Positions 1 to 41,593 of a stretch of DNA of 41,593 nucleotides are shown piece after piece. A program made the translations under genes and the position numbers. Below the pieces are notes generated by a model, which was given only the letters and a program-made list of their open reading frames with translations, did no database searches and was not told the DNA's origin. Positions within the stretch are counted from its first letter, which is position 1; each line of letters starts with the position of its first letter. The stretch is from Actinospica acidithermotolerans (lineage in GTDB: Bacteria > Actinomycetota > Actinomycetes > Streptomycetales > Catenulisporaceae). The stretch is from contig NZ_JAGSOH010000069.1 of NCBI RefSeq assembly GCF_018139625.1, positions 1-41,593 of the forward strand, in the 5' to 3' direction.

Positions 1-702
1 CGGGAAGAAGGTGGGCTGCGGTCTTGAGCGCAGCGTGACGTGGCCTGGGCGTTCGGCGAGGCTGGCGATGGCCAGGAGGATCACCGCCATGTGCTCGCCG
101 CCGTCGTCGGGGAAGGCTAGGACCTTTCCGCAGCGCGAGTACGGCAGGGTGTATTCGAGGTCTCCGTCGGGATGGGTGACGTGGATGTGCAGTTCGTGTT
201 GGCCGTCTCCGCCGCCTTCGGCGATCTCCATGAGGACATGGGCGGCTTGGGCCATGGCGCGCTGGGCGACCTCGTCCGGGTGCTCGTGCAGGTCGGCTGC
301 GGCGGAGAGGGCCGGGATGGCGCGCGACTGCAGGGTCTCGGCGCGGACGTGGGCGCGGAGGCGGTCTAGGACCTGGGATATGGGCTCGCCGGCCCACGGC
401 CTGGTCAGTGGCCCGAGTTCTGCCACGAATCGTTCGTACTCTTTGAGGGCTCGTGGGCTGTCGCGGGGAATTCCCGCCGCGTCGGCTCTCGTCTCGAACT
501 GGTCCGGCATCAGTTGGCCGACGAATACCTGCCGGCCGGCCCGTGCCGCCGCGCGCATGCGGCGCTCGGTGTCCGCCAGGTACGCGCGGTAGTCGGGGAA
601 CTCGAAGAGTTGGTTCTGTTCGGCTAGGGCTCGCCATTCGCCTTCATCGGCGAGGATCGCGATGCCGGTGACGTGCTTGCTGGTTCTGGTGCTCTTTCCC
701 AT
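1..702 (-). CDS. Hypothetical protein, C-terminus cut by window edge
   Basis: On the minus strand an ATG at 702 opens a frame of 234 codons that runs without a stop to base 1, so the C-terminus lies outside the window. The product begins MGKSTRTSKHVTGIAILADE. It looks soluble, with an acidic, alanine-rich middle and no signal peptide or membrane segment. I recognise no domain. Codon use is a little less GC-biased than its neighbours (several CTA codons and one ATA), which may mark an accessory gene. No strong ribosome site precedes the ATG; a G-rich GGGCGGG lies about 13 nt upstream. A large compound hairpin at 722-770 lies between this gene and the next one upstream. The frame is clear; the function is unknown. 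Confidence 0.7.
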   Translation of the reverse strand, partial: MGKSTRTSKHVTGIAILADEGEWRALAEQNQLFEFPDYRAYLADTERRMRAAARAGRQVFVGQLMPDQFETRADAAGIPRDSPRALKEYERFVAELGPLTRPWAGEPISQVLDRLRAHVRAETLQSRAIPALSAAADLHEHPDEVAQRAMAQAAHVLMEIAEGGGDGQHELHIHVTHPDGDLEYTLPYSRCGKVLAFPDDGGEHMAVILLAIASLAERPGHVTLRSRPQPTFFP

Positions 703-721
703 GACGCTTCGACCCGCCCGT

Positions 722-770
722 CTGGTCTTCTCGGGGCCGCCGGTGCGGCGGCCCTGCTTCTGAAGACCAG
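722..770 (-). terminator. Compound hairpin between two minus-strand genes
   Basis: Two nested perfect inverted repeats: outer arms CTGGTCTTC (722-730) and GAAGACCAG (762-770), inner arms GGGCCGCC (734-741) and GGCGGCCC (747-754) around a 5-nt loop. It lies about 100 nt downstream of the membrane-protein gene and 20 nt upstream of the 702 start. No T-run follows, so it could be a terminator, an RNA-processing structure or a leader element. Confidence 0.5.
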
Positions 771-874
771 CGTGCGGGCCGATTTCCGGCCGCGATGTGC
801 TGGAGCGGGAAATTCAGCCGGAGAGCGTCAATGTAGGTAAATCGTACGGGAGCGTGCGTTGTCGCCCGCGTGGA

Positions 875-1483
875 CTATTCGTCCGTTCCGAGCGACCAGT
901 TGGTGCCCATCGGGAGCGTCGCCGTGGTCTCGAGCGGGCTCGGCGCGGGTTCGGCGGAGCTGGAGGACGCGGAGCCTCCGCCGGCGAAGATGCACGCGAC
1001 GATGCCCGCGATCACGCCGACGATGAAGCCGAGGGAAAGGCCCTGCGGGACGGTCTCCTGGAACGCCTTCGCCGCCTGGCCGGTGATGCCCGCGTAGGCG
1101 AGCGGCGTGCACGCGGCGGCCGCGATGCCGCCCGCGAGCGTGACCATGCCCCACGTCGTGAACAGCGTCGCCAGGCGTCCGCTGCCGCGCGTCGCCCACG
1201 CCACGAGCAGCGCTGTGCCGAGTACGAATACGACGTTGAACACCAGCGGCGCCAGATAGTGGTCGAGCCTGTTCGCGCCGCTGGGCTCGTCGAAGCGCCA
1301 TCCGGTCAGCAGCAAGGGCTGGAACAGCACACCGAGCCAGCCGTTGAGGCCGTCGCTGCTCGCCCGTGATACACGCCAACTCTCCAGGGCCTGGTTGCCC
1401 AGGCCGGCCGTGACCAGAAGCGTGACCAGCGTGGCACTGCTGGTCGCCCCCGCCCGGACGCGTGCCAGCGGTATGGTCGCCAT
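875..1483 (-). CDS. Small integral membrane protein, unknown function
   Basis: A 202-residue protein with about four hydrophobic segments: near residues 15-30, 78-96, 105-127 and 145-167. The last is followed by a Ser/Pro-rich polar tail that starts GGGSASSSS. I recognise no family. The ATG at 1483 is chosen because GGAGGA lies about 10 nt upstream on the minus strand. An overlapping upstream ATG is in another frame and is a shadow. The gene stands alone: 528 bp separate it from the divergent MFS gene and 172 bp from the next minus-strand gene. The hydrophobic pattern and ribosome site support a real gene. Confidence 0.72.
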   Translation of the reverse strand: MATIPLARVRAGATSSATLVTLLVTAGLGNQALESWRVSRASSDGLNGWLGVLFQPLLLTGWRFDEPSGANRLDHYLAPLVFNVVFVLGTALLVAWATRGSGRLATLFTTWGMVTLAGGIAAAACTPLAYAGITGQAAKAFQETVPQGLSLGFIVGVIAGIVACIFAGGGSASSSSAEPAPSPLETTATLPMGTNWSLGTDE

Positions 1484-1697
1484 CCTCTTCTGCCTCCTCC
1501 ATCGGTGAATCCACGCCGCACGCAGGGAAATCGCCCCCGGCGACCCGACGACGTGGTGCCCCGCGCCAGTGATCGCGGAACCCCTGGCCAGATGACGATC
1601 GGGGAACGTTCCAGTCCACGCGCTCAGCGGCGCTGAGCCGGCAGGTAGCCGGATCGGTGTGGGTGCCGCGTGCGAAATTTCTCAGTGCGCTGCATAG

Positions 1698-1711
1698 TGA
1701 GGAATTCCTCA
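1698..1711. promoter_or_regulatory. 14-bp perfect palindrome, possible operator
   Basis: TGAGGAATTCCTCA is its own reverse complement and is followed at once by another half site TTCCTCA (1712-1718). It lies about 160 bp upstream of the MFS -35 box. A dimeric repressor site is the simplest reading; no regulator gene lies next to it. Confidence 0.4.
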
Positions 1712-1868
1712 TTCCTCAGGGTGACGAAAGTCGTCCGCTCGATGCGTAACGCACCCTGTGAATTCGGCGACGATTTGGGGGAGCCGATCGGGCGGAATCA
1801 AGCAGATCCGCTGGCCGGGATAGGGCAGGACGGGTGTCCTGGCTGGTTCGCCGCCGGACGAAAAAGCC

Positions 1869-1897
1869 TTGATCGAGTAGTCGGGGTGTGTTAGTCA
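1869..1897 (+). promoter_or_regulatory. Housekeeping-type promoter of the MFS gene
   Basis: TTGATC (1869-1874), 17-bp spacer, TAGTCA (1892-1897). Transcription would start near 1904, leaving a leader of roughly 110 nt before the GTG at 2013. Confidence 0.55.
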
Positions 1898-2012
1898 GAA
1901 GGGGTCAGGGGTGGTGGCTACTCTGCCCGCAAGATCGGCAATTCCTGCTGCTACCTTCCAGAGAAGGGGCGCGCCAATCGGGGGCGCCGTCCGTACGGCG
2001 AAGGAGCCGTCC

Positions 2013-3605
2013 GTGTCCGAGACCTCAGAGACTTTCGACCCTGCCCTAACACCTTCTGCGGATGCGGCGCCGGGGACCGCGACCGCGCTCGGACCGGACG
2101 CCGCCGAACCCGATCCGCGCCGATGGTGGAGCCTCGTCATCATCGCGCTCGCGCAGCTGATGATCGTGCTCGACATCACGGTCGTGACCATCGCGCTGCC
2201 CTCCGCGCAGGCCGACCTGCACATCGCCCCCGCCGACAAGCAGTGGGTGATGACCGCCTACACGCTCGCCTTTGGCGGACTGCTGCTGCTCGGTGGGAAG
2301 ATCGTCGACTTCGTCGGCCGCAAGAACACGCTGATCATCGGGTTGATCGGCTTCGCGGGGGCCTCGGCGCTGGGCGGCGCGTCGGTCACCGGCGGCATGC
2401 TCTTCGGCGCACGCGCGGTGCAGGGGACGTTCGGGGCGCTGCTCGCGCCGGCCGCGCTCTCGCTCCTCACCACGACGTTCACGGACCCGAACGAGCGCGC
2501 GAAGGCCTTCGGCGTGTTCGGCGCCATCGCGGGCGCGGGCAGCGCGATCGGCCTGATCCTCGGCGGCGTCATCACCAACTACCTGACCTGGCGCTGGACG
2601 ATGTACGTCAACGTCATCATCGCCATCATCGCGGTCGTCGGCGCGGTCGCGCTGGTCGTCGACCGTGCGCCGCGGCACGCGGTCAGGGTCGACTACCTGG
2701 GGACGGTGCTCGGCTGCGGCGGCCTGCTCGCCCTGGTGTACGGCTTCACCAAGGCCGCGAGCGACGGGTGGACCAACAGCACGACGCTCACCCTCTTCGC
2801 CGTCGCGATCGTCGCACTCGCCCTGTTCGCCGTCGTGGAGAACCACGTCAGCGCGCCGCTGCTGCCGCCGCACATCGTCGCCGAGCGCAACCGCGGCGGA
2901 AGCTTCGCGCTGATGGCTTTGGCCGCGCTGTCGATGTTCGGCGTCTTCCTCTTCCTCACCTACTACCTGCAGGGGATCAAGGGCTACTCGGCGCTGCGCA
3001 CCGGCTTCGCGTTCCTGCCGATGAGCGCGACGCTGATCTTCGTCTCCGTCGGGATCGCCGCGCGGCTGCTGACGAAGCTGCCGCCGCGGATGCTGCTCGT
3101 GCCCGGCATGCTGATCGCGGCCTGCGGCATGGCCTGGATGACGCGGATCTCGGTCGGCGGGTCGTACGCCGCCGAGGTGCTGCCCGCCGAGATCCTGCTC
3201 GGTATCGGCTTCGGCCTCACATTCATGCCAGTGTTCGCGACGGCGACCTCGGGTGTCGCGCCGCAGGACGCGGGCGTGACCTCGGCGACGCTGAACACCT
3301 CGCAGCAGGTCGGCGGCTCGATCGGCACGGCGCTGCTCAATACGATCGCGGTATCGGCGAGCGCCTCGTATATCGTCTCGCACCGGCTGCCGCCGGCCGC
3401 TGTCGCGCAGAACCCGGCGACCGAGAAGACGCTGAGCTACCAGGCTCTGCTCGGCGAGGCCCAGGCGCAGGTACACGGTTACGTCCTCGCCACGTGGGCC
3501 GCCGTAGGGTTCCTCGTCCTCGCCGCGATCGTCGGCGGCGTGCTGATCAACGCGGGGCCGATGTCCGAGGAGAACATCCAGGCGGGCATGGGCGGCGGCG
3601 GTTGA
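2013..3605 (+). CDS. MFS drug-efflux-type transporter, DHA2 (14-TM) family
   Basis: A 530-residue transporter of the EmrB/QacA type, expected to export drugs or metabolites by proton antiport. A polar N-terminus of about 50 residues precedes the first membrane segment. That segment carries LDITVVTIALPSAQADLH, the family's motif D1. GRKNTLIIG follows as the motif A region between TM2 and TM3, and about 14 hydrophobic helices can be read. The GTG at 2013 is chosen because AAGGAG (2001-2006) lies 6 nt before it. The frame stays open upstream to a GTG at 1911, which lacks as good a site. The substrate cannot be read from sequence. A hairpin terminator follows at 3636-3670, so the gene is probably monocistronic. 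Confidence 0.9.
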   Translation: MSETSETFDPALTPSADAAPGTATALGPDAAEPDPRRWWSLVIIALAQLMIVLDITVVTIALPSAQADLHIAPADKQWVMTAYTLAFGGLLLLGGKIVDFVGRKNTLIIGLIGFAGASALGGASVTGGMLFGARAVQGTFGALLAPAALSLLTTTFTDPNERAKAFGVFGAIAGAGSAIGLILGGVITNYLTWRWTMYVNVIIAIIAVVGAVALVVDRAPRHAVRVDYLGTVLGCGGLLALVYGFTKAASDGWTNSTTLTLFAVAIVALALFAVVENHVSAPLLPPHIVAERNRGGSFALMALAALSMFGVFLFLTYYLQGIKGYSALRTGFAFLPMSATLIFVSVGIAARLLTKLPPRMLLVPGMLIAACGMAWMTRISVGGSYAAEVLPAEILLGIGFGLTFMPVFATATSGVAPQDAGVTSATLNTSQQVGGSIGTALLNTIAVSASASYIVSHRLPPAAVAQNPATEKTLSYQALLGEAQAQVHGYVLATWAAVGFLVLAAIVGGVLINAGPMSEENIQAGMGGGG

Positions 3606-3635
3606 GCCGAGCCTGTCCGTCCCAGGGACTAAGCT

Positions 3636-3670
3636 GGCTCCGACCGCTGCGATAGGCGGCGGTCGGAGCC
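3636..3670 (+). terminator. Hairpin terminator after the MFS gene
   Basis: Perfect 12-bp stem GGCTCCGACCGC (3636-3647) with GCGGTCGGAGCC (3659-3670), 11-nt loop, followed by a short T-containing tail. It lies between the MFS stop and the SRPBCC start. Confidence 0.7.
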
Positions 3671-3699
3671 GACTTTGATCCGCTTTCGAGGAGCCTCGC

Positions 3700-4152
3700 A
3701 TGTCCCAGGTCCGCGCCGTGGCAGCTGCGCACATCCATGCCCCGGCGAAGCAGGTGGCCGACGCGCTCGCCGACTACGCGGCTGTGCGGCCGCAGATCCA
3801 GCCCGCGCAGTTCACGGACTACGAGCTGCGCACCGGCGGCATCGGCGCCGGGACGGTCGTGAACTGGAAGCTGCACGCCACCGAGAAGCGGGTCCGCGAC
3901 TGCGCGATCACGGTGACCTCGCCGGAGGAGGGCGTGCTCGTCGAGAGCGACGCCAACTCCTCCATGGTGACCACGTACACCGTCGTCGGCTCGGAGGACG
4001 GGCACGCGAGCGTCGTCATCGAGACGGTGTGGAACGGCGCGGGCGGCATCGGCGGCTTCTTCGAGCGCACCTTCGCGCCCAAGGCCCTGGTGAAGATCTA
4101 CGACGAGCTGCTGTCGAACCTGGCCCAGCGGGTCCAGGGCGAGGCGGCCTGA
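3700..4152 (+). CDS. SRPBCC (START-like) family protein
   Basis: A 150-residue protein with the layout of the polyketide cyclase/START-like (SRPBCC) superfamily. It begins with a beta strand (VRAVAAAHIHAPAKQVADAL), then a short helix, a central set of strands including TGGIGAGTVVNWKLHATEKR, and a long C-terminal helix from about residue 118 that would close a hydrophobic cavity. Such proteins bind or transform small lipophilic ligands; the ligand here is unknown. The ATG at 3700 has GAGGAG about 7 nt upstream. A terminator before it and a hairpin after it suggest a single-gene transcript. No signal peptide. Confidence 0.85.
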   Translation: MSQVRAVAAAHIHAPAKQVADALADYAAVRPQIQPAQFTDYELRTGGIGAGTVVNWKLHATEKRVRDCAITVTSPEEGVLVESDANSSMVTTYTVVGSEDGHASVVIETVWNGAGGIGGFFERTFAPKALVKIYDELLSNLAQRVQGEAA

Positions 4153-4164
4153 GGGACCGGGTAG

Positions 4165-4207
4165 CCGCGTCACGCCTCGGGACGAGCACGTCAGACGGGT
4201 GACGCGG
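4165..4207 (+). terminator. Inverted repeat after the SRPBCC gene
   Basis: Perfect 9-bp arms CCGCGTCAC (4165-4173) and GTGACGCGG (4199-4207) with a 25-nt loop, ending 12 bp before the -10 box of the next gene. It may be a terminator or an operator for the next promoter. Confidence 0.4.
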
Positions 4208-4219
4208 CGTCAGGGCCGG

Positions 4220-4225
4220 TATTCT
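4220..4225 (+). promoter_or_regulatory. -10 box of a leaderless promoter
   Basis: TATTCT ends 8 nt before the ATG at 4234 and no ribosome site lies between, so the transcript probably starts at or next to the start codon. Confidence 0.5.
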
Positions 4226-4233
4226 GCTGGGCC

Positions 4234-5358
4234 ATGAGCGCCGTCGAACCCGTCGTCACCGCCGATTCGTCCCTCCCCACCCGGCCCTGCCTGCACTGCG
4301 GGCGGCCGGTGCCGCAGCGTGCAAGCGCCGGGCGGCCCTTCCAGTACTGCAGGGACAACGACGACGCCTGCCTGAAGGCCGCGCGCAACGCCCGTCAACG
4401 GGAGCGGCACGCTCCGGGGCTGCCGGGGCAGCTGGCCCAGACCTGGGAGCTCGTCGACCGCCTCGAGCAGGCCACGGCACTGCTCGCCGGCTCGATCAAC
4501 GGCGAGCTGTCGGCGGCCGGGGTCGAGTCGAAGATCGCCGCGGTTCGCGCGGAGGCGGCCGCCCAGTCCGCGAGCGCGGCGGCGGAGGCGCGGGACGCGC
4601 AGGCCGCGGCGGAGTCCGCGCGCGCCGAGACGCAGACGGCGATCGCGGCGGCCGAGCGGGAGAGTGCGCGCCGCGAGGAGGCCGAGCAGGAGGCGCGGAA
4701 CGCGCAGGCCGCGGCGGCTCAGGCCCTTGACGAGGCGGCCCAGGCGGCGGCCCGCGAGGCCGAGGCGGTGCAGCGGGCGGCGCAGGCGCAGCAGGAGGCT
4801 CGCGAGAGCGCGGCCGAGGCGCGACGGGCCGAGCAGGAGGCACGTGACGCCGAGTCCGCGCGCGACGCCGCGCTGGGACGGGCCGTGGCCGCGCAGAACG
4901 AGGCGGAGCAGGCGCGCGATCAGGCGATGCGCGAAGCGGCGGCGCGGGAGCGGGCCGAGGCGGCGTCGCGTCAGGCTTCTGCGGAGCGGTCGGAGGCGCT
5001 GGTCGTGGCCGAGCGCGCGCGGGCGGCGGCGGACATGCAGCGCGAGCGGGCCGAAGCCGAGGCGGCACGCGCCTCGTCGGCGGATGAGCGTGCGGCGGGG
5101 ATCGCGAAGGAACTCCAGGCGGCGCAGGCGGCGATGGCCGAGGCGACGCTGCAGGCCCAGCAGGCGAACGCGGCGCGGGATACGGCGGTGGCGCAGCTGA
5201 CGTCGGCTCAGGACGAGGTCGGGCGGCTGCGGGCGCAGCTGGACGCGGAACGGGCTCGGGCGGACGAGCTGACGGCGCGGGTGCTGGATCTGAGTGCGAA
5301 GCTCACGCAGGTTCCGACTCAGCCGACGGCGGCGGCACAGGCGGAGCCGGAGAAGTAG
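4234..5358 (+). CDS. Alanine-rich coiled-coil protein with N-terminal Cys cluster
   Basis: A 374-residue protein. Residues about 12-50 hold a Cys-x2-Cys pair (PCLHCGRPV), then a Cys about 20 residues on and another 6 residues later, followed by basic residues (ARNARQRERH): a likely small zinc-binding or nucleic-acid-binding element. From about residue 65 to 360 the chain is almost wholly Ala, Glu, Arg and Gln in heptad-like order, a long alanine-coil rod with no membrane segment. Actinomycetes have several cytoskeletal or polarity scaffolds of this texture; assignment to any of them is not supported. The ATG is preceded by a -10 box at leaderless distance. A hairpin follows the stop. Function unknown. 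Confidence 0.82.
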   Translation: MSAVEPVVTADSSLPTRPCLHCGRPVPQRASAGRPFQYCRDNDDACLKAARNARQRERHAPGLPGQLAQTWELVDRLEQATALLAGSINGELSAAGVESKIAAVRAEAAAQSASAAAEARDAQAAAESARAETQTAIAAAERESARREEAEQEARNAQAAAAQALDEAAQAAAREAEAVQRAAQAQQEARESAAEARRAEQEARDAESARDAALGRAVAAQNEAEQARDQAMREAAARERAEAASRQASAERSEALVVAERARAAADMQRERAEAEAARASSADERAAGIAKELQAAQAAMAEATLQAQQANAARDTAVAQLTSAQDEVGRLRAQLDAERARADELTARVLDLSAKLTQVPTQPTAAAQAEPEK

Positions 5359-5389
5359 GCCGACGGAGAAGCAGCAGCACAGAAGGCGG

Positions 5390-5422
5390 AGCCCGGCGCC
5401 GGGCAGTGCGCGGCGCGGGGCT
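5390..5422 (+). terminator. Hairpin after the coiled-coil gene
   Basis: Arms 5390-5400 and 5412-5422 pair over 10 of 11 positions. It contains the 18-base word GCGCCGGGCAGTGCGCGG, which recurs in the next hairpin at 5480-5497. Confidence 0.5.
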
Positions 5423-5471
5423 TCGGAGGTTGTGGCGGGGCAGTTGCTGAGTGCCGAGGGCGGAAAAAGGT

Positions 5472-5503
5472 GGAACCCCGCGCCGGGCAGTGCGCGGGGT
5501 TCC
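5472..5503 (-). terminator. Intrinsic terminator of the ferric reductase/ApbE operon
   Basis: Perfect 12-bp stem GGAACCCCGCGC (5472-5483) with GCGCGGGGTTCC (5492-5503) and an 8-nt loop. On the minus strand it is followed by ACCTTTTT, the T-run expected of a factor-independent terminator for the operon ending at 5629. Confidence 0.8.
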
Positions 5504-5628
5504 GTGGTTGTGGTGCGGCCTTCGCTTGGGGGAGCGTTTGTCACCACGGTCCGGTGGCCGCGGTTGCGGCCGCCGATGGGTCCATCACATCGCGTCCCGC
5601 GGCCGGATCCAAGGACTTCGGGTCGCGA

Positions 5629-6501
5629 TCACCCGCCGGAGGTACCGAAAGTCCCCTGGAAGTCCCCTCCGTGTCCTGCGCTGGGCCGCAGGAGGCCGCG
5701 CAGTGCCGGGGCGTACTGCTCGAAGCCCTCGGTCCACCACACGCCCTGCGCGTCGTCCACGATGCAGCCCTGGTACGGGCCGCCTTCGCCGAGGTCCGCG
5801 AGGAACCTGCGGGCGCGGCCGCCGAGGGCCAGGGCGGCGGTCGCGTAGCCGTCGGCGAGCGCTAGGTCGGGGCCGACGATCGTCACCTGGGCGATGCCCT
5901 CGGCCGGGCGGCGGCGGCGCGGATCCCAGATGTGCGTGCCGCGCTGGCGGGTGCCGGAGCTGGCCACCGCGCCCTCCGCGATCTCGAGCCTTGCCAGGAT
6001 GTTCTCGGGCCGGTGCGGGTCCTCGACGCCCACGCTCCAGGTCGCGACGCCGTCCGTGCGCAGGCGCACGTCGCCGCCCGCGTTCAGCAGGTGGGCGGTG
6101 ACGCCGCGCTCGACCAGCAGGGCGGAGGCGCGTTCGGCGGCCCAGCCCTTCACCGCGCCGCTGGGGTCGAAGTTCGGCGGATCGCCGACGGCCCAGGCGT
6201 CGAAGGCGCCGTCGGACTCGCGGCGCAGTTGGGCGCACAGGCCGAGGACCTCGCGGAAGTCTTCGGCCTCGGCCGCGCTCAGATCCGCCTGCTCGTCCAG
6301 GTCGCCGGGGCCGAACCGGCCGTCGCGGATCCGGGAGACCGGGCTGTCCGGAATGAAGGGGGAGTAGATCTGCTCGATGCGCCACAGCAGGTCGCACGCC
6401 TCCTGCCAGGCGCGCTCGAACCGTCCGCCGTCGACGCCGTCCGGCGCCGCGATCGAGAACACGGTGCCCATCAGCGGCTTCGCATCCCGAAGCAGAGCCA
6501 T
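5629..6501 (-). CDS. ApbE family FAD:protein FMN transferase
   Basis: A 290-residue protein matching the ApbE family, which attaches FMN from FAD to a Thr or Ser of target proteins. Family landmarks in order: the N-terminal PLMGTVFSI, DPSGAVKGWAAER (flavin-binding loop), NAGGDVR, ASSGTRQRGTHIWDP and the late Asp/Gly-rich ADGYATAALALG. No lipoprotein signal is visible, so it may act in the cytoplasm or reach its target through a partner. Its evident substrate is the FMN-binding protein encoded 9 nt upstream. It is the last gene of a three-gene minus-strand operon and is followed by an intrinsic terminator. Confidence 0.92.
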   Translation of the reverse strand: MALLRDAKPLMGTVFSIAAPDGVDGGRFERAWQEACDLLWRIEQIYSPFIPDSPVSRIRDGRFGPGDLDEQADLSAAEAEDFREVLGLCAQLRRESDGAFDAWAVGDPPNFDPSGAVKGWAAERASALLVERGVTAHLLNAGGDVRLRTDGVATWSVGVEDPHRPENILARLEIAEGAVASSGTRQRGTHIWDPRRRRPAEGIAQVTIVGPDLALADGYATAALALGGRARRFLADLGEGGPYQGCIVDDAQGVWWTEGFEQYAPALRGLLRPSAGHGGDFQGTFGTSGG

Positions 6502-6510
6502 GATCTCCTC

Positions 6511-7035
6511 CTACAAACCCGCCTGGTCGAGCGCCGACTGCAGGGACTGGGCGTAGCCCTGCGAGGTGTACGTGGCACCCGAGATGATGTCGATGTGCGC
6601 ACTCTGCGCCGACAGCGCCTCCGACTTGAGCTCCGGCAGCGCGATCTGCACGATCTGGTCCTCGTATCCGCCGTGGTCCGGGACCTGGAGGACGACCACG
6701 TTCGTCAGCTTGCCGCCGCTGATCACGGCCTGGACCTGCACGTAGCCGTACCGCGTGATCTCCGCGGTGCCGGTGTACGAGCCGTTCTTCGCGCCGGCCT
6801 TGCCCGCCGGGGCGGACGCGGACGGCGAAGCGGAGGCGCCGGCGGGCGCGCTCGTCGTCGGCGTGGGGCCGGGGGAGGAGCCCGTCGTCGCCCGGGCGCC
6901 CGCGTTGCTGCTGGTGCCTCCGCTGAGCGCGCTGCCGCCGAGGGCGCTGTTCGCGCTCGCCGCCCGCGACTTGAACGACAGCAGCAAGCCGAGGCCGACC
7001 GCGGTGAGCAGCAGCGCCAGTGCGACTTTTCGCAT
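6511..7035 (-). CDS. Exported FMN-binding domain protein
   Basis: A 174-residue protein with an N-terminal signal or anchor helix (about residues 4-22), a Ser/Thr/Pro/Ala-rich linker to about residue 85 and a C-terminal FMN-binding domain. The domain ends with DIISGATYTSQGY; Thr155 of the S-G-A-T motif is the expected site of covalent FMN attachment by ApbE. The linker would let the flavin domain reach out from the membrane. It sits 12 nt after the flavocytochrome and 9 nt before ApbE, so electrons probably pass from the reductase to this flavin outside the membrane. The final acceptor is unknown. Confidence 0.92.
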   Translation of the reverse strand: MRKVALALLLTAVGLGLLLSFKSRAASANSALGGSALSGGTSSNAGARATTGSSPGPTPTTSAPAGASASPSASAPAGKAGAKNGSYTGTAEITRYGYVQVQAVISGGKLTNVVVLQVPDHGGYEDQIVQIALPELKSEALSAQSAHIDIISGATYTSQGYAQSLQSALDQAGL

Positions 7036-7047
7036 GACCTTCCCTGC

Positions 7048-8448
7048 CTAGAAATCGAAGGATTCGACGTGGATGCGGCGGCCCGGCACCTTCGCGCGGC
7101 GCAGCCCCTTGCGCGCCGCGTGCACGAGCCCGGGCGGGCCGCAGAGGTAGACGTCGCGCTCGGCGAGGTCCGGCACGAGCCGGCGCAGCTCGGCGGCGGA
7201 GAACGGATCCGGGTTCGCCTGCCGCGAGCCGACCAGCGGGAAGAGCCCGAAGCCGCGCCGCTGGGCGATCCTGGCGAGCTCCTGGTAGAGCGGCAACTCG
7301 GACGGGTCGGACGCGCGGTAGAGCAGGACCGCCGAGCCGCCGCCGCCCGGCAGCGACTCGAACAGCGCGCGCAGCGGGGTGATGCCGACGCCGCCGGCGA
7401 TCATGAGGACCTTGCCGCCCCCGGTCGGGTCGAGCCGCCGCGCGGTGAACGCGCCGTACGGGCCCTCGAACCAGACCCGCGTGCCGGGCCGCAGCCTGCT
7501 GAGCGAGCCGCTGGCGTCGCCGAGGTCCTTGACCGTGATCCGCAGCCGGGTGTCCGACGGCGCGGCGGAGACGGAGTAGGGGTGCGACTGCCACCAGTGC
7601 GCGCGGTCCAGGAAGCGCCAGCGGAGGAACTGGCCAGGCTGGATCTTGAGCTTGGCCAGGTCGCGGCCGGTCAGGTGCAGCGAGACGACGCCCTTGGACT
7701 CGCGGACCATGTTGGTCACGCGCACATCGTGCCGGATCGAGCGGTAGACCGGCACCGCGATCCGGTAGACGACGAGCAGCGCCGCGACCAGGACGTGCGC
7801 GGTGACCCAGATCGCCCGATTGCGTGCCGAGGTCGAGAACTCGGCGCCGTTGGCGAACTCGTGCGAGAAGGCCAGCGCCATCGCCAGGTAGACGTAGAGG
7901 TGGATGTAGTACCAGGACTCGTACGCCATCCGGCGCCGCACCGCCCGCGCCGAGACGATGCCGATCCAGATGAGCAGGCCGAGCGCGGCCGTGGCCATCA
8001 GCACGTCGGGATAGTCGAGTTCGAGGGTGACGGTCTCGCTGACCGGGTTGGCGTGCGCCGTCAGCGCGTACCCGATGATGATCAGTAACGCGTGGCACGC
8101 GGCGAGGGTGACGGTGTACTCGCCGAGCGCCCGGTGAACGCGCGTCAGCACGTCGGAGCCGACGCGGTGTTCGAGCACTGGGATCCGGGCCATCAGGGCG
8201 ACGAGTACCAGCAGCAGATACGCGGCGAGCATGCCGAGCACCCGGCCCGCGGCAGTGACCAGGCCCGCGGTGTTGCCGAGCGAGGCCGCCGTGGTGTCCT
8301 GCCACCAGATCGAGACCACGAGGATCGCGCCGAGCGCGATCGCGGCGACGAGTGCGTACGTCCACGTGCGGCCCGGCCGCGGCAGGACCGTGGCGGACGC
8401 GGCGGCTGGCCGGGCGGCGCGATGCCCCTGGCCGGTGGTCGTCGTCAT
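7048..8448 (-). CDS. Ferric-reductase-like flavocytochrome with FAD/NAD(P)H module
   Basis: A 466-residue membrane oxidoreductase. About six helices fill residues 30-230 (ferric-reductase-like transmembrane domain), with His residues in HRALGEYTVTLAACHALL and YYIHLYVYLAMALAFSHEF placed to bind haem b. The soluble half has an FAD-binding barrel (PGQFLRWRF, HPYSVSAAPS) and a nucleotide fold with GGVGITPLRAL and the C-terminal CGPPGLV. It should carry electrons from NAD(P)H across the membrane to the flavinylated partner encoded next. The ATG at 8448 has no clear ribosome site. It lies 79 nt after the MerR stop, so co-transcription with MerR is possible. Confidence 0.92.
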   Translation of the reverse strand: MTTTTGQGHRAARPAAASATVLPRPGRTWTYALVAAIALGAILVVSIWWQDTTAASLGNTAGLVTAAGRVLGMLAAYLLLVLVALMARIPVLEHRVGSDVLTRVHRALGEYTVTLAACHALLIIIGYALTAHANPVSETVTLELDYPDVLMATAALGLLIWIGIVSARAVRRRMAYESWYYIHLYVYLAMALAFSHEFANGAEFSTSARNRAIWVTAHVLVAALLVVYRIAVPVYRSIRHDVRVTNMVRESKGVVSLHLTGRDLAKLKIQPGQFLRWRFLDRAHWWQSHPYSVSAAPSDTRLRITVKDLGDASGSLSRLRPGTRVWFEGPYGAFTARRLDPTGGGKVLMIAGGVGITPLRALFESLPGGGGSAVLLYRASDPSELPLYQELARIAQRRGFGLFPLVGSRQANPDPFSAAELRRLVPDLAERDVYLCGPPGLVHAARKGLRRAKVPGRRIHVESFDF

Positions 8449-8527
8449 GGATCAACTGTGCCTCACCGGGCTGAACGCGATGGCGGCCGCAGCGGAGAAT
8501 CGGCTAAGAAAAGATGTTTGGATCCGG

Positions 8528-9211
8528 TTAAGCCCCGGTCTCCGCGCCGGAGCCGCCGCCGTCGGCGCCCTTCCCGGGATCGAGCAACCGGGTGGAGACG
8601 CTCTGCTGGGCCAGCAGCCGCAGCGCGTTGAACAGGGACTCTCCGAGGATCGTGCCCATCACGACGCCGCGCACGACCTGGTCCGGCGATTCCATCGCGA
8701 GGACGGCCTCGACCTCCCGGCGCGCCATGGGCTCGACCACGTCGAAGTAGACGTCGATCAAGGGGTAGAGCTCGGGAATGTCCGCGGCCAGCACGGCGGC
8801 GACCGCATCGGCGGCCTGGTCGAGCGCCGGGCAGTCCGGCTCGATGTGCCAGCCGCGCTGCCGCGCCATGTCCAGCACCACCGCGCGCGCCTCATGCCAC
8901 GCCGGTTCGGGGCGGGTCGGCGCGGCGCGGCGGGTCACGGCGTCGTGCGCCGCGCCGAGCACCTCGTTGAGCGGCATCCGCGGGTCATCCGAGGCGGCGA
9001 GCACGGCGCGGGTGTCGGCGACGCTCAGCCGGCCGACCTCGATCAACGCGCGGATCAGGCGCAGCCGGGCGAGGTGCTCGGGGCCGTACTCGGCCTGGTT
9101 GCGCGCGGTGCGCTCGCCCGCCGGCAGCAGCCCCTCGCGCAGGTAGTACTTCACCGTCGGCAGCGGTACCCCGCTGGTCGCCGACAACTCGCTGATACGC
9201 AAGCTCGTCAC
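8528..9211 (-). CDS. MerR family transcriptional regulator
   Basis: A 227-residue regulator. Residues 1-75 form the winged-helix of MerR proteins (LRISELSATSGVPLPTVKYYLREGLL, of which VPLPTVKYYLREGLLP is most typical, then RLRLIRALIEVGRLSV). Instead of the short Cys metal loop it has a helical C-terminal domain of about 140 residues, so an organic effector is more likely than a metal. It is divergent from the DUF4188 gene. The shared 74-bp gap holds a TTGACA box and a GGATAG/CTATCC repeat set typical of a MerR-controlled promoter with a long spacer. Downstream on the same strand lies the flavocytochrome operon, a second possible target. Confidence 0.9.
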   Translation of the reverse strand: MTSLRISELSATSGVPLPTVKYYLREGLLPAGERTARNQAEYGPEHLARLRLIRALIEVGRLSVADTRAVLAASDDPRMPLNEVLGAAHDAVTRRAAPTRPEPAWHEARAVVLDMARQRGWHIEPDCPALDQAADAVAAVLAADIPELYPLIDVYFDVVEPMARREVEAVLAMESPDQVVRGVVMGTILGESLFNALRLLAQQSVSTRLLDPGKGADGGGSGAETGA

Positions 9212-9224
9212 GCTCCCTTTCTGC

Positions 9225-9271
9225 TTGACAGATTACCGGGAAGAAACGGATAGTAGAGCTATCCACTATCC
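9225..9271 (+). promoter_or_regulatory. MerR-type promoter/operator of the DUF4188 gene
   Basis: TTGACA (9225-9230) is followed by three half sites: GGATAG (9248-9253), CTATCC (9259-9264) and CTATCC (9266-9271). GGATAGT/ACTATCC also pair as 7-bp arms. The best -10 candidates (GATAGT or TAGTAG) sit 18-20 bp from the -35 box, the over-long spacing MerR activators correct by bending DNA. A GAGGAGG ribosome site follows at 9274-9280. Confidence 0.6.
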
Positions 9272-9285
9272 ACGAGGAGGCGGTG

Positions 9286-9777
9286 ATGGCCAAGGTGGTG
9301 AGCGGCCGGATGACGGCCGATATCGAGGGGGACTTCGTGGTCTTCCTGATCGGGATGCGGTTCAACCGGCCGTGGCACGTGGTGAAGGCCGCGTACGCGT
9401 TCCGGGCGATGCCGCGGATGCTCAAGTACCTGCGCGAGCGGCCCGAGGCCGGGCTACTGCACGCGATGCTCGCGATCGGGCCGGACGGCCCCCTGGTCGT
9501 CCAGTACTGGCGCAGCGTCGAGCAGTTGGAGGCCTTCGCGCGGGACGCCCGGGCACCGCACCACCCGGCGTGGAAGGGCTGGAACCGGCTGATCGGCTAC
9601 GACAAGCCGTATGTCGGCATTTGGCACGAGTCGTACCAGGTGAAGGCCGGTGCCTACGAGTGCCTGTACGGGAATATGCCGCGCTTCGGGCTCGCGCAGG
9701 CCGGCGAGCACGTGCCGGTCGAGCGCAAGGGGAGTACGGCTGCCGAAAGGCGCGGTGTGACAGCTTCGCAGGCTTAG
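9286..9777 (+). CDS. DUF4188 family protein
   Basis: A protein of about 163 residues with the features of DUF4188: VFLIGMRFNRPW near the start, AMPRMLKYLRERPEAGLL, VVQYWRSVEQLEAFA, and the late VGIWHESYQV and YECLYGNMPRFGL. The fold is related to dimeric alpha/beta-barrel monooxygenase-like proteins; the reaction is not established. ATG at 9286 gives a 5-nt spacing from GAGGAGG. A GTG one codon earlier is also in frame but too close to that site. It is divergent from and probably controlled by the MerR gene, so it likely answers the same effector. Confidence 0.88.
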   Translation: MAKVVSGRMTADIEGDFVVFLIGMRFNRPWHVVKAAYAFRAMPRMLKYLRERPEAGLLHAMLAIGPDGPLVVQYWRSVEQLEAFARDARAPHHPAWKGWNRLIGYDKPYVGIWHESYQVKAGAYECLYGNMPRFGLAQAGEHVPVERKGSTAAERRGVTASQA

Positions 9778-9888
9778 ATGCACCGGCGTGCAACCGATGC
9801 GGGTCTTCGCGCGCGAGCTAGGGCGATATGGGGTGTCGCCGGACCGACCTGGCTTCCTGACGGCCCGACAGTTCCGCGGCATGACGGG

Positions 9889-9911
9889 CCGCCAGCCCGG
9901 CAGGCCGGCGG
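9889..9911. terminator. Weak hairpin between convergent genes
   Basis: Arms CCGCCAGCC (9889-9897) and GGCCGGCGG (9903-9911) pair at 8 of 9 positions with a 5-nt loop. The 159-bp convergent gap holds nothing else I can support. Confidence 0.3.
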
Positions 9912-9936
9912 ACCGACAGATCGGCGGACGAGCGGC

Positions 9937-10143
9937 TTACGAGCAGCAACCGCCGCCGCAGCAACTGCCGCCGGCCGAGGGGGCCGGGCCCGCCGCGCGG
10001 CCGCCGACGGCGACCGCGGAGAAGAGCTTGACCGTGTCCGTGTGCCCCTCGGGGCAGGCCGCGGGCTCGTTGGCCTCGGACATCGGGCGGGTCTGCTCGA
10101 AGGTGGAGCCGCATGCGCGGCAGCGGTACTCGTATCGCGCCAT
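9937..10143 (-). CDS. FmdB family zinc-ribbon protein
   Basis: A 68-residue protein with the FmdB/CxxC regulatory-type zinc ribbon: MARYEYRCRACGSTFEQ supplies the first Cys pair and ACPEGHTDTVKLFS the second half, with Cys and His as possible ligands. A Gly/Cys-rich tail (GGSCCGGGCCS) follows, common in actinobacterial members. Function of the family is not settled. On the minus strand TAGAAT (10150-10155) ends 6 nt before the ATG, so the gene is probably leaderless. It is divergent from the Mrp operon with only 84 bp between the two starts. Confidence 0.88.
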   Translation of the reverse strand: MARYEYRCRACGSTFEQTRPMSEANEPAACPEGHTDTVKLFSAVAVGGRAAGPAPSAGGSCCGGGCCS

Positions 10144-10227
10144 GGCTGAATTCTATGGGCTCAGGCCGGTCGCGGCCACGGCGTGTCGCACACCGTCATA
10201 ATTCGGATAGAGCTACATAATCGGGAT
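10144..10227. promoter_or_regulatory. Divergent promoter region, FmdB and Mrp operon
   Basis: Minus strand: -10 box TAGAAT at 10150-10155 for the zinc-ribbon gene. Plus strand: CATAAT (10216-10221) ends 6 nt before the GTG at 10228. A related 12-mer occurs twice, CATAATTCGGAT (10197-10208) and CATAATCGGGAT (10216-10227), 19 bp apart, as a possible regulator site or tandem -10 element. Confidence 0.45.
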
Positions 10228-13071
10228 GTGCTGTGGTTGGTCTCCGTGCACGCCCTGGGGGCCGTCCTCGCGCCGCTGCTCGTGCGCAAGCTCGGCCGCG
10301 CGGCGTTCCTCGTCCTCGCGCTGGCCCCGGCCGCGGCCTTCGTCTGGGCCCTGACGCAGACCGCGAGGATCGTGGACGGCCAGCCGATCGAGCAGGTCAG
10401 GCAGTGGATCCCGGCGTACGGCGTGTCCCTGGCCTTCCGCCTCGACCCGCTCGGCCTCGTCCTGCTCTTCCTCGCCAGCGGAATCGGCGCGCTCGTGCTC
10501 GTGTACTGCGCGCGCTACTTCGACTCGGACGAGCCGGGCCTCGGCCTGTTCGCCTGCTCGCTGACCGGCTTCGCCGGGGCGATGATCGGACTGGTCCTCG
10601 CCGACGACCTGATCCTGCTGTTCGTCTTCTGGGAACTGACGACCATCCTGTCGTTCCTGCTCATCGGCCACTACGCCGACCGGCCCACGGCGCGTCGCAG
10701 CGCCCTGCGCGCCGTGAGCGTCACCACGTTCGGCGGACTCGCGCTGCTGGCCGGTGTCGTCATCCTCGGGCAGGACGCCCGCACGTACCGGCTGTCCGCC
10801 ATCCTCGCGCACCCGCCGCACGGTACGACCGTGACCAGCGCCCTCGTGCTGATCCTCGTCGGCTGCTTCGCCAAGTCCGCGGTATTCCCGTTCAGCCAAT
10901 GGCTTCCCGGCGCGATGGCCGCTCCGACGCCGGTCAGCGCCTATCTGCACGCAGCGGCGATGGTGAAGGCGGGCGTCTACCTCATCGCGCGCCTCACCCC
11001 GGCTTACGGCGGCGACCCGACCTGGCAGCGGCTCTGCCTGATCCTCGGCGGCGCGACGATGCTGCTCGGCGGCGTCAGAGCACTGCGTGAACGTGACCTC
11101 AAGCGCGTCCTCGCGTTCGGCACCGTCAGCCAACTCGGGTTCCTGACTGCGATCCTCGGCGCGGGGACGCGGGACACCGCGTTCGCCGGCCTCGCGATGC
11201 TCCTCGCTCACGCCGTGTTCAAGGCCCCGCTCTTCCTCGGCGTGGGCATCATCGACCACAGCACTGGCACGCGCGACCTGCGCAAACTTTCCGGACTTGC
11301 CCGCTCGATGCCTGCGCTCTGCGTCGTGATGTGCCTCGCCGCACTGTCGATGGCGGCCATTCCGCCGATGCTCGGATTCGCCGCGAAGGAGTCGGTCCTC
11401 GACGCGTTCGTCATCGGCGCCGAGCACGGCACGAGCAGCTACCCGTACATGCTCGCCGTCTTCGTCGCAGGCTCGGCGCTGACCGTCGCGTATACATGCC
11501 GCGTCGTGTGGGGCGCATTCGCTCCCAAGCCGGGTGTCGCGGATACGCCGGTACACGCGGCAGCCTGGCTCGCCCTCGGACCCGCCGGGCTGCTCGCGCT
11601 GGCCGGACTCGTCGTCGGAATCGGCGCGCCGATGCTCAACGACCTGCTCTCCGGGTATGCCGACGCCGTTCCAGGCGCTCACGAGGTTCATCTGTACGTG
11701 GCTGGATGGGGCGGTTTCGGGCTGCCGCTCCTCCTCTCCGCGATCGCATGGGTCGCCGGCGGCGCGATGTTCATCGTCCGCGAGCCACTGCTGCGGTTCC
11801 ACAAGAACCACACGCTGCCCGAGGGCGAAGACGTCGTCAACAACCTGCTGCTCGCCCTCGAGCGCGCATCGCTGCAGATCACCGGGTCCGTGCAACGCGG
11901 GTCGCTGCCGGTCTACGTGGGCTCCGTCTTCCTCACCGCGGTCGCCCTCGGTGCGTGGGCCCTGGTCTACGGCGCGCCCTGGCACCTTCCCAGCCCGGTT
12001 CCCTGGTGGGCGTCGCGCACGCAACTCGCCGTCGCGGTCCTCACCTGCCTCGCCGTGATCTGCGTGCCGCTGCTGACGAACCGGCTCGCCGCCGCCCTGG
12101 TCACCGGCGTCAGCGGTTTCGCGGTCGCGATCCTCTTCCTCGTCGACGACGCGCCGGACCTGGCGTTCACCCAGCTCGCTGCCGAGACCGTCTCGCTCAT
12201 CGTGTTCGTGCTCGTACTGCGCCGCCTCGATCCGAGCTTCGTCCGAACGCAGCGGACCAGCAGGCGCGCCGCCCACCTCCTGCTCGCGGTCTCGGCGGGC
12301 GTCGTGCTCAGCGCGCTGACTTACGTCGCCGAGGCCGCGCGGCAGGCGCAGGCCGTCGCCTCCGGATACGGCGAGCTGGCTCACGAGTCCGGGCTCGAGA
12401 ACATCGTCTCCGCGATCATCGTCGACTTCCGCGCCTGGGACACGCTCGGCGAGAGCAGCGTCATCGCGATCTGCGCAGCCGGTGTCACGAGCCTCGTCTT
12501 CGCACGTCGCGCGGCGGGCGCGTTCGCGGTCCGGAGCAGGCCGGAACGCGCCGAAGCCGGCTGGCTCGCCGCGCGACCCGCCGTTCTCCAGCGTTCGCTG
12601 CCACTCGAGGTGGTCGCCCGCCTGACCTATCACACGATCCTGCTGGTCTCGCTCTACCTGCTCCTGCACGGCGAATACGGCCTGGGCGGCGGTTTCGTCG
12701 CGGGGCTGCTCGCCGGACTCGGGCTCGTCATGCGCTACCTCGCGGGCGGCCGCTACGAACTGGCTGCGGCGGCTCCCATCGACGCCGGCGTGCTGCTGGG
12801 CCTCGGCATGGCGCTCGCTTCCGGAACCGCGCTGCTCGGCTACGCCTGGGGTGACACCGTGCTCGCCCCCGCGCACTTCACCGTGCACCTGCCGGTCACC
12901 GGAAGCCTGACCGTGCACAGCTCCCTGCTCTTCGACTTCGGCGTGTATGTGCTGGTCATCGGGCTGGTCCTGGACATCCTGCGGTCCTTCGGTTCCGAGA
13001 TCGACCGGCACATCGCCGCCGACCGCGAGGCGGCCGCGGAGCCCACTGAGCCCGCGCCGGAGGGCACATGA
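10228..13071 (+). CDS. mrpA: Mrp antiporter subunit A fused to MrpB domain
   Basis: A 947-residue membrane protein, the large subunit of the multisubunit Na+(K+)/H+ antiporter. The first ~500 residues resemble complex I NuoL, with Glu136 in VFWELTTILSF and Lys216 in FAKSAVFPFSQWLP as the conserved proton-path residues. Then come an MrpA-specific helix block and, from about residue 790, an MnhB/MrpB domain (LYLLLHGEYGLGGGFVAGLL), giving an A/B fusion. The GTG at 10228 is preferred: LWLVSVHALGA is the usual N-terminus and a -10 box lies 6 nt upstream. The frame extends upstream to 10183 without a better start. ATGA overlap with mrpC. Confidence 0.93.
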   Translation: MLWLVSVHALGAVLAPLLVRKLGRAAFLVLALAPAAAFVWALTQTARIVDGQPIEQVRQWIPAYGVSLAFRLDPLGLVLLFLASGIGALVLVYCARYFDSDEPGLGLFACSLTGFAGAMIGLVLADDLILLFVFWELTTILSFLLIGHYADRPTARRSALRAVSVTTFGGLALLAGVVILGQDARTYRLSAILAHPPHGTTVTSALVLILVGCFAKSAVFPFSQWLPGAMAAPTPVSAYLHAAAMVKAGVYLIARLTPAYGGDPTWQRLCLILGGATMLLGGVRALRERDLKRVLAFGTVSQLGFLTAILGAGTRDTAFAGLAMLLAHAVFKAPLFLGVGIIDHSTGTRDLRKLSGLARSMPALCVVMCLAALSMAAIPPMLGFAAKESVLDAFVIGAEHGTSSYPYMLAVFVAGSALTVAYTCRVVWGAFAPKPGVADTPVHAAAWLALGPAGLLALAGLVVGIGAPMLNDLLSGYADAVPGAHEVHLYVAGWGGFGLPLLLSAIAWVAGGAMFIVREPLLRFHKNHTLPEGEDVVNNLLLALERASLQITGSVQRGSLPVYVGSVFLTAVALGAWALVYGAPWHLPSPVPWWASRTQLAVAVLTCLAVICVPLLTNRLAAALVTGVSGFAVAILFLVDDAPDLAFTQLAAETVSLIVFVLVLRRLDPSFVRTQRTSRRAAHLLLAVSAGVVLSALTYVAEAARQAQAVASGYGELAHESGLENIVSAIIVDFRAWDTLGESSVIAICAAGVTSLVFARRAAGAFAVRSRPERAEAGWLAARPAVLQRSLPLEVVARLTYHTILLVSLYLLLHGEYGLGGGFVAGLLAGLGLVMRYLAGGRYELAAAAPIDAGVLLGLGMALASGTALLGYAWGDTVLAPAHFTVHLPVTGSLTVHSSLLFDFGVYVLVIGLVLDILRSFGSEIDRHIAADREAAAEPTEPAPEGT

Positions 13072-13646
13072 GCGCTGCCAGCCTGACCCTGATCTTCACC
13101 GGTGGACTGATGGTCACCTGCGGCGTCTACCAGCTGATGGCGCAGAGCCTGACCCGTCTCGTCCTCGGCCTGATCGTGGCCGGCAACGGGCTCAACGTGC
13201 TGATCCTCGCCGCCGGCGGCCTCGGACCGGCCGACGTGCTGACCCAGGCGATGATCCTGACGGCGATCGTGATCACCCTCGGCATGGCCGCCTTCCTGCT
13301 CGCACTCGCCTACCGCAGCTGGCAGCTCAACGGCGACGACCTCGTGCAGGACGACGTGGAGGACCGCCGTATCGCCCGCGCCGCGCACCGCGAAGACCTG
13401 GCCGGCGACCTGCGCACGCAGCGTGCCGCGTACCGGGCCGACCGGCGCGCCGCGCGGGAGGCATCGCGCGCGCGGAAGAAGGAACTGCGCGAAGCCCTCC
13501 GCGAGGCGCGGCGCGAGTTGCGGGCCCGGGCCCGGCTCCAGCGGGCGATCGCGGCCCGCGCCGAAGACTACGAATACCTGGAAGAGGAGACCGAGTCGGA
13601 CACCGATTTCGAGCGCCCTCCCGCCAACAGGGGAGGACCGGCGTGA
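13068..13646 (+). CDS. mrpC: Mrp antiporter subunit C with long charged C-terminal tail
   Basis: A 192-residue protein. Residues 1-88 are the NuoK-like MrpC core of three helices (MVTCGVYQLMAQSLTRLVLG, GNGLNVLILAAGG and AMILTAIVITLGMAAFLLAL). The remaining ~100 residues, absent from the usual ~113-residue subunit, are highly charged and probably helical: a basic coiled-coil stretch rich in RR, RARKKEL and REARRELRARAR, ending in an acidic YLEEETESDTDFE. The tail is probably cytoplasmic. It starts in an ATGA overlap with mrpA and ends in a GTGA overlap with mrpD. Tail function is unknown. Confidence 0.92.
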   Translation: MSAASLTLIFTGGLMVTCGVYQLMAQSLTRLVLGLIVAGNGLNVLILAAGGLGPADVLTQAMILTAIVITLGMAAFLLALAYRSWQLNGDDLVQDDVEDRRIARAAHREDLAGDLRTQRAAYRADRRAAREASRARKKELREALREARRELRARARLQRAIAARAEDYEYLEEETESDTDFERPPANRGGPA

Positions 13647-15262
13647 AGGCCCTGGTACCGCTGCCCGTCCTGCTGCCGCTCTTCGCGGTCGGCATCAAAT
13701 TCGTGCTCGGGCCGCGCCGCGTCCGCATGCAGACGTTCATCTCGCTCACGGTGCTGGTCGCGGACACCGTCATCAGCACCGTGCTGCTCGTCGAGGCCGA
13801 CCGGCACGGGCCGATCGTCGTACAAGTCGGGAACTTCGCTGCTCCGCTCGGGATCACCCTTGTGGTCGACCGCTTCTCCGGGCTCATGCTGGCGGTCTCC
13901 TCGACCGTCACCCTGTGCGTGCTGCTCTACTCGCAGAGCCAGCGGTTCGCCGACGAGAACGAGGACGAGACCGGCGCCCCGCTGGCGATCTTCTACCCGA
14001 CGTATCTGCTGCTCGCCGCCGGAATCGCGGACAGCTTCCTCGCCGGGGACCTGTTCAATCTGTACGTGGGCTTCGAAGTCATGCTGGCGGCGAGCTACGT
14101 ACTGATGACCATCGGCGGCACCGACGCCCGGATCAGGCACGGCGCGGTGTACATCATGGTCGGCGCGGCGTCCTCACTGCTGTTCGTCGCGGCGATCGCC
14201 GTCGCGTATGCGGCTTGCGGAACGGTCAACCTGGCCGACCTCGCCGTCCGGCTCGCCGTCGTGGCACCCGCCGCGCGTCTCGCCGTGCAGGTGCTGCTGA
14301 TCACGGTGTTCGCGGTGAAAGCGGCCATCTTCCCGCTCTCCGCCTGGCTTCCCGACTCCTACCCGACCGCTCCAGCGCCGGTGACCGCGGTGTTCGCCGG
14401 ACTGCTCACGAAGGTCGGCGTCTACTCACTCATTCGTACGCAGACACTGCTCTTTCCGCACAACCGGCAGGCGCCGCTGCTCTACACCGTCGCCGCACTC
14501 TCGATGATCATCGGCATCCTCGGCGCCGTCGCCCAGGCCGACCTCAAACGCCTGCTGTCGTTCACGCTGGTCAGCCACGTCGGATTCCTCGTCCTCGGCC
14601 TCGCGATCGGATCCGTCCGCGCACTGTCCGGGGCACTGTTCTACGCGATCACGCACATCACCGTGCAGACCACGCTGTTCCTCGTCACCGGGCTGATCGA
14701 GCGACGCGAGGGGACCGCCGACTTCAGCCGGCTCGCCGGACTCGCGCGGCTCGCGCCCGTACTCGGACTGCTCTTCTTCATTCCCGCGATGAACCTCGCC
14801 GGCATCCCGCCGCTCTCGGGCTTCATCGCCAAGCTCGCGCTGCTCCAGGCGGCAGCCGCCGACGGCGGTGTCGGCGCGTACATCCTGCTCGCCGCGATGC
14901 TGGTCACCAGCCTGCTGACCCTGTATGCGATGACGAAGGTATGGGCTCGCGCGTTCTGGCGTGCGCCGGGAGAAGGAGCGGGCAAGGCGGCCGAGCGGCA
15001 GATCGTCATGCCCGGCTCCGACTCGGTCGCGGTGGTCCGCAGCGCATACGGCGCCGCGCGCGGCATCGGCGGCCGGCGCATCTCCACCAGCGAGAGCTAC
15101 CCGGTCGGCATGCTCGGCGCGACCGTCGCGCTGATCCTGATCAGCCTCGCCTACACCGTCTGGGCCGGGCCGATCGCCGAATACACCGAACGCGCCGCGG
15201 CCGAATTGCTGAACCCGAGCGTGTACATCAACGCAGTTCACGCGATTGGAGGAACGCATTGA
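13643..15262 (+). CDS. mrpD: Mrp antiporter subunit D
   Basis: A 539-residue polytopic protein of the NuoM/NuoN-like antiporter family, one of the two proton- or cation-channel subunits of the Mrp complex. Glu145 in YVGFEVMLAASY and Lys226 in VKAAIFPLSAWLPDSYPTAP are the conserved charged residues of the ion path. VTAVFAGLLTKVGVYSLIR is also typical. The GTG at 13643 overlaps the mrpC stop as GTGA; the upstream extension of the frame is mrpC in another frame. The C-terminus carries a polar insert (about residues 435-480) before the last helix. It ends in a TTGA overlap with mrpE. Confidence 0.93.
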   Translation: MKALVPLPVLLPLFAVGIKFVLGPRRVRMQTFISLTVLVADTVISTVLLVEADRHGPIVVQVGNFAAPLGITLVVDRFSGLMLAVSSTVTLCVLLYSQSQRFADENEDETGAPLAIFYPTYLLLAAGIADSFLAGDLFNLYVGFEVMLAASYVLMTIGGTDARIRHGAVYIMVGAASSLLFVAAIAVAYAACGTVNLADLAVRLAVVAPAARLAVQVLLITVFAVKAAIFPLSAWLPDSYPTAPAPVTAVFAGLLTKVGVYSLIRTQTLLFPHNRQAPLLYTVAALSMIIGILGAVAQADLKRLLSFTLVSHVGFLVLGLAIGSVRALSGALFYAITHITVQTTLFLVTGLIERREGTADFSRLAGLARLAPVLGLLFFIPAMNLAGIPPLSGFIAKLALLQAAAADGGVGAYILLAAMLVTSLLTLYAMTKVWARAFWRAPGEGAGKAAERQIVMPGSDSVAVVRSAYGAARGIGGRRISTSESYPVGMLGATVALILISLAYTVWAGPIAEYTERAAAELLNPSVYINAVHAIGGTH

Positions 15263-15804
15263 AAGCCCTCCGCAGTGTCAACGCCCGCGCGACCAGCCCG
15301 CTCGCGGTCGTCTGGCTGCTCGGCGTCTGGTTGCTGCTGTGGGGGAGTATCAGCCCACTGGCGATCGTGTCGGGGCTGCTGATCGGCTTCGGGCTGCTCT
15401 GGGCCACGCCGCAGCCGGCCGTCGAGATCGGGCTGCGGTTCCGGCCGCTTGCGGCGATCAGCCTACTGCTGTTCGTCACCGTCGACCTCGTCGTCTCGAG
15501 CTGCCGCGTCGCCTGGCACATCCTCACGCCGACCCTCCCGGAGTCGGCGATCTACAACGTGCCGCTGCGGGTCCGCGGCGGTCTGATGATCACCATGGTG
15601 GCCGTCGCGGTCACGGCCGTCCCCGGCAGCACGGTGATCGACGCGCGCCCCGAGGACGGCATGCTCGAGATCCACGTGTTCGATGCCTCGTCGAGCGAGG
15701 CCGAGCAGAACATCCGTCGCGACGTGCAGCTGCTCGAACGGCGGATCACGGCCGCCTTCGGATCCCGGGCCGAACGCCGACGCGTACTGGAGGCTGAAGA
15801 ATGA
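15259..15804 (+). CDS. mrpE: Mrp antiporter subunit E
   Basis: A 181-residue subunit. Two close hydrophobic helices at residues ~14-50 and a third around 62-80 are followed by the conserved soluble half with VVSSCRVAWHILTP, ESAIYNVPL and VPGSTVIDARPEDG. MrpE is needed for assembly and activity of the complex. The start is a TTG at 15259 with GGAGGA (15248-15253) 5 nt upstream, and its last bases form a TTGA overlap with the mrpD stop. The C-terminal helix (EQNIRRDVQLLERRI) is cytoplasmic. Ends in an ATGA overlap with mrpF. Confidence 0.9.
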   Translation: MKALRSVNARATSPLAVVWLLGVWLLLWGSISPLAIVSGLLIGFGLLWATPQPAVEIGLRFRPLAAISLLLFVTVDLVVSSCRVAWHILTPTLPESAIYNVPLRVRGGLMITMVAVAVTAVPGSTVIDARPEDGMLEIHVFDASSSEAEQNIRRDVQLLERRITAAFGSRAERRRVLEAEE

Positions 15805-16181
15805 CCATGGACAACGTGTGCCTGTACGGCGCGGCCGGAATGCTGGTCGTGGCGGCGGCATTGGTGCTGATCCGCACGGTGATCGGCCCGAGCGTGTTCG
15901 ATCGGGCCGTCGGCCTCGACACGCTCTCCGCGATCTGCCTCGCCGCGATCGCCGTGGACGCCGCGCAGCACCACGACGGGCAGTACCTGCCGATCCTGCT
16001 GCTGCTCGCGCTCGTCGGGTTCACCGGCTCGGTCTGCCTGGCCCGCTTCGGGGGCGGCGGCGAGGAGATCTCCGGCGAGGACGGGTGCGTCGCCCCCGGA
16101 CAGCCCGACCCGCTCTCCGGGACGCTGCCCGAGCCGCTGCCGGAGAGGGAGCTGGAGAAGCGCCGCGAGGAGGGGCTGTGA
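15801..16181 (+). CDS. mrpF: Mrp antiporter subunit F
   Basis: A 126-residue subunit with three helices in residues 5-85, including the typical RTVIGPSVFDRAVGLDTL loop and LPILLLLALVGFTGSVCLAR. The last ~40 residues form an acidic, proline-rich tail (GEEISGEDG to EREL) longer than the usual 90-residue subunit. It starts in ATGA with mrpE and ends in GTGA with mrpG. Confidence 0.9.
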   Translation: MTMDNVCLYGAAGMLVVAAALVLIRTVIGPSVFDRAVGLDTLSAICLAAIAVDAAQHHDGQYLPILLLLALVGFTGSVCLARFGGGGEEISGEDGCVAPGQPDPLSGTLPEPLPERELEKRREEGL

Positions 16182-16486
16182 GGGGAGCCGAGATCGCGGA
16201 CGACATCGGCGACGTCGTGATTCTCGGCGGCGCCGTCTGGTCGCTGATCGCGGGCGTCGGCCTGCTTCGGTTGCCCGATGTCCTGAGCCGCATGCACGCG
16301 GCCACGAAACCGCAGGTCCTCGGACTGCTGATGATGCTGCTCGGCGTCGCGCTGCGGCTGCGCACCGCCGATGACATCACGACCCTGATCCTCGTCGGCC
16401 TGTTCCAGACCTGGACGGTGCCGGTCGCCGCGCACATGATCGCCCGGGCCGCGCGGCGCTCGTCGGACCGGCCGGGAGCGGGGTGA
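16178..16486 (+). CDS. mrpG: Mrp antiporter subunit G
   Basis: A 102-residue subunit, the last of the operon, with three helices and the family signature LLRLPDVLSRMHAATKPQVLG followed by LLMMLLGVALRL. The GTG at 16178 overlaps the mrpF stop as GTGA; no longer start is possible without running into mrpF in another frame. The complex as a whole exchanges cytoplasmic Na+ or K+ for protons and serves alkaline and salt tolerance in characterised species. Confidence 0.9.
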   Translation: MRGAEIADDIGDVVILGGAVWSLIAGVGLLRLPDVLSRMHAATKPQVLGLLMMLLGVALRLRTADDITTLILVGLFQTWTVPVAAHMIARAARRSSDRPGAG

Positions 16487-16507
16487 ATCAAGGGCGGTAG
16501 GGGCCGG

Positions 16508-16541
16508 TAGACTCCTGATGACCATACAGTTTTCGGGAGTC
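16508..16541 (+). promoter_or_regulatory. Promoter and leader hairpin of the EamA gene
   Basis: -10 box TAGACT (16508-16513). GACTCC (16510-16515) can pair with GGAGTC (16536-16541); the second arm covers the GGGAG ribosome site, so the leader may mask translation. The first arm would be only partly transcribed if initiation is near 16520. Confidence 0.35.
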
Positions 16542-16545
16542 TCAC

Positions 16546-17397
16546 ATGGCGTCGCTGCTCGCTCTGCTGGCCTCCGCGCTCTGGGGCAGCAGCGACTTCG
16601 TCGGAGCCATGCTGTCCAAGCGCTGGCCCTCGACCGCCGTCGTCTTCCTCGGCGTGCTGCTGGCGACGACCGTGCTGCTCCTCGGGATCCCGCTCGCCGA
16701 CCCGCCCTTCGGCGCCTACCAGTGGTACGGCGCGGCGGCCGGCGCGGGCGGAGCGATCGCGCTGGCGTGCTTCTACAAGGCCATGGCCGCAGGCCCGATG
16801 TCCCTGGTCGCGCCGCTGTCGGCGACCAGCGCGGCCGTGCCCGTCCTCTGGTCGCTCGCGCGCGGCGGAACGGTCGACCTGCTGCAGGGCGTCGGCATCA
16901 TGCTCGCGTTCATCGGCGTCATCCTCGCCTCGGGGCCCGAGATGCGCGAGGGCAGCCTCGTCAGCCGCTCGACCCTGCTCTTCACCCTCGCCTCCGCGAT
17001 CGGCTTCGGCCTGTATTACATCTTCTTCGCGCTCGGCTCGGCCACCAGCGTGTACGGCACGCTGCTCAGCCAGCGCATCGCCGGCGTGCTCATCCTCGCG
17101 CCGGTCGCGTTGCGCGGACTGCCGCGGCGGAAGAGCCTGATCAACGGCCTCACCTGGACACCGACGATCGCCGTCCTGTTCGTGTTCAACGGTCTCGGCG
17201 ACGTCGCGGCCAACGGCATCTACGGTCTCGCGACGCGCCACGCCGGGTCCAACCTGCCGGTGGTCATGGCGCTTTCCGGCCTCTACCCGGTGGTCAGCAC
17301 GGTTCTAGCCTGGGCGCTGCTCAAGGAGCGCCTGCGCGCCGTGCAGAACGTCGGAATCCTTGCAGCGCTGACGGGCGTGCTGCTGCTCAACGCGTGA
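16546..17397 (+). CDS. EamA (DMT superfamily) transporter
   Basis: A 283-residue protein with ten hydrophobic helices in two repeats of the EamA fold. The first opens with LLALLASALWGSSDF, the second near residue 147 with LLFTLASAIGFGLYYIFFALG. It ends with ERLRAVQNVGILAALTGVLLL, the usual close of the second domain. These carriers export or import metabolites such as amino acids or nucleotide sugars; the substrate is not readable. The ATG at 16546 has GGGAG about 6 nt upstream. It lies 60 bp after the Mrp operon and has its own -10 box, so it is probably transcribed separately. Confidence 0.9.
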   Translation: MASLLALLASALWGSSDFVGAMLSKRWPSTAVVFLGVLLATTVLLLGIPLADPPFGAYQWYGAAAGAGGAIALACFYKAMAAGPMSLVAPLSATSAAVPVLWSLARGGTVDLLQGVGIMLAFIGVILASGPEMREGSLVSRSTLLFTLASAIGFGLYYIFFALGSATSVYGTLLSQRIAGVLILAPVALRGLPRRKSLINGLTWTPTIAVLFVFNGLGDVAANGIYGLATRHAGSNLPVVMALSGLYPVVSTVLAWALLKERLRAVQNVGILAALTGVLLLNA

Positions 17398-17406
17398 GAC
17401 CGGAAC

Positions 17407-17412
17407 TAGACT
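17407..17412 (+). promoter_or_regulatory. -10 box of a leaderless promoter (O-methyltransferase)
   Basis: TAGACT ends 6 nt before the ATG at 17419, with no ribosome site between. It lies 9 bp after the EamA stop. Confidence 0.55.
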
Positions 17413-17418
17413 CCGGGT

Positions 17419-18093
17419 ATGACGTCGACGTCGGTGCCGGTCACGCCCGAACTCCACGCGTACATCCTGGAGCACTGCAGCCCGCGCGACGAGGTCCAGC
17501 GCTGGCTGATCGAACGCACGGCCGAGCTCGGCCCGATCTCGCGCTTCCAGATCGCTCCCGAGCAGGGCATTCTGCTGACGATGCTGACCCGGCTCACCCG
17601 TGCCGAGGTCGCGGTCGAGATCGGCACGTTCACCGGCTACTCCTCGATCTGCATCGCCCGCGGCCTCGCCGACGGGGGCAGGCTGATCTGCTGCGACATC
17701 AGCGAGGACTGGACCGCCATCGCGCGCGAGGCCTGGCGGCGCACTGGCCTCGCCGACCGCATGGACCTCCGCATCGGCCAGGCCCTCGACACCGTCAACG
17801 CGCTCCCGCAGGACGAGCACATCGACTTCGCCTTCGTCGACGCGGACAAGAAGCCGTACTGGGATTACTACAGCGCCCTGATCACGCGCACGAAGCCCGG
17901 CGGGATCATCGCCTTCGACAACACTTTCCGCAACGGCGACGTGGTCGACTCCCGCCGCGCCGAAGCGGGCAAGAACGGCGACCCCGACCCGCAGGCCATC
18001 CACGAGTTCAACGGCCGCCTCGTCGCCGACGAGCGCGTCGAGGTCGTCATGCTGCCGATCGCCGACGGCCTGACGATCGCTCAGAAGCGCTAA
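17419..18093 (+). CDS. Class I SAM-dependent O-methyltransferase (CCoAMT-like)
   Basis: A 224-residue enzyme of the small cation-dependent O-methyltransferase family that methylates catechol-type hydroxyls. After an N-terminal helical cap, AVEIGTFTGYSSICIARGL is the SAM-binding motif I. ICCDIS supplies the acidic ribose ligand. FAFVDADKKPYWDYY holds the metal-binding Asp, and GGIIAFDNTFRNGDV contains the Asp-Asn pair that completes the metal site. Length is normal for the family. The transcript appears leaderless. It converges on the YbjQ-domain gene with only 3 bp between the two stops. The natural acceptor is unknown. Confidence 0.9.
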   Translation: MTSTSVPVTPELHAYILEHCSPRDEVQRWLIERTAELGPISRFQIAPEQGILLTMLTRLTRAEVAVEIGTFTGYSSICIARGLADGGRLICCDISEDWTAIAREAWRRTGLADRMDLRIGQALDTVNALPQDEHIDFAFVDADKKPYWDYYSALITRTKPGGIIAFDNTFRNGDVVDSRRAEAGKNGDPDPQAIHEFNGRLVADERVEVVMLPIADGLTIAQKR

Positions 18094-18096
18094 GCC

Positions 18097-19092
18097 CTAG
18101 GCATCGGGCTCGGAAGGCTGCGTCGCGATCTTGTCGGCGTTCACGTAGGCGAAAGCCCGATCGCTGAGACTCGGCCCGGCGCGCGTCGCCGGAGCGGGTT
18201 CGGGGACAGCCTCCACGCCGCGGCCGAGGCGCATGATCGTCAGCGGGGGCCGCGCCCTCGGTGAGCCCGTCCGCTCGAACGCGATGACGGCCGAACCCAA
18301 GATCGTCGCCTCGACCACGTAGTCGGAGCGTTCCTCGAAGTTGGGGCACGCGCGCTCGAAGAAGCGGATCGAGATGTCCTGGACGACCGCCCCCTCGCCG
18401 CCCGCATCCCGCACCGCGTTCTCCAGCGCCCTGCGTGCTTCCCGCCGCGCGTCGTTGACCAGGCGGGTATACCCGACGACCTCGCGGTTTCCGCCGGCGC
18501 CGATCCCGCGCCTGGTCTGCTGGATCATCCGCTCGTCGAAGTGAACCGCGGCGATGGCGATGCCGGAGACCAGCCGGAACGGCATCCAGCCGGAACGCAG
18601 CAGCTTCGCGAGCTCCTGACCGGAGACGTGCGTGGTGAACGGCGCCTGCGAGCGGGTCTGTGCCCTCGCCTGCACGGCAGTGCCCTCGACGGTGAACTCC
18701 TCCGTCTGCGTGAAGAAGTTCGCAGAGCCGATCCGCATCCCGATCACGCCGTCGCCGCCGAGCGCGCGGCACTCCGCGACGGCGCGTTCGAGCGCTAGCG
18801 CACGTCCGGCCTGGATCTGCGCGAGCAGGGGGTTGTGCGGGTCGGCGGTCGAGCGGTCCGCGCGCTGCGCCGGCGCGGTGACGAAGCAGCGTCCGTATCC
18901 GGCGGAGCTGAGGAACGCGACCGTCGCCCCGAAGACCTGTCCGACGGGATCGAAACCGGCACCCGTGGTCGCGCCGAACCCGCCGACCGGCCCGGGATAG
19001 GCCCATCCGCGCTGGTCCCGCAGCCGTTCCAGCCGCGAGATGCGCGGATCCCGCTCGGTCAGCCCGTCGCCGCGGTGCTCCGGCACAGCCAC
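18097..19092 (-). CDS. Double YbjQ (UPF0145) domain protein
   Basis: A 331-residue protein that seems to contain two YbjQ/UPF0145-type units. Unit 1 (residues ~45-145) has GAGFDPVGQVFGATVAF, then LALERAVAECRALGGDGVIG and EFTVEGTAVQ. Unit 2 (~165-290) follows VSGQELAKLLRSGWMPFRLV with EARRALENAVRDAGGEGAVV and YVVEATILGSAV. YbjQ domains form pentamers and are sometimes called heavy-metal-binding, without a firm function. The start is a GTG at 19092, 6 nt after a TAGCAT -10 box (leaderless). The N- and C-terminal ends are disordered. Confidence 0.8.
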   Translation of the reverse strand: MAVPEHRGDGLTERDPRISRLERLRDQRGWAYPGPVGGFGATTGAGFDPVGQVFGATVAFLSSAGYGRCFVTAPAQRADRSTADPHNPLLAQIQAGRALALERAVAECRALGGDGVIGMRIGSANFFTQTEEFTVEGTAVQARAQTRSQAPFTTHVSGQELAKLLRSGWMPFRLVSGIAIAAVHFDERMIQQTRRGIGAGGNREVVGYTRLVNDARREARRALENAVRDAGGEGAVVQDISIRFFERACPNFEERSDYVVEATILGSAVIAFERTGSPRARPPLTIMRLGRGVEAVPEPAPATRAGPSLSDRAFAYVNADKIATQPSEPDA

Positions 19093-19156
19093 GGTTTCAT
19101 GCTAGGCCGTTTCTTCGAACTAGCGTCGGATCAGGCCGCGGTGTCTGACGCGTGCG

Positions 19157-19219
19157 CTCGCAAGGCGCAGGGGCGGGGGCATACTCGGTCGTCTGCAACC
19201 GCCCCTGCAACGCCGCGAG
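19157..19219 (-). terminator. Compound hairpin after the LacI gene
   Basis: Paired segments CTCGC (19157-19161), GGCG (19164-19167) and CAGGGGCGG (19168-19176) match CCGCCCCTG (19199-19207), CGCC (19211-19214) and GCGAG (19215-19219): 18 pairs with small bulges and a 22-nt loop. It lies 59 nt beyond the LacI stop and before the YbjQ promoter. Confidence 0.5.
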
Positions 19220-19277
19220 CGTGCGTGGCAGGCGTCGCGGACCCGGCGATAGTTCGAAGACGCGGCCTAGGCCCGGT

Positions 19278-20315
19278 CTACCGGCCGCCGCCGCACGACT
19301 GCCGGATCACCAGGCGGGTGGGGGTGAGAATCGGGCTCTCCGGTGCGGGCCGGTCGCCGAACCGGTCGTCGACGAAGTCGAGCAGCGCGCTGACGGCGGC
19401 GGTACCGAGGGCCAGCGAGTCCTGGGCGACCGTGGTGAGCGCCGGACGGACCAGGCTCGCGGCCTCGATGTCGTCGAAGCCGACGACGGCGATGTCCTCG
19501 GGGACGTCGAGTCCCGCGTCGGCGAAGGCGTGCATGGCTCCGAGGGCCATCTCGTCTCCGGCGACGAACACGGCCGTGGGCCGTCGCGACTTCGGCAGCC
19601 CGGCGAGCCTGCGGCCGCAGGCGTAGCCGCTGTCCATGAAGAAGTCGCCGTTCTGCACGTACTCGTCGGGCAGGTCGAGGCCCAGTTCGCCGACGGCCTG
19701 CTGGAAGCCCCTGAGCCGCTGGACGGCCGGCATCAGGTCGACCGGGCCGGTGATGGTGGCGATGCGACGGTGGCCGAGATCGTGAAGGTGGCGTACGGCC
19801 TCGACGGCGCCGGCCCGGTTGTCGGAGGTGACGCAGCACGCGCGCGGGCCGGCGATGTCGTGGTCGATGGCGACGCACGGGAGGCTGGACTCGAACAGCT
19901 CGCGCAGCGCGGGCCGGTGGTCGTCGACGCCCATCACGATGACGCCGTCGACCTGGAACTGGCGGGCGGTGTCGAGGTAGGCGCGCGGCCCCTGGCGGTC
20001 CACGTCCACGTTGAGCAGGATCAGATGCCGGCCGACGTCGCTGAGCGCCTGCTTGAGCCCGACGAGCAAGGAGAGCAGGAACGGGTGCTTGCGTCCCGCG
20101 GTCTCGTAGCCGCTGTCCCACAGCAGGCCGACGGCGTCGGAGCGGCCGCGCACGAGCGCCCGCGCGGACTGGCTGGGACGGTAGCCGAGCCGCTCGGCGG
20201 CCTGCTGGACCTGCCGCCGCGTCTCGACGCTGACCTCCGGATGGCCGTTGAGGGCCCGCGACACGGTCGCCACCGAGACCCCGCACTCCCTGGCCAGATC
20301 CTTGATCCCCGCCAT
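19278..20315 (-). CDS. LacI family transcriptional regulator
   Basis: A 345-residue repressor. Residues 1-60 hold the LacI helix-turn-helix and hinge (IKDLARECGVSVATVSRALN, then LGYRPSQSARALVRGRS). The rest is the periplasmic-binding-protein-like sugar sensor (LLSLLVGLKQAL, VDGVIVMGVDDHR, GDEMALGAMHAFADAGLDVP). The effector should be a sugar or sugar derivative. GGGGGA lies 6 nt before the ATG. Its promoter carries an AACGTT-centred operator, so it probably represses itself. Both GH92 genes 5-12 kb away carry AACGT-centred LacI-type sites, making it the best regulator candidate in the window. Confidence 0.93.
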   Translation of the reverse strand: MAGIKDLARECGVSVATVSRALNGHPEVSVETRRQVQQAAERLGYRPSQSARALVRGRSDAVGLLWDSGYETAGRKHPFLLSLLVGLKQALSDVGRHLILLNVDVDRQGPRAYLDTARQFQVDGVIVMGVDDHRPALRELFESSLPCVAIDHDIAGPRACCVTSDNRAGAVEAVRHLHDLGHRRIATITGPVDLMPAVQRLRGFQQAVGELGLDLPDEYVQNGDFFMDSGYACGRRLAGLPKSRRPTAVFVAGDEMALGAMHAFADAGLDVPEDIAVVGFDDIEAASLVRPALTTVAQDSLALGTAAVSALLDFVDDRFGDRPAPESPILTPTRLVIRQSCGGGR

Positions 20316-20347
20316 CGCTTCCCCCAGTACCGCTCGCTCCGGTGATC

Positions 20348-20368
20348 GAAAACGTTTACGGCACTCTA
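20348..20368 (-). promoter_or_regulatory. LacI autoregulatory operator and -10 box
   Basis: Operator GAAAACGTTTAC (20348-20359; core AAACGTTT is a perfect palindrome). On the minus strand a -10 box TAGAGT (20363-20368) lies just before it, so the operator covers the transcription start. This is the classic LacI/PurR/CcpA-type half-site spacing around a central CG. Confidence 0.65.
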
Positions 20369-20384
20369 CCTTCTCCGGGCCTCG

Positions 20385-21209
20385 TCAAGCACGGGCTCCA
20401 TGCGGTTCGACGTACAGCGCTTGCAGGCAGTAACCGAACACGCCGCCTTGATCGCCGAGCCGGGTGCTCGTCGTGCCGCCGCCGGAGGGGTCGAGCGAGG
20501 TGGCCGCGTCCACCGAGATCCAGCCGCCGTCGGGGCAGCGCAGGAAGCTGAGATTCAGGTCGAGGTTGCTGAACAGGTGCGTGCGGAAGTCGAGCGCCGA
20601 GCTGAATCCGCTGGCCCCGTCGGCGATCAGCACGGCGGTCTGCGTCGGGGTGGTCGGCTCTCCCTCGACCAGCGGCAGCCGGGGACGCACCCAGACCCGG
20701 CACGGGCCGGGCGTCGCGGGGCCGCCGGCCACGTAGCGGAACTCCATCGCCGCGATCCAGCCGTGGTTCAGGTGACGGCTCAGCTCGTCGCCGCCGCCGT
20801 CGTGCGACGTGAGCGACTCCGGGTCGGGGAACGGATCGGCCGAGGCGGGGTCCGGGACGTCGGGCACCAGGTCAGGCTGCTGGCGACGCCACCAGGCGCG
20901 GGCCGTGAGCACCGGGCGGCCGCCGGCGAGGACGGTCGCGGCGAGCAGCCGGGCGCGCTTGCCCGGCTTGACCACCTCGGTGCGGACGGTGAGCGGGCCC
21001 ACCGGGACCGGGGCGAGGAAATCGCAGGCCAGCCGGGCGATGTGGCCGCCGTCCGCCGGGGCGAGGCGTTCCAGCTCGTGCAGGGCCAGCGCGCAGGGGG
21101 CGCCGCCGTGCTGCATCTCGGCGGACCAGGGGCCCTGGGTCGCGACGGTGGAGTCGAAGGTCGCGGCCCCGTCCGCCGTCCGCTCGGTGGGTGTGTAGAA
21201 CGCCGACAT
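20385..21209 (-). CDS. TesB-like acyl-CoA thioesterase family protein
   Basis: A 274-residue protein with two fused hot-dog folds of the TesB/4HBT_3 type. The first half carries AEMQHGGAPCALALHELERL and LACDFLAPVPVGPLTV, the second PTQTAVLIADGASGFSSALDF and LDLNLSFLRCPDGGWISVDA, with a final FGYCLQALYVEP. It should hydrolyse acyl-CoA or a related thioester. GGGAGG lies 4 nt before the ATG. It is divergent from the HxlR gene over two identical palindromes, so HxlR probably controls it. The LacI gene follows 70 nt downstream on the same strand but has its own promoter. Confidence 0.88.
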   Translation of the reverse strand: MSAFYTPTERTADGAATFDSTVATQGPWSAEMQHGGAPCALALHELERLAPADGGHIARLACDFLAPVPVGPLTVRTEVVKPGKRARLLAATVLAGGRPVLTARAWWRRQQPDLVPDVPDPASADPFPDPESLTSHDGGGDELSRHLNHGWIAAMEFRYVAGGPATPGPCRVWVRPRLPLVEGEPTTPTQTAVLIADGASGFSSALDFRTHLFSNLDLNLSFLRCPDGGWISVDAATSLDPSGGGTTSTRLGDQGGVFGYCLQALYVEPHGARA

Positions 21210-21219
21210 GGATCCTCCC

Positions 21220-21236
21220 GTTACGGTTTCCGTAAC
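21220..21236. promoter_or_regulatory. HxlR operator copy 1
   Basis: GTTACGG-TTT-CCGTAAC, perfect 7-bp arms, 10 bp upstream of the thioesterase start. Identical arms recur 39 bp away at 21259-21275. Confidence 0.75.
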
Positions 21237-21258
21237 ACGCTGGCGCGAGTAGGCTACG

Positions 21259-21275
21259 GTTACGGAATCCGTAAC
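21259..21275. promoter_or_regulatory. HxlR operator copy 2
   Basis: GTTACGG-AAT-CCGTAAC, same arms as copy 1. It begins 3 bp after a TAGGCT -10 box (21250-21255) for the HxlR gene, so bound protein would block initiation. Confidence 0.75.
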
Positions 21276-21300
21276 GTCAAGGCGCGACCCGAGGAGGACG

Positions 21301-21663
21301 ATGACCGCCCCGCGGCCCGGAACCCCGGTGCGCGGCTCGCAGACCGGCCGGCCGCTGATGGCCGCGCTCGACCTGCTGGGGCGCCGCTGGACGCTGCGGA
21401 TCCTCTGGGAGCTGCGGCTCGGCCCGCTCGGCCCGCGCGAGCTGCGCTCCCGCTGCGACTCGATGTCCCCGAGCGTGCTCTACCAGCGTCTCAAGGATCT
21501 GCGGCAGGCCGGGCTGGTGGGCCAGGACGAGTCCGAGCGCTACCGGCTCACGCCGCTCGGGCTCGCGCTGGGGGAGGCGATCGAGCCGCTCAACCGGTGG
21601 TCGGCGACGTGGGCCGCGGAATGGGACGGGGAACGGGACGCCGGGCGGCGGCGGGGCGAGTGA
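21301..21663 (+). CDS. HxlR family transcriptional regulator
   Basis: A 120-residue winged-helix regulator of the HxlR/MarR-like type. LDLLGRRWTLRILWELRLGP is the family's opening, followed by the recognition helix region SMSPSVLYQRLKDLRQAGLV and the wing YRLTPLGLALGEAI, then a C-terminal dimer helix. HxlR proteins bind palindromes as dimers and often answer electrophiles, redox signals or small aromatics. There is no Cys in the first residues. GAGGAGG (21291-21297) precedes the ATG. Two matching palindromes in the divergent gap predict control of itself and of the thioesterase gene. Confidence 0.9.
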   Translation: MTAPRPGTPVRGSQTGRPLMAALDLLGRRWTLRILWELRLGPLGPRELRSRCDSMSPSVLYQRLKDLRQAGLVGQDESERYRLTPLGLALGEAIEPLNRWSATWAAEWDGERDAGRRRGE

Positions 21664-21723
21664 ATCAGCCCACGTATCGGCATCCGGCACGCGCTGTCGG
21701 TGCGGGCCGCTACGGTAGCCCGC

Positions 21724-22428
21724 GTGACTACCGATGAGCTGACGATGCCGACCGATCTGCACCTGCCCCCGCTGCCCGAATCGTGGCGGAAGGTCCTCGG
21801 CGAGGAGATCGCGAAGCCTTACTTCGCGAAGCTGGACGCCTACGTGGCCGCCGAGCGCGCCGCGCACCAGGTGTTCCCGCCGCGCGAGGAGGTCTTCGCG
21901 GCGCTCGAGGCCACCGCCTACGAGGACGTGCGCGTAGTGCTGCTCGGCCAGGACCCGTACCACGACGACGGCCAGGCGCACGGGCTCTGCTTCTCGGTGC
22001 GGCCCGGCGTGCGGGTGCCCCCGTCGCTGCGCAACATGTACAAGGAGCTCAACGCCGACCTCGGCCTGCCGATCCCGAAGGACGGCGACCTGCGCCCGTG
22101 GACGAAGCAGGGCGTGCTGCTGCTCAACACGGTGCTGACGGTGCGCGCCCACGAGGCGAACTCGCACAAGAAGCAGGGGTGGGAGACGTTCACCGACGCG
22201 GTGATCCGCGCCGTGAGCGACCGCGAGCAGCCGGCCGTGTTCGTGCTCTGGGGCGGTCCGGCGAAGACCAAGAAGGCGCTGATCGACACCGAGCGCCACC
22301 GCGTGCTCGAGGGCACGCACCCCTCGCCGCTCTCGGCGAGCAAGGGCTTCCACGGCTCGCGGCCGTACACCGCGATCAACGCGGCGCTCGGGGAACTGGG
22401 CTACCCGGCGATCGACTGGTCGCTCTGA
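21724..22428 (+). CDS. ung: Uracil-DNA glycosylase, family 1
   Basis: A 234-residue base-excision repair enzyme that removes uracil from DNA. VVLLGQDPYHDDGQAHGL contains the water-activating Asp77. LLLNTVLTV is motif 2, and EGTHPSPLSASKGFHG carries His199 and the DNA-intercalating loop, all intact. Length is normal. The GTG at 21724 is chosen because TACGGT (21711-21716) ends 7 nt before it, suggesting a leaderless transcript, and MTTDELTMPTD is a sensible N-terminus. The frame extends upstream to 21700. It probably acts as a single gene. Confidence 0.95.
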   Translation: MTTDELTMPTDLHLPPLPESWRKVLGEEIAKPYFAKLDAYVAAERAAHQVFPPREEVFAALEATAYEDVRVVLLGQDPYHDDGQAHGLCFSVRPGVRVPPSLRNMYKELNADLGLPIPKDGDLRPWTKQGVLLLNTVLTVRAHEANSHKKQGWETFTDAVIRAVSDREQPAVFVLWGGPAKTKKALIDTERHRVLEGTHPSPLSASKGFHGSRPYTAINAALGELGYPAIDWSL

Positions 22429-22490
22429 GCGCCGGTCCCGCGACGCCGCGGAGTACGGCACCGGGCCGGGGGATCCGGTTCAACCGTTCA

Positions 22491-22502
22491 GCGTGATCAC
22501 GC
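22491..22502. promoter_or_regulatory. 12-bp palindrome upstream of the DUF4232 gene
   Basis: GCGTGATCACGC is a perfect palindrome 23 bp before the ATG at 22526, in the promoter or leader. Its GTGATCAC core recurs in the MFS/TetR palindrome at 31944-31953. Operator status is unproven. Confidence 0.35.
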
Positions 22503-22525
22503 GTCTGTTCCCCTGGAGGTAAGTG

Positions 22526-23200
22526 ATGACCAAGGGACAGTTCGCCCTGCTGACGGCAGCTCTCGGCCTGGTGACCATGGGCGGGGCGGGCTATTTCGCG
22601 TATGCGAGCTCGGGCACGCACAGCTCGGACTCGAACGGCGCTTCGGCCGCCGGGCAGCCGACCGGCGCGAGCACCGCCACGGCCCTCGTGCCGGGCGACG
22701 GATCGAGCGCGACGCCGGACTCCGGCGGCGGCACCGGGAACGGCGGCTCCCAAAACTGCCGGAACGGCGACATCCAGGTCTCCGAGCAGGCGGGCCAGGG
22801 AGAGATGGGGCACATCTCGCTGCTGCTGGTCTTCCAGAACACCAGCGGCAGCACCTGCGTGCTGCACGGCTATCCCGGCGCCGCGCTGACCGGCCGGGCC
22901 GGCACGGCCGACCTGAACGCGACGCGCGCGCTCTCCGGCGCCCTCGGCGGTGCGGTCGGCCTGGCCAAGGCCCCGATCGTCGTGCTCGCGCCGGGCGCCG
23001 ACGCCTCGGCGGTGCTGGAGTGGAGCGACGTGCAGACCGGCTCGGGCTGCGCGATGCAGAACCCGGTCAGCCTGCTGGTCACGCCGCCGAACACGACGCA
23101 GACCAGCACCCTGTCGATATCCACGGGCACCGAGGTCTGCTCGGGATTCGAGATCCACCCGGTGCTCGAGGGCGTGGTCAGCGAGCCGGCCTCGGCGTAG
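22526..23200 (+). CDS. Secreted DUF4232 domain protein
   Basis: A 225-residue envelope protein. Residues 1-28 form a signal or anchor helix (FALLTAALGLVTMGGAGYFA); no lipobox Cys is evident. A Ser/Gly/Thr-rich linker runs to about residue 80. The rest is a DUF4232 beta-sandwich with QNCRNGDIQVS, VFQNTSGSTCVLHGYPG, APGADASAVLEWSD and a late Cys in GTEVCSGF; its Cys residues probably form disulfides outside the cell. DUF4232 proteins are common in actinomycetes and lack a known role. GGAGGT lies 6 nt before the ATG; a GTG just before is also in frame. It converges on the VIT gene. Confidence 0.88.
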   Translation: MTKGQFALLTAALGLVTMGGAGYFAYASSGTHSSDSNGASAAGQPTGASTATALVPGDGSSATPDSGGGTGNGGSQNCRNGDIQVSEQAGQGEMGHISLLLVFQNTSGSTCVLHGYPGAALTGRAGTADLNATRALSGALGGAVGLAKAPIVVLAPGADASAVLEWSDVQTGSGCAMQNPVSLLVTPPNTTQTSTLSISTGTEVCSGFEIHPVLEGVVSEPASA

Positions 23201-23254
23201 CCGGGCTAGTCGGGCGCTCGGGCCGCCGCGCCGGCCGCGTCAGCCGCCGCCGCG

Positions 23255-24004
23255 TCAGCCGACGCTCTGGCCGATGAGGTGGCCGATCACGAAGGTCGCT
23301 CCGGCCGCGATCGCCGCCAGGGCGAGCTGTCGCAGGGCGCTGCGCCACACCGGCTTCGAGGTGAGCTTGCCGACCGCGCCGCCGCCGACCAGCGCCCCGA
23401 GCGCGGCGAGCACCAGGGCCAGCCAGAGCGCGTGCGCGCCGAAGAGGTAGGGCGCCAGCGGGATGATCGCGCCGACGGTGAACGCGCCGAACGAGGCTCC
23501 CGCCGCCGTCCACGGGGAGGGCAGGTCGTGCGGGTCGACGCCGAGCTCCTCGCGCACGTGCAGCCGCAGGCCCCGGTCGGGCTGCGCGGAGACCTGCGCG
23601 GCCACCTTCCTGGCCAGGTCCTCGTCCACGCCCTGCGCGACGAACGCGGCGGCCAGCTCCATCTGCTCGCCGACCGGGTTGCGGCGCAGTTCGTGCCGCT
23701 CCTTGTTGACCTCGGCCTGAACCAGCTCGTTCTGCGAGGTGACCGAGATGTATTCGCCGGTGGCCATCGAGAAGGCGCCGGCGACCAGTCCGGCGATGCC
23801 GGTCAGCGCCACGGTGTGCGACGAGGCGCCGCCCGCGCCGACCCCGCTGATCAGCGAGACGTTCGTGACCAGGCCGTCCATCGCGCCGAAGACCGCCGGG
23901 CGCAGCCAGCCGCCGCTCACGTCCCGGTGGTGGTGGGCGGGCGGCGGACCCGGCGTGCGGGTATGCGAGTGCTTGTCGGAGGCCGTGGTCACCATGGATT
24001 TCAT
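23255..24004 (-). CDS. VIT/CCC1 family iron/manganese transporter
   Basis: A 249-residue membrane protein of the VIT1/CCC1 family. A His-rich N-terminus (PPAHHHRD) precedes TM1 (FGAMDGLVTNVSLISGV, with the conserved Asp for cation entry) and TM2 ending in GEYISVTSQNEL. A cytoplasmic metal-binding helical region has NKERHELRRNP, then three more helices begin near residue 168. The family moves Fe2+ or Mn2+ out of the cytoplasm by proton exchange. The ATG at 24004 follows a TATTCC box by 6 nt (leaderless); another ATG is three codons on. An IdeR/DtxR-like box sits directly upstream of the promoter. Confidence 0.9.
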   Translation of the reverse strand: MKSMVTTASDKHSHTRTPGPPPAHHHRDVSGGWLRPAVFGAMDGLVTNVSLISGVGAGGASSHTVALTGIAGLVAGAFSMATGEYISVTSQNELVQAEVNKERHELRRNPVGEQMELAAAFVAQGVDEDLARKVAAQVSAQPDRGLRLHVREELGVDPHDLPSPWTAAGASFGAFTVGAIIPLAPYLFGAHALWLALVLAALGALVGGGAVGKLTSKPVWRSALRQLALAAIAAGATFVIGHLIGQSVG

Positions 24005-24010
24005 GATATC

Positions 24011-24038
24011 GGAATAGCGCCCCTAATCCTAAAAGCAA
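24011..24038 (-). promoter_or_regulatory. Promoter of the VIT gene
   Basis: On the minus strand: -35 TTGCTT (24033-24038), 16-bp spacer, -10 TATTCC (24011-24016), 6 nt before the ATG. The spacer holds a TTAGGATTAGG direct repeat resembling IdeR half sites. Confidence 0.5.
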
Positions 24039-24043
24039 TTCCC

Positions 24044-24062
24044 TTAGGAAAGGCTAACCTCC
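24044..24062. promoter_or_regulatory. IdeR/DtxR-like iron box
   Basis: TTAGGAAAGGCTAACCTCC matches the remembered IdeR consensus TTAGGTTAGGCTAACCTAA at 15 of 19 positions. It ends 5 bp upstream of the VIT -35 box, a placement that suits activation by iron-loaded regulator rather than repression. Confidence 0.6.
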
Positions 24063-24140
24063 GGCCGATATCCGATATTCCCGGGAATCGCGCGTTATCG
24101 AAACGCAACCGGATCCGCCGGAGACCGCGTCGATGCGGAC

Positions 24141-25163
24141 ATGAAGGTACTCATCACAGGCGGCGCGGGTTTCATCGGCAGCACGATCGCCTCGGCCGTG
24201 CTCGACCACGGCGGCTTCCCGGTCATCCTGGACAGCCTCGTCACCGGCCGTGAGTCCTTTGCCGAGGGCCGTGAGTTCTATCGCGGCGACGTGGCCGACG
24301 GGGCGCTGATCGACCGCGTCTTCGCCGACCACCCGGACATCGAGGCCGTCGTGCACTGCGCGGCGCTGATCGTCGTGCCCGACTCGGTCAGCGAGCCGCT
24401 CCGCTACTACCGCGAGAACGTCGGCAAGACGATCGAACTGCTGCAGCACCTGGAGCGCAACGGCTGCCACCGCGTGCTGTTCAGCTCCTCGGCGTCGATG
24501 TACAAGGCCGGCGCCGACTTCACGGTCGACGAGGAGTCCGAGCTCGATCCCAGTAGCCCGTACGCCGCCACGAAGACGATCGTGGACCGCATCCTGGCCG
24601 ACGCGGTGCGCGGCGGCAGCGGCCTTCGCGCCGTCTCCCTGCGCTACTTCAACCCGATCGGCGCCGATCCGAAGATGCGCACCGGGCTTCAGCTGCTGAA
24701 CCCCTCGCACGCGCTCGGCAAGATGGTCGAGGCCTGGGAGAACCACGACGTCTTCCGGATCACCGGCACCGACTGGCCCACGAGCGACGGCACCGGGATC
24801 CGCGACTACATCCACGTCTGGGACCTCGCCCAGGCCCATGTCGCGGCCCTGACGCGCTTCGACCGGCTGGTCGGCCACGGCAGCGGGGAGCCCGGCGACC
24901 GGCCCGCGCACGCCGTCATCAACCTCGGCACCGGCAAGGGTGTGACGGTCCGCCAGCTCGCCGAGGCGTTCGGCACGGTGACCGGAACCCCGCTGCGGAC
25001 CGAGGACGCCCCCGCGCGCCCGGGCGACGTGGTCGGCGCCTACACCCGCTGCGACCGCTCGGCCGAGCTGCTCGACTGGCGCGCGAAGTACGAACTCGAG
25101 GACGGGATCCGGCACGCGCTGGAATGGCGCCGCCGCCTGCTGGAACTCGCCGCAGCGGACTGA
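24141..25163 (+). CDS. galE: UDP-glucose 4-epimerase-type NAD-dependent epimerase
   Basis: A 340-residue short-chain epimerase, probably interconverting UDP-glucose and UDP-galactose. It starts with VLITGGAGFIGSTIASAVL (NAD-binding GGxGxxG) and has CAALIVVPDSVSEPLRYY in the substrate region. The catalytic set is SSSASMY and YAATK, followed by SLRYFNPIGA and GTGIRDYIHVWDLAQAHVAA, all characteristic of GalE. Length is normal. The ATG at 24141 has no strong ribosome site. It lies 64 bp before the first GH92 gene on the same strand, which has its own promoter. A role in wall or exopolysaccharide sugar supply or in Leloir catabolism is inference. Confidence 0.9.
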   Translation: MKVLITGGAGFIGSTIASAVLDHGGFPVILDSLVTGRESFAEGREFYRGDVADGALIDRVFADHPDIEAVVHCAALIVVPDSVSEPLRYYRENVGKTIELLQHLERNGCHRVLFSSSASMYKAGADFTVDEESELDPSSPYAATKTIVDRILADAVRGGSGLRAVSLRYFNPIGADPKMRTGLQLLNPSHALGKMVEAWENHDVFRITGTDWPTSDGTGIRDYIHVWDLAQAHVAALTRFDRLVGHGSGEPGDRPAHAVINLGTGKGVTVRQLAEAFGTVTGTPLRTEDAPARPGDVVGAYTRCDRSAELLDWRAKYELEDGIRHALEWRRRLLELAAAD

Positions 25164-25192
25164 TCCGGGGCCCGGCGGACGGCCGGAGGGCC

Positions 25193-25221
25193 TTGACAGG
25201 GTCCTCCGCGCTGTCTATCAA
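25193..25221 (+). promoter_or_regulatory. Promoter of the first GH92 gene
   Basis: Perfect TTGACA (25193-25198), 17-bp spacer, TATCAA (25216-25221). Transcription is expected about 7 nt on, at or next to the GTG at 25228, so the mRNA is probably leaderless. Confidence 0.75.
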
Positions 25222-25227
25222 ATGCCT

Positions 25228-28200
25228 GTGACAACGTTGTCCTTCCGGCGCGCCCACAGCGCCCTGCTGTCCTTGACCGCGATAGCCGCACTCACCCTCG
25301 GGACGCTGGCGAGCCCCGTCTGCGCCCAGGCCGAATCCGATCACGCCACCGTCGGCGACCCCGCGTCGCTCGTGGACACGATGGTCGGCACCGGAAGCGG
25401 CGGCGCCGTGGTCGGGCAGGTCGACACCTACCCCGGCGCCACGATGCCGTTCGGCATGATTCAGTGGAGCCCCGACACCACCTCCCGGCCCGACGGCGGC
25501 GGGTATTCGTACACCGACTCGTCCATCACCGGCTTCAGCCTCACCCACTTCTCAGGCCCCGGATGCGCGATCGCGGGAGACTTCCCGATCCTGCCGCTGA
25601 CCGGCGCCATCCCATCCGATCCGGGTTCGGCGTCCGCGGACTTCAGCCACAGCAGCGAGACCGCGCATCCGGGCTCGTACGCCGTGACCGCGGGCGGCGT
25701 GCGCACCCGACTCGCCGTCACCACGCGCACCGGCGTCGCGTCGTTCACCTATCCGGCTACGTCGCAGGCCCAGCTGTTGTTCAAGAGCGCGGACAGCGCC
25801 AACGGCAGCTCCGCCGCGACCTTCCAGACCGTCGGAACGAACGAGATCACCGGCGCCGTGACCAGCGGCCACTTCTGCGGCCAGCCGGACAGCTACACGA
25901 TCTACCTCGCCGCCCGCTTCGACCGCCCCTTCACCGCCTCGGGCACCTGGGGCGGGACCGGCTCGTCGGTCTCCGGCGGCTGGCTGACCTTCGACACGCG
26001 GCACGACCAGACCGTCGGCATGCAGGTCGCCGTCTCCTACGTGAGCACGGCCGGCGCCCTCGGCAACCTCGCGGCCGAGGCGCACACCTACTCCGTCGCC
26101 AAGGTGGCCGCTCAGGCCACGGCCGCCTGGAACCGGCAACTCGGCACCATCGGCATCGCCGGCGGGACGCGGACCAGGCAGCAGACCTTTTACACGGCGC
26201 TCTACCACGCCTCGCTCGAACCGAGCGTCTTCAACGATGCGAACGGCGCCTACCCGGGCTTCGACGACAAGATCCATTACGTCCAACGGGGGCACAACCA
26301 GTACGCCGACTACTCCGATTGGGACATCTACCGATCGGAGGTGCCGCTGCTCTCGACGATCGACCCGGCCATAGCCTCCGACATGGCCGCATCGCTGGTG
26401 AACGACGCCGCACAGGGCGGCTCGCTGCCGAAGTGGCCGGTCGCCAACGCGTACACCGGCGTCATGAACGGCGACTCCTCCGACCCGATCCTCGCCGACG
26501 CCTACGCGTTCGGCGCCCGCGACTTCGACGCCTCGGCCGCGCTTGCCGACATGGTCATGGGCGCCGACGGCACCTCGTCCACCGGCCAGGGCTGGTTCGT
26601 CGAGCGGCCGAACGCCGCCGCGTACATCTCCGACGGGTACGTGCCGAACGTCGGCTCGGACTCGATCAGCCCGGTGCCCAACGGCGCCTCCGAAACGCTC
26701 GAATACGCCCTCGACGACTTCTCGATCTCGCGGCTGGCCCAGGCCCTCGGCCGGAAGTCGACCGCGACGACCTTCACCGGCCGCTCGCAGAACTGGGCGA
26801 ACGTCTTCGACACCGCCGACGGCTACATCGAGCCCCGCGACTCCTCCGGGGCGTTCCCCAGCGGGCCGGCCGTCCCCGCGCTCACCGGCTTCGGCCAGAA
26901 CGGGTTCCAGGAGGGCAACGCGGCGCAGTACACGTGGATGGTCCCGCAGAACATGAGTGGCCTGATCCAGGGCCTCGGCGGCGACAAGGCCGCGGCCTCG
27001 CGCCTCGACAGCTACTTCAGCCAGCTCAATGCCGGCCCGAATGAGCCGAACGAGTGGGCGGGCAACGAGATCTCGCTGGACACGCCGTGGGCCTACGACA
27101 GCGTCGGTCAGCCCTGGAAGACCCAGCAGGTCGTGAGCGAGATCACCAGCCAGCTCTACTCGCTCACCCCCGGCGGCGAGCCCGGAAACGACGATCTCGG
27201 CGCGATGAGCTCGTGGTACGTCTGGGCTGCGCTCGGCGTGTACCCGCAGACCCCGGGCGTCGCCGACCTCGTGCTCGGGACGCCGCAGTTCGCGCACGAG
27301 GTGATCCACGGCTCATACGGGCCGCTCGTCATCAACGCGCGCGGCGCCGGGGACACCTACGTCCAAAGCCTCGCGGTCGACGGTCGGAGCACGAACAAGA
27401 CCTGGATCGACCTGACGCACACACACGAACTCGACTACACGCTCTCCAGCAGCCCGAACACGAGCTGGGGCACCGCTTCGGGCGACGCGCCGCCGTCGTT
27501 CGGCGCCGGACAGCTCAGCTTCCCGGCGAGCACGCGCGCCTCGCTCGACGTGACGCCCGGTCAGGTCCGTATCGCACCCGGATCCAGCACCACGGTGACC
27601 GTCAAGGAAGACAACACGCTCGCCACCTCCGGCTCGACGAGCGTCACCTACACCGCCACGGCGCCAACAGGCCTCACCGCCAGTCCTGCCACCTCGACAC
27701 TCACGGCCGACGCCGGGAAGACCTCCAGCACGACGGCCACGATCACGGCCGCGTCCGGGATGGCGACCGGCTACTACCAGGTCCGATTCGCCGCGCGCGC
27801 CTCGAACGGAGCCCTACTGCCCGACGTATCTCTGCTGGTCACGGTCGCGGCGGCGGGGGAGAGCATCCCGACGGCGTACGTCTCCAACTACAGCGACAAC
27901 ACCGTCACCCCGGTCGACACGCGGACGCACAACGCCGGGCCGGCGATCCCGGTCGGCGGCGGCCCCGACGGCATGGTCGTCGCAGGCGGGAAGCTGTTCG
28001 TCGCCAACAACAACACGAACGACGTGACCGTCATCGACACAAGCACGAACGCCGTCGTCGCCACCGTCCCGGTCGGCTCGGTTGCGGCCGACGTCGCCGC
28101 CACGCCGGACGGGAAGACCGTGTGGGTGACCAACTTCGGCGACGGCACCGTTCAGCCGATCGACGTCGCCACACTCACCGCGGGCAAGGCGATCGCGGTC

Positions 28201-28740
28201 GGCAGCCAGCCCGAACGGCTCGCGGTCAGCCCCGACGGCACGCGGCTGTGGGTGGCGAACCAGGGCTCGGGTACGGTGAGCGAGGTGAATCTGGCCACAG
28301 ACACGGTCAGCCACACGATCGCCGTCGGCCCGGCGCCGTTCGGCGTAGCCGTCACCCCGGACAGCGGCACGGTGTTCATCACCAACGGCGGCGGTTCCTC
28401 CGTCTCGGTGATCGACGCCTCGACCGACGCCGTCACCACGACGATCGCGGTCGGGGCGGGCCCGCAGTACGTGCAGATCTCCCCGGACGGGAAGACGGCG
28501 TACGTCGCGGACTCCGGCGCCGGCGGCGTCACGCCGATCGATGTGAGCACCCTCACTGCGGGCTCCTTCATCGCGACAGGGTCCGGCGCGTACGCGGTCG
28601 GGTTCAGCCCGGACGGGACGACGGCATGGGTCGTCGACTCCAACGTCAACGACGTGGTGCCGATCACCGTGGCCACCGGAGCAGTCGGTAGCGCGGTGAC
28701 CGTGGGCGACGTGCCGGACGGGGTGACCGTGACCGGCTGA
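25228..28740 (+). CDS. Secreted GH92 alpha-mannosidase with C-terminal YVTN propeller
   Basis: A 1170-residue exported enzyme of about 115-120 kDa. A Sec signal (ALLSLTAIAALTLG, then ASPVCAQA) leads into the GH92 N-terminal region with VGQVDTYPGATMPFGM (residues 62-77). The catalytic (alpha/alpha)6 domain follows, with Glu562 in GFQEGNAAQYTWMVPQ as likely general acid, WAGNEISLDTPW, and Asp655/Asp656 in PGNDDLGAMSSWYVW as base and partner. Residues ~760-877 form an Ig-like stalk; 880-1170 are seven YVTN-type repeats (YVSNYSDNTV, FVANNNTNDV, WVTNFGDGTV). GH92 enzymes are calcium-dependent exo-alpha-mannosidases. GTG at 25228 is preferred over ATG 25222, which adjoins the -10 box. Confidence 0.9.
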   Translation: MTTLSFRRAHSALLSLTAIAALTLGTLASPVCAQAESDHATVGDPASLVDTMVGTGSGGAVVGQVDTYPGATMPFGMIQWSPDTTSRPDGGGYSYTDSSITGFSLTHFSGPGCAIAGDFPILPLTGAIPSDPGSASADFSHSSETAHPGSYAVTAGGVRTRLAVTTRTGVASFTYPATSQAQLLFKSADSANGSSAATFQTVGTNEITGAVTSGHFCGQPDSYTIYLAARFDRPFTASGTWGGTGSSVSGGWLTFDTRHDQTVGMQVAVSYVSTAGALGNLAAEAHTYSVAKVAAQATAAWNRQLGTIGIAGGTRTRQQTFYTALYHASLEPSVFNDANGAYPGFDDKIHYVQRGHNQYADYSDWDIYRSEVPLLSTIDPAIASDMAASLVNDAAQGGSLPKWPVANAYTGVMNGDSSDPILADAYAFGARDFDASAALADMVMGADGTSSTGQGWFVERPNAAAYISDGYVPNVGSDSISPVPNGASETLEYALDDFSISRLAQALGRKSTATTFTGRSQNWANVFDTADGYIEPRDSSGAFPSGPAVPALTGFGQNGFQEGNAAQYTWMVPQNMSGLIQGLGGDKAAASRLDSYFSQLNAGPNEPNEWAGNEISLDTPWAYDSVGQPWKTQQVVSEITSQLYSLTPGGEPGNDDLGAMSSWYVWAALGVYPQTPGVADLVLGTPQFAHEVIHGSYGPLVINARGAGDTYVQSLAVDGRSTNKTWIDLTHTHELDYTLSSSPNTSWGTASGDAPPSFGAGQLSFPASTRASLDVTPGQVRIAPGSSTTVTVKEDNTLATSGSTSVTYTATAPTGLTASPATSTLTADAGKTSSTTATITAASGMATGYYQVRFAARASNGALLPDVSLLVTVAAAGESIPTAYVSNYSDNTVTPVDTRTHNAGPAIPVGGGPDGMVVAGGKLFVANNNTNDVTVIDTSTNAVVATVPVGSVAADVAATPDGKTVWVTNFGDGTVQPIDVATLTAGKAIAVGSQPERLAVSPDGTRLWVANQGSGTVSEVNLATDTVSHTIAVGPAPFGVAVTPDSGTVFITNGGGSSVSVIDASTDAVTTTIAVGAGPQYVQISPDGKTAYVADSGAGGVTPIDVSTLTAGSFIATGSGAYAVGFSPDGTTAWVVDSNVNDVVPITVATGAVGSAVTVGDVPDGVTVTG
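25230..25241. promoter_or_regulatory. LacI-type operator over the start codon of GH92 gene 1
   Basis: GACAACGTTGTC is a perfect 12-bp palindrome with a central CG, preceded by T as in the second site at 32767-32780. It begins on the last base of the GTG start and covers about +3 to +14, blocking initiation when occupied. Confidence 0.7.
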
Positions 28741-28795
28741 CCGATCCGCAGCCGTACACCTCGGTAAGGGCCGCCGAGCGTTGGTGCGAGCGACG

Positions 28796-28801
28796 TATCC
28801 T
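28796..28801 (+). promoter_or_regulatory. -10 box of a leaderless promoter (sirtuin)
   Basis: TATCCT ends 7 nt before the ATG at 28809, without a ribosome site between. Confidence 0.5.
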
Positions 28802-28808
28802 TGAAGGC

Positions 28809-29741
28809 ATGCGCGTTCGCCCGATGCTCGTGCCGCCCGCCGAGGCGGATCGGCACGCCCCCGACCAGCGAGCCGAGCAGGTCGTCCGGCAGGCCGACTC
28901 CGAGGACGAGCTCGCGGACATCGAGCAGATCCTGGCACGGCGCGACGTGGCGGTGCTGACCGGCGCCGGCCTGTCCACCGAGTCCGGCATCCCCGACTAC
29001 CGCGGCGCCACCGGCAGCCTGCGCCGGCACACGCCGATGACCTACCAGGACTTCGTCGCCAGCGCCGCCGGCCGCCAGCGCTACTGGGCCCGCAGCTTCC
29101 TCGGCTGGCGCACGATCGTCGGCGCGCGCCCGAACGTCGGGCACTACGCGGTCGCCGACCTCGAGCGCGCCGGCTACGTCTCCGGCGTGATCACGCAGAA
29201 CGTCGACGGACTGCACCGCGCCGCGGGCTCGCCGGACGCGATCGAGCTGCACGGCGGTCTCGACCGCGTCATCTGCCTCGGCTGCCGCGCGGAGAGCACC
29301 CGCGAGCAGCTGGACGAGCGGCTGCACGCGGCGAACCCGGACTTCCGGGAGCGCGCCGAGAGCACGCGCATCAACCCGGACGGCGACGTAGAGCTCGACG
29401 ACACGCTCGTCGCCACCTTCCGGATCGCCTCCTGCACCGACTGCGGCACCGGGATCCTGAAGCCGGACGTCGTGTTCTTCGGCGAGAACGTGCCGCGGCC
29501 GCGCGTGCAGCAGTGCTACGACCTCATCGACCGCTCCACAGCGCTGCTCGTCCTCGGCTCCTCGCTGACGGTCATGTCCGGGCTGCGCTTCGTCCGCTAC
29601 GCGGCGAAGGCGTACAAGCCGGTCGCGATCATCAACCAGGGCCAGACGCGCGGCGACGAGCACGCCTCAGTCCGCGCCGACGTGCCGCTCGGCCGCGCGC
29701 TCACGCAGCTCGCCGAGCGGCTCGCCGTCACAGCCCCTTGA
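28809..29741 (+). CDS. SIR2 family NAD-dependent deacylase (SIRT4-like, class II)
   Basis: A 310-residue sirtuin that removes acyl groups from lysines using NAD+. GAGLSTESGIPDYRG is the NAD-binding loop and VITQNVDGLH the second motif. His148 in ELHGG is the catalytic base, and zinc is bound by Cys156, Cys159, Cys209 and Cys212. VLGSSLTVMSGLRFV closes the Rossmann fold. SLRRHTPMTYQDF and YWARSFLGW resemble SIRT4-type class II enzymes. About 40 polar N-terminal residues precede the fold. The 3' end overlaps the convergent kinase gene by 14 nt, so read-through would make antisense RNA. The targets are unknown. Confidence 0.93.
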   Translation: MRVRPMLVPPAEADRHAPDQRAEQVVRQADSEDELADIEQILARRDVAVLTGAGLSTESGIPDYRGATGSLRRHTPMTYQDFVASAAGRQRYWARSFLGWRTIVGARPNVGHYAVADLERAGYVSGVITQNVDGLHRAAGSPDAIELHGGLDRVICLGCRAESTREQLDERLHAANPDFRERAESTRINPDGDVELDDTLVATFRIASCTDCGTGILKPDVVFFGENVPRPRVQQCYDLIDRSTALLVLGSSLTVMSGLRFVRYAAKAYKPVAIINQGQTRGDEHASVRADVPLGRALTQLAERLAVTAP

Positions 29742-30342
29742 CGATCAGATCGACCCGGGTCCACGGCTCGGTCGTCGCGAAGTAGTACCGGTCGGCGGCC
29801 TGCCAGCGCTGCTCCCAGTCGCCCGGACCCTGCTCGCGGCCGCGCGTGACCATCCGCGTCAAGCTCACATCGAACGGCGTGTCCACCAGCACGGTCAGGT
29901 CGTAGTAGCCCTCGAGCTCCGGCCGGACGGACTGGACGCCCTCGACGATGACGATCCCGGCGTGCGGCACCCGGTGAAGTTCGCCGGGCACGATCCGGCC
30001 GCTCGGCCAGTCGTAGCGACGGTACGCCGCGGAGGCCCCCGACGTCAGGGGCGCCAGGACCTCCTCGCGCAGCCGCTCCCAGTCGTAGTAGAGCTCGTAG
30101 CCCTCCGCCGGAGTCAGCCGGAGCCGCTCGCCGCCGTGCATCTCGCGGTAGAAGTCGTCGACATGCACGATGGTCACCGTGGTCGCCCCGTCCGGCCCGC
30201 GCAGCACCGCCGCCAGCTCTTCGGCCAGGGTGGTCTTTCCCGAGCCGCCGGTGCCGTCGATCCCGATCAGCGCGAAGCCGTCGAGCGTGCGGGAGGAGAC
30301 CTCCGCAGCGATGAGCGTTGCTGATTCACGTGCAGAGGTCAC
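29728..30342 (-). CDS. Uridine-kinase-like P-loop protein
   Basis: About 204 residues with a P-loop GIDGTGGSGKTTLAEEL, then VHVDDFYREMHGG (the base/acceptor-site Asp-Asp-Phe of the phosphoribulokinase/uridine kinase family), YELYYDWERLREEVL, a strand VIVEGVQSVRPEL and a lid with TRMVTRGREQGPGDWEQRW. It probably phosphorylates a nucleoside or related small substrate. The GTG at 30342 (VTSARESATL) is taken as start because upstream residues look non-conserved and neither start has a ribosome site; ATG at 30405, 10 nt after the MFS stop, is the alternative and would suggest coupling. Its end overlaps the sirtuin gene. Confidence 0.85.
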   Translation of the reverse strand: MTSARESATLIAAEVSSRTLDGFALIGIDGTGGSGKTTLAEELAAVLRGPDGATTVTIVHVDDFYREMHGGERLRLTPAEGYELYYDWERLREEVLAPLTSGASAAYRRYDWPSGRIVPGELHRVPHAGIVIVEGVQSVRPELEGYYDLTVLVDTPFDVSLTRMVTRGREQGPGDWEQRWQAADRYYFATTEPWTRVDLIVKGL

Positions 30343-30414
30343 ATTGCATGATTGTTGCGGCGGCGGGCCGTCTGCGCCAGCCGGTTCCGGGATTTCATGG
30401 AACACCGGACCGGA

Positions 30415-31887
30415 TCAGGTCAGCGCGGGCGCCTCGTCCGCCTGATCGCCGGTCAGCGGCGCCGGGGCCGACGCCACGTCAGGGGCCGCCCGGCGGCGCG
30501 CCGTCGGGATCAGCAGCGCGGCCAGCGCGGCGAAGACCGAGGCGCCCGCGAGCATCCAGAACACGTGCGTGTAGCCGGAGTCCTTCGGGATCGGGTTCGC
30601 GGCCGAGATGCCGGAGGCGAGCACGCTCGCCGCGACGCTGCTGCCGATCGCGCCGCCGATCGTGCGGATGTTGGCGTTCATGCCGCTGGCCACGCCGACC
30701 TGCGCGGCCGGGACGGACTGGACGACGATCGCGGACATGGACGCGAAGGCGAGGCCGATGCCGACGCCCAGCAGGCCGGAGGCCGTGTAGATCTCCCAGC
30801 CGCGCGCATGCCCGAGGGCGAGCGCGACGAAGCCGGGGACGCTGACGGCGCAGCCGAGCAGCAGGACGGCCTTGAGCCCGATCCGGCGGGCCAGCGGCGC
30901 GGCCGCGATGCCGAGCAGGAACATGCCGACCGTCATCGGAAGCAGGTAGACGCCGGACTGCGTGATGCTGGCGCTCAGGCCGTAGCCGGCGACCGACTTC
31001 GAGGTCTGCACGAGCTGCGGCAGGAAGGTCATGACGGCGTACATGCCGACGCCGAACAGCAGCGCGACGAGGTTCGTGGTCCACACGGCCGGCATGCGCA
31101 TCATGCGCATGTCGATCAGCGGCTGGCTGGAGCGGAGCTCGGTCCAGATCCACAGCGGCAGGCAGATTGCGGCTCCGGCGAACAGGGCGAGCACCTTGGT
31201 GGAGCCCCAGCCCCAGGTCGGGCCCTCGCTGACGCCGAGCAGCAGCATCACCAGCCAGGCCGAGAGCAGGCCGGCGGCGCCCCAGCTGATCCTGCCGGGC
31301 GTGCGCACCGGTGACTCGGGCACCCACAGCCAGCAGGCGACGGTGGCGATCGCGGTGAGGACCATCGGGATCCAGAACAGCCAGTGGTAGTCCAGGTGCG
31401 TCACGATCGGGCCCGCCACGAGCAGGCCGACGCCGCCGCCGACGGCCGTGGTGGCCGAGCCGAGGCCGATCGCCGAGTTCACCTTCGAGGCCGGGAACTC
31501 GTCGCGGATGATGCCGAAGGACAGCGGCAGCAGGCCGCCGCCGAGGCCCTGGATAGCGCGGGCCAGGATCATCAGGCCGACGGAGTGCGAGACGGCCGCG
31601 ACGCCCGAGCCGACGGTGAGTGCAAGGAGCGTGATGACGAGCATCCGCTCCTTGCCCACCTTGTCGCCGATCCGGCCGAGGATCGGGGTGGCGACGGAGG
31701 CGGCCAGCAGATAGGCCGTCATCAGCCAGGTCGCGGTGTCCTGAGTCGTGTGCAGGTCCACGATGAGCGTGGACAGGACCGGAGCGACGAGCGATTGAAG
31801 CACGGAGTACGCGGCGATGCCGACCAGCAGGACCGCGAATATGACGTTGTAGTGCGGACGCGTGATGTCCGCCGGGCGTCTGGGCAT
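30415..31887 (-). CDS. MFS efflux transporter, EmrB/QacA-like 14-TM family
   Basis: A 490-residue transporter with about 14 helices. LIVDLHTTQDTATWLMTAYLL lies in the first extracellular loop and TM2. GRIGDKVGKERMLV is motif A. ILARAIQGLGGGLLPLSFG is the motif B region with the functional Arg, and AIGLGSATTAVGGGVGLLVAGP is the antiporter motif C. It should export a toxic or signalling compound by proton exchange. GGAG lies about 9 nt before the ATG. The TetR gene lies 93 bp upstream on the same strand, with a palindrome between them, the usual arrangement for a repressor and its pump. Confidence 0.9.
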   Translation of the reverse strand: MPRRPADITRPHYNVIFAVLLVGIAAYSVLQSLVAPVLSTLIVDLHTTQDTATWLMTAYLLAASVATPILGRIGDKVGKERMLVITLLALTVGSGVAAVSHSVGLMILARAIQGLGGGLLPLSFGIIRDEFPASKVNSAIGLGSATTAVGGGVGLLVAGPIVTHLDYHWLFWIPMVLTAIATVACWLWVPESPVRTPGRISWGAAGLLSAWLVMLLLGVSEGPTWGWGSTKVLALFAGAAICLPLWIWTELRSSQPLIDMRMMRMPAVWTTNLVALLFGVGMYAVMTFLPQLVQTSKSVAGYGLSASITQSGVYLLPMTVGMFLLGIAAAPLARRIGLKAVLLLGCAVSVPGFVALALGHARGWEIYTASGLLGVGIGLAFASMSAIVVQSVPAAQVGVASGMNANIRTIGGAIGSSVAASVLASGISAANPIPKDSGYTHVFWMLAGASVFAALAALLIPTARRRAAPDVASAPAPLTGDQADEAPALT

Positions 31888-31943
31888 GGCGCAGGGCTCC
31901 AGCTCGGTGGGGTGGGGGCGGGCTGCGGACGACAGTGTCCTAC

Positions 31944-31953
31944 GGTGATCACC
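31944..31953. promoter_or_regulatory. Possible TetR operator before the MFS gene
   Basis: GGTGATCACC is a perfect 10-bp palindrome in the likely promoter spacer. An 8-bp palindrome TACCGGTA adjoins at 31955-31962. One or both may bind the TetR protein encoded next to it. Confidence 0.45.
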
Positions 31954-31980
31954 ATACCGGTAAGTGGCGCAGTGCGACAG

Positions 31981-32613
31981 TTACTCCGGAGCGTCCGCTG
32001 CCGCGAACCCGATGCGCGCGGCGGCCCTGATCGTGTCCTGAAGCGACAGGCCGGGCTCCCCGGGCAGCCGGGCCAGGTAGTGCCGCATCCCCTGGTGCAT
32101 CGCGGCCAGCAGCATCGAGGACTTCACCCGCATCCGCAGATCGCCGGGCTCGCGGCCGAAGCGCTCGGCCAGCACGGCGGCGAGCGGCGCGACGGCCTCG
32201 GCGTAGCAGCGCACCCACACGGCGTCGAGCGTCGGCTCCGTGCAGGTCAGCCGCAGCAGATCGAGGACCAGCAGCAGGCGCGTGGTGGAGGTGTCGCTGA
32301 ACCAGCTCGTGTCGTCGGCGGCCTCGACCAGCGGCCGATCGCCCGGCCAGGCGCGCACGGAGGCGGTGAACCGGTCGAGCCCGAAGGACAGCAGCGGCGC
32401 GGCGCACGCCTCCTTGCTGGGGAAGTACCGCCACAGCGTGCGCGTCGAGATGCCCGCGGCCTCGGCGATCTGCCCGGCGGAGGTGGCGTCCAGGCCGTGC
32501 TCGGTGAACAGGCGGACCGCCGCCATCGCGATCTCCAGCCGGATCTCGTCCTTGCGCGACTCGCTCAGCGGCGGCCTCCCGCCGCGCCGCGCCGGCGCCG
32601 CCGTGTCCGTCAT
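31981..32613 (-). CDS. TetR family transcriptional regulator
   Basis: A 210-residue regulator. The DNA-binding domain reads IRLEIAMAAVRLFTEHGLDA, then SAGQIAEAAGISTRTLWRYF and PSKEAC. The remainder is the helical ligand-binding domain. A frame opening at 32658 adds 15 residues, but ATG 32613 (MTDTAAPARRGGRPP) has GGAAGG about 9 nt upstream and is a usual TetR N-terminus. It probably represses the MFS gene just downstream and perhaps itself, responding to the pump's substrate. It is divergent from the second GH92 gene. Confidence 0.9.
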   Translation of the reverse strand: MTDTAAPARRGGRPPLSESRKDEIRLEIAMAAVRLFTEHGLDATSAGQIAEAAGISTRTLWRYFPSKEACAAPLLSFGLDRFTASVRAWPGDRPLVEAADDTSWFSDTSTTRLLLVLDLLRLTCTEPTLDAVWVRCYAEAVAPLAAVLAERFGREPGDLRMRVKSSMLLAAMHQGMRHYLARLPGEPGLSLQDTIRAAARIGFAAADAPE

Positions 32614-32724
32614 CCGTGCCGCCTTCCGTGCTTGGCCGTATGTCCATCTTAGTGGCACTCCCTGCCGTGAACCGGGCCGCGCGCGCGGGAGCCGGTCCCC
32701 GGTGTCCGCTCCGTGAGCCGAGCC

Positions 32725-32753
32725 TTGTGCCCTGAGCGATCGTCAGATACAAC
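32725..32753 (+). promoter_or_regulatory. Promoter of the second GH92 gene
   Basis: TTGTGC (32725-32730), 17-bp spacer, TACAAC (32748-32753); start near 32760. The LacI-type operator follows at 32767. Confidence 0.5.
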
Positions 32754-32766
32754 CCAGTGGAAGCCA

Positions 32767-32780
32767 TGACAACGTAGTCA
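32767..32780. promoter_or_regulatory. LacI-type operator before GH92 gene 2
   Basis: TGACAACGTAGTCA: palindromic apart from one position (TGACAACGTTGTCA would be perfect), with flanking A and T extending the arms. It shares TGACAACGT-x-GTC with the site at the first GH92 gene and lies at about +7 to +20. Confidence 0.65.
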
Positions 32781-32794
32781 TTTTGGAGGCGGCC

Positions 32795-35700
32795 TTGCGT
32801 CAGCCCACGACGGGTCCCCGAATCCGAACACTCATCGCAGCGACCTGTATCGGCCTGCTCGGCGTCGCGGCCGCGCCGGCGCAGGCCGCGCAGGCGCCGA
32901 CCGCGAACCTCGTCGGCGACCCCGCGTCGCTGGTCGACCCCTTGATCGGCACCGGTTCCGGCGGCGCGACCGTCGGCCAGGTCGACACGTATCCCGGCGC
33001 GACGGCGCCGTTCGGCATGCTGAGCTTCAGCCCCGACACACCCTCGCGGCCGGATGGCGGCGGATACGACTACGCCGACTCCTCGACGCTGGGGTTCAGC
33101 CTGACCCACATGTCGGGCCCCGGATGCGGCGCGTTCGGCGACTTCCCGATCCTGCCGACCGTCGGCTCCATCGGCGCCGACCCGATCTCGACGACCGACT
33201 CCTTCTCGCACAGCTCGGAGAGCGCGAAGCCCGGCTCGTACGACGTTACGCTCAACCCCGCCACCTCGTCGGCGATCAAGGCGAATCTGGCCGCGACCGA
33301 GCGGACCGGCATCGCGCAGCTCGACTACCCGGCGAGCACGTCCTCGAACGTGCTGTTCAAGATGGGCGACTCGGAGTCGGGCAACGTCTCGGCCGGCGTC
33401 TCCGTCCTCAACGACCACGAGGTCGCCGGCACCGAGACCGCGGGCCAGTTCTGCGGGTCGCCGACCACGTACCCGGTGTACTTCGTCGCCGACTTCGACC
33501 GCTCCTTCGCGCACTACGGCACCTGGCAGAACGCGCCCACCGGTGCGAACCTGTTCACCCAGCCGACCGGCGACCTCGCGTGGAGCTACCACGAGGTCAG
33601 CAGCGGCGGCAGCACCCCGACGATCGGCTCGACGACCACGTCGGACGGGACGAGCGCGGAGTCCTGGCAGCAGTCCGACGCCCTCGCGAACACCTGGATC
33701 CAGGCCACGCCCACCGGCATCACCCAGGGCGACGCCTACCAGGCGAGCGTCACGCTGTCCGGCAGCGGCGACGTGTTCCTGGACTTCTACAACGGCCAGC
33801 AGGACGTGGAGAGCAAGGCCGTCAACCTCACCTCGACCCCGGTCACGCTCACGATCGCCTCGACCGTGCCGACCGGCGGCATCAACACACCGCAGGTCCA
33901 GGTGCGCACCGCCGCCGAGGGCGCGGTGAACCTCGTAGCCTCGAATGTCTCACTGCGCCAGGAATCCGTCGTGACGACGGCCGGCACCTCGACGCCGGCG
34001 AGCACCTCGGGCCTGCAGTCCGGCGCGTACGTCAGCTTCGACACTACGACCCACAGCCAGGTGACGATGAAGGTCGCCATCTCGTACGTCAGCCAGGCGG
34101 ACGCGCAGGCCAACCTCGAGGCCGAGGACAGCGGCTGGAGCGAGAGCCAAGTGGCTCAGAGCACGTACAGACAGTGGAACCAGATGCTGAGCAAGATTCT
34201 GATCGGCGGCGGCACGAGCGCGCAGCAGACCGAGTTCTACACAGCGCTCTACCACGCCTTGGTCGAACCGAGCATCTTCTCGGACACCAACGGAAGCTAC
34301 ATCGGATACGACGACACCGTGCATCGCACGTCCCACGGCCAGGTCCAATACGCGAACTTCTCCGGCTGGGACATCGATAGATCAGAAGTGCAGCTCCTGG
34401 CGCTCCTGGCACCCGAGCAGACGAGTCAGATGGTCACCTCGCTGCTCAACGACCAGTCTCAGGGCGGCTGGCTTCCGAAGTGGGGCTTCGCGAACGACTA
34501 CACGCAGGTCATGAACGGCGACGCGGCCGACGAGATCATCGCCGAGGCTTACTCGTTCGGCGCACGAGACTTCGACACCAAGGCGGCGCTCGCCGCGATG
34601 GTCAAGGGCGCCTCGACCACGCCGACGAGCAGCGAACTCGGCCAGGGCTTCTACGTCGAACGGCCGCAGCTGTCCGACTACGAATCGCTCGGCTACGTCC
34701 CGAACACCCAGGAGAGCGACCTGTCCCCGGAGGACAACGGCGCCTCCGAGACCCTCGAATACGCGACCGCCGACTTCGCGATCTCGCAACTCGCCGGCGA
34801 GCTCGGCCAGACCTCGACCGCGCAGACGTACCTGGCGCGCTCGCAGAACTGGACGAACGTCTTCAACACCGACACCGGCTACATCCAGCCGCGCGACGGT
34901 TCGGGCCAGTTCCCGGAGTTCGGCCCGACCACCGACGGCATGGGCAGCTTCGGCCAGTCCGGATTCCAGGAGGGCGACGCGGCGCAGTACACGTGGATGA
35001 TCCCCCAGAACGTCGGCGGCCTGATCTCGGCGATGGGCGGTGACTCGGCGGCGATCTCGCGGCTGGACACCTTCTTCGAGCAGACCAACGCGGGCCCGAA
35101 CGCGCCGTACTATTGGGCCGGCAACGAGCCCTCGCTCGGCACGCCGTGGATCTACGACTACGCGGGAGCGCCGTACAAGACCGAGTCGACCGTGCACGAG
35201 CTGCTCGACACCGTCTACTCGGACACGCCCGGCGGCGAGCCCGGAAACGACGACCTCGGCGCGATGAGCTCGTGGTACGTCTGGTCCGCGCTCGGCATGT
35301 ACCCCGAGACCCCCGGCACCTCAGTGCTCGATCTCGGGGCGCCGATCTTCCCGAAGGCCGTGATCAGCCTCGACGGCGGCCAGCACATCGCCATGAACGC
35401 GCCCGGCGCGTCGACGAGCACGTATGTCAGCGGCCTCAAGGTCAACGGTAGGGAGTACTCGAAGGTCTGGCTCTCCGGGCTCTCGTCGTCGCTGCAGCTC
35501 GACTACGCGATGACCGGCACGGCGGACGAGACCTGGGGCGCCGCTGCGGCCGACGCGCCGCCGTCGTACTCCTCGGGGACGCTCGCTTTCCCGCCGGGAC
35601 GCAAGCCCACGATCCTCGTGCCGTCCGGCGCGAACCTGCTCGGCGACACCCCGACCGGCCAGCTGAACTGGCAGGGCCCGGTGGAGAACGGAGTCGGCTC

Positions 35701-36067
35701 GGTGCCCGGAACCATCACCCCGACGACCACGTCGTCGGGTGCCAGCGCCGTCGAATGGACCGAGACGAACGCGGATCCGAACACCTGGATCTGGGTCGAT
35801 CCCGCGTCCCAGCTGCCGGCCGGCCAGTACTACCAGGGTTCGATCACGCTCCAGGGGACGGGCGACGTCTACCTGGACTTCTGGAACGGGCAGCAGGACC
35901 TGGTCAGCGAGACGGTCGAGCTGGGCGGCACACCCCAGACGATCACCGTCCAGGGTGAGGTGCCCGGCGCCGCGGACACGCACCTGCAGGTGCGCACCGC
36001 GGGCTCCGGACCGGTCGACCTCTACGCCAGCGACGCGTCGATCCAGGCGCTGACGGCGCAGCAGTGA
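32795..36067 (+). CDS. Secreted GH92 alpha-mannosidase with inserted and C-terminal binding-like modules
   Basis: A 1090-residue exported enzyme. After a signal peptide (TLIAATCIGLLGVAAAPAQA) comes the GH92 N-terminal region with VGQVDTYPGATAPFGM. Residues ~251-396 are an inserted module that the first GH92 lacks. The catalytic domain follows, with Glu726 in GFQEGDAAQYTWMIPQ as likely acid, YYWAGNEPSLGTPW, and Asp819/Asp820 in PGNDDLGAMSSWYVW. Residues 946-1090 are a second copy of the module (GDVYLDFWNGQQDL against GDVFLDFYNGQQDV). The TTG at 32795 has GGAGG 5 nt upstream; a TTG at 32783 is in frame but overlaps no ribosome site. Control by the LacI-type operator is inferred. A terminator follows. 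Confidence 0.9.
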   Translation: MRQPTTGPRIRTLIAATCIGLLGVAAAPAQAAQAPTANLVGDPASLVDPLIGTGSGGATVGQVDTYPGATAPFGMLSFSPDTPSRPDGGGYDYADSSTLGFSLTHMSGPGCGAFGDFPILPTVGSIGADPISTTDSFSHSSESAKPGSYDVTLNPATSSAIKANLAATERTGIAQLDYPASTSSNVLFKMGDSESGNVSAGVSVLNDHEVAGTETAGQFCGSPTTYPVYFVADFDRSFAHYGTWQNAPTGANLFTQPTGDLAWSYHEVSSGGSTPTIGSTTTSDGTSAESWQQSDALANTWIQATPTGITQGDAYQASVTLSGSGDVFLDFYNGQQDVESKAVNLTSTPVTLTIASTVPTGGINTPQVQVRTAAEGAVNLVASNVSLRQESVVTTAGTSTPASTSGLQSGAYVSFDTTTHSQVTMKVAISYVSQADAQANLEAEDSGWSESQVAQSTYRQWNQMLSKILIGGGTSAQQTEFYTALYHALVEPSIFSDTNGSYIGYDDTVHRTSHGQVQYANFSGWDIDRSEVQLLALLAPEQTSQMVTSLLNDQSQGGWLPKWGFANDYTQVMNGDAADEIIAEAYSFGARDFDTKAALAAMVKGASTTPTSSELGQGFYVERPQLSDYESLGYVPNTQESDLSPEDNGASETLEYATADFAISQLAGELGQTSTAQTYLARSQNWTNVFNTDTGYIQPRDGSGQFPEFGPTTDGMGSFGQSGFQEGDAAQYTWMIPQNVGGLISAMGGDSAAISRLDTFFEQTNAGPNAPYYWAGNEPSLGTPWIYDYAGAPYKTESTVHELLDTVYSDTPGGEPGNDDLGAMSSWYVWSALGMYPETPGTSVLDLGAPIFPKAVISLDGGQHIAMNAPGASTSTYVSGLKVNGREYSKVWLSGLSSSLQLDYAMTGTADETWGAAAADAPPSYSSGTLAFPPGRKPTILVPSGANLLGDTPTGQLNWQGPVENGVGSVPGTITPTTTSSGASAVEWTETNADPNTWIWVDPASQLPAGQYYQGSITLQGTGDVYLDFWNGQQDLVSETVELGGTPQTITVQGEVPGAADTHLQVRTAGSGPVDLYASDASIQALTAQQ
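33545..33982 (+). repeat. Module copy 1, inserted inside the GH92 N-terminal region
   Basis: About 146 codons, residues 251-396, from ANLFTQPTGDL to the end of the LVASNVSLRQ strand. It interrupts the region that in the first GH92 reads straight from FDRPFTASGTW to GGWLTFDT. Confidence 0.8.
35630..36064 (+). repeat. Module copy 2, C-terminal
   Basis: 145 codons, residues 946-1090, from ANLLGDTPTGQL to the end. It shares with copy 1 NTWI, the GDVxLDFxNGQQD core, VQVRTA/LQVRTA and VNLVAS/VDLYAS. Likely a beta-sandwich of carbohydrate-binding type; family not recognised. Confidence 0.8.
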
Positions 36068-36091
36068 CCCGGGCGCTGACGGCGCGGCAGT
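36046..36091 (+). repeat. Tandem duplication of the GH92 gene's last codons
   Basis: GGCGCTGACGGCGCAGCAGT (36046-36065) and GGCGCTGACGGCGCGGCAGT (36072-36091), one mismatch, period 26 bp; followed by TGA and TAG respectively. Confidence 0.7.
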
Positions 36092-36111
36092 AGCGAGGTC
36101 ACGGCGGTGTC

Positions 36112-36142
36112 GAGGCGGGTCCGGATCGTCCGGGCCCGCCTC
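36112..36142 (+). terminator. Strong hairpin terminator after GH92 gene 2
   Basis: GAGGCGGG-T-CCGGA, loop TCG, TCCGG-G-CCCGCCTC: a 14-bp stem with one G-U pair. No T-run, as is common in high-GC actinomycetes. Confidence 0.7.
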
Positions 36143-36157
36143 TCCCGCCGTACCCCC

Positions 36158-36186
36158 TTGTATATCTGATCGCCTTGAACTATTTT
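36158..36186 (+). promoter_or_regulatory. Promoter of the APC permease gene
   Basis: TTGTAT (36158-36163), 17-bp spacer, TATTTT (36181-36186); start near 36193. The TTGTATA word recurs at 38473-38479, downstream of the GntR gene. Confidence 0.6.
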
Positions 36187-36229
36187 CTCGGCACGACCTC
36201 CGACCCAACCGTCTCCCTGGGAGTCCGCC

Positions 36230-37687
36230 GTGTCCGAGACCATAACCTCCGAAAGATCCGCCAGCGAGCAACGCCTTCGCGGCGGCACGCTGGGCATGGT
36301 CGACATCGCCGCAGCGACCATGGCCAACATCGGCCCGGCGATGAGCTTCTTCTTCGGCTTCGGCTTCCTGGCCGTGACCGCGGGAGTCGCCTCGCCGCTG
36401 ACGATCCTCGCGGCGGGCGTCGCCGTCGCGTTCCTCGGCAACACGCTCGCGCAGTTCTCCAAGGCGCACCCGTCCGCGGGCAGCTTCATCACCTTCGTCG
36501 GCAAGACCTTCGGCCCGACCAGCGCCGTCACCACGGCTCTGCTCGCCGGACTCGGCTACATCATCGCGATGTCCTCGGTCATCGCCGTCTCCGGCGGCTT
36601 CCTGGAGACGACGCTGAACCACTACTTCGGCTGGAACGTGCCGTGGATCATCTGGACCCTGGTACTGACCGCGCTGGCCGTCGTGCTGATGATCCGCGGC
36701 GTGGCCGTCTCCACCAAGGTCGCGGGCTTCTTCTTCGGCATCGAGATGATCGTGCTCGTCGCGGTCTCCGTGATCGCGCTCGTCAAGCACTCCGGGCACC
36801 TGTCCTTCACGCCCTTCGAGCCGAGTCACATCACCAACGGCTTCAGCGGCCTCGCCGCGGGCTTCCCGCTCGCCGTCTACCTGTTCATCGGCTGGGAGAA
36901 CTCCGCCGCGCTCGCCGAGGAGACCGACAACCCGCGGCGCAACGTCGGCCGCGCCGTCTTCCTCTCGATCGGCATCATGTCGGTCAGCTACCTGCTCTTC
37001 TCCTACGCGACGCTGACCGGCTTCGGCTACGACGTCACCGCGGTCGGCAACTCCGCCGTCCCGTTCATCGACGTCGCGCAGGGCACGTTCGCGGTACTCG
37101 CCTTCTTCGCCTACCTCGCCGGCCTGACCTCGACCGTCGGCTCGCTCATCGCGGGGGTGAACTCGCAGGCCCGGCTGGTGTTCAACGCGGGCCGCGAGGG
37201 CCTGCTGCCCTCCGCGATCGGCGAGGTGCACCCCACCCGCCGCACGCCCACCAAGGCGATCATCACCTTCGTCGGCATCTCGCTGCTGATCATCGGCGGC
37301 TGGGGCCTCGGCCACATCCTCGGCGGCCACGCTGGCGGCTGGATGGACCCGATGAGCTTCTTCGCCGAGTCCTCGACCATGGGCACGATCCTGGTGCTGC
37401 TGGTGTACCTGGCCTCGAACATCGCGCTGCCGTTCTACTACCGGCGCTACCGGCCGAGCGAGTTCCACTGGGTACGGCACGCGCTGCTGCCCGCGATCGG
37501 CGCGGCCACGATCCTGGTGCCGCTGTACTACCTGGTCAAGCCCGGCCAATCCGATCCGTACGACTGGTTCCCGTATCTCGCGCTCGCCATCCTCGCCGTC
37601 TCGGTGGCGTACGCGGCGCTGCTCGTCCGCCGCGATCCTTCGCTCGGCGAGCGGGTCGGCTCGATCGTCGCGGACCACCATTCGTAG
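36230..37687 (+). CDS. APC family amino-acid permease
   Basis: A 485-residue transporter with about 12 helices of the LeuT fold. LRGGTLGMVDIAAATMANIGPAMS has the unwound TM1 region typical of the APC superfamily (GPAMSFFFGFGF). TM6 holds FPLAVYLFIGWENSAALAEET, which like other amino-acid transporters ends in the conserved Glu followed by NPRRNVGRA. It should import amino acids or amines by proton symport or exchange. The GTG at 36230 has GGGAG (36219-36223) 6 nt upstream. The GntR gene follows 9 bp on and probably controls it, as substrate-sensing GntR regulators often do. Confidence 0.9.
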   Translation: MSETITSERSASEQRLRGGTLGMVDIAAATMANIGPAMSFFFGFGFLAVTAGVASPLTILAAGVAVAFLGNTLAQFSKAHPSAGSFITFVGKTFGPTSAVTTALLAGLGYIIAMSSVIAVSGGFLETTLNHYFGWNVPWIIWTLVLTALAVVLMIRGVAVSTKVAGFFFGIEMIVLVAVSVIALVKHSGHLSFTPFEPSHITNGFSGLAAGFPLAVYLFIGWENSAALAEETDNPRRNVGRAVFLSIGIMSVSYLLFSYATLTGFGYDVTAVGNSAVPFIDVAQGTFAVLAFFAYLAGLTSTVGSLIAGVNSQARLVFNAGREGLLPSAIGEVHPTRRTPTKAIITFVGISLLIIGGWGLGHILGGHAGGWMDPMSFFAESSTMGTILVLLVYLASNIALPFYYRRYRPSEFHWVRHALLPAIGAATILVPLYYLVKPGQSDPYDWFPYLALAILAVSVAYAALLVRRDPSLGERVGSIVADHHS

Positions 37688-37690
37688 AGT
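37685..37690 (+). promoter_or_regulatory. -10 box of a leaderless promoter (GntR gene)
   Basis: TAGAGT begins with the permease stop codon and ends 6 nt before the GTG at 37697, so the regulator can be transcribed separately from the permease. Confidence 0.5.
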
Positions 37691-37696
37691 TGCGGC

Positions 37697-38392
37697 GTGG
37701 CGACGATGAACAAGACGGGCAAGTTCGGCCCCTACAGCACGACGGGGCACGCGCTCGCACTGCCGGGTCCCGGTGCGCAGAGCGGGGCCGAGCTCGTCCG
37801 TTCCCGGATCGCGCTGCACGTCGCGCTGGGCACGGCCCGCGCCGGCGACCGGCTTCCGGACGTGGGCGTGCTGGCCGAGCAGCTCGGCATCGGCGAGATG
37901 ACCGTCCGCCGCGCGCTGGAGGGCATGTGCCAGGACGGCCTGCTCGACCGGCGACGCGGCCGGACCGGCGGCACCTTCGTCTCGGCCGACTGGGCCACGG
38001 CCGCCGCCGCGCACCACGACCCGGCGGCCGCCGCGTCCATCGCGGGCTTCCTGCTCCTGCTCGAATGCGGCCTGGTCGCGCACGCGTCCGGCGAATTCGA
38101 GGCCGAACACCTCAAAGGCCTGCGCGAGGTGGCCGAGGCCCTCGACGCCAGCGCGGAGTCGGAGAGCCTGCTCGAACTGGAGACGCGCTTCCATCTGGAT
38201 CTCGCCGAAGCCCTCGGCGGACGCGGTATGCGCGAGGTGACGGCCGACCTCATCGGCAGGCTGTGCCTGTTGCGTCCATCGCCCGATCCGGAAGCGATCC
38301 GCAGCCAGAACCTCTGCCACTTCGACCTGCTCACGCATCTGGAGGCGGGCGCCACCGACGCGGCCGTGCGCGCGGTCAAGCAACACAGGTAG
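37697..38392 (+). CDS. GntR family regulator, FadR/FCD type
   Basis: A 231-residue regulator. The winged helix at residues ~30-95 has LVRSRIALHVALGTARAGDR, VGVLAEQLGIGEMTVRRALE and GLLDRRRGRTGGTFVS. The C-terminal ~130 residues are an all-helical FCD-like sensor with LELETRFHLDLAEALGGR and HFDLLTHLEAGATDAAVRAV, the normal end of that domain; such domains bind carboxylates or amino acids, often through a metal. It sits between an APC permease and a hydrolase. An inverted repeat at 38462-38484 downstream is a possible binding site. Confidence 0.9.
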   Translation: MATMNKTGKFGPYSTTGHALALPGPGAQSGAELVRSRIALHVALGTARAGDRLPDVGVLAEQLGIGEMTVRRALEGMCQDGLLDRRRGRTGGTFVSADWATAAAAHHDPAAAASIAGFLLLLECGLVAHASGEFEAEHLKGLREVAEALDASAESESLLELETRFHLDLAEALGGRGMREVTADLIGRLCLLRPSPDPEAIRSQNLCHFDLLTHLEAGATDAAVRAVKQHR

Positions 38393-38461
38393 GCCGGACA
38401 TCGCGCGGCGCCTGGCCCGCCGTTGCACCTGTCGCTGAGCACCACAGAAGGGAAAGCTGAT

Positions 38462-38484
38462 GTGTCTGGCATTTGTATAGACAC
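38462..38484. promoter_or_regulatory. Inverted repeat upstream of the hydrolase gene
   Basis: GTGTCT (38462-38467) and AGACAC (38479-38484), 11-bp spacing, containing GTATAGAC. It lies about 30 bp before the hydrolase start and just after the GntR gene, so it may be a GntR operator. Confidence 0.4.
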
Positions 38485-38514
38485 CAGAGCCTGAGCGGTA
38501 CCATACTTTGCGCC

Positions 38515-39387
38515 GTGCTCATCGAACTCGGAGATTCCCGCTCGTTCGACATCCAGGTCAGCGGCCCACCGGACGGCCCGCCGTTGGTACTGCACCACGG
38601 CACGCCCGGCAGCCTGGCCCGCTTCCGGGCGATCGACGAGGCGGTTCACGCCCGGGGGCTGCGGATGGTCACGTACTCACGGGCCGGCTACGGCGGCTCC
38701 ACCCGGCGACCGCGGCGCTCCGTCGCCGACATCGCCGACGACGTGGAGGCCGTGCTCGACCACCTCGGCGCCGACCGCTGCGTCACCCTCGGCTGGTCGG
38801 GCGGGGGACCGCACGCCCTCGCGACCGCCGCCCTGCTGCCGAGCCGGGTCGCCGCAGCTACGACGATCGCGAGCGTCGGGCCGTACGGCGCCGACGACCT
38901 GGACTTCCTGGCGGGCATGGGCGAGGGCAACATCGAGGAGTTCGGCGCCGCCATCGCCGGTGAGAAGGAGATCACCGCCGCGCTCGAGGAGGCCGCGGCC
39001 GAACTGCGCGACGCCGACCCCGCCGCCGTGATCGAGTCGATGTCCACCCTGCTGCCCGACGTCGACCGCGCCGCACTCGCCGGGCGGGCGGGCGAGGAGC
39101 TGACGGCCCAGATCGCGGAGGGCATGCGGCACGGCCCGGCCGGCTGGATCGACGACGACCTCGCGTTCGTCAAGCCCTGGGGCTTCGCGGTGCAGGACAT
39201 CGACGTGCCGGTCTTCCTCTGGCAGGGCGACAGGGACCTGATGGTCCCCTTCGCGCACGGACGCTGGCTCACCGACCGCATCCCGCGCTCCATCGCGCAC
39301 CTGCTGCCCGGCGAGGGCCACATCTCCGTGTTCTTCAACAACCTGGACGCGATCCTCGACGAGCTCGCCGCCTACGTGATCGACTGA
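38515..39387 (+). CDS. Alpha/beta hydrolase
   Basis: A 290-residue hydrolase of the alpha/beta fold. [16 protein letters not shown] supplies the HG oxyanion region and [11 protein letters not shown] the typical second strand-loop. [13 protein letters not shown] is the nucleophile elbow with the catalytic Ser. GDRDLMVPF carries the Asp, and [11 protein letters not shown] the His. A helical lid lies between residues ~130 and 215. The substrate is not readable; esters, lactones or epoxides are all possible. The GTG at 38515 is preferred over the upstream frame opening at 38473 because a TACTTT box ends 5 nt before it and [16 protein letters not shown] is a sensible first strand. Confidence 0.88.
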
Positions 39388-39427
39388 TCGGCACCGGCGT
39401 TCAGCCGCCCCGGACAGCCGCCTCACC

Positions 39428-39433
39428 TACACT
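39428..39433 (+). promoter_or_regulatory. -10 box of the Lon-domain gene
   Basis: TACACT, giving a leader of about 30 nt that contains the GGAGGGGG ribosome site before the ATG at 39473. Confidence 0.45.
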
Positions 39434-39472
39434 TGAACTCCTGGTGGGTGGTGTGCTCCGGAGGGGGAGTCG

Positions 39473-40459
39473 ATGCTGTTCAAGCACAAGCACTTGCTCG
39501 AGGAACTACGCAAGAAGGGCTGTCGCGCGACAGGCGAGATCCTGTCGATGACGACCATCGGCGCGGCGGCGAGCGCCTCGTCCGCGTGGGCGGCCGACGA
39601 AGATCTGTCCAAGACCTGGTTCGACTGCCGGATGGTCCTGCGCGTCGTGCCCGAGGACCGCGCGCAGTCGCCCTTCGAGGCGACCGTGATGACGCGCATC
39701 CACACCCAGAAGTCCCAAGGCGCGCACGTTCCCGTCTGGTACGACCCCTCCGATCGTTCGAAGGTCGTCGTCGACTACGAGGCGGACCTCGAGCGCGCGA
39801 TGAACTTCTACGCGGAGAGCCGCCTGCGCGAGATCCGCTCCGAACGCCTCGCCCATCTCGCCGACCAGCGCATCGGCGTCGCGTGGACGCCGATCGAGGG
39901 CGCCCTCGTGCCCATCGAGGCGATCCCGCGTCCGGGCAGCGGCCGGGTCGACGTCACGGAGTGGCCGGTCGCGGCCGTGCACGAATCCGCCGACGCCGCC
40001 GTCGCGCACGTTCGCTCCGCCGCCGGGACCTACCTGCCCCCTCGCGACGGCGGCTGGGAGGCGTGGTTCGCCGGACACGACTTCCGCGTCTTCCAGCCCT
40101 ACGGCCCGCCACCCGCGACCGAAGGCGCGACCGACGCGGCGAACATCCGCGCCGCGATCGCACTGGCCGTGATCTCCGCGCTCTCCGGCCACATGGTGCG
40201 CCCCGAGGTCTCCGTGACCGGCGGCCTGGGCCCGGAGGGCGCACTGCTCCCCGTCGCCTCGCTCAAGGACGTCGCACACGCCGCCCGCGACCTCCACTCG
40301 CAGCGCTTCATCGCGCCGACGGGAAACGCGCACGAGCTCGGCCAGGTCGGCAACCGCATCCGGGAGGGCATGGAGATCGTCTTCGCCGCAGACCTCCAGG
40401 AGGTCATGCGCCTCTCCCTCGCCAAGCACGCGGTGAAGGGCTTCGAACTAAGGAGTTGA
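39473..40459 (+). CDS. Lon-protease-like domain protein, predicted catalytically dead
   Basis: A 328-residue cytoplasmic protein. Residues ~10-110 resemble DUF3592-like modules (PFEATVMTRIHTQ, then VPVWYDPSDRSKVVVDY). A helical stretch follows. From ~205 to 325 it aligns without gaps to the Lon (S16) proteolytic domain: VISALSGHMVRPEVSVTGGL, GALLPVASLKDVAHAARDL, RFIAP and IREGMEIVFAADLQEVMRLSL. Relative to E. coli Lon, Ser679 is Asn224 and Lys722 is Val267, so both catalytic residues are gone. No ATPase domain. GGAGGGGG precedes the ATG. The end overlaps the LysR gene by 12 nt. It may be a scaffold or adaptor. Confidence 0.82.
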   Translation: MLFKHKHLLEELRKKGCRATGEILSMTTIGAAASASSAWAADEDLSKTWFDCRMVLRVVPEDRAQSPFEATVMTRIHTQKSQGAHVPVWYDPSDRSKVVVDYEADLERAMNFYAESRLREIRSERLAHLADQRIGVAWTPIEGALVPIEAIPRPGSGRVDVTEWPVAAVHESADAAVAHVRSAAGTYLPPRDGGWEAWFAGHDFRVFQPYGPPPATEGATDAANIRAAIALAVISALSGHMVRPEVSVTGGLGPEGALLPVASLKDVAHAARDLHSQRFIAPTGNAHELGQVGNRIREGMEIVFAADLQEVMRLSLAKHAVKGFELRS

Positions 40460-41392
40460 GCCACTCCCGGCCCGATAATCGGCCGGCGTGATCTCCGGCG
40501 CCGACCGCAGCACGTGCTCACGGAACGCCGCGGACGAGGGCGGCAGCTCGCGGTCGGTGAGCCACGCCAGGCCGAGCTCGCGCGTGCTGTCCACGTCCGT
40601 GACCTGCAGCTGCGGCGCCGGATCCGTGGTGTCCGGTCCCGCGGCGGTCGCGCGCGGGGGCGGCAGCAGAGCCACGCCGAGCCCGGCCGCGACCAGCGCG
40701 CGCAGCGTCTCGACCTCCTCGCCCTCGAAGGTGATCTTCGGCGTGAACCCGGCCTGCGCGCACAGCCGCTCGGTGAGCACCCGCAGCGCGTAACCGCTGC
40801 GCAGCAGGATGAACGGCTCGTCGGCCGCCTCCGCCAGCCTGATCCGCTCGCGACCCGCGAAGCGGTGCCCCGGCGGCACGGTCAGCCGCAGCGGCTCGAC
40901 CAGCAGCCGGTGCCACGTCACGCGCGGGTGCCCGAACGTCGGGCTGGAGATGATCAGATCCGCCGCGCCGTCCACCAGCTCCTGCAGAATCGACGCCTCG
41001 CCGTGCTGATGCAGCTCGAAGCGCACCTGCGGATGCGCCTCGCGAAAGCTGCTGACCAGCGGCGGGACCAGCCACGTGCCGAGCGTGTGCAGAAAGGCGA
41101 GGGGCACCGTGCCGTGCGCCGGATCCACGAGCTCCGCGACGGCCCGCAGCCCGAGGTCGTACTGATCGAGCGCCTGGCCCACGTGCTCCCGGAACAGCCG
41201 GCCGGCTGGCGTCGGCGTGAGCGTGCGCCCCGACCGCGTCAGCAGCGGCGTGCCGACCTCGTTCTCCAGTCGCGCCAACGCCCGCGAGAGCGCAGGCTGG
41301 GTGATCCGCGCGCGTTCGGCGGTCTCCGTCACCGTCGCCCCGTCCGCCACCTCGCGAAACCAGCGCAGCACCTGCAGCTCCATGCAATCCAT
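40448..41392 (-). CDS. LysR family transcriptional regulator
   Basis: About 314 residues. The N-terminal winged helix reads MELQVLRWFREVADGATVTE, then ARITQPALSRALARLENEVG and TPLLTRSGRTLTPTPAGRLF, all typical of LysR. The rest is the two-lobed effector domain (VPLAFLHTLGTWLVPPLVSSF, ADLIISSPTFGHP and ALVAAGLGVALLPPP). The start is ATG 41392 or 41383, neither with a ribosome site; a longer frame to 41572 looks non-coding. LysR proteins usually regulate a divergent neighbour, which here would start near the right window edge. It overlaps the Lon-domain gene tail to tail. Confidence 0.9.
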   Translation of the reverse strand: MDCMELQVLRWFREVADGATVTETAERARITQPALSRALARLENEVGTPLLTRSGRTLTPTPAGRLFREHVGQALDQYDLGLRAVAELVDPAHGTVPLAFLHTLGTWLVPPLVSSFREAHPQVRFELHQHGEASILQELVDGAADLIISSPTFGHPRVTWHRLLVEPLRLTVPPGHRFAGRERIRLAEAADEPFILLRSGYALRVLTERLCAQAGFTPKITFEGEEVETLRALVAAGLGVALLPPPRATAAGPDTTDPAPQLQVTDVDSTRELGLAWLTDRELPPSSAAFREHVLRSAPEITPADYRAGSGSTP

Positions 41393-41564
41393 GTTCGCAT
41401 GGCATGGGTTCTGTGAGAAATGGTCATTGGACGCATGGCCACTGGCTGGAGGATCATTGACCCCGGAGCCGCGGAGCATCAGCTCCTCGACTTCCGGCAG
41501 CGCAGCCGTCGATCCGCCCCAAGCACGTGCCGATCCCGCTGCCGCCGTCAGGAGAGCCGCGATC
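41393..41564. promoter_or_regulatory. Probable divergent control region of the LysR gene
   Basis: About 170 bp with several CATGG/CCATG words near 41380-41440, including CCATG-CGAA-CATGG on the minus strand at the LysR start, of the kind LysR dimers bind. No clear -10 box was found. Confidence 0.3.
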
Positions 41565-41593
41565 GTGACCATCGCCGCCGAACGCCGTCCCGC
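41565..41593 (+). CDS. Possible start of a divergent gene, cut by window edge
   Basis: GTG at 41565 with AGGAGA 9 nt upstream; only MTIAAERRP is visible. The frame is also open upstream to a TTG at 41457. The position opposite the LysR gene is the main support. Confidence 0.25.

Follow-up and report, generated by a model that had tools for sequence, protein, structure and literature searches.

A Duplicated Module with a Predicted Carbohydrate-Binding Fold, One Copy of Which Interrupts the N-Terminal Domain of a GH92 Enzyme from Actinospica acidithermotolerans

Introduction

NnGH92 carries a nested CBM32 and a C-terminal CBM32 (PMC10167667). Binding by CBM32 could not be demonstrated in that study, and deletion chiefly harmed stability. 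The melting point fell by about 10 degrees in the deletion variants, and those without the C-terminal CBM32 and the end domain were inactive even on mannobiose (PMC10167667). Inserted carbohydrate-binding modules (CBMs) are already known from GH5, GH66, and xylanases. In the GH5 endoglucanase MtGlu5, a jelly-roll CBM29-like domain of low identity to known CBMs lies in the middle of the catalytic domain and raises affinity for the substrate; the loss after CBM removal was put down partly to a disturbed loop by its authors (PMC9063844). In the GH66 cycloisomaltooligosaccharide glucanotransferases (CITases), the inserted module is a protruding CBM35 in a TIM-barrel loop, with sugar-binding sites seen in crystals (PMC5408701). 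In MtGlu5 and in CITase the insert extends the substrate groove (PMC9063844; PMC5408701). A limited literature search turned up no description of a GH92 unit with a folded domain inserted in it. GH92 enzymes are useful on yeast mannan and N-glycans.

The window analyzed here is the whole 41,593-nucleotide contig NZ_JAGSOH010000069.1 of A. acidithermotolerans, and it encodes two GH92 proteins. The second, P0001, resembles NnGH92: each is a GH92 that carries a CBM-type module (by predicted fold in P0001) as two diverged copies, one nested in an interior loop and the other C-terminal. The copies are 47% identical in P0001 and 36% identical in NnGH92 (PMC10167667). The nested CBM32 of NnGH92, however, is part of an accessory domain, itself CBM-like, that precedes the catalytic domain, whereas copy A of P0001 splits the N-terminal domain belonging to the GH92 unit proper. 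NnGH92 also has the residues associated with alpha-1,2 specificity, which P0001 lacks by alignment. MtGlu5 shares a mid-domain jelly-roll insert (by predicted fold in P0001) with P0001, but it belongs to another enzyme family, is endo-acting, and has a single copy, whose binding and influence on activity have been measured (PMC9063844). The CITases likewise have an inserted CBM-type domain, although theirs is a CBM35 with known sugar sites (PMC5408701).

Results

Gene and Domain Organization

The gene lies on the forward strand at 32795..36067. The TTG at 32795 is preceded, five bases away, by GGAGG as read in the sequence, and translation from it yields 1090 amino acids; the open reading frame list starts at the TTG at 32783 and yields the 1094 residues of P0001. 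Residue numbers given here are those of P0001 and exceed by four those of the original prediction, which match the 1090-residue protein. A probable signal peptide (32795..32887, forward strand) ends in APAQA, after which cleavage was judged by eye. The N-terminal β-domain of GH92 follows (pre-insert part, residues 50–254; 32930..33544, forward strand; PF17678, E = 4.9e-57, profile positions 1–204 of 236), and copy A comes directly after it (residues 256–394; 33548..33964, forward strand). By alignment, a linker of 18 residues (33965..34018, forward strand) then leads back into the N-terminal domain. The catalytic domain (residues 441–899; 34103..35479, forward strand; PF07971, E = 4.8e-150) and the C-terminal copy B (residues 951–1094; 35633..36064, forward strand) complete the protein. 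Both Pfam models score above their cut-offs (PF07971, 501 bits against 24.6; PF17678, 193.9 bits against 34.5) and place the protein in GH92, as does TIGR01180 (518.7 bits against 249.55). The NCBIfam "lectin" model NF035929 reached 667.9 bits, short of its curated cut-off of 800.

One copy had been predicted to interrupt the GH92 N-terminal domain. This is borne out by hmmscan, where the match to that domain breaks off at residue 254, having reached position 204 of the 236 in the profile; the catalytic domain starts at 441. As also predicted, the first GH92 of the window (P0002; 25222..28737, forward strand) reads straight through the insertion point. P0002 is module-free, has a C-terminal β-propeller, and agrees with P0001 at 55% on either side of the insert, where it has a 7-residue loop opposite 164 residues.

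By alignment, P0001 has both the general acid Glu and the general base Asp of GH92. The acid, E730 (34970..34972, forward strand), is the equivalent of BT3990 Glu533 (PMC5930347; PMC10167667) and is Glu in 77 of 79 aligned rows. The base, D824 (35252..35254, forward strand), is Asp in 79/79 rows; this role belongs to the last Asp of the NDD motif (PMC12858847). D532 deviates from a conserved motif in the same 79-row alignment, so enzyme activity is not certain. The residues of the alpha-1,2-mannosidase subgroup (Trp88 and His584-Glu585 of BT3990) were not found in a phmmer alignment counted from the Glu533 anchor: Trp88 falls opposite G114, and the His584-Glu585 loop falls in a gap.

The Two Copies Are Diverged and Conserved

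A module of ~145 residues had been reported twice in this protein, and the duplication is confirmed, at a module length of ~140. BLASTP aligns A with B at 63/134 identical positions (47%; E = 1e-33), and the local score is 285, against at most 79 among 1000 shuffles. Searching the organism's whole genome with a profile (E ≤ 0.01) yielded two copies, both in the 32795..36067 gene, whose frame is without a stop. An assembly artefact is ruled out because the same layout occurs in eight other species. Five aromatic alignment columns are invariant in all 18 copies from these nine proteins (W267/963, W295/992, W305/1002, Y319/1017, and F335/1033). Compared with the closest relative, L008, dN/dS is 0.31 for A, 0.26 for B, 0.32 for the catalytic domain, and 0.24 for the N-terminal domain; the modules are thus about as conserved as the catalytic domain.

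Predicted Fold

Copy B modeled alone gave a pLDDT of 88.1 and a pTM of 0.82, and the model matched residues 32–180 of Xyn10B (2w5f) with a VIA Z of 13.9 (2.2 Å, 129 residues). The full-length prediction, run with 10 sequences, has a mean pLDDT of 53, with most of the catalytic domain at 20–45 and low values for the first ~75 residues too. In this model, copy A (model residues 211–352) matched CBM4-2 (4bj0; VIA Z 14.6, 2.5 Å, 139 residues) and 8ic1 (Z 14.7), and copy B matched 2w5f (Z 14.3). A and B are therefore predicted to share one fold, a jelly-roll β-sandwich nearest to solved CBM4/CBM22-type modules; the proposal of an independently folding, duplicated module of carbohydrate-binding type agrees with these predictions. 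The likeness extends to the CBM4/CBM22/CBM16/CBM15/CBM29 fold group (Z about 11 to 14.6), but identity in the structural matches is about 8–16%, and the module is without a profile match. The lists of structural matches also contain ephrin-receptor ligand-binding domains, cyclases, and toxin domains.

Sequence comparison with known CBMs covered Pfam, NCBIfam, the PDB, and a local CBM_4_9 set. At E ≤ 10, no Pfam model matched A or B, and no Pfam CBM model matched L008 copy A or L015 copy B (HMMER filters discard most matches above ~0.1), and the F5/8 type C models, which represent the CBM32 found in NnGH92, gave no match to the modules. At the same threshold, A and B alone matched no NCBIfam model, and an 18-row module profile matched no PDB sequence. 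Compared with the CBM_4_9 set (30 rows), the module profile gave no signal (probability 0.2%), a weak negative since the set is narrow (Neff about 2); a control comparison against GH92 N-terminal domains likewise gave none. It is only from the predicted fold and the association with GH92 that we infer sugar binding by the module.

The Insertion Hairpin Varies across GH92

An equivalent insert is absent from 70 of the 79 aligned GH92 proteins, so the module is not a common feature of the family in this sample. The hairpin at the insertion point has 3–93 residues in these 70 and in many of them carries long, apparently low-complexity loops. The survey is a non-random sample: 2 window proteins, 3 loci from the same genome, 8 orthologues, the 29 loci that scored highest in the order search, 20 hand-picked rows (five for length), and 17 from the phylum search, with 15 loci that repeated included genes omitted. 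The hairpin is a variable loop, its length spread being as expected for an exposed one; by alignment it probably corresponds to about residues 219–230 of BT3990. In the nine proteins with copy A, the whole loop has 160–207 residues; subtraction of 7 and 139 leaves a C-side linker of 14 to about 61. An argument that located the hairpin-bearing end of the β-sandwich by the topology around Trp198 of BT3130 was dropped, as it hinges on whether residues 239–243 turn back.

Distribution and Phylogeny of the Module

A search with the module alone had been proposed, and it found the A plus B layout in eight other actinomycetes (L008–L015), always in GH92; all nine proteins with A also carry B. A tenth GH92, L137, has a single copy near its N terminus beside a domain matching PF00754, and five of its relatives aligned across that place are without the module. 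Strong matches thus number 10 proteins, all GH92, in which the module occupies three different positions. Outside GH92, the searches made gave no match at E ≤ 0.001. In the class search, weak matches (E 0.003 to 0.1) in 12 of 14 matching genomes were left aside as non-relatives; the one inspected among these 12 genomes, L124, is by eye methyltransferase-like and not a CBM. Copy B had no match in the plasmid collection. The orders of G872 and G834 gave 0/35 and 0/22, but held no known positive, so these negatives say little.

In the module tree, A and B form separate clades, each supported at 100/100, which supports the earlier suggestion that their divergence is old. The tree is unrooted, and a long branch carries the single L137 module, which joins between these clades. 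In a GH92 tree built without the insert, the module-bearing enzymes form one clade (FastTree local support 99) whose sisters, rows L032 and L046, carry a loop of 16 residues at this point. The insert is therefore derived and was gained once on this tree; in other parts of it, the tree program flagged long branches that join.

Discussion

We consider it fairly probable that A and B belong to an unnamed family of CBM-like modules and that a secreted GH92 exo-α-mannosidase uses them as two tethers to its substrate. The enzyme would be Ca-dependent, and its catalytic domain would remove terminal mannose. Both copies would be jelly-roll CBMs with mannan as ligand. Copy A would hang on the variable hairpin by two linkers, of which the one on the N side is short and the one on the C side longer, so that A and the tail copy B could grip a mannose-rich surface at two points and provide avidity; B may stabilize the catalytic core as well. 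In one actinobacterial GH92 lineage, the hairpin would have gained A and the C terminus B before the enzyme spread among several actinomycete families.

It is also conceivable, though rather unlikely, that the modules bind no sugar and are structural, bracing or shielding the catalytic core or protecting the secreted protein from proteases. Truncation of NnGH92, which abolished activity on mannobiose and lowered melting by about 10 degrees (PMC10167667), fits such a role, and the long loops in the hairpins of many other GH92s mean that its filling need not serve binding. Against this, the predicted fold belongs to a class of glycan-binding domains, one module at three positions in GH92 proteins is easier to understand if it works independently, and a C-side linker that reaches about 61 residues, as in some relatives, is ill-suited to bracing. 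The linkers also bear on the original prediction of a module near the active site that could change substrate reach, read here as copy A projecting over the cleft, adding subsites and altering which branched glycans are cut. With a linker beside A that ranges from 14 to about 61 residues, the nine proteins are unlikely all to hold A in a fixed pose over the cleft, and a hairpin of 3 to 93 residues in other GH92s is unlike an expected subsite loop. We therefore regard extra subsites as improbable, even though the GH92 active site is made of loops from both domains (PMC5930347), inserted CBMs prolong the groove in MtGlu5 and CITase, and an outer subsite may be open in P0001, given G114 in place of Trp88 and the gap at the His584-Glu585 loop. 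A target other than the substrate (the envelope of the bacterium itself, a different protein, or a second subunit) seems very improbable. The same fold is used in protein-binding and toxin-component domains, but all ten strong matches are GH92 and other protein kinds are absent from the matches at E ≤ 0.001 in the searches made.

If the module binds α-mannan, it would constitute a new CBM family, and the hairpin would be a natural grafting place for domains in GH92 enzymes. Close relatives with and without the module are natural pairs that would allow a direct test of how a CBM affects an exo-mannosidase. More speculatively, and with considerable doubt, the family may be confined to GH92 and specific for α-mannan ends, a cassette that entered the hairpin, the C terminus, and the N-terminal accessory region; A and B would then be specialized for different mannan branches, and the enzyme would read two points of one branched glycan.

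Around five orthologue loci out of the eight (L010, L011, L013, L014, and L015), Pfam showed nothing clearly shared among 10 flanking frames, which had been selected on their length and GC3, with no gene caller. Matches in these frames were to GH59, enolase, luciferase-like, exchanger, and transporter families and to one TetR-type regulator. The TetR-type regulator at L011 differs in its C-terminal family from the TetR adjoining the gene in the window.

Two Copies of One Module in a GH92 Enzyme

The window's second GH92 gene lies on the forward strand, starting at a TTG at 32795, with GGAGG five bases before it, and ending in a stop at 36067. Residues are numbered on P0001, the 1094-residue open reading frame read from a TTG at 32783, and are 4 higher than in the original prediction. 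A TetR-type regulator gene (31981–32658, reverse strand; PF00440) adjoins the GH92 gene in divergent orientation and is a candidate for its control. The GH92 N-terminal domain (residues 50–254, profile positions 1–204 of 236) and catalytic domain (441–899) were located with hmmscan. Module copy A (256–394) lies between them, and copy B (951–1094) lies C-terminal of the catalytic domain. The claim that one module occurs twice in this protein was upheld by alignment of A with B (63 identities in 134 columns, E = 1e-33), which gave a local score of 285; the best of 1000 shuffles scored 79. The first GH92 protein, P0002, does read straight through without the insert, as had been claimed: it is 55% identical to P0001 on either side and has 7 residues at the insertion point versus 164. 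The organism's genome carries five GH92 genes, on contigs C144, C361, C388 (two), and C389.

Predicted Fold of the Module

Copy B alone, modeled from 18 aligned sequences, gave a structure composed entirely of strands (pLDDT 88.1, pTM 0.82), the best structural matches of which are carbohydrate-binding modules (CBMs). The highest was residues 32–180 of xylanase Xyn10B (2w5f; Z = 13.9, 2.2 Å over 129 residues), which we take to be a CBM22, followed by residues 333–480 of the endo-arabinanase EndoMA1 (8ic1; 13.8), the CBM22 tandem of Xyn10C (4xup; 12.9), and CBM4-2 (4bj0; 12.8). CBM15, CBM29, and CBM16 ranked lower. The full-length model was poor in the catalytic domain and the first ~75 residues, and nothing was read from either. 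Within it, copy A matched 8ic1 (Z = 14.7) and 4bj0 (14.6), copy B matched 2w5f (14.3), and a stretch that takes in N-terminal domain sequence flanking A on either side matched GH92 structures such as 6f90 (Z = 22.0, 5.0 Å over 298 residues, model range 8–523). Neither copy matched Pfam at E ≤ 10, and the modules of two relatives gave Pfam matches only below the cut-off (LtfC, 0.031; DUF3727, 0.21). Since NCBIfam and the PDB sequences also yielded no match, the module family appears to be unnamed, as judged against these three collections.

The Insertion Site and Its History

The survey alignment comprised 79 GH92 proteins from the phylum, which do not form a random sample. The original prediction would have failed had most GH92 enzymes carried an equivalent insert; 70 of the 79 have no module. 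The hairpin between "...YGTW" and "SGAY..." spans 160–207 residues in the nine module-bearing enzymes and 3–93 in the other 70, and corresponds to about residues 219–230 of BT3990, counted on a phmmer alignment. By eye, the long hairpin loops that lack the module seem to be of low complexity; four proteins (L038, L041, L048, and L068) have apparently disordered loops of 59–93 residues at this same hairpin. When the 79 enzymes were placed in a tree with the loop left out, those bearing the module formed a single clade (FastTree local support 99). Adjoining it are two enzymes from other genomes of the same genus (L032 and L046), with 16-residue loops, and next outward are P0002 and three relatives, with loops of 3–7 residues. 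The lengths, together with the restriction of the module to one clade, indicate a length-variable hairpin that, among these enzymes, holds a folded domain only there. The tree is most simply explained by a derived insert that was gained once.

Copies A and B form separate clades in a module tree (100/100 each), and the event is old, as originally proposed, insofar as it predates the spread of the enzyme over several actinomycete families. Mean identities are 71.7% for A–A, 71.7% for B–B, and 47.7% for A–B, with 76.5% for the N-terminal domain and 75.9% for the catalytic domain. Comparison of P0001 with its orthologue L008 gave dN/dS values of 0.31 (A), 0.26 (B), 0.32 (catalytic domain), and 0.24 (N-terminal domain); both copies are thus maintained by selection much like that acting on the catalytic domain. 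All 18 module copies share 31 residues, and ten columns, gaps counted, distinguish all A from all B copies (e.g., Y269-H270 in A versus G965-P966 in B).

Occurrence in Other Genomes

Two strict peptide patterns, run against 84,980 genomes, hit 45 stretches, eight of which encode a relative, a lower bound given the strictness of the patterns. All eight carry the module in a GH92 protein, with A in the middle and B at the end, although the N terminus of one (L012) is cut off by a contig end. Their hosts are Actinospica durhamensis, Streptomyces shenzhenensis, Actinacidiphila rubida, Actinacidiphila oryziradicis, Streptantibioticus silvisoli, Streptacidiphilus jeojiense, Actinoplanes subtropicus, and a Kutzneria sp. 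The duplicated layout is neither chance nor error.

In profile searches of the order, 3 of 293 genomes proved to carry the module (the identical three among 391 with a 19-row profile), two of which appear, from their coordinates, to be those of L008 and L013. A draw from the phylum gave 1 of 396, the window's own genome, and a draw from the class gave 2 of 394 at E ≤ 0.001, the same genome and G743, with weak matches only (up to E = 0.1) in 12 more; with 10 to 13 candidates per genome fully scored, these searches may overlook remote relatives. GH92 as such was found in 124 of 147 genomes from the order. The module was found in one of five genomes of the order of G743 (G743 itself), in none of 35 of the order of G872, and in none of 22 of that of G834. 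All ten proteins with strong module matches are GH92 enzymes.

G743 belongs to another order of the same class, and one copy (L137:456–878, contig 114) occurs there in a GH92 protein, ahead of an F5/8-type (CBM32-like) domain that itself precedes the GH92 domains. In all five relatives that could be aligned there (L080, L081, L086, L087, and L088; stretches for other similar proteins begin too late), the module is missing and the chain runs on into the F5/8-type domain. The enzyme has a "PSPW" motif, the Trp88 type of alpha-1,2 enzymes, an assignment that is provisional because its His-Glu region lies beyond the 3302-base contig. The setting resembles NnGH92, whose N-terminal CBM-like domain carries a CBM32 in one of its loops (PMC10167667).

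Probable Role of the Modules

CBM-like domains inserted within catalytic domains are of a known kind (GH5 MtGlu5, GH66, and some xylanases cited in PMC9063844), and NnGH92 is an already known GH92 that has one module in two copies, nested and C-terminal. A literature search that covered a minority of subscription journals found no paper on the P0001-type module. As far as the searches reach, the unnamed family, its insertion within the GH92 N-terminal domain, and its placement elsewhere in another GH92 are new.

P0001 looks secreted, having a signal-like N terminus by eye, and mannan-rich fungal walls are a plausible substrate. GH92 genes rose 16-fold on average in Streptomyces lavendulae preying on yeast; the sole mannosidase purified in that study was inactive on mannan (PMC13170338). 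Copy A, tethered by a 7-residue linker at one end and one of 14 to about 61 residues at the other, would probably act together with tail copy B to hold the enzyme at two points. Km rose nearly ninefold when the inserted CBM was removed from MtGlu5, and a disturbed loop is credited with part of the loss (PMC9063844). A structural role, in which the modules bind no sugar and instead brace or shield the catalytic core or protect the secreted protein from proteases, seems to us unlikely. It is kept alive by NnGH92, in which deletion of the C-terminal CBM32 and end domain abolished activity on the tested substrates and lowered stability (PMC10167667).

Catalytic Residues and Linkage

Both catalytic residues, E730 as general acid and D824 as base, are present by alignment. 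Specificity of BT3990 for alpha-1,2 linkages is set by Trp88, His584, and Glu585; G114 of P0001 aligns with Trp88, and the His-Glu loop falls in an alignment gap. Neither AnGH92A, a fungal alpha-1,3 enzyme, nor AnGH92B has the alpha-1,2 motifs or the loop (PMC12858847). P0001 probably cleaves some linkage other than alpha-1,2, and alpha-1,3 is a candidate. The WDxYR motif of GH92 reads WDIDR in P0001 (D532, nucleotides 34376–34378). That column holds Y in 68 of the 79 proteins, H in 8, F in 2, and D only in P0001. D532 may be a real change or a sequencing error, and could lower activity.

Other Genes of the Window

P0002 (25222–28737) ends in a YncE/YVTN-type beta-propeller (PF21783, TIGR02276), to our knowledge an uncommon partner for GH92. 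The only Pfam match in the product of the forward-strand gene at 39473–40459 is a Lon protease C-terminal proteolytic domain (PF05362, residues 132–317).
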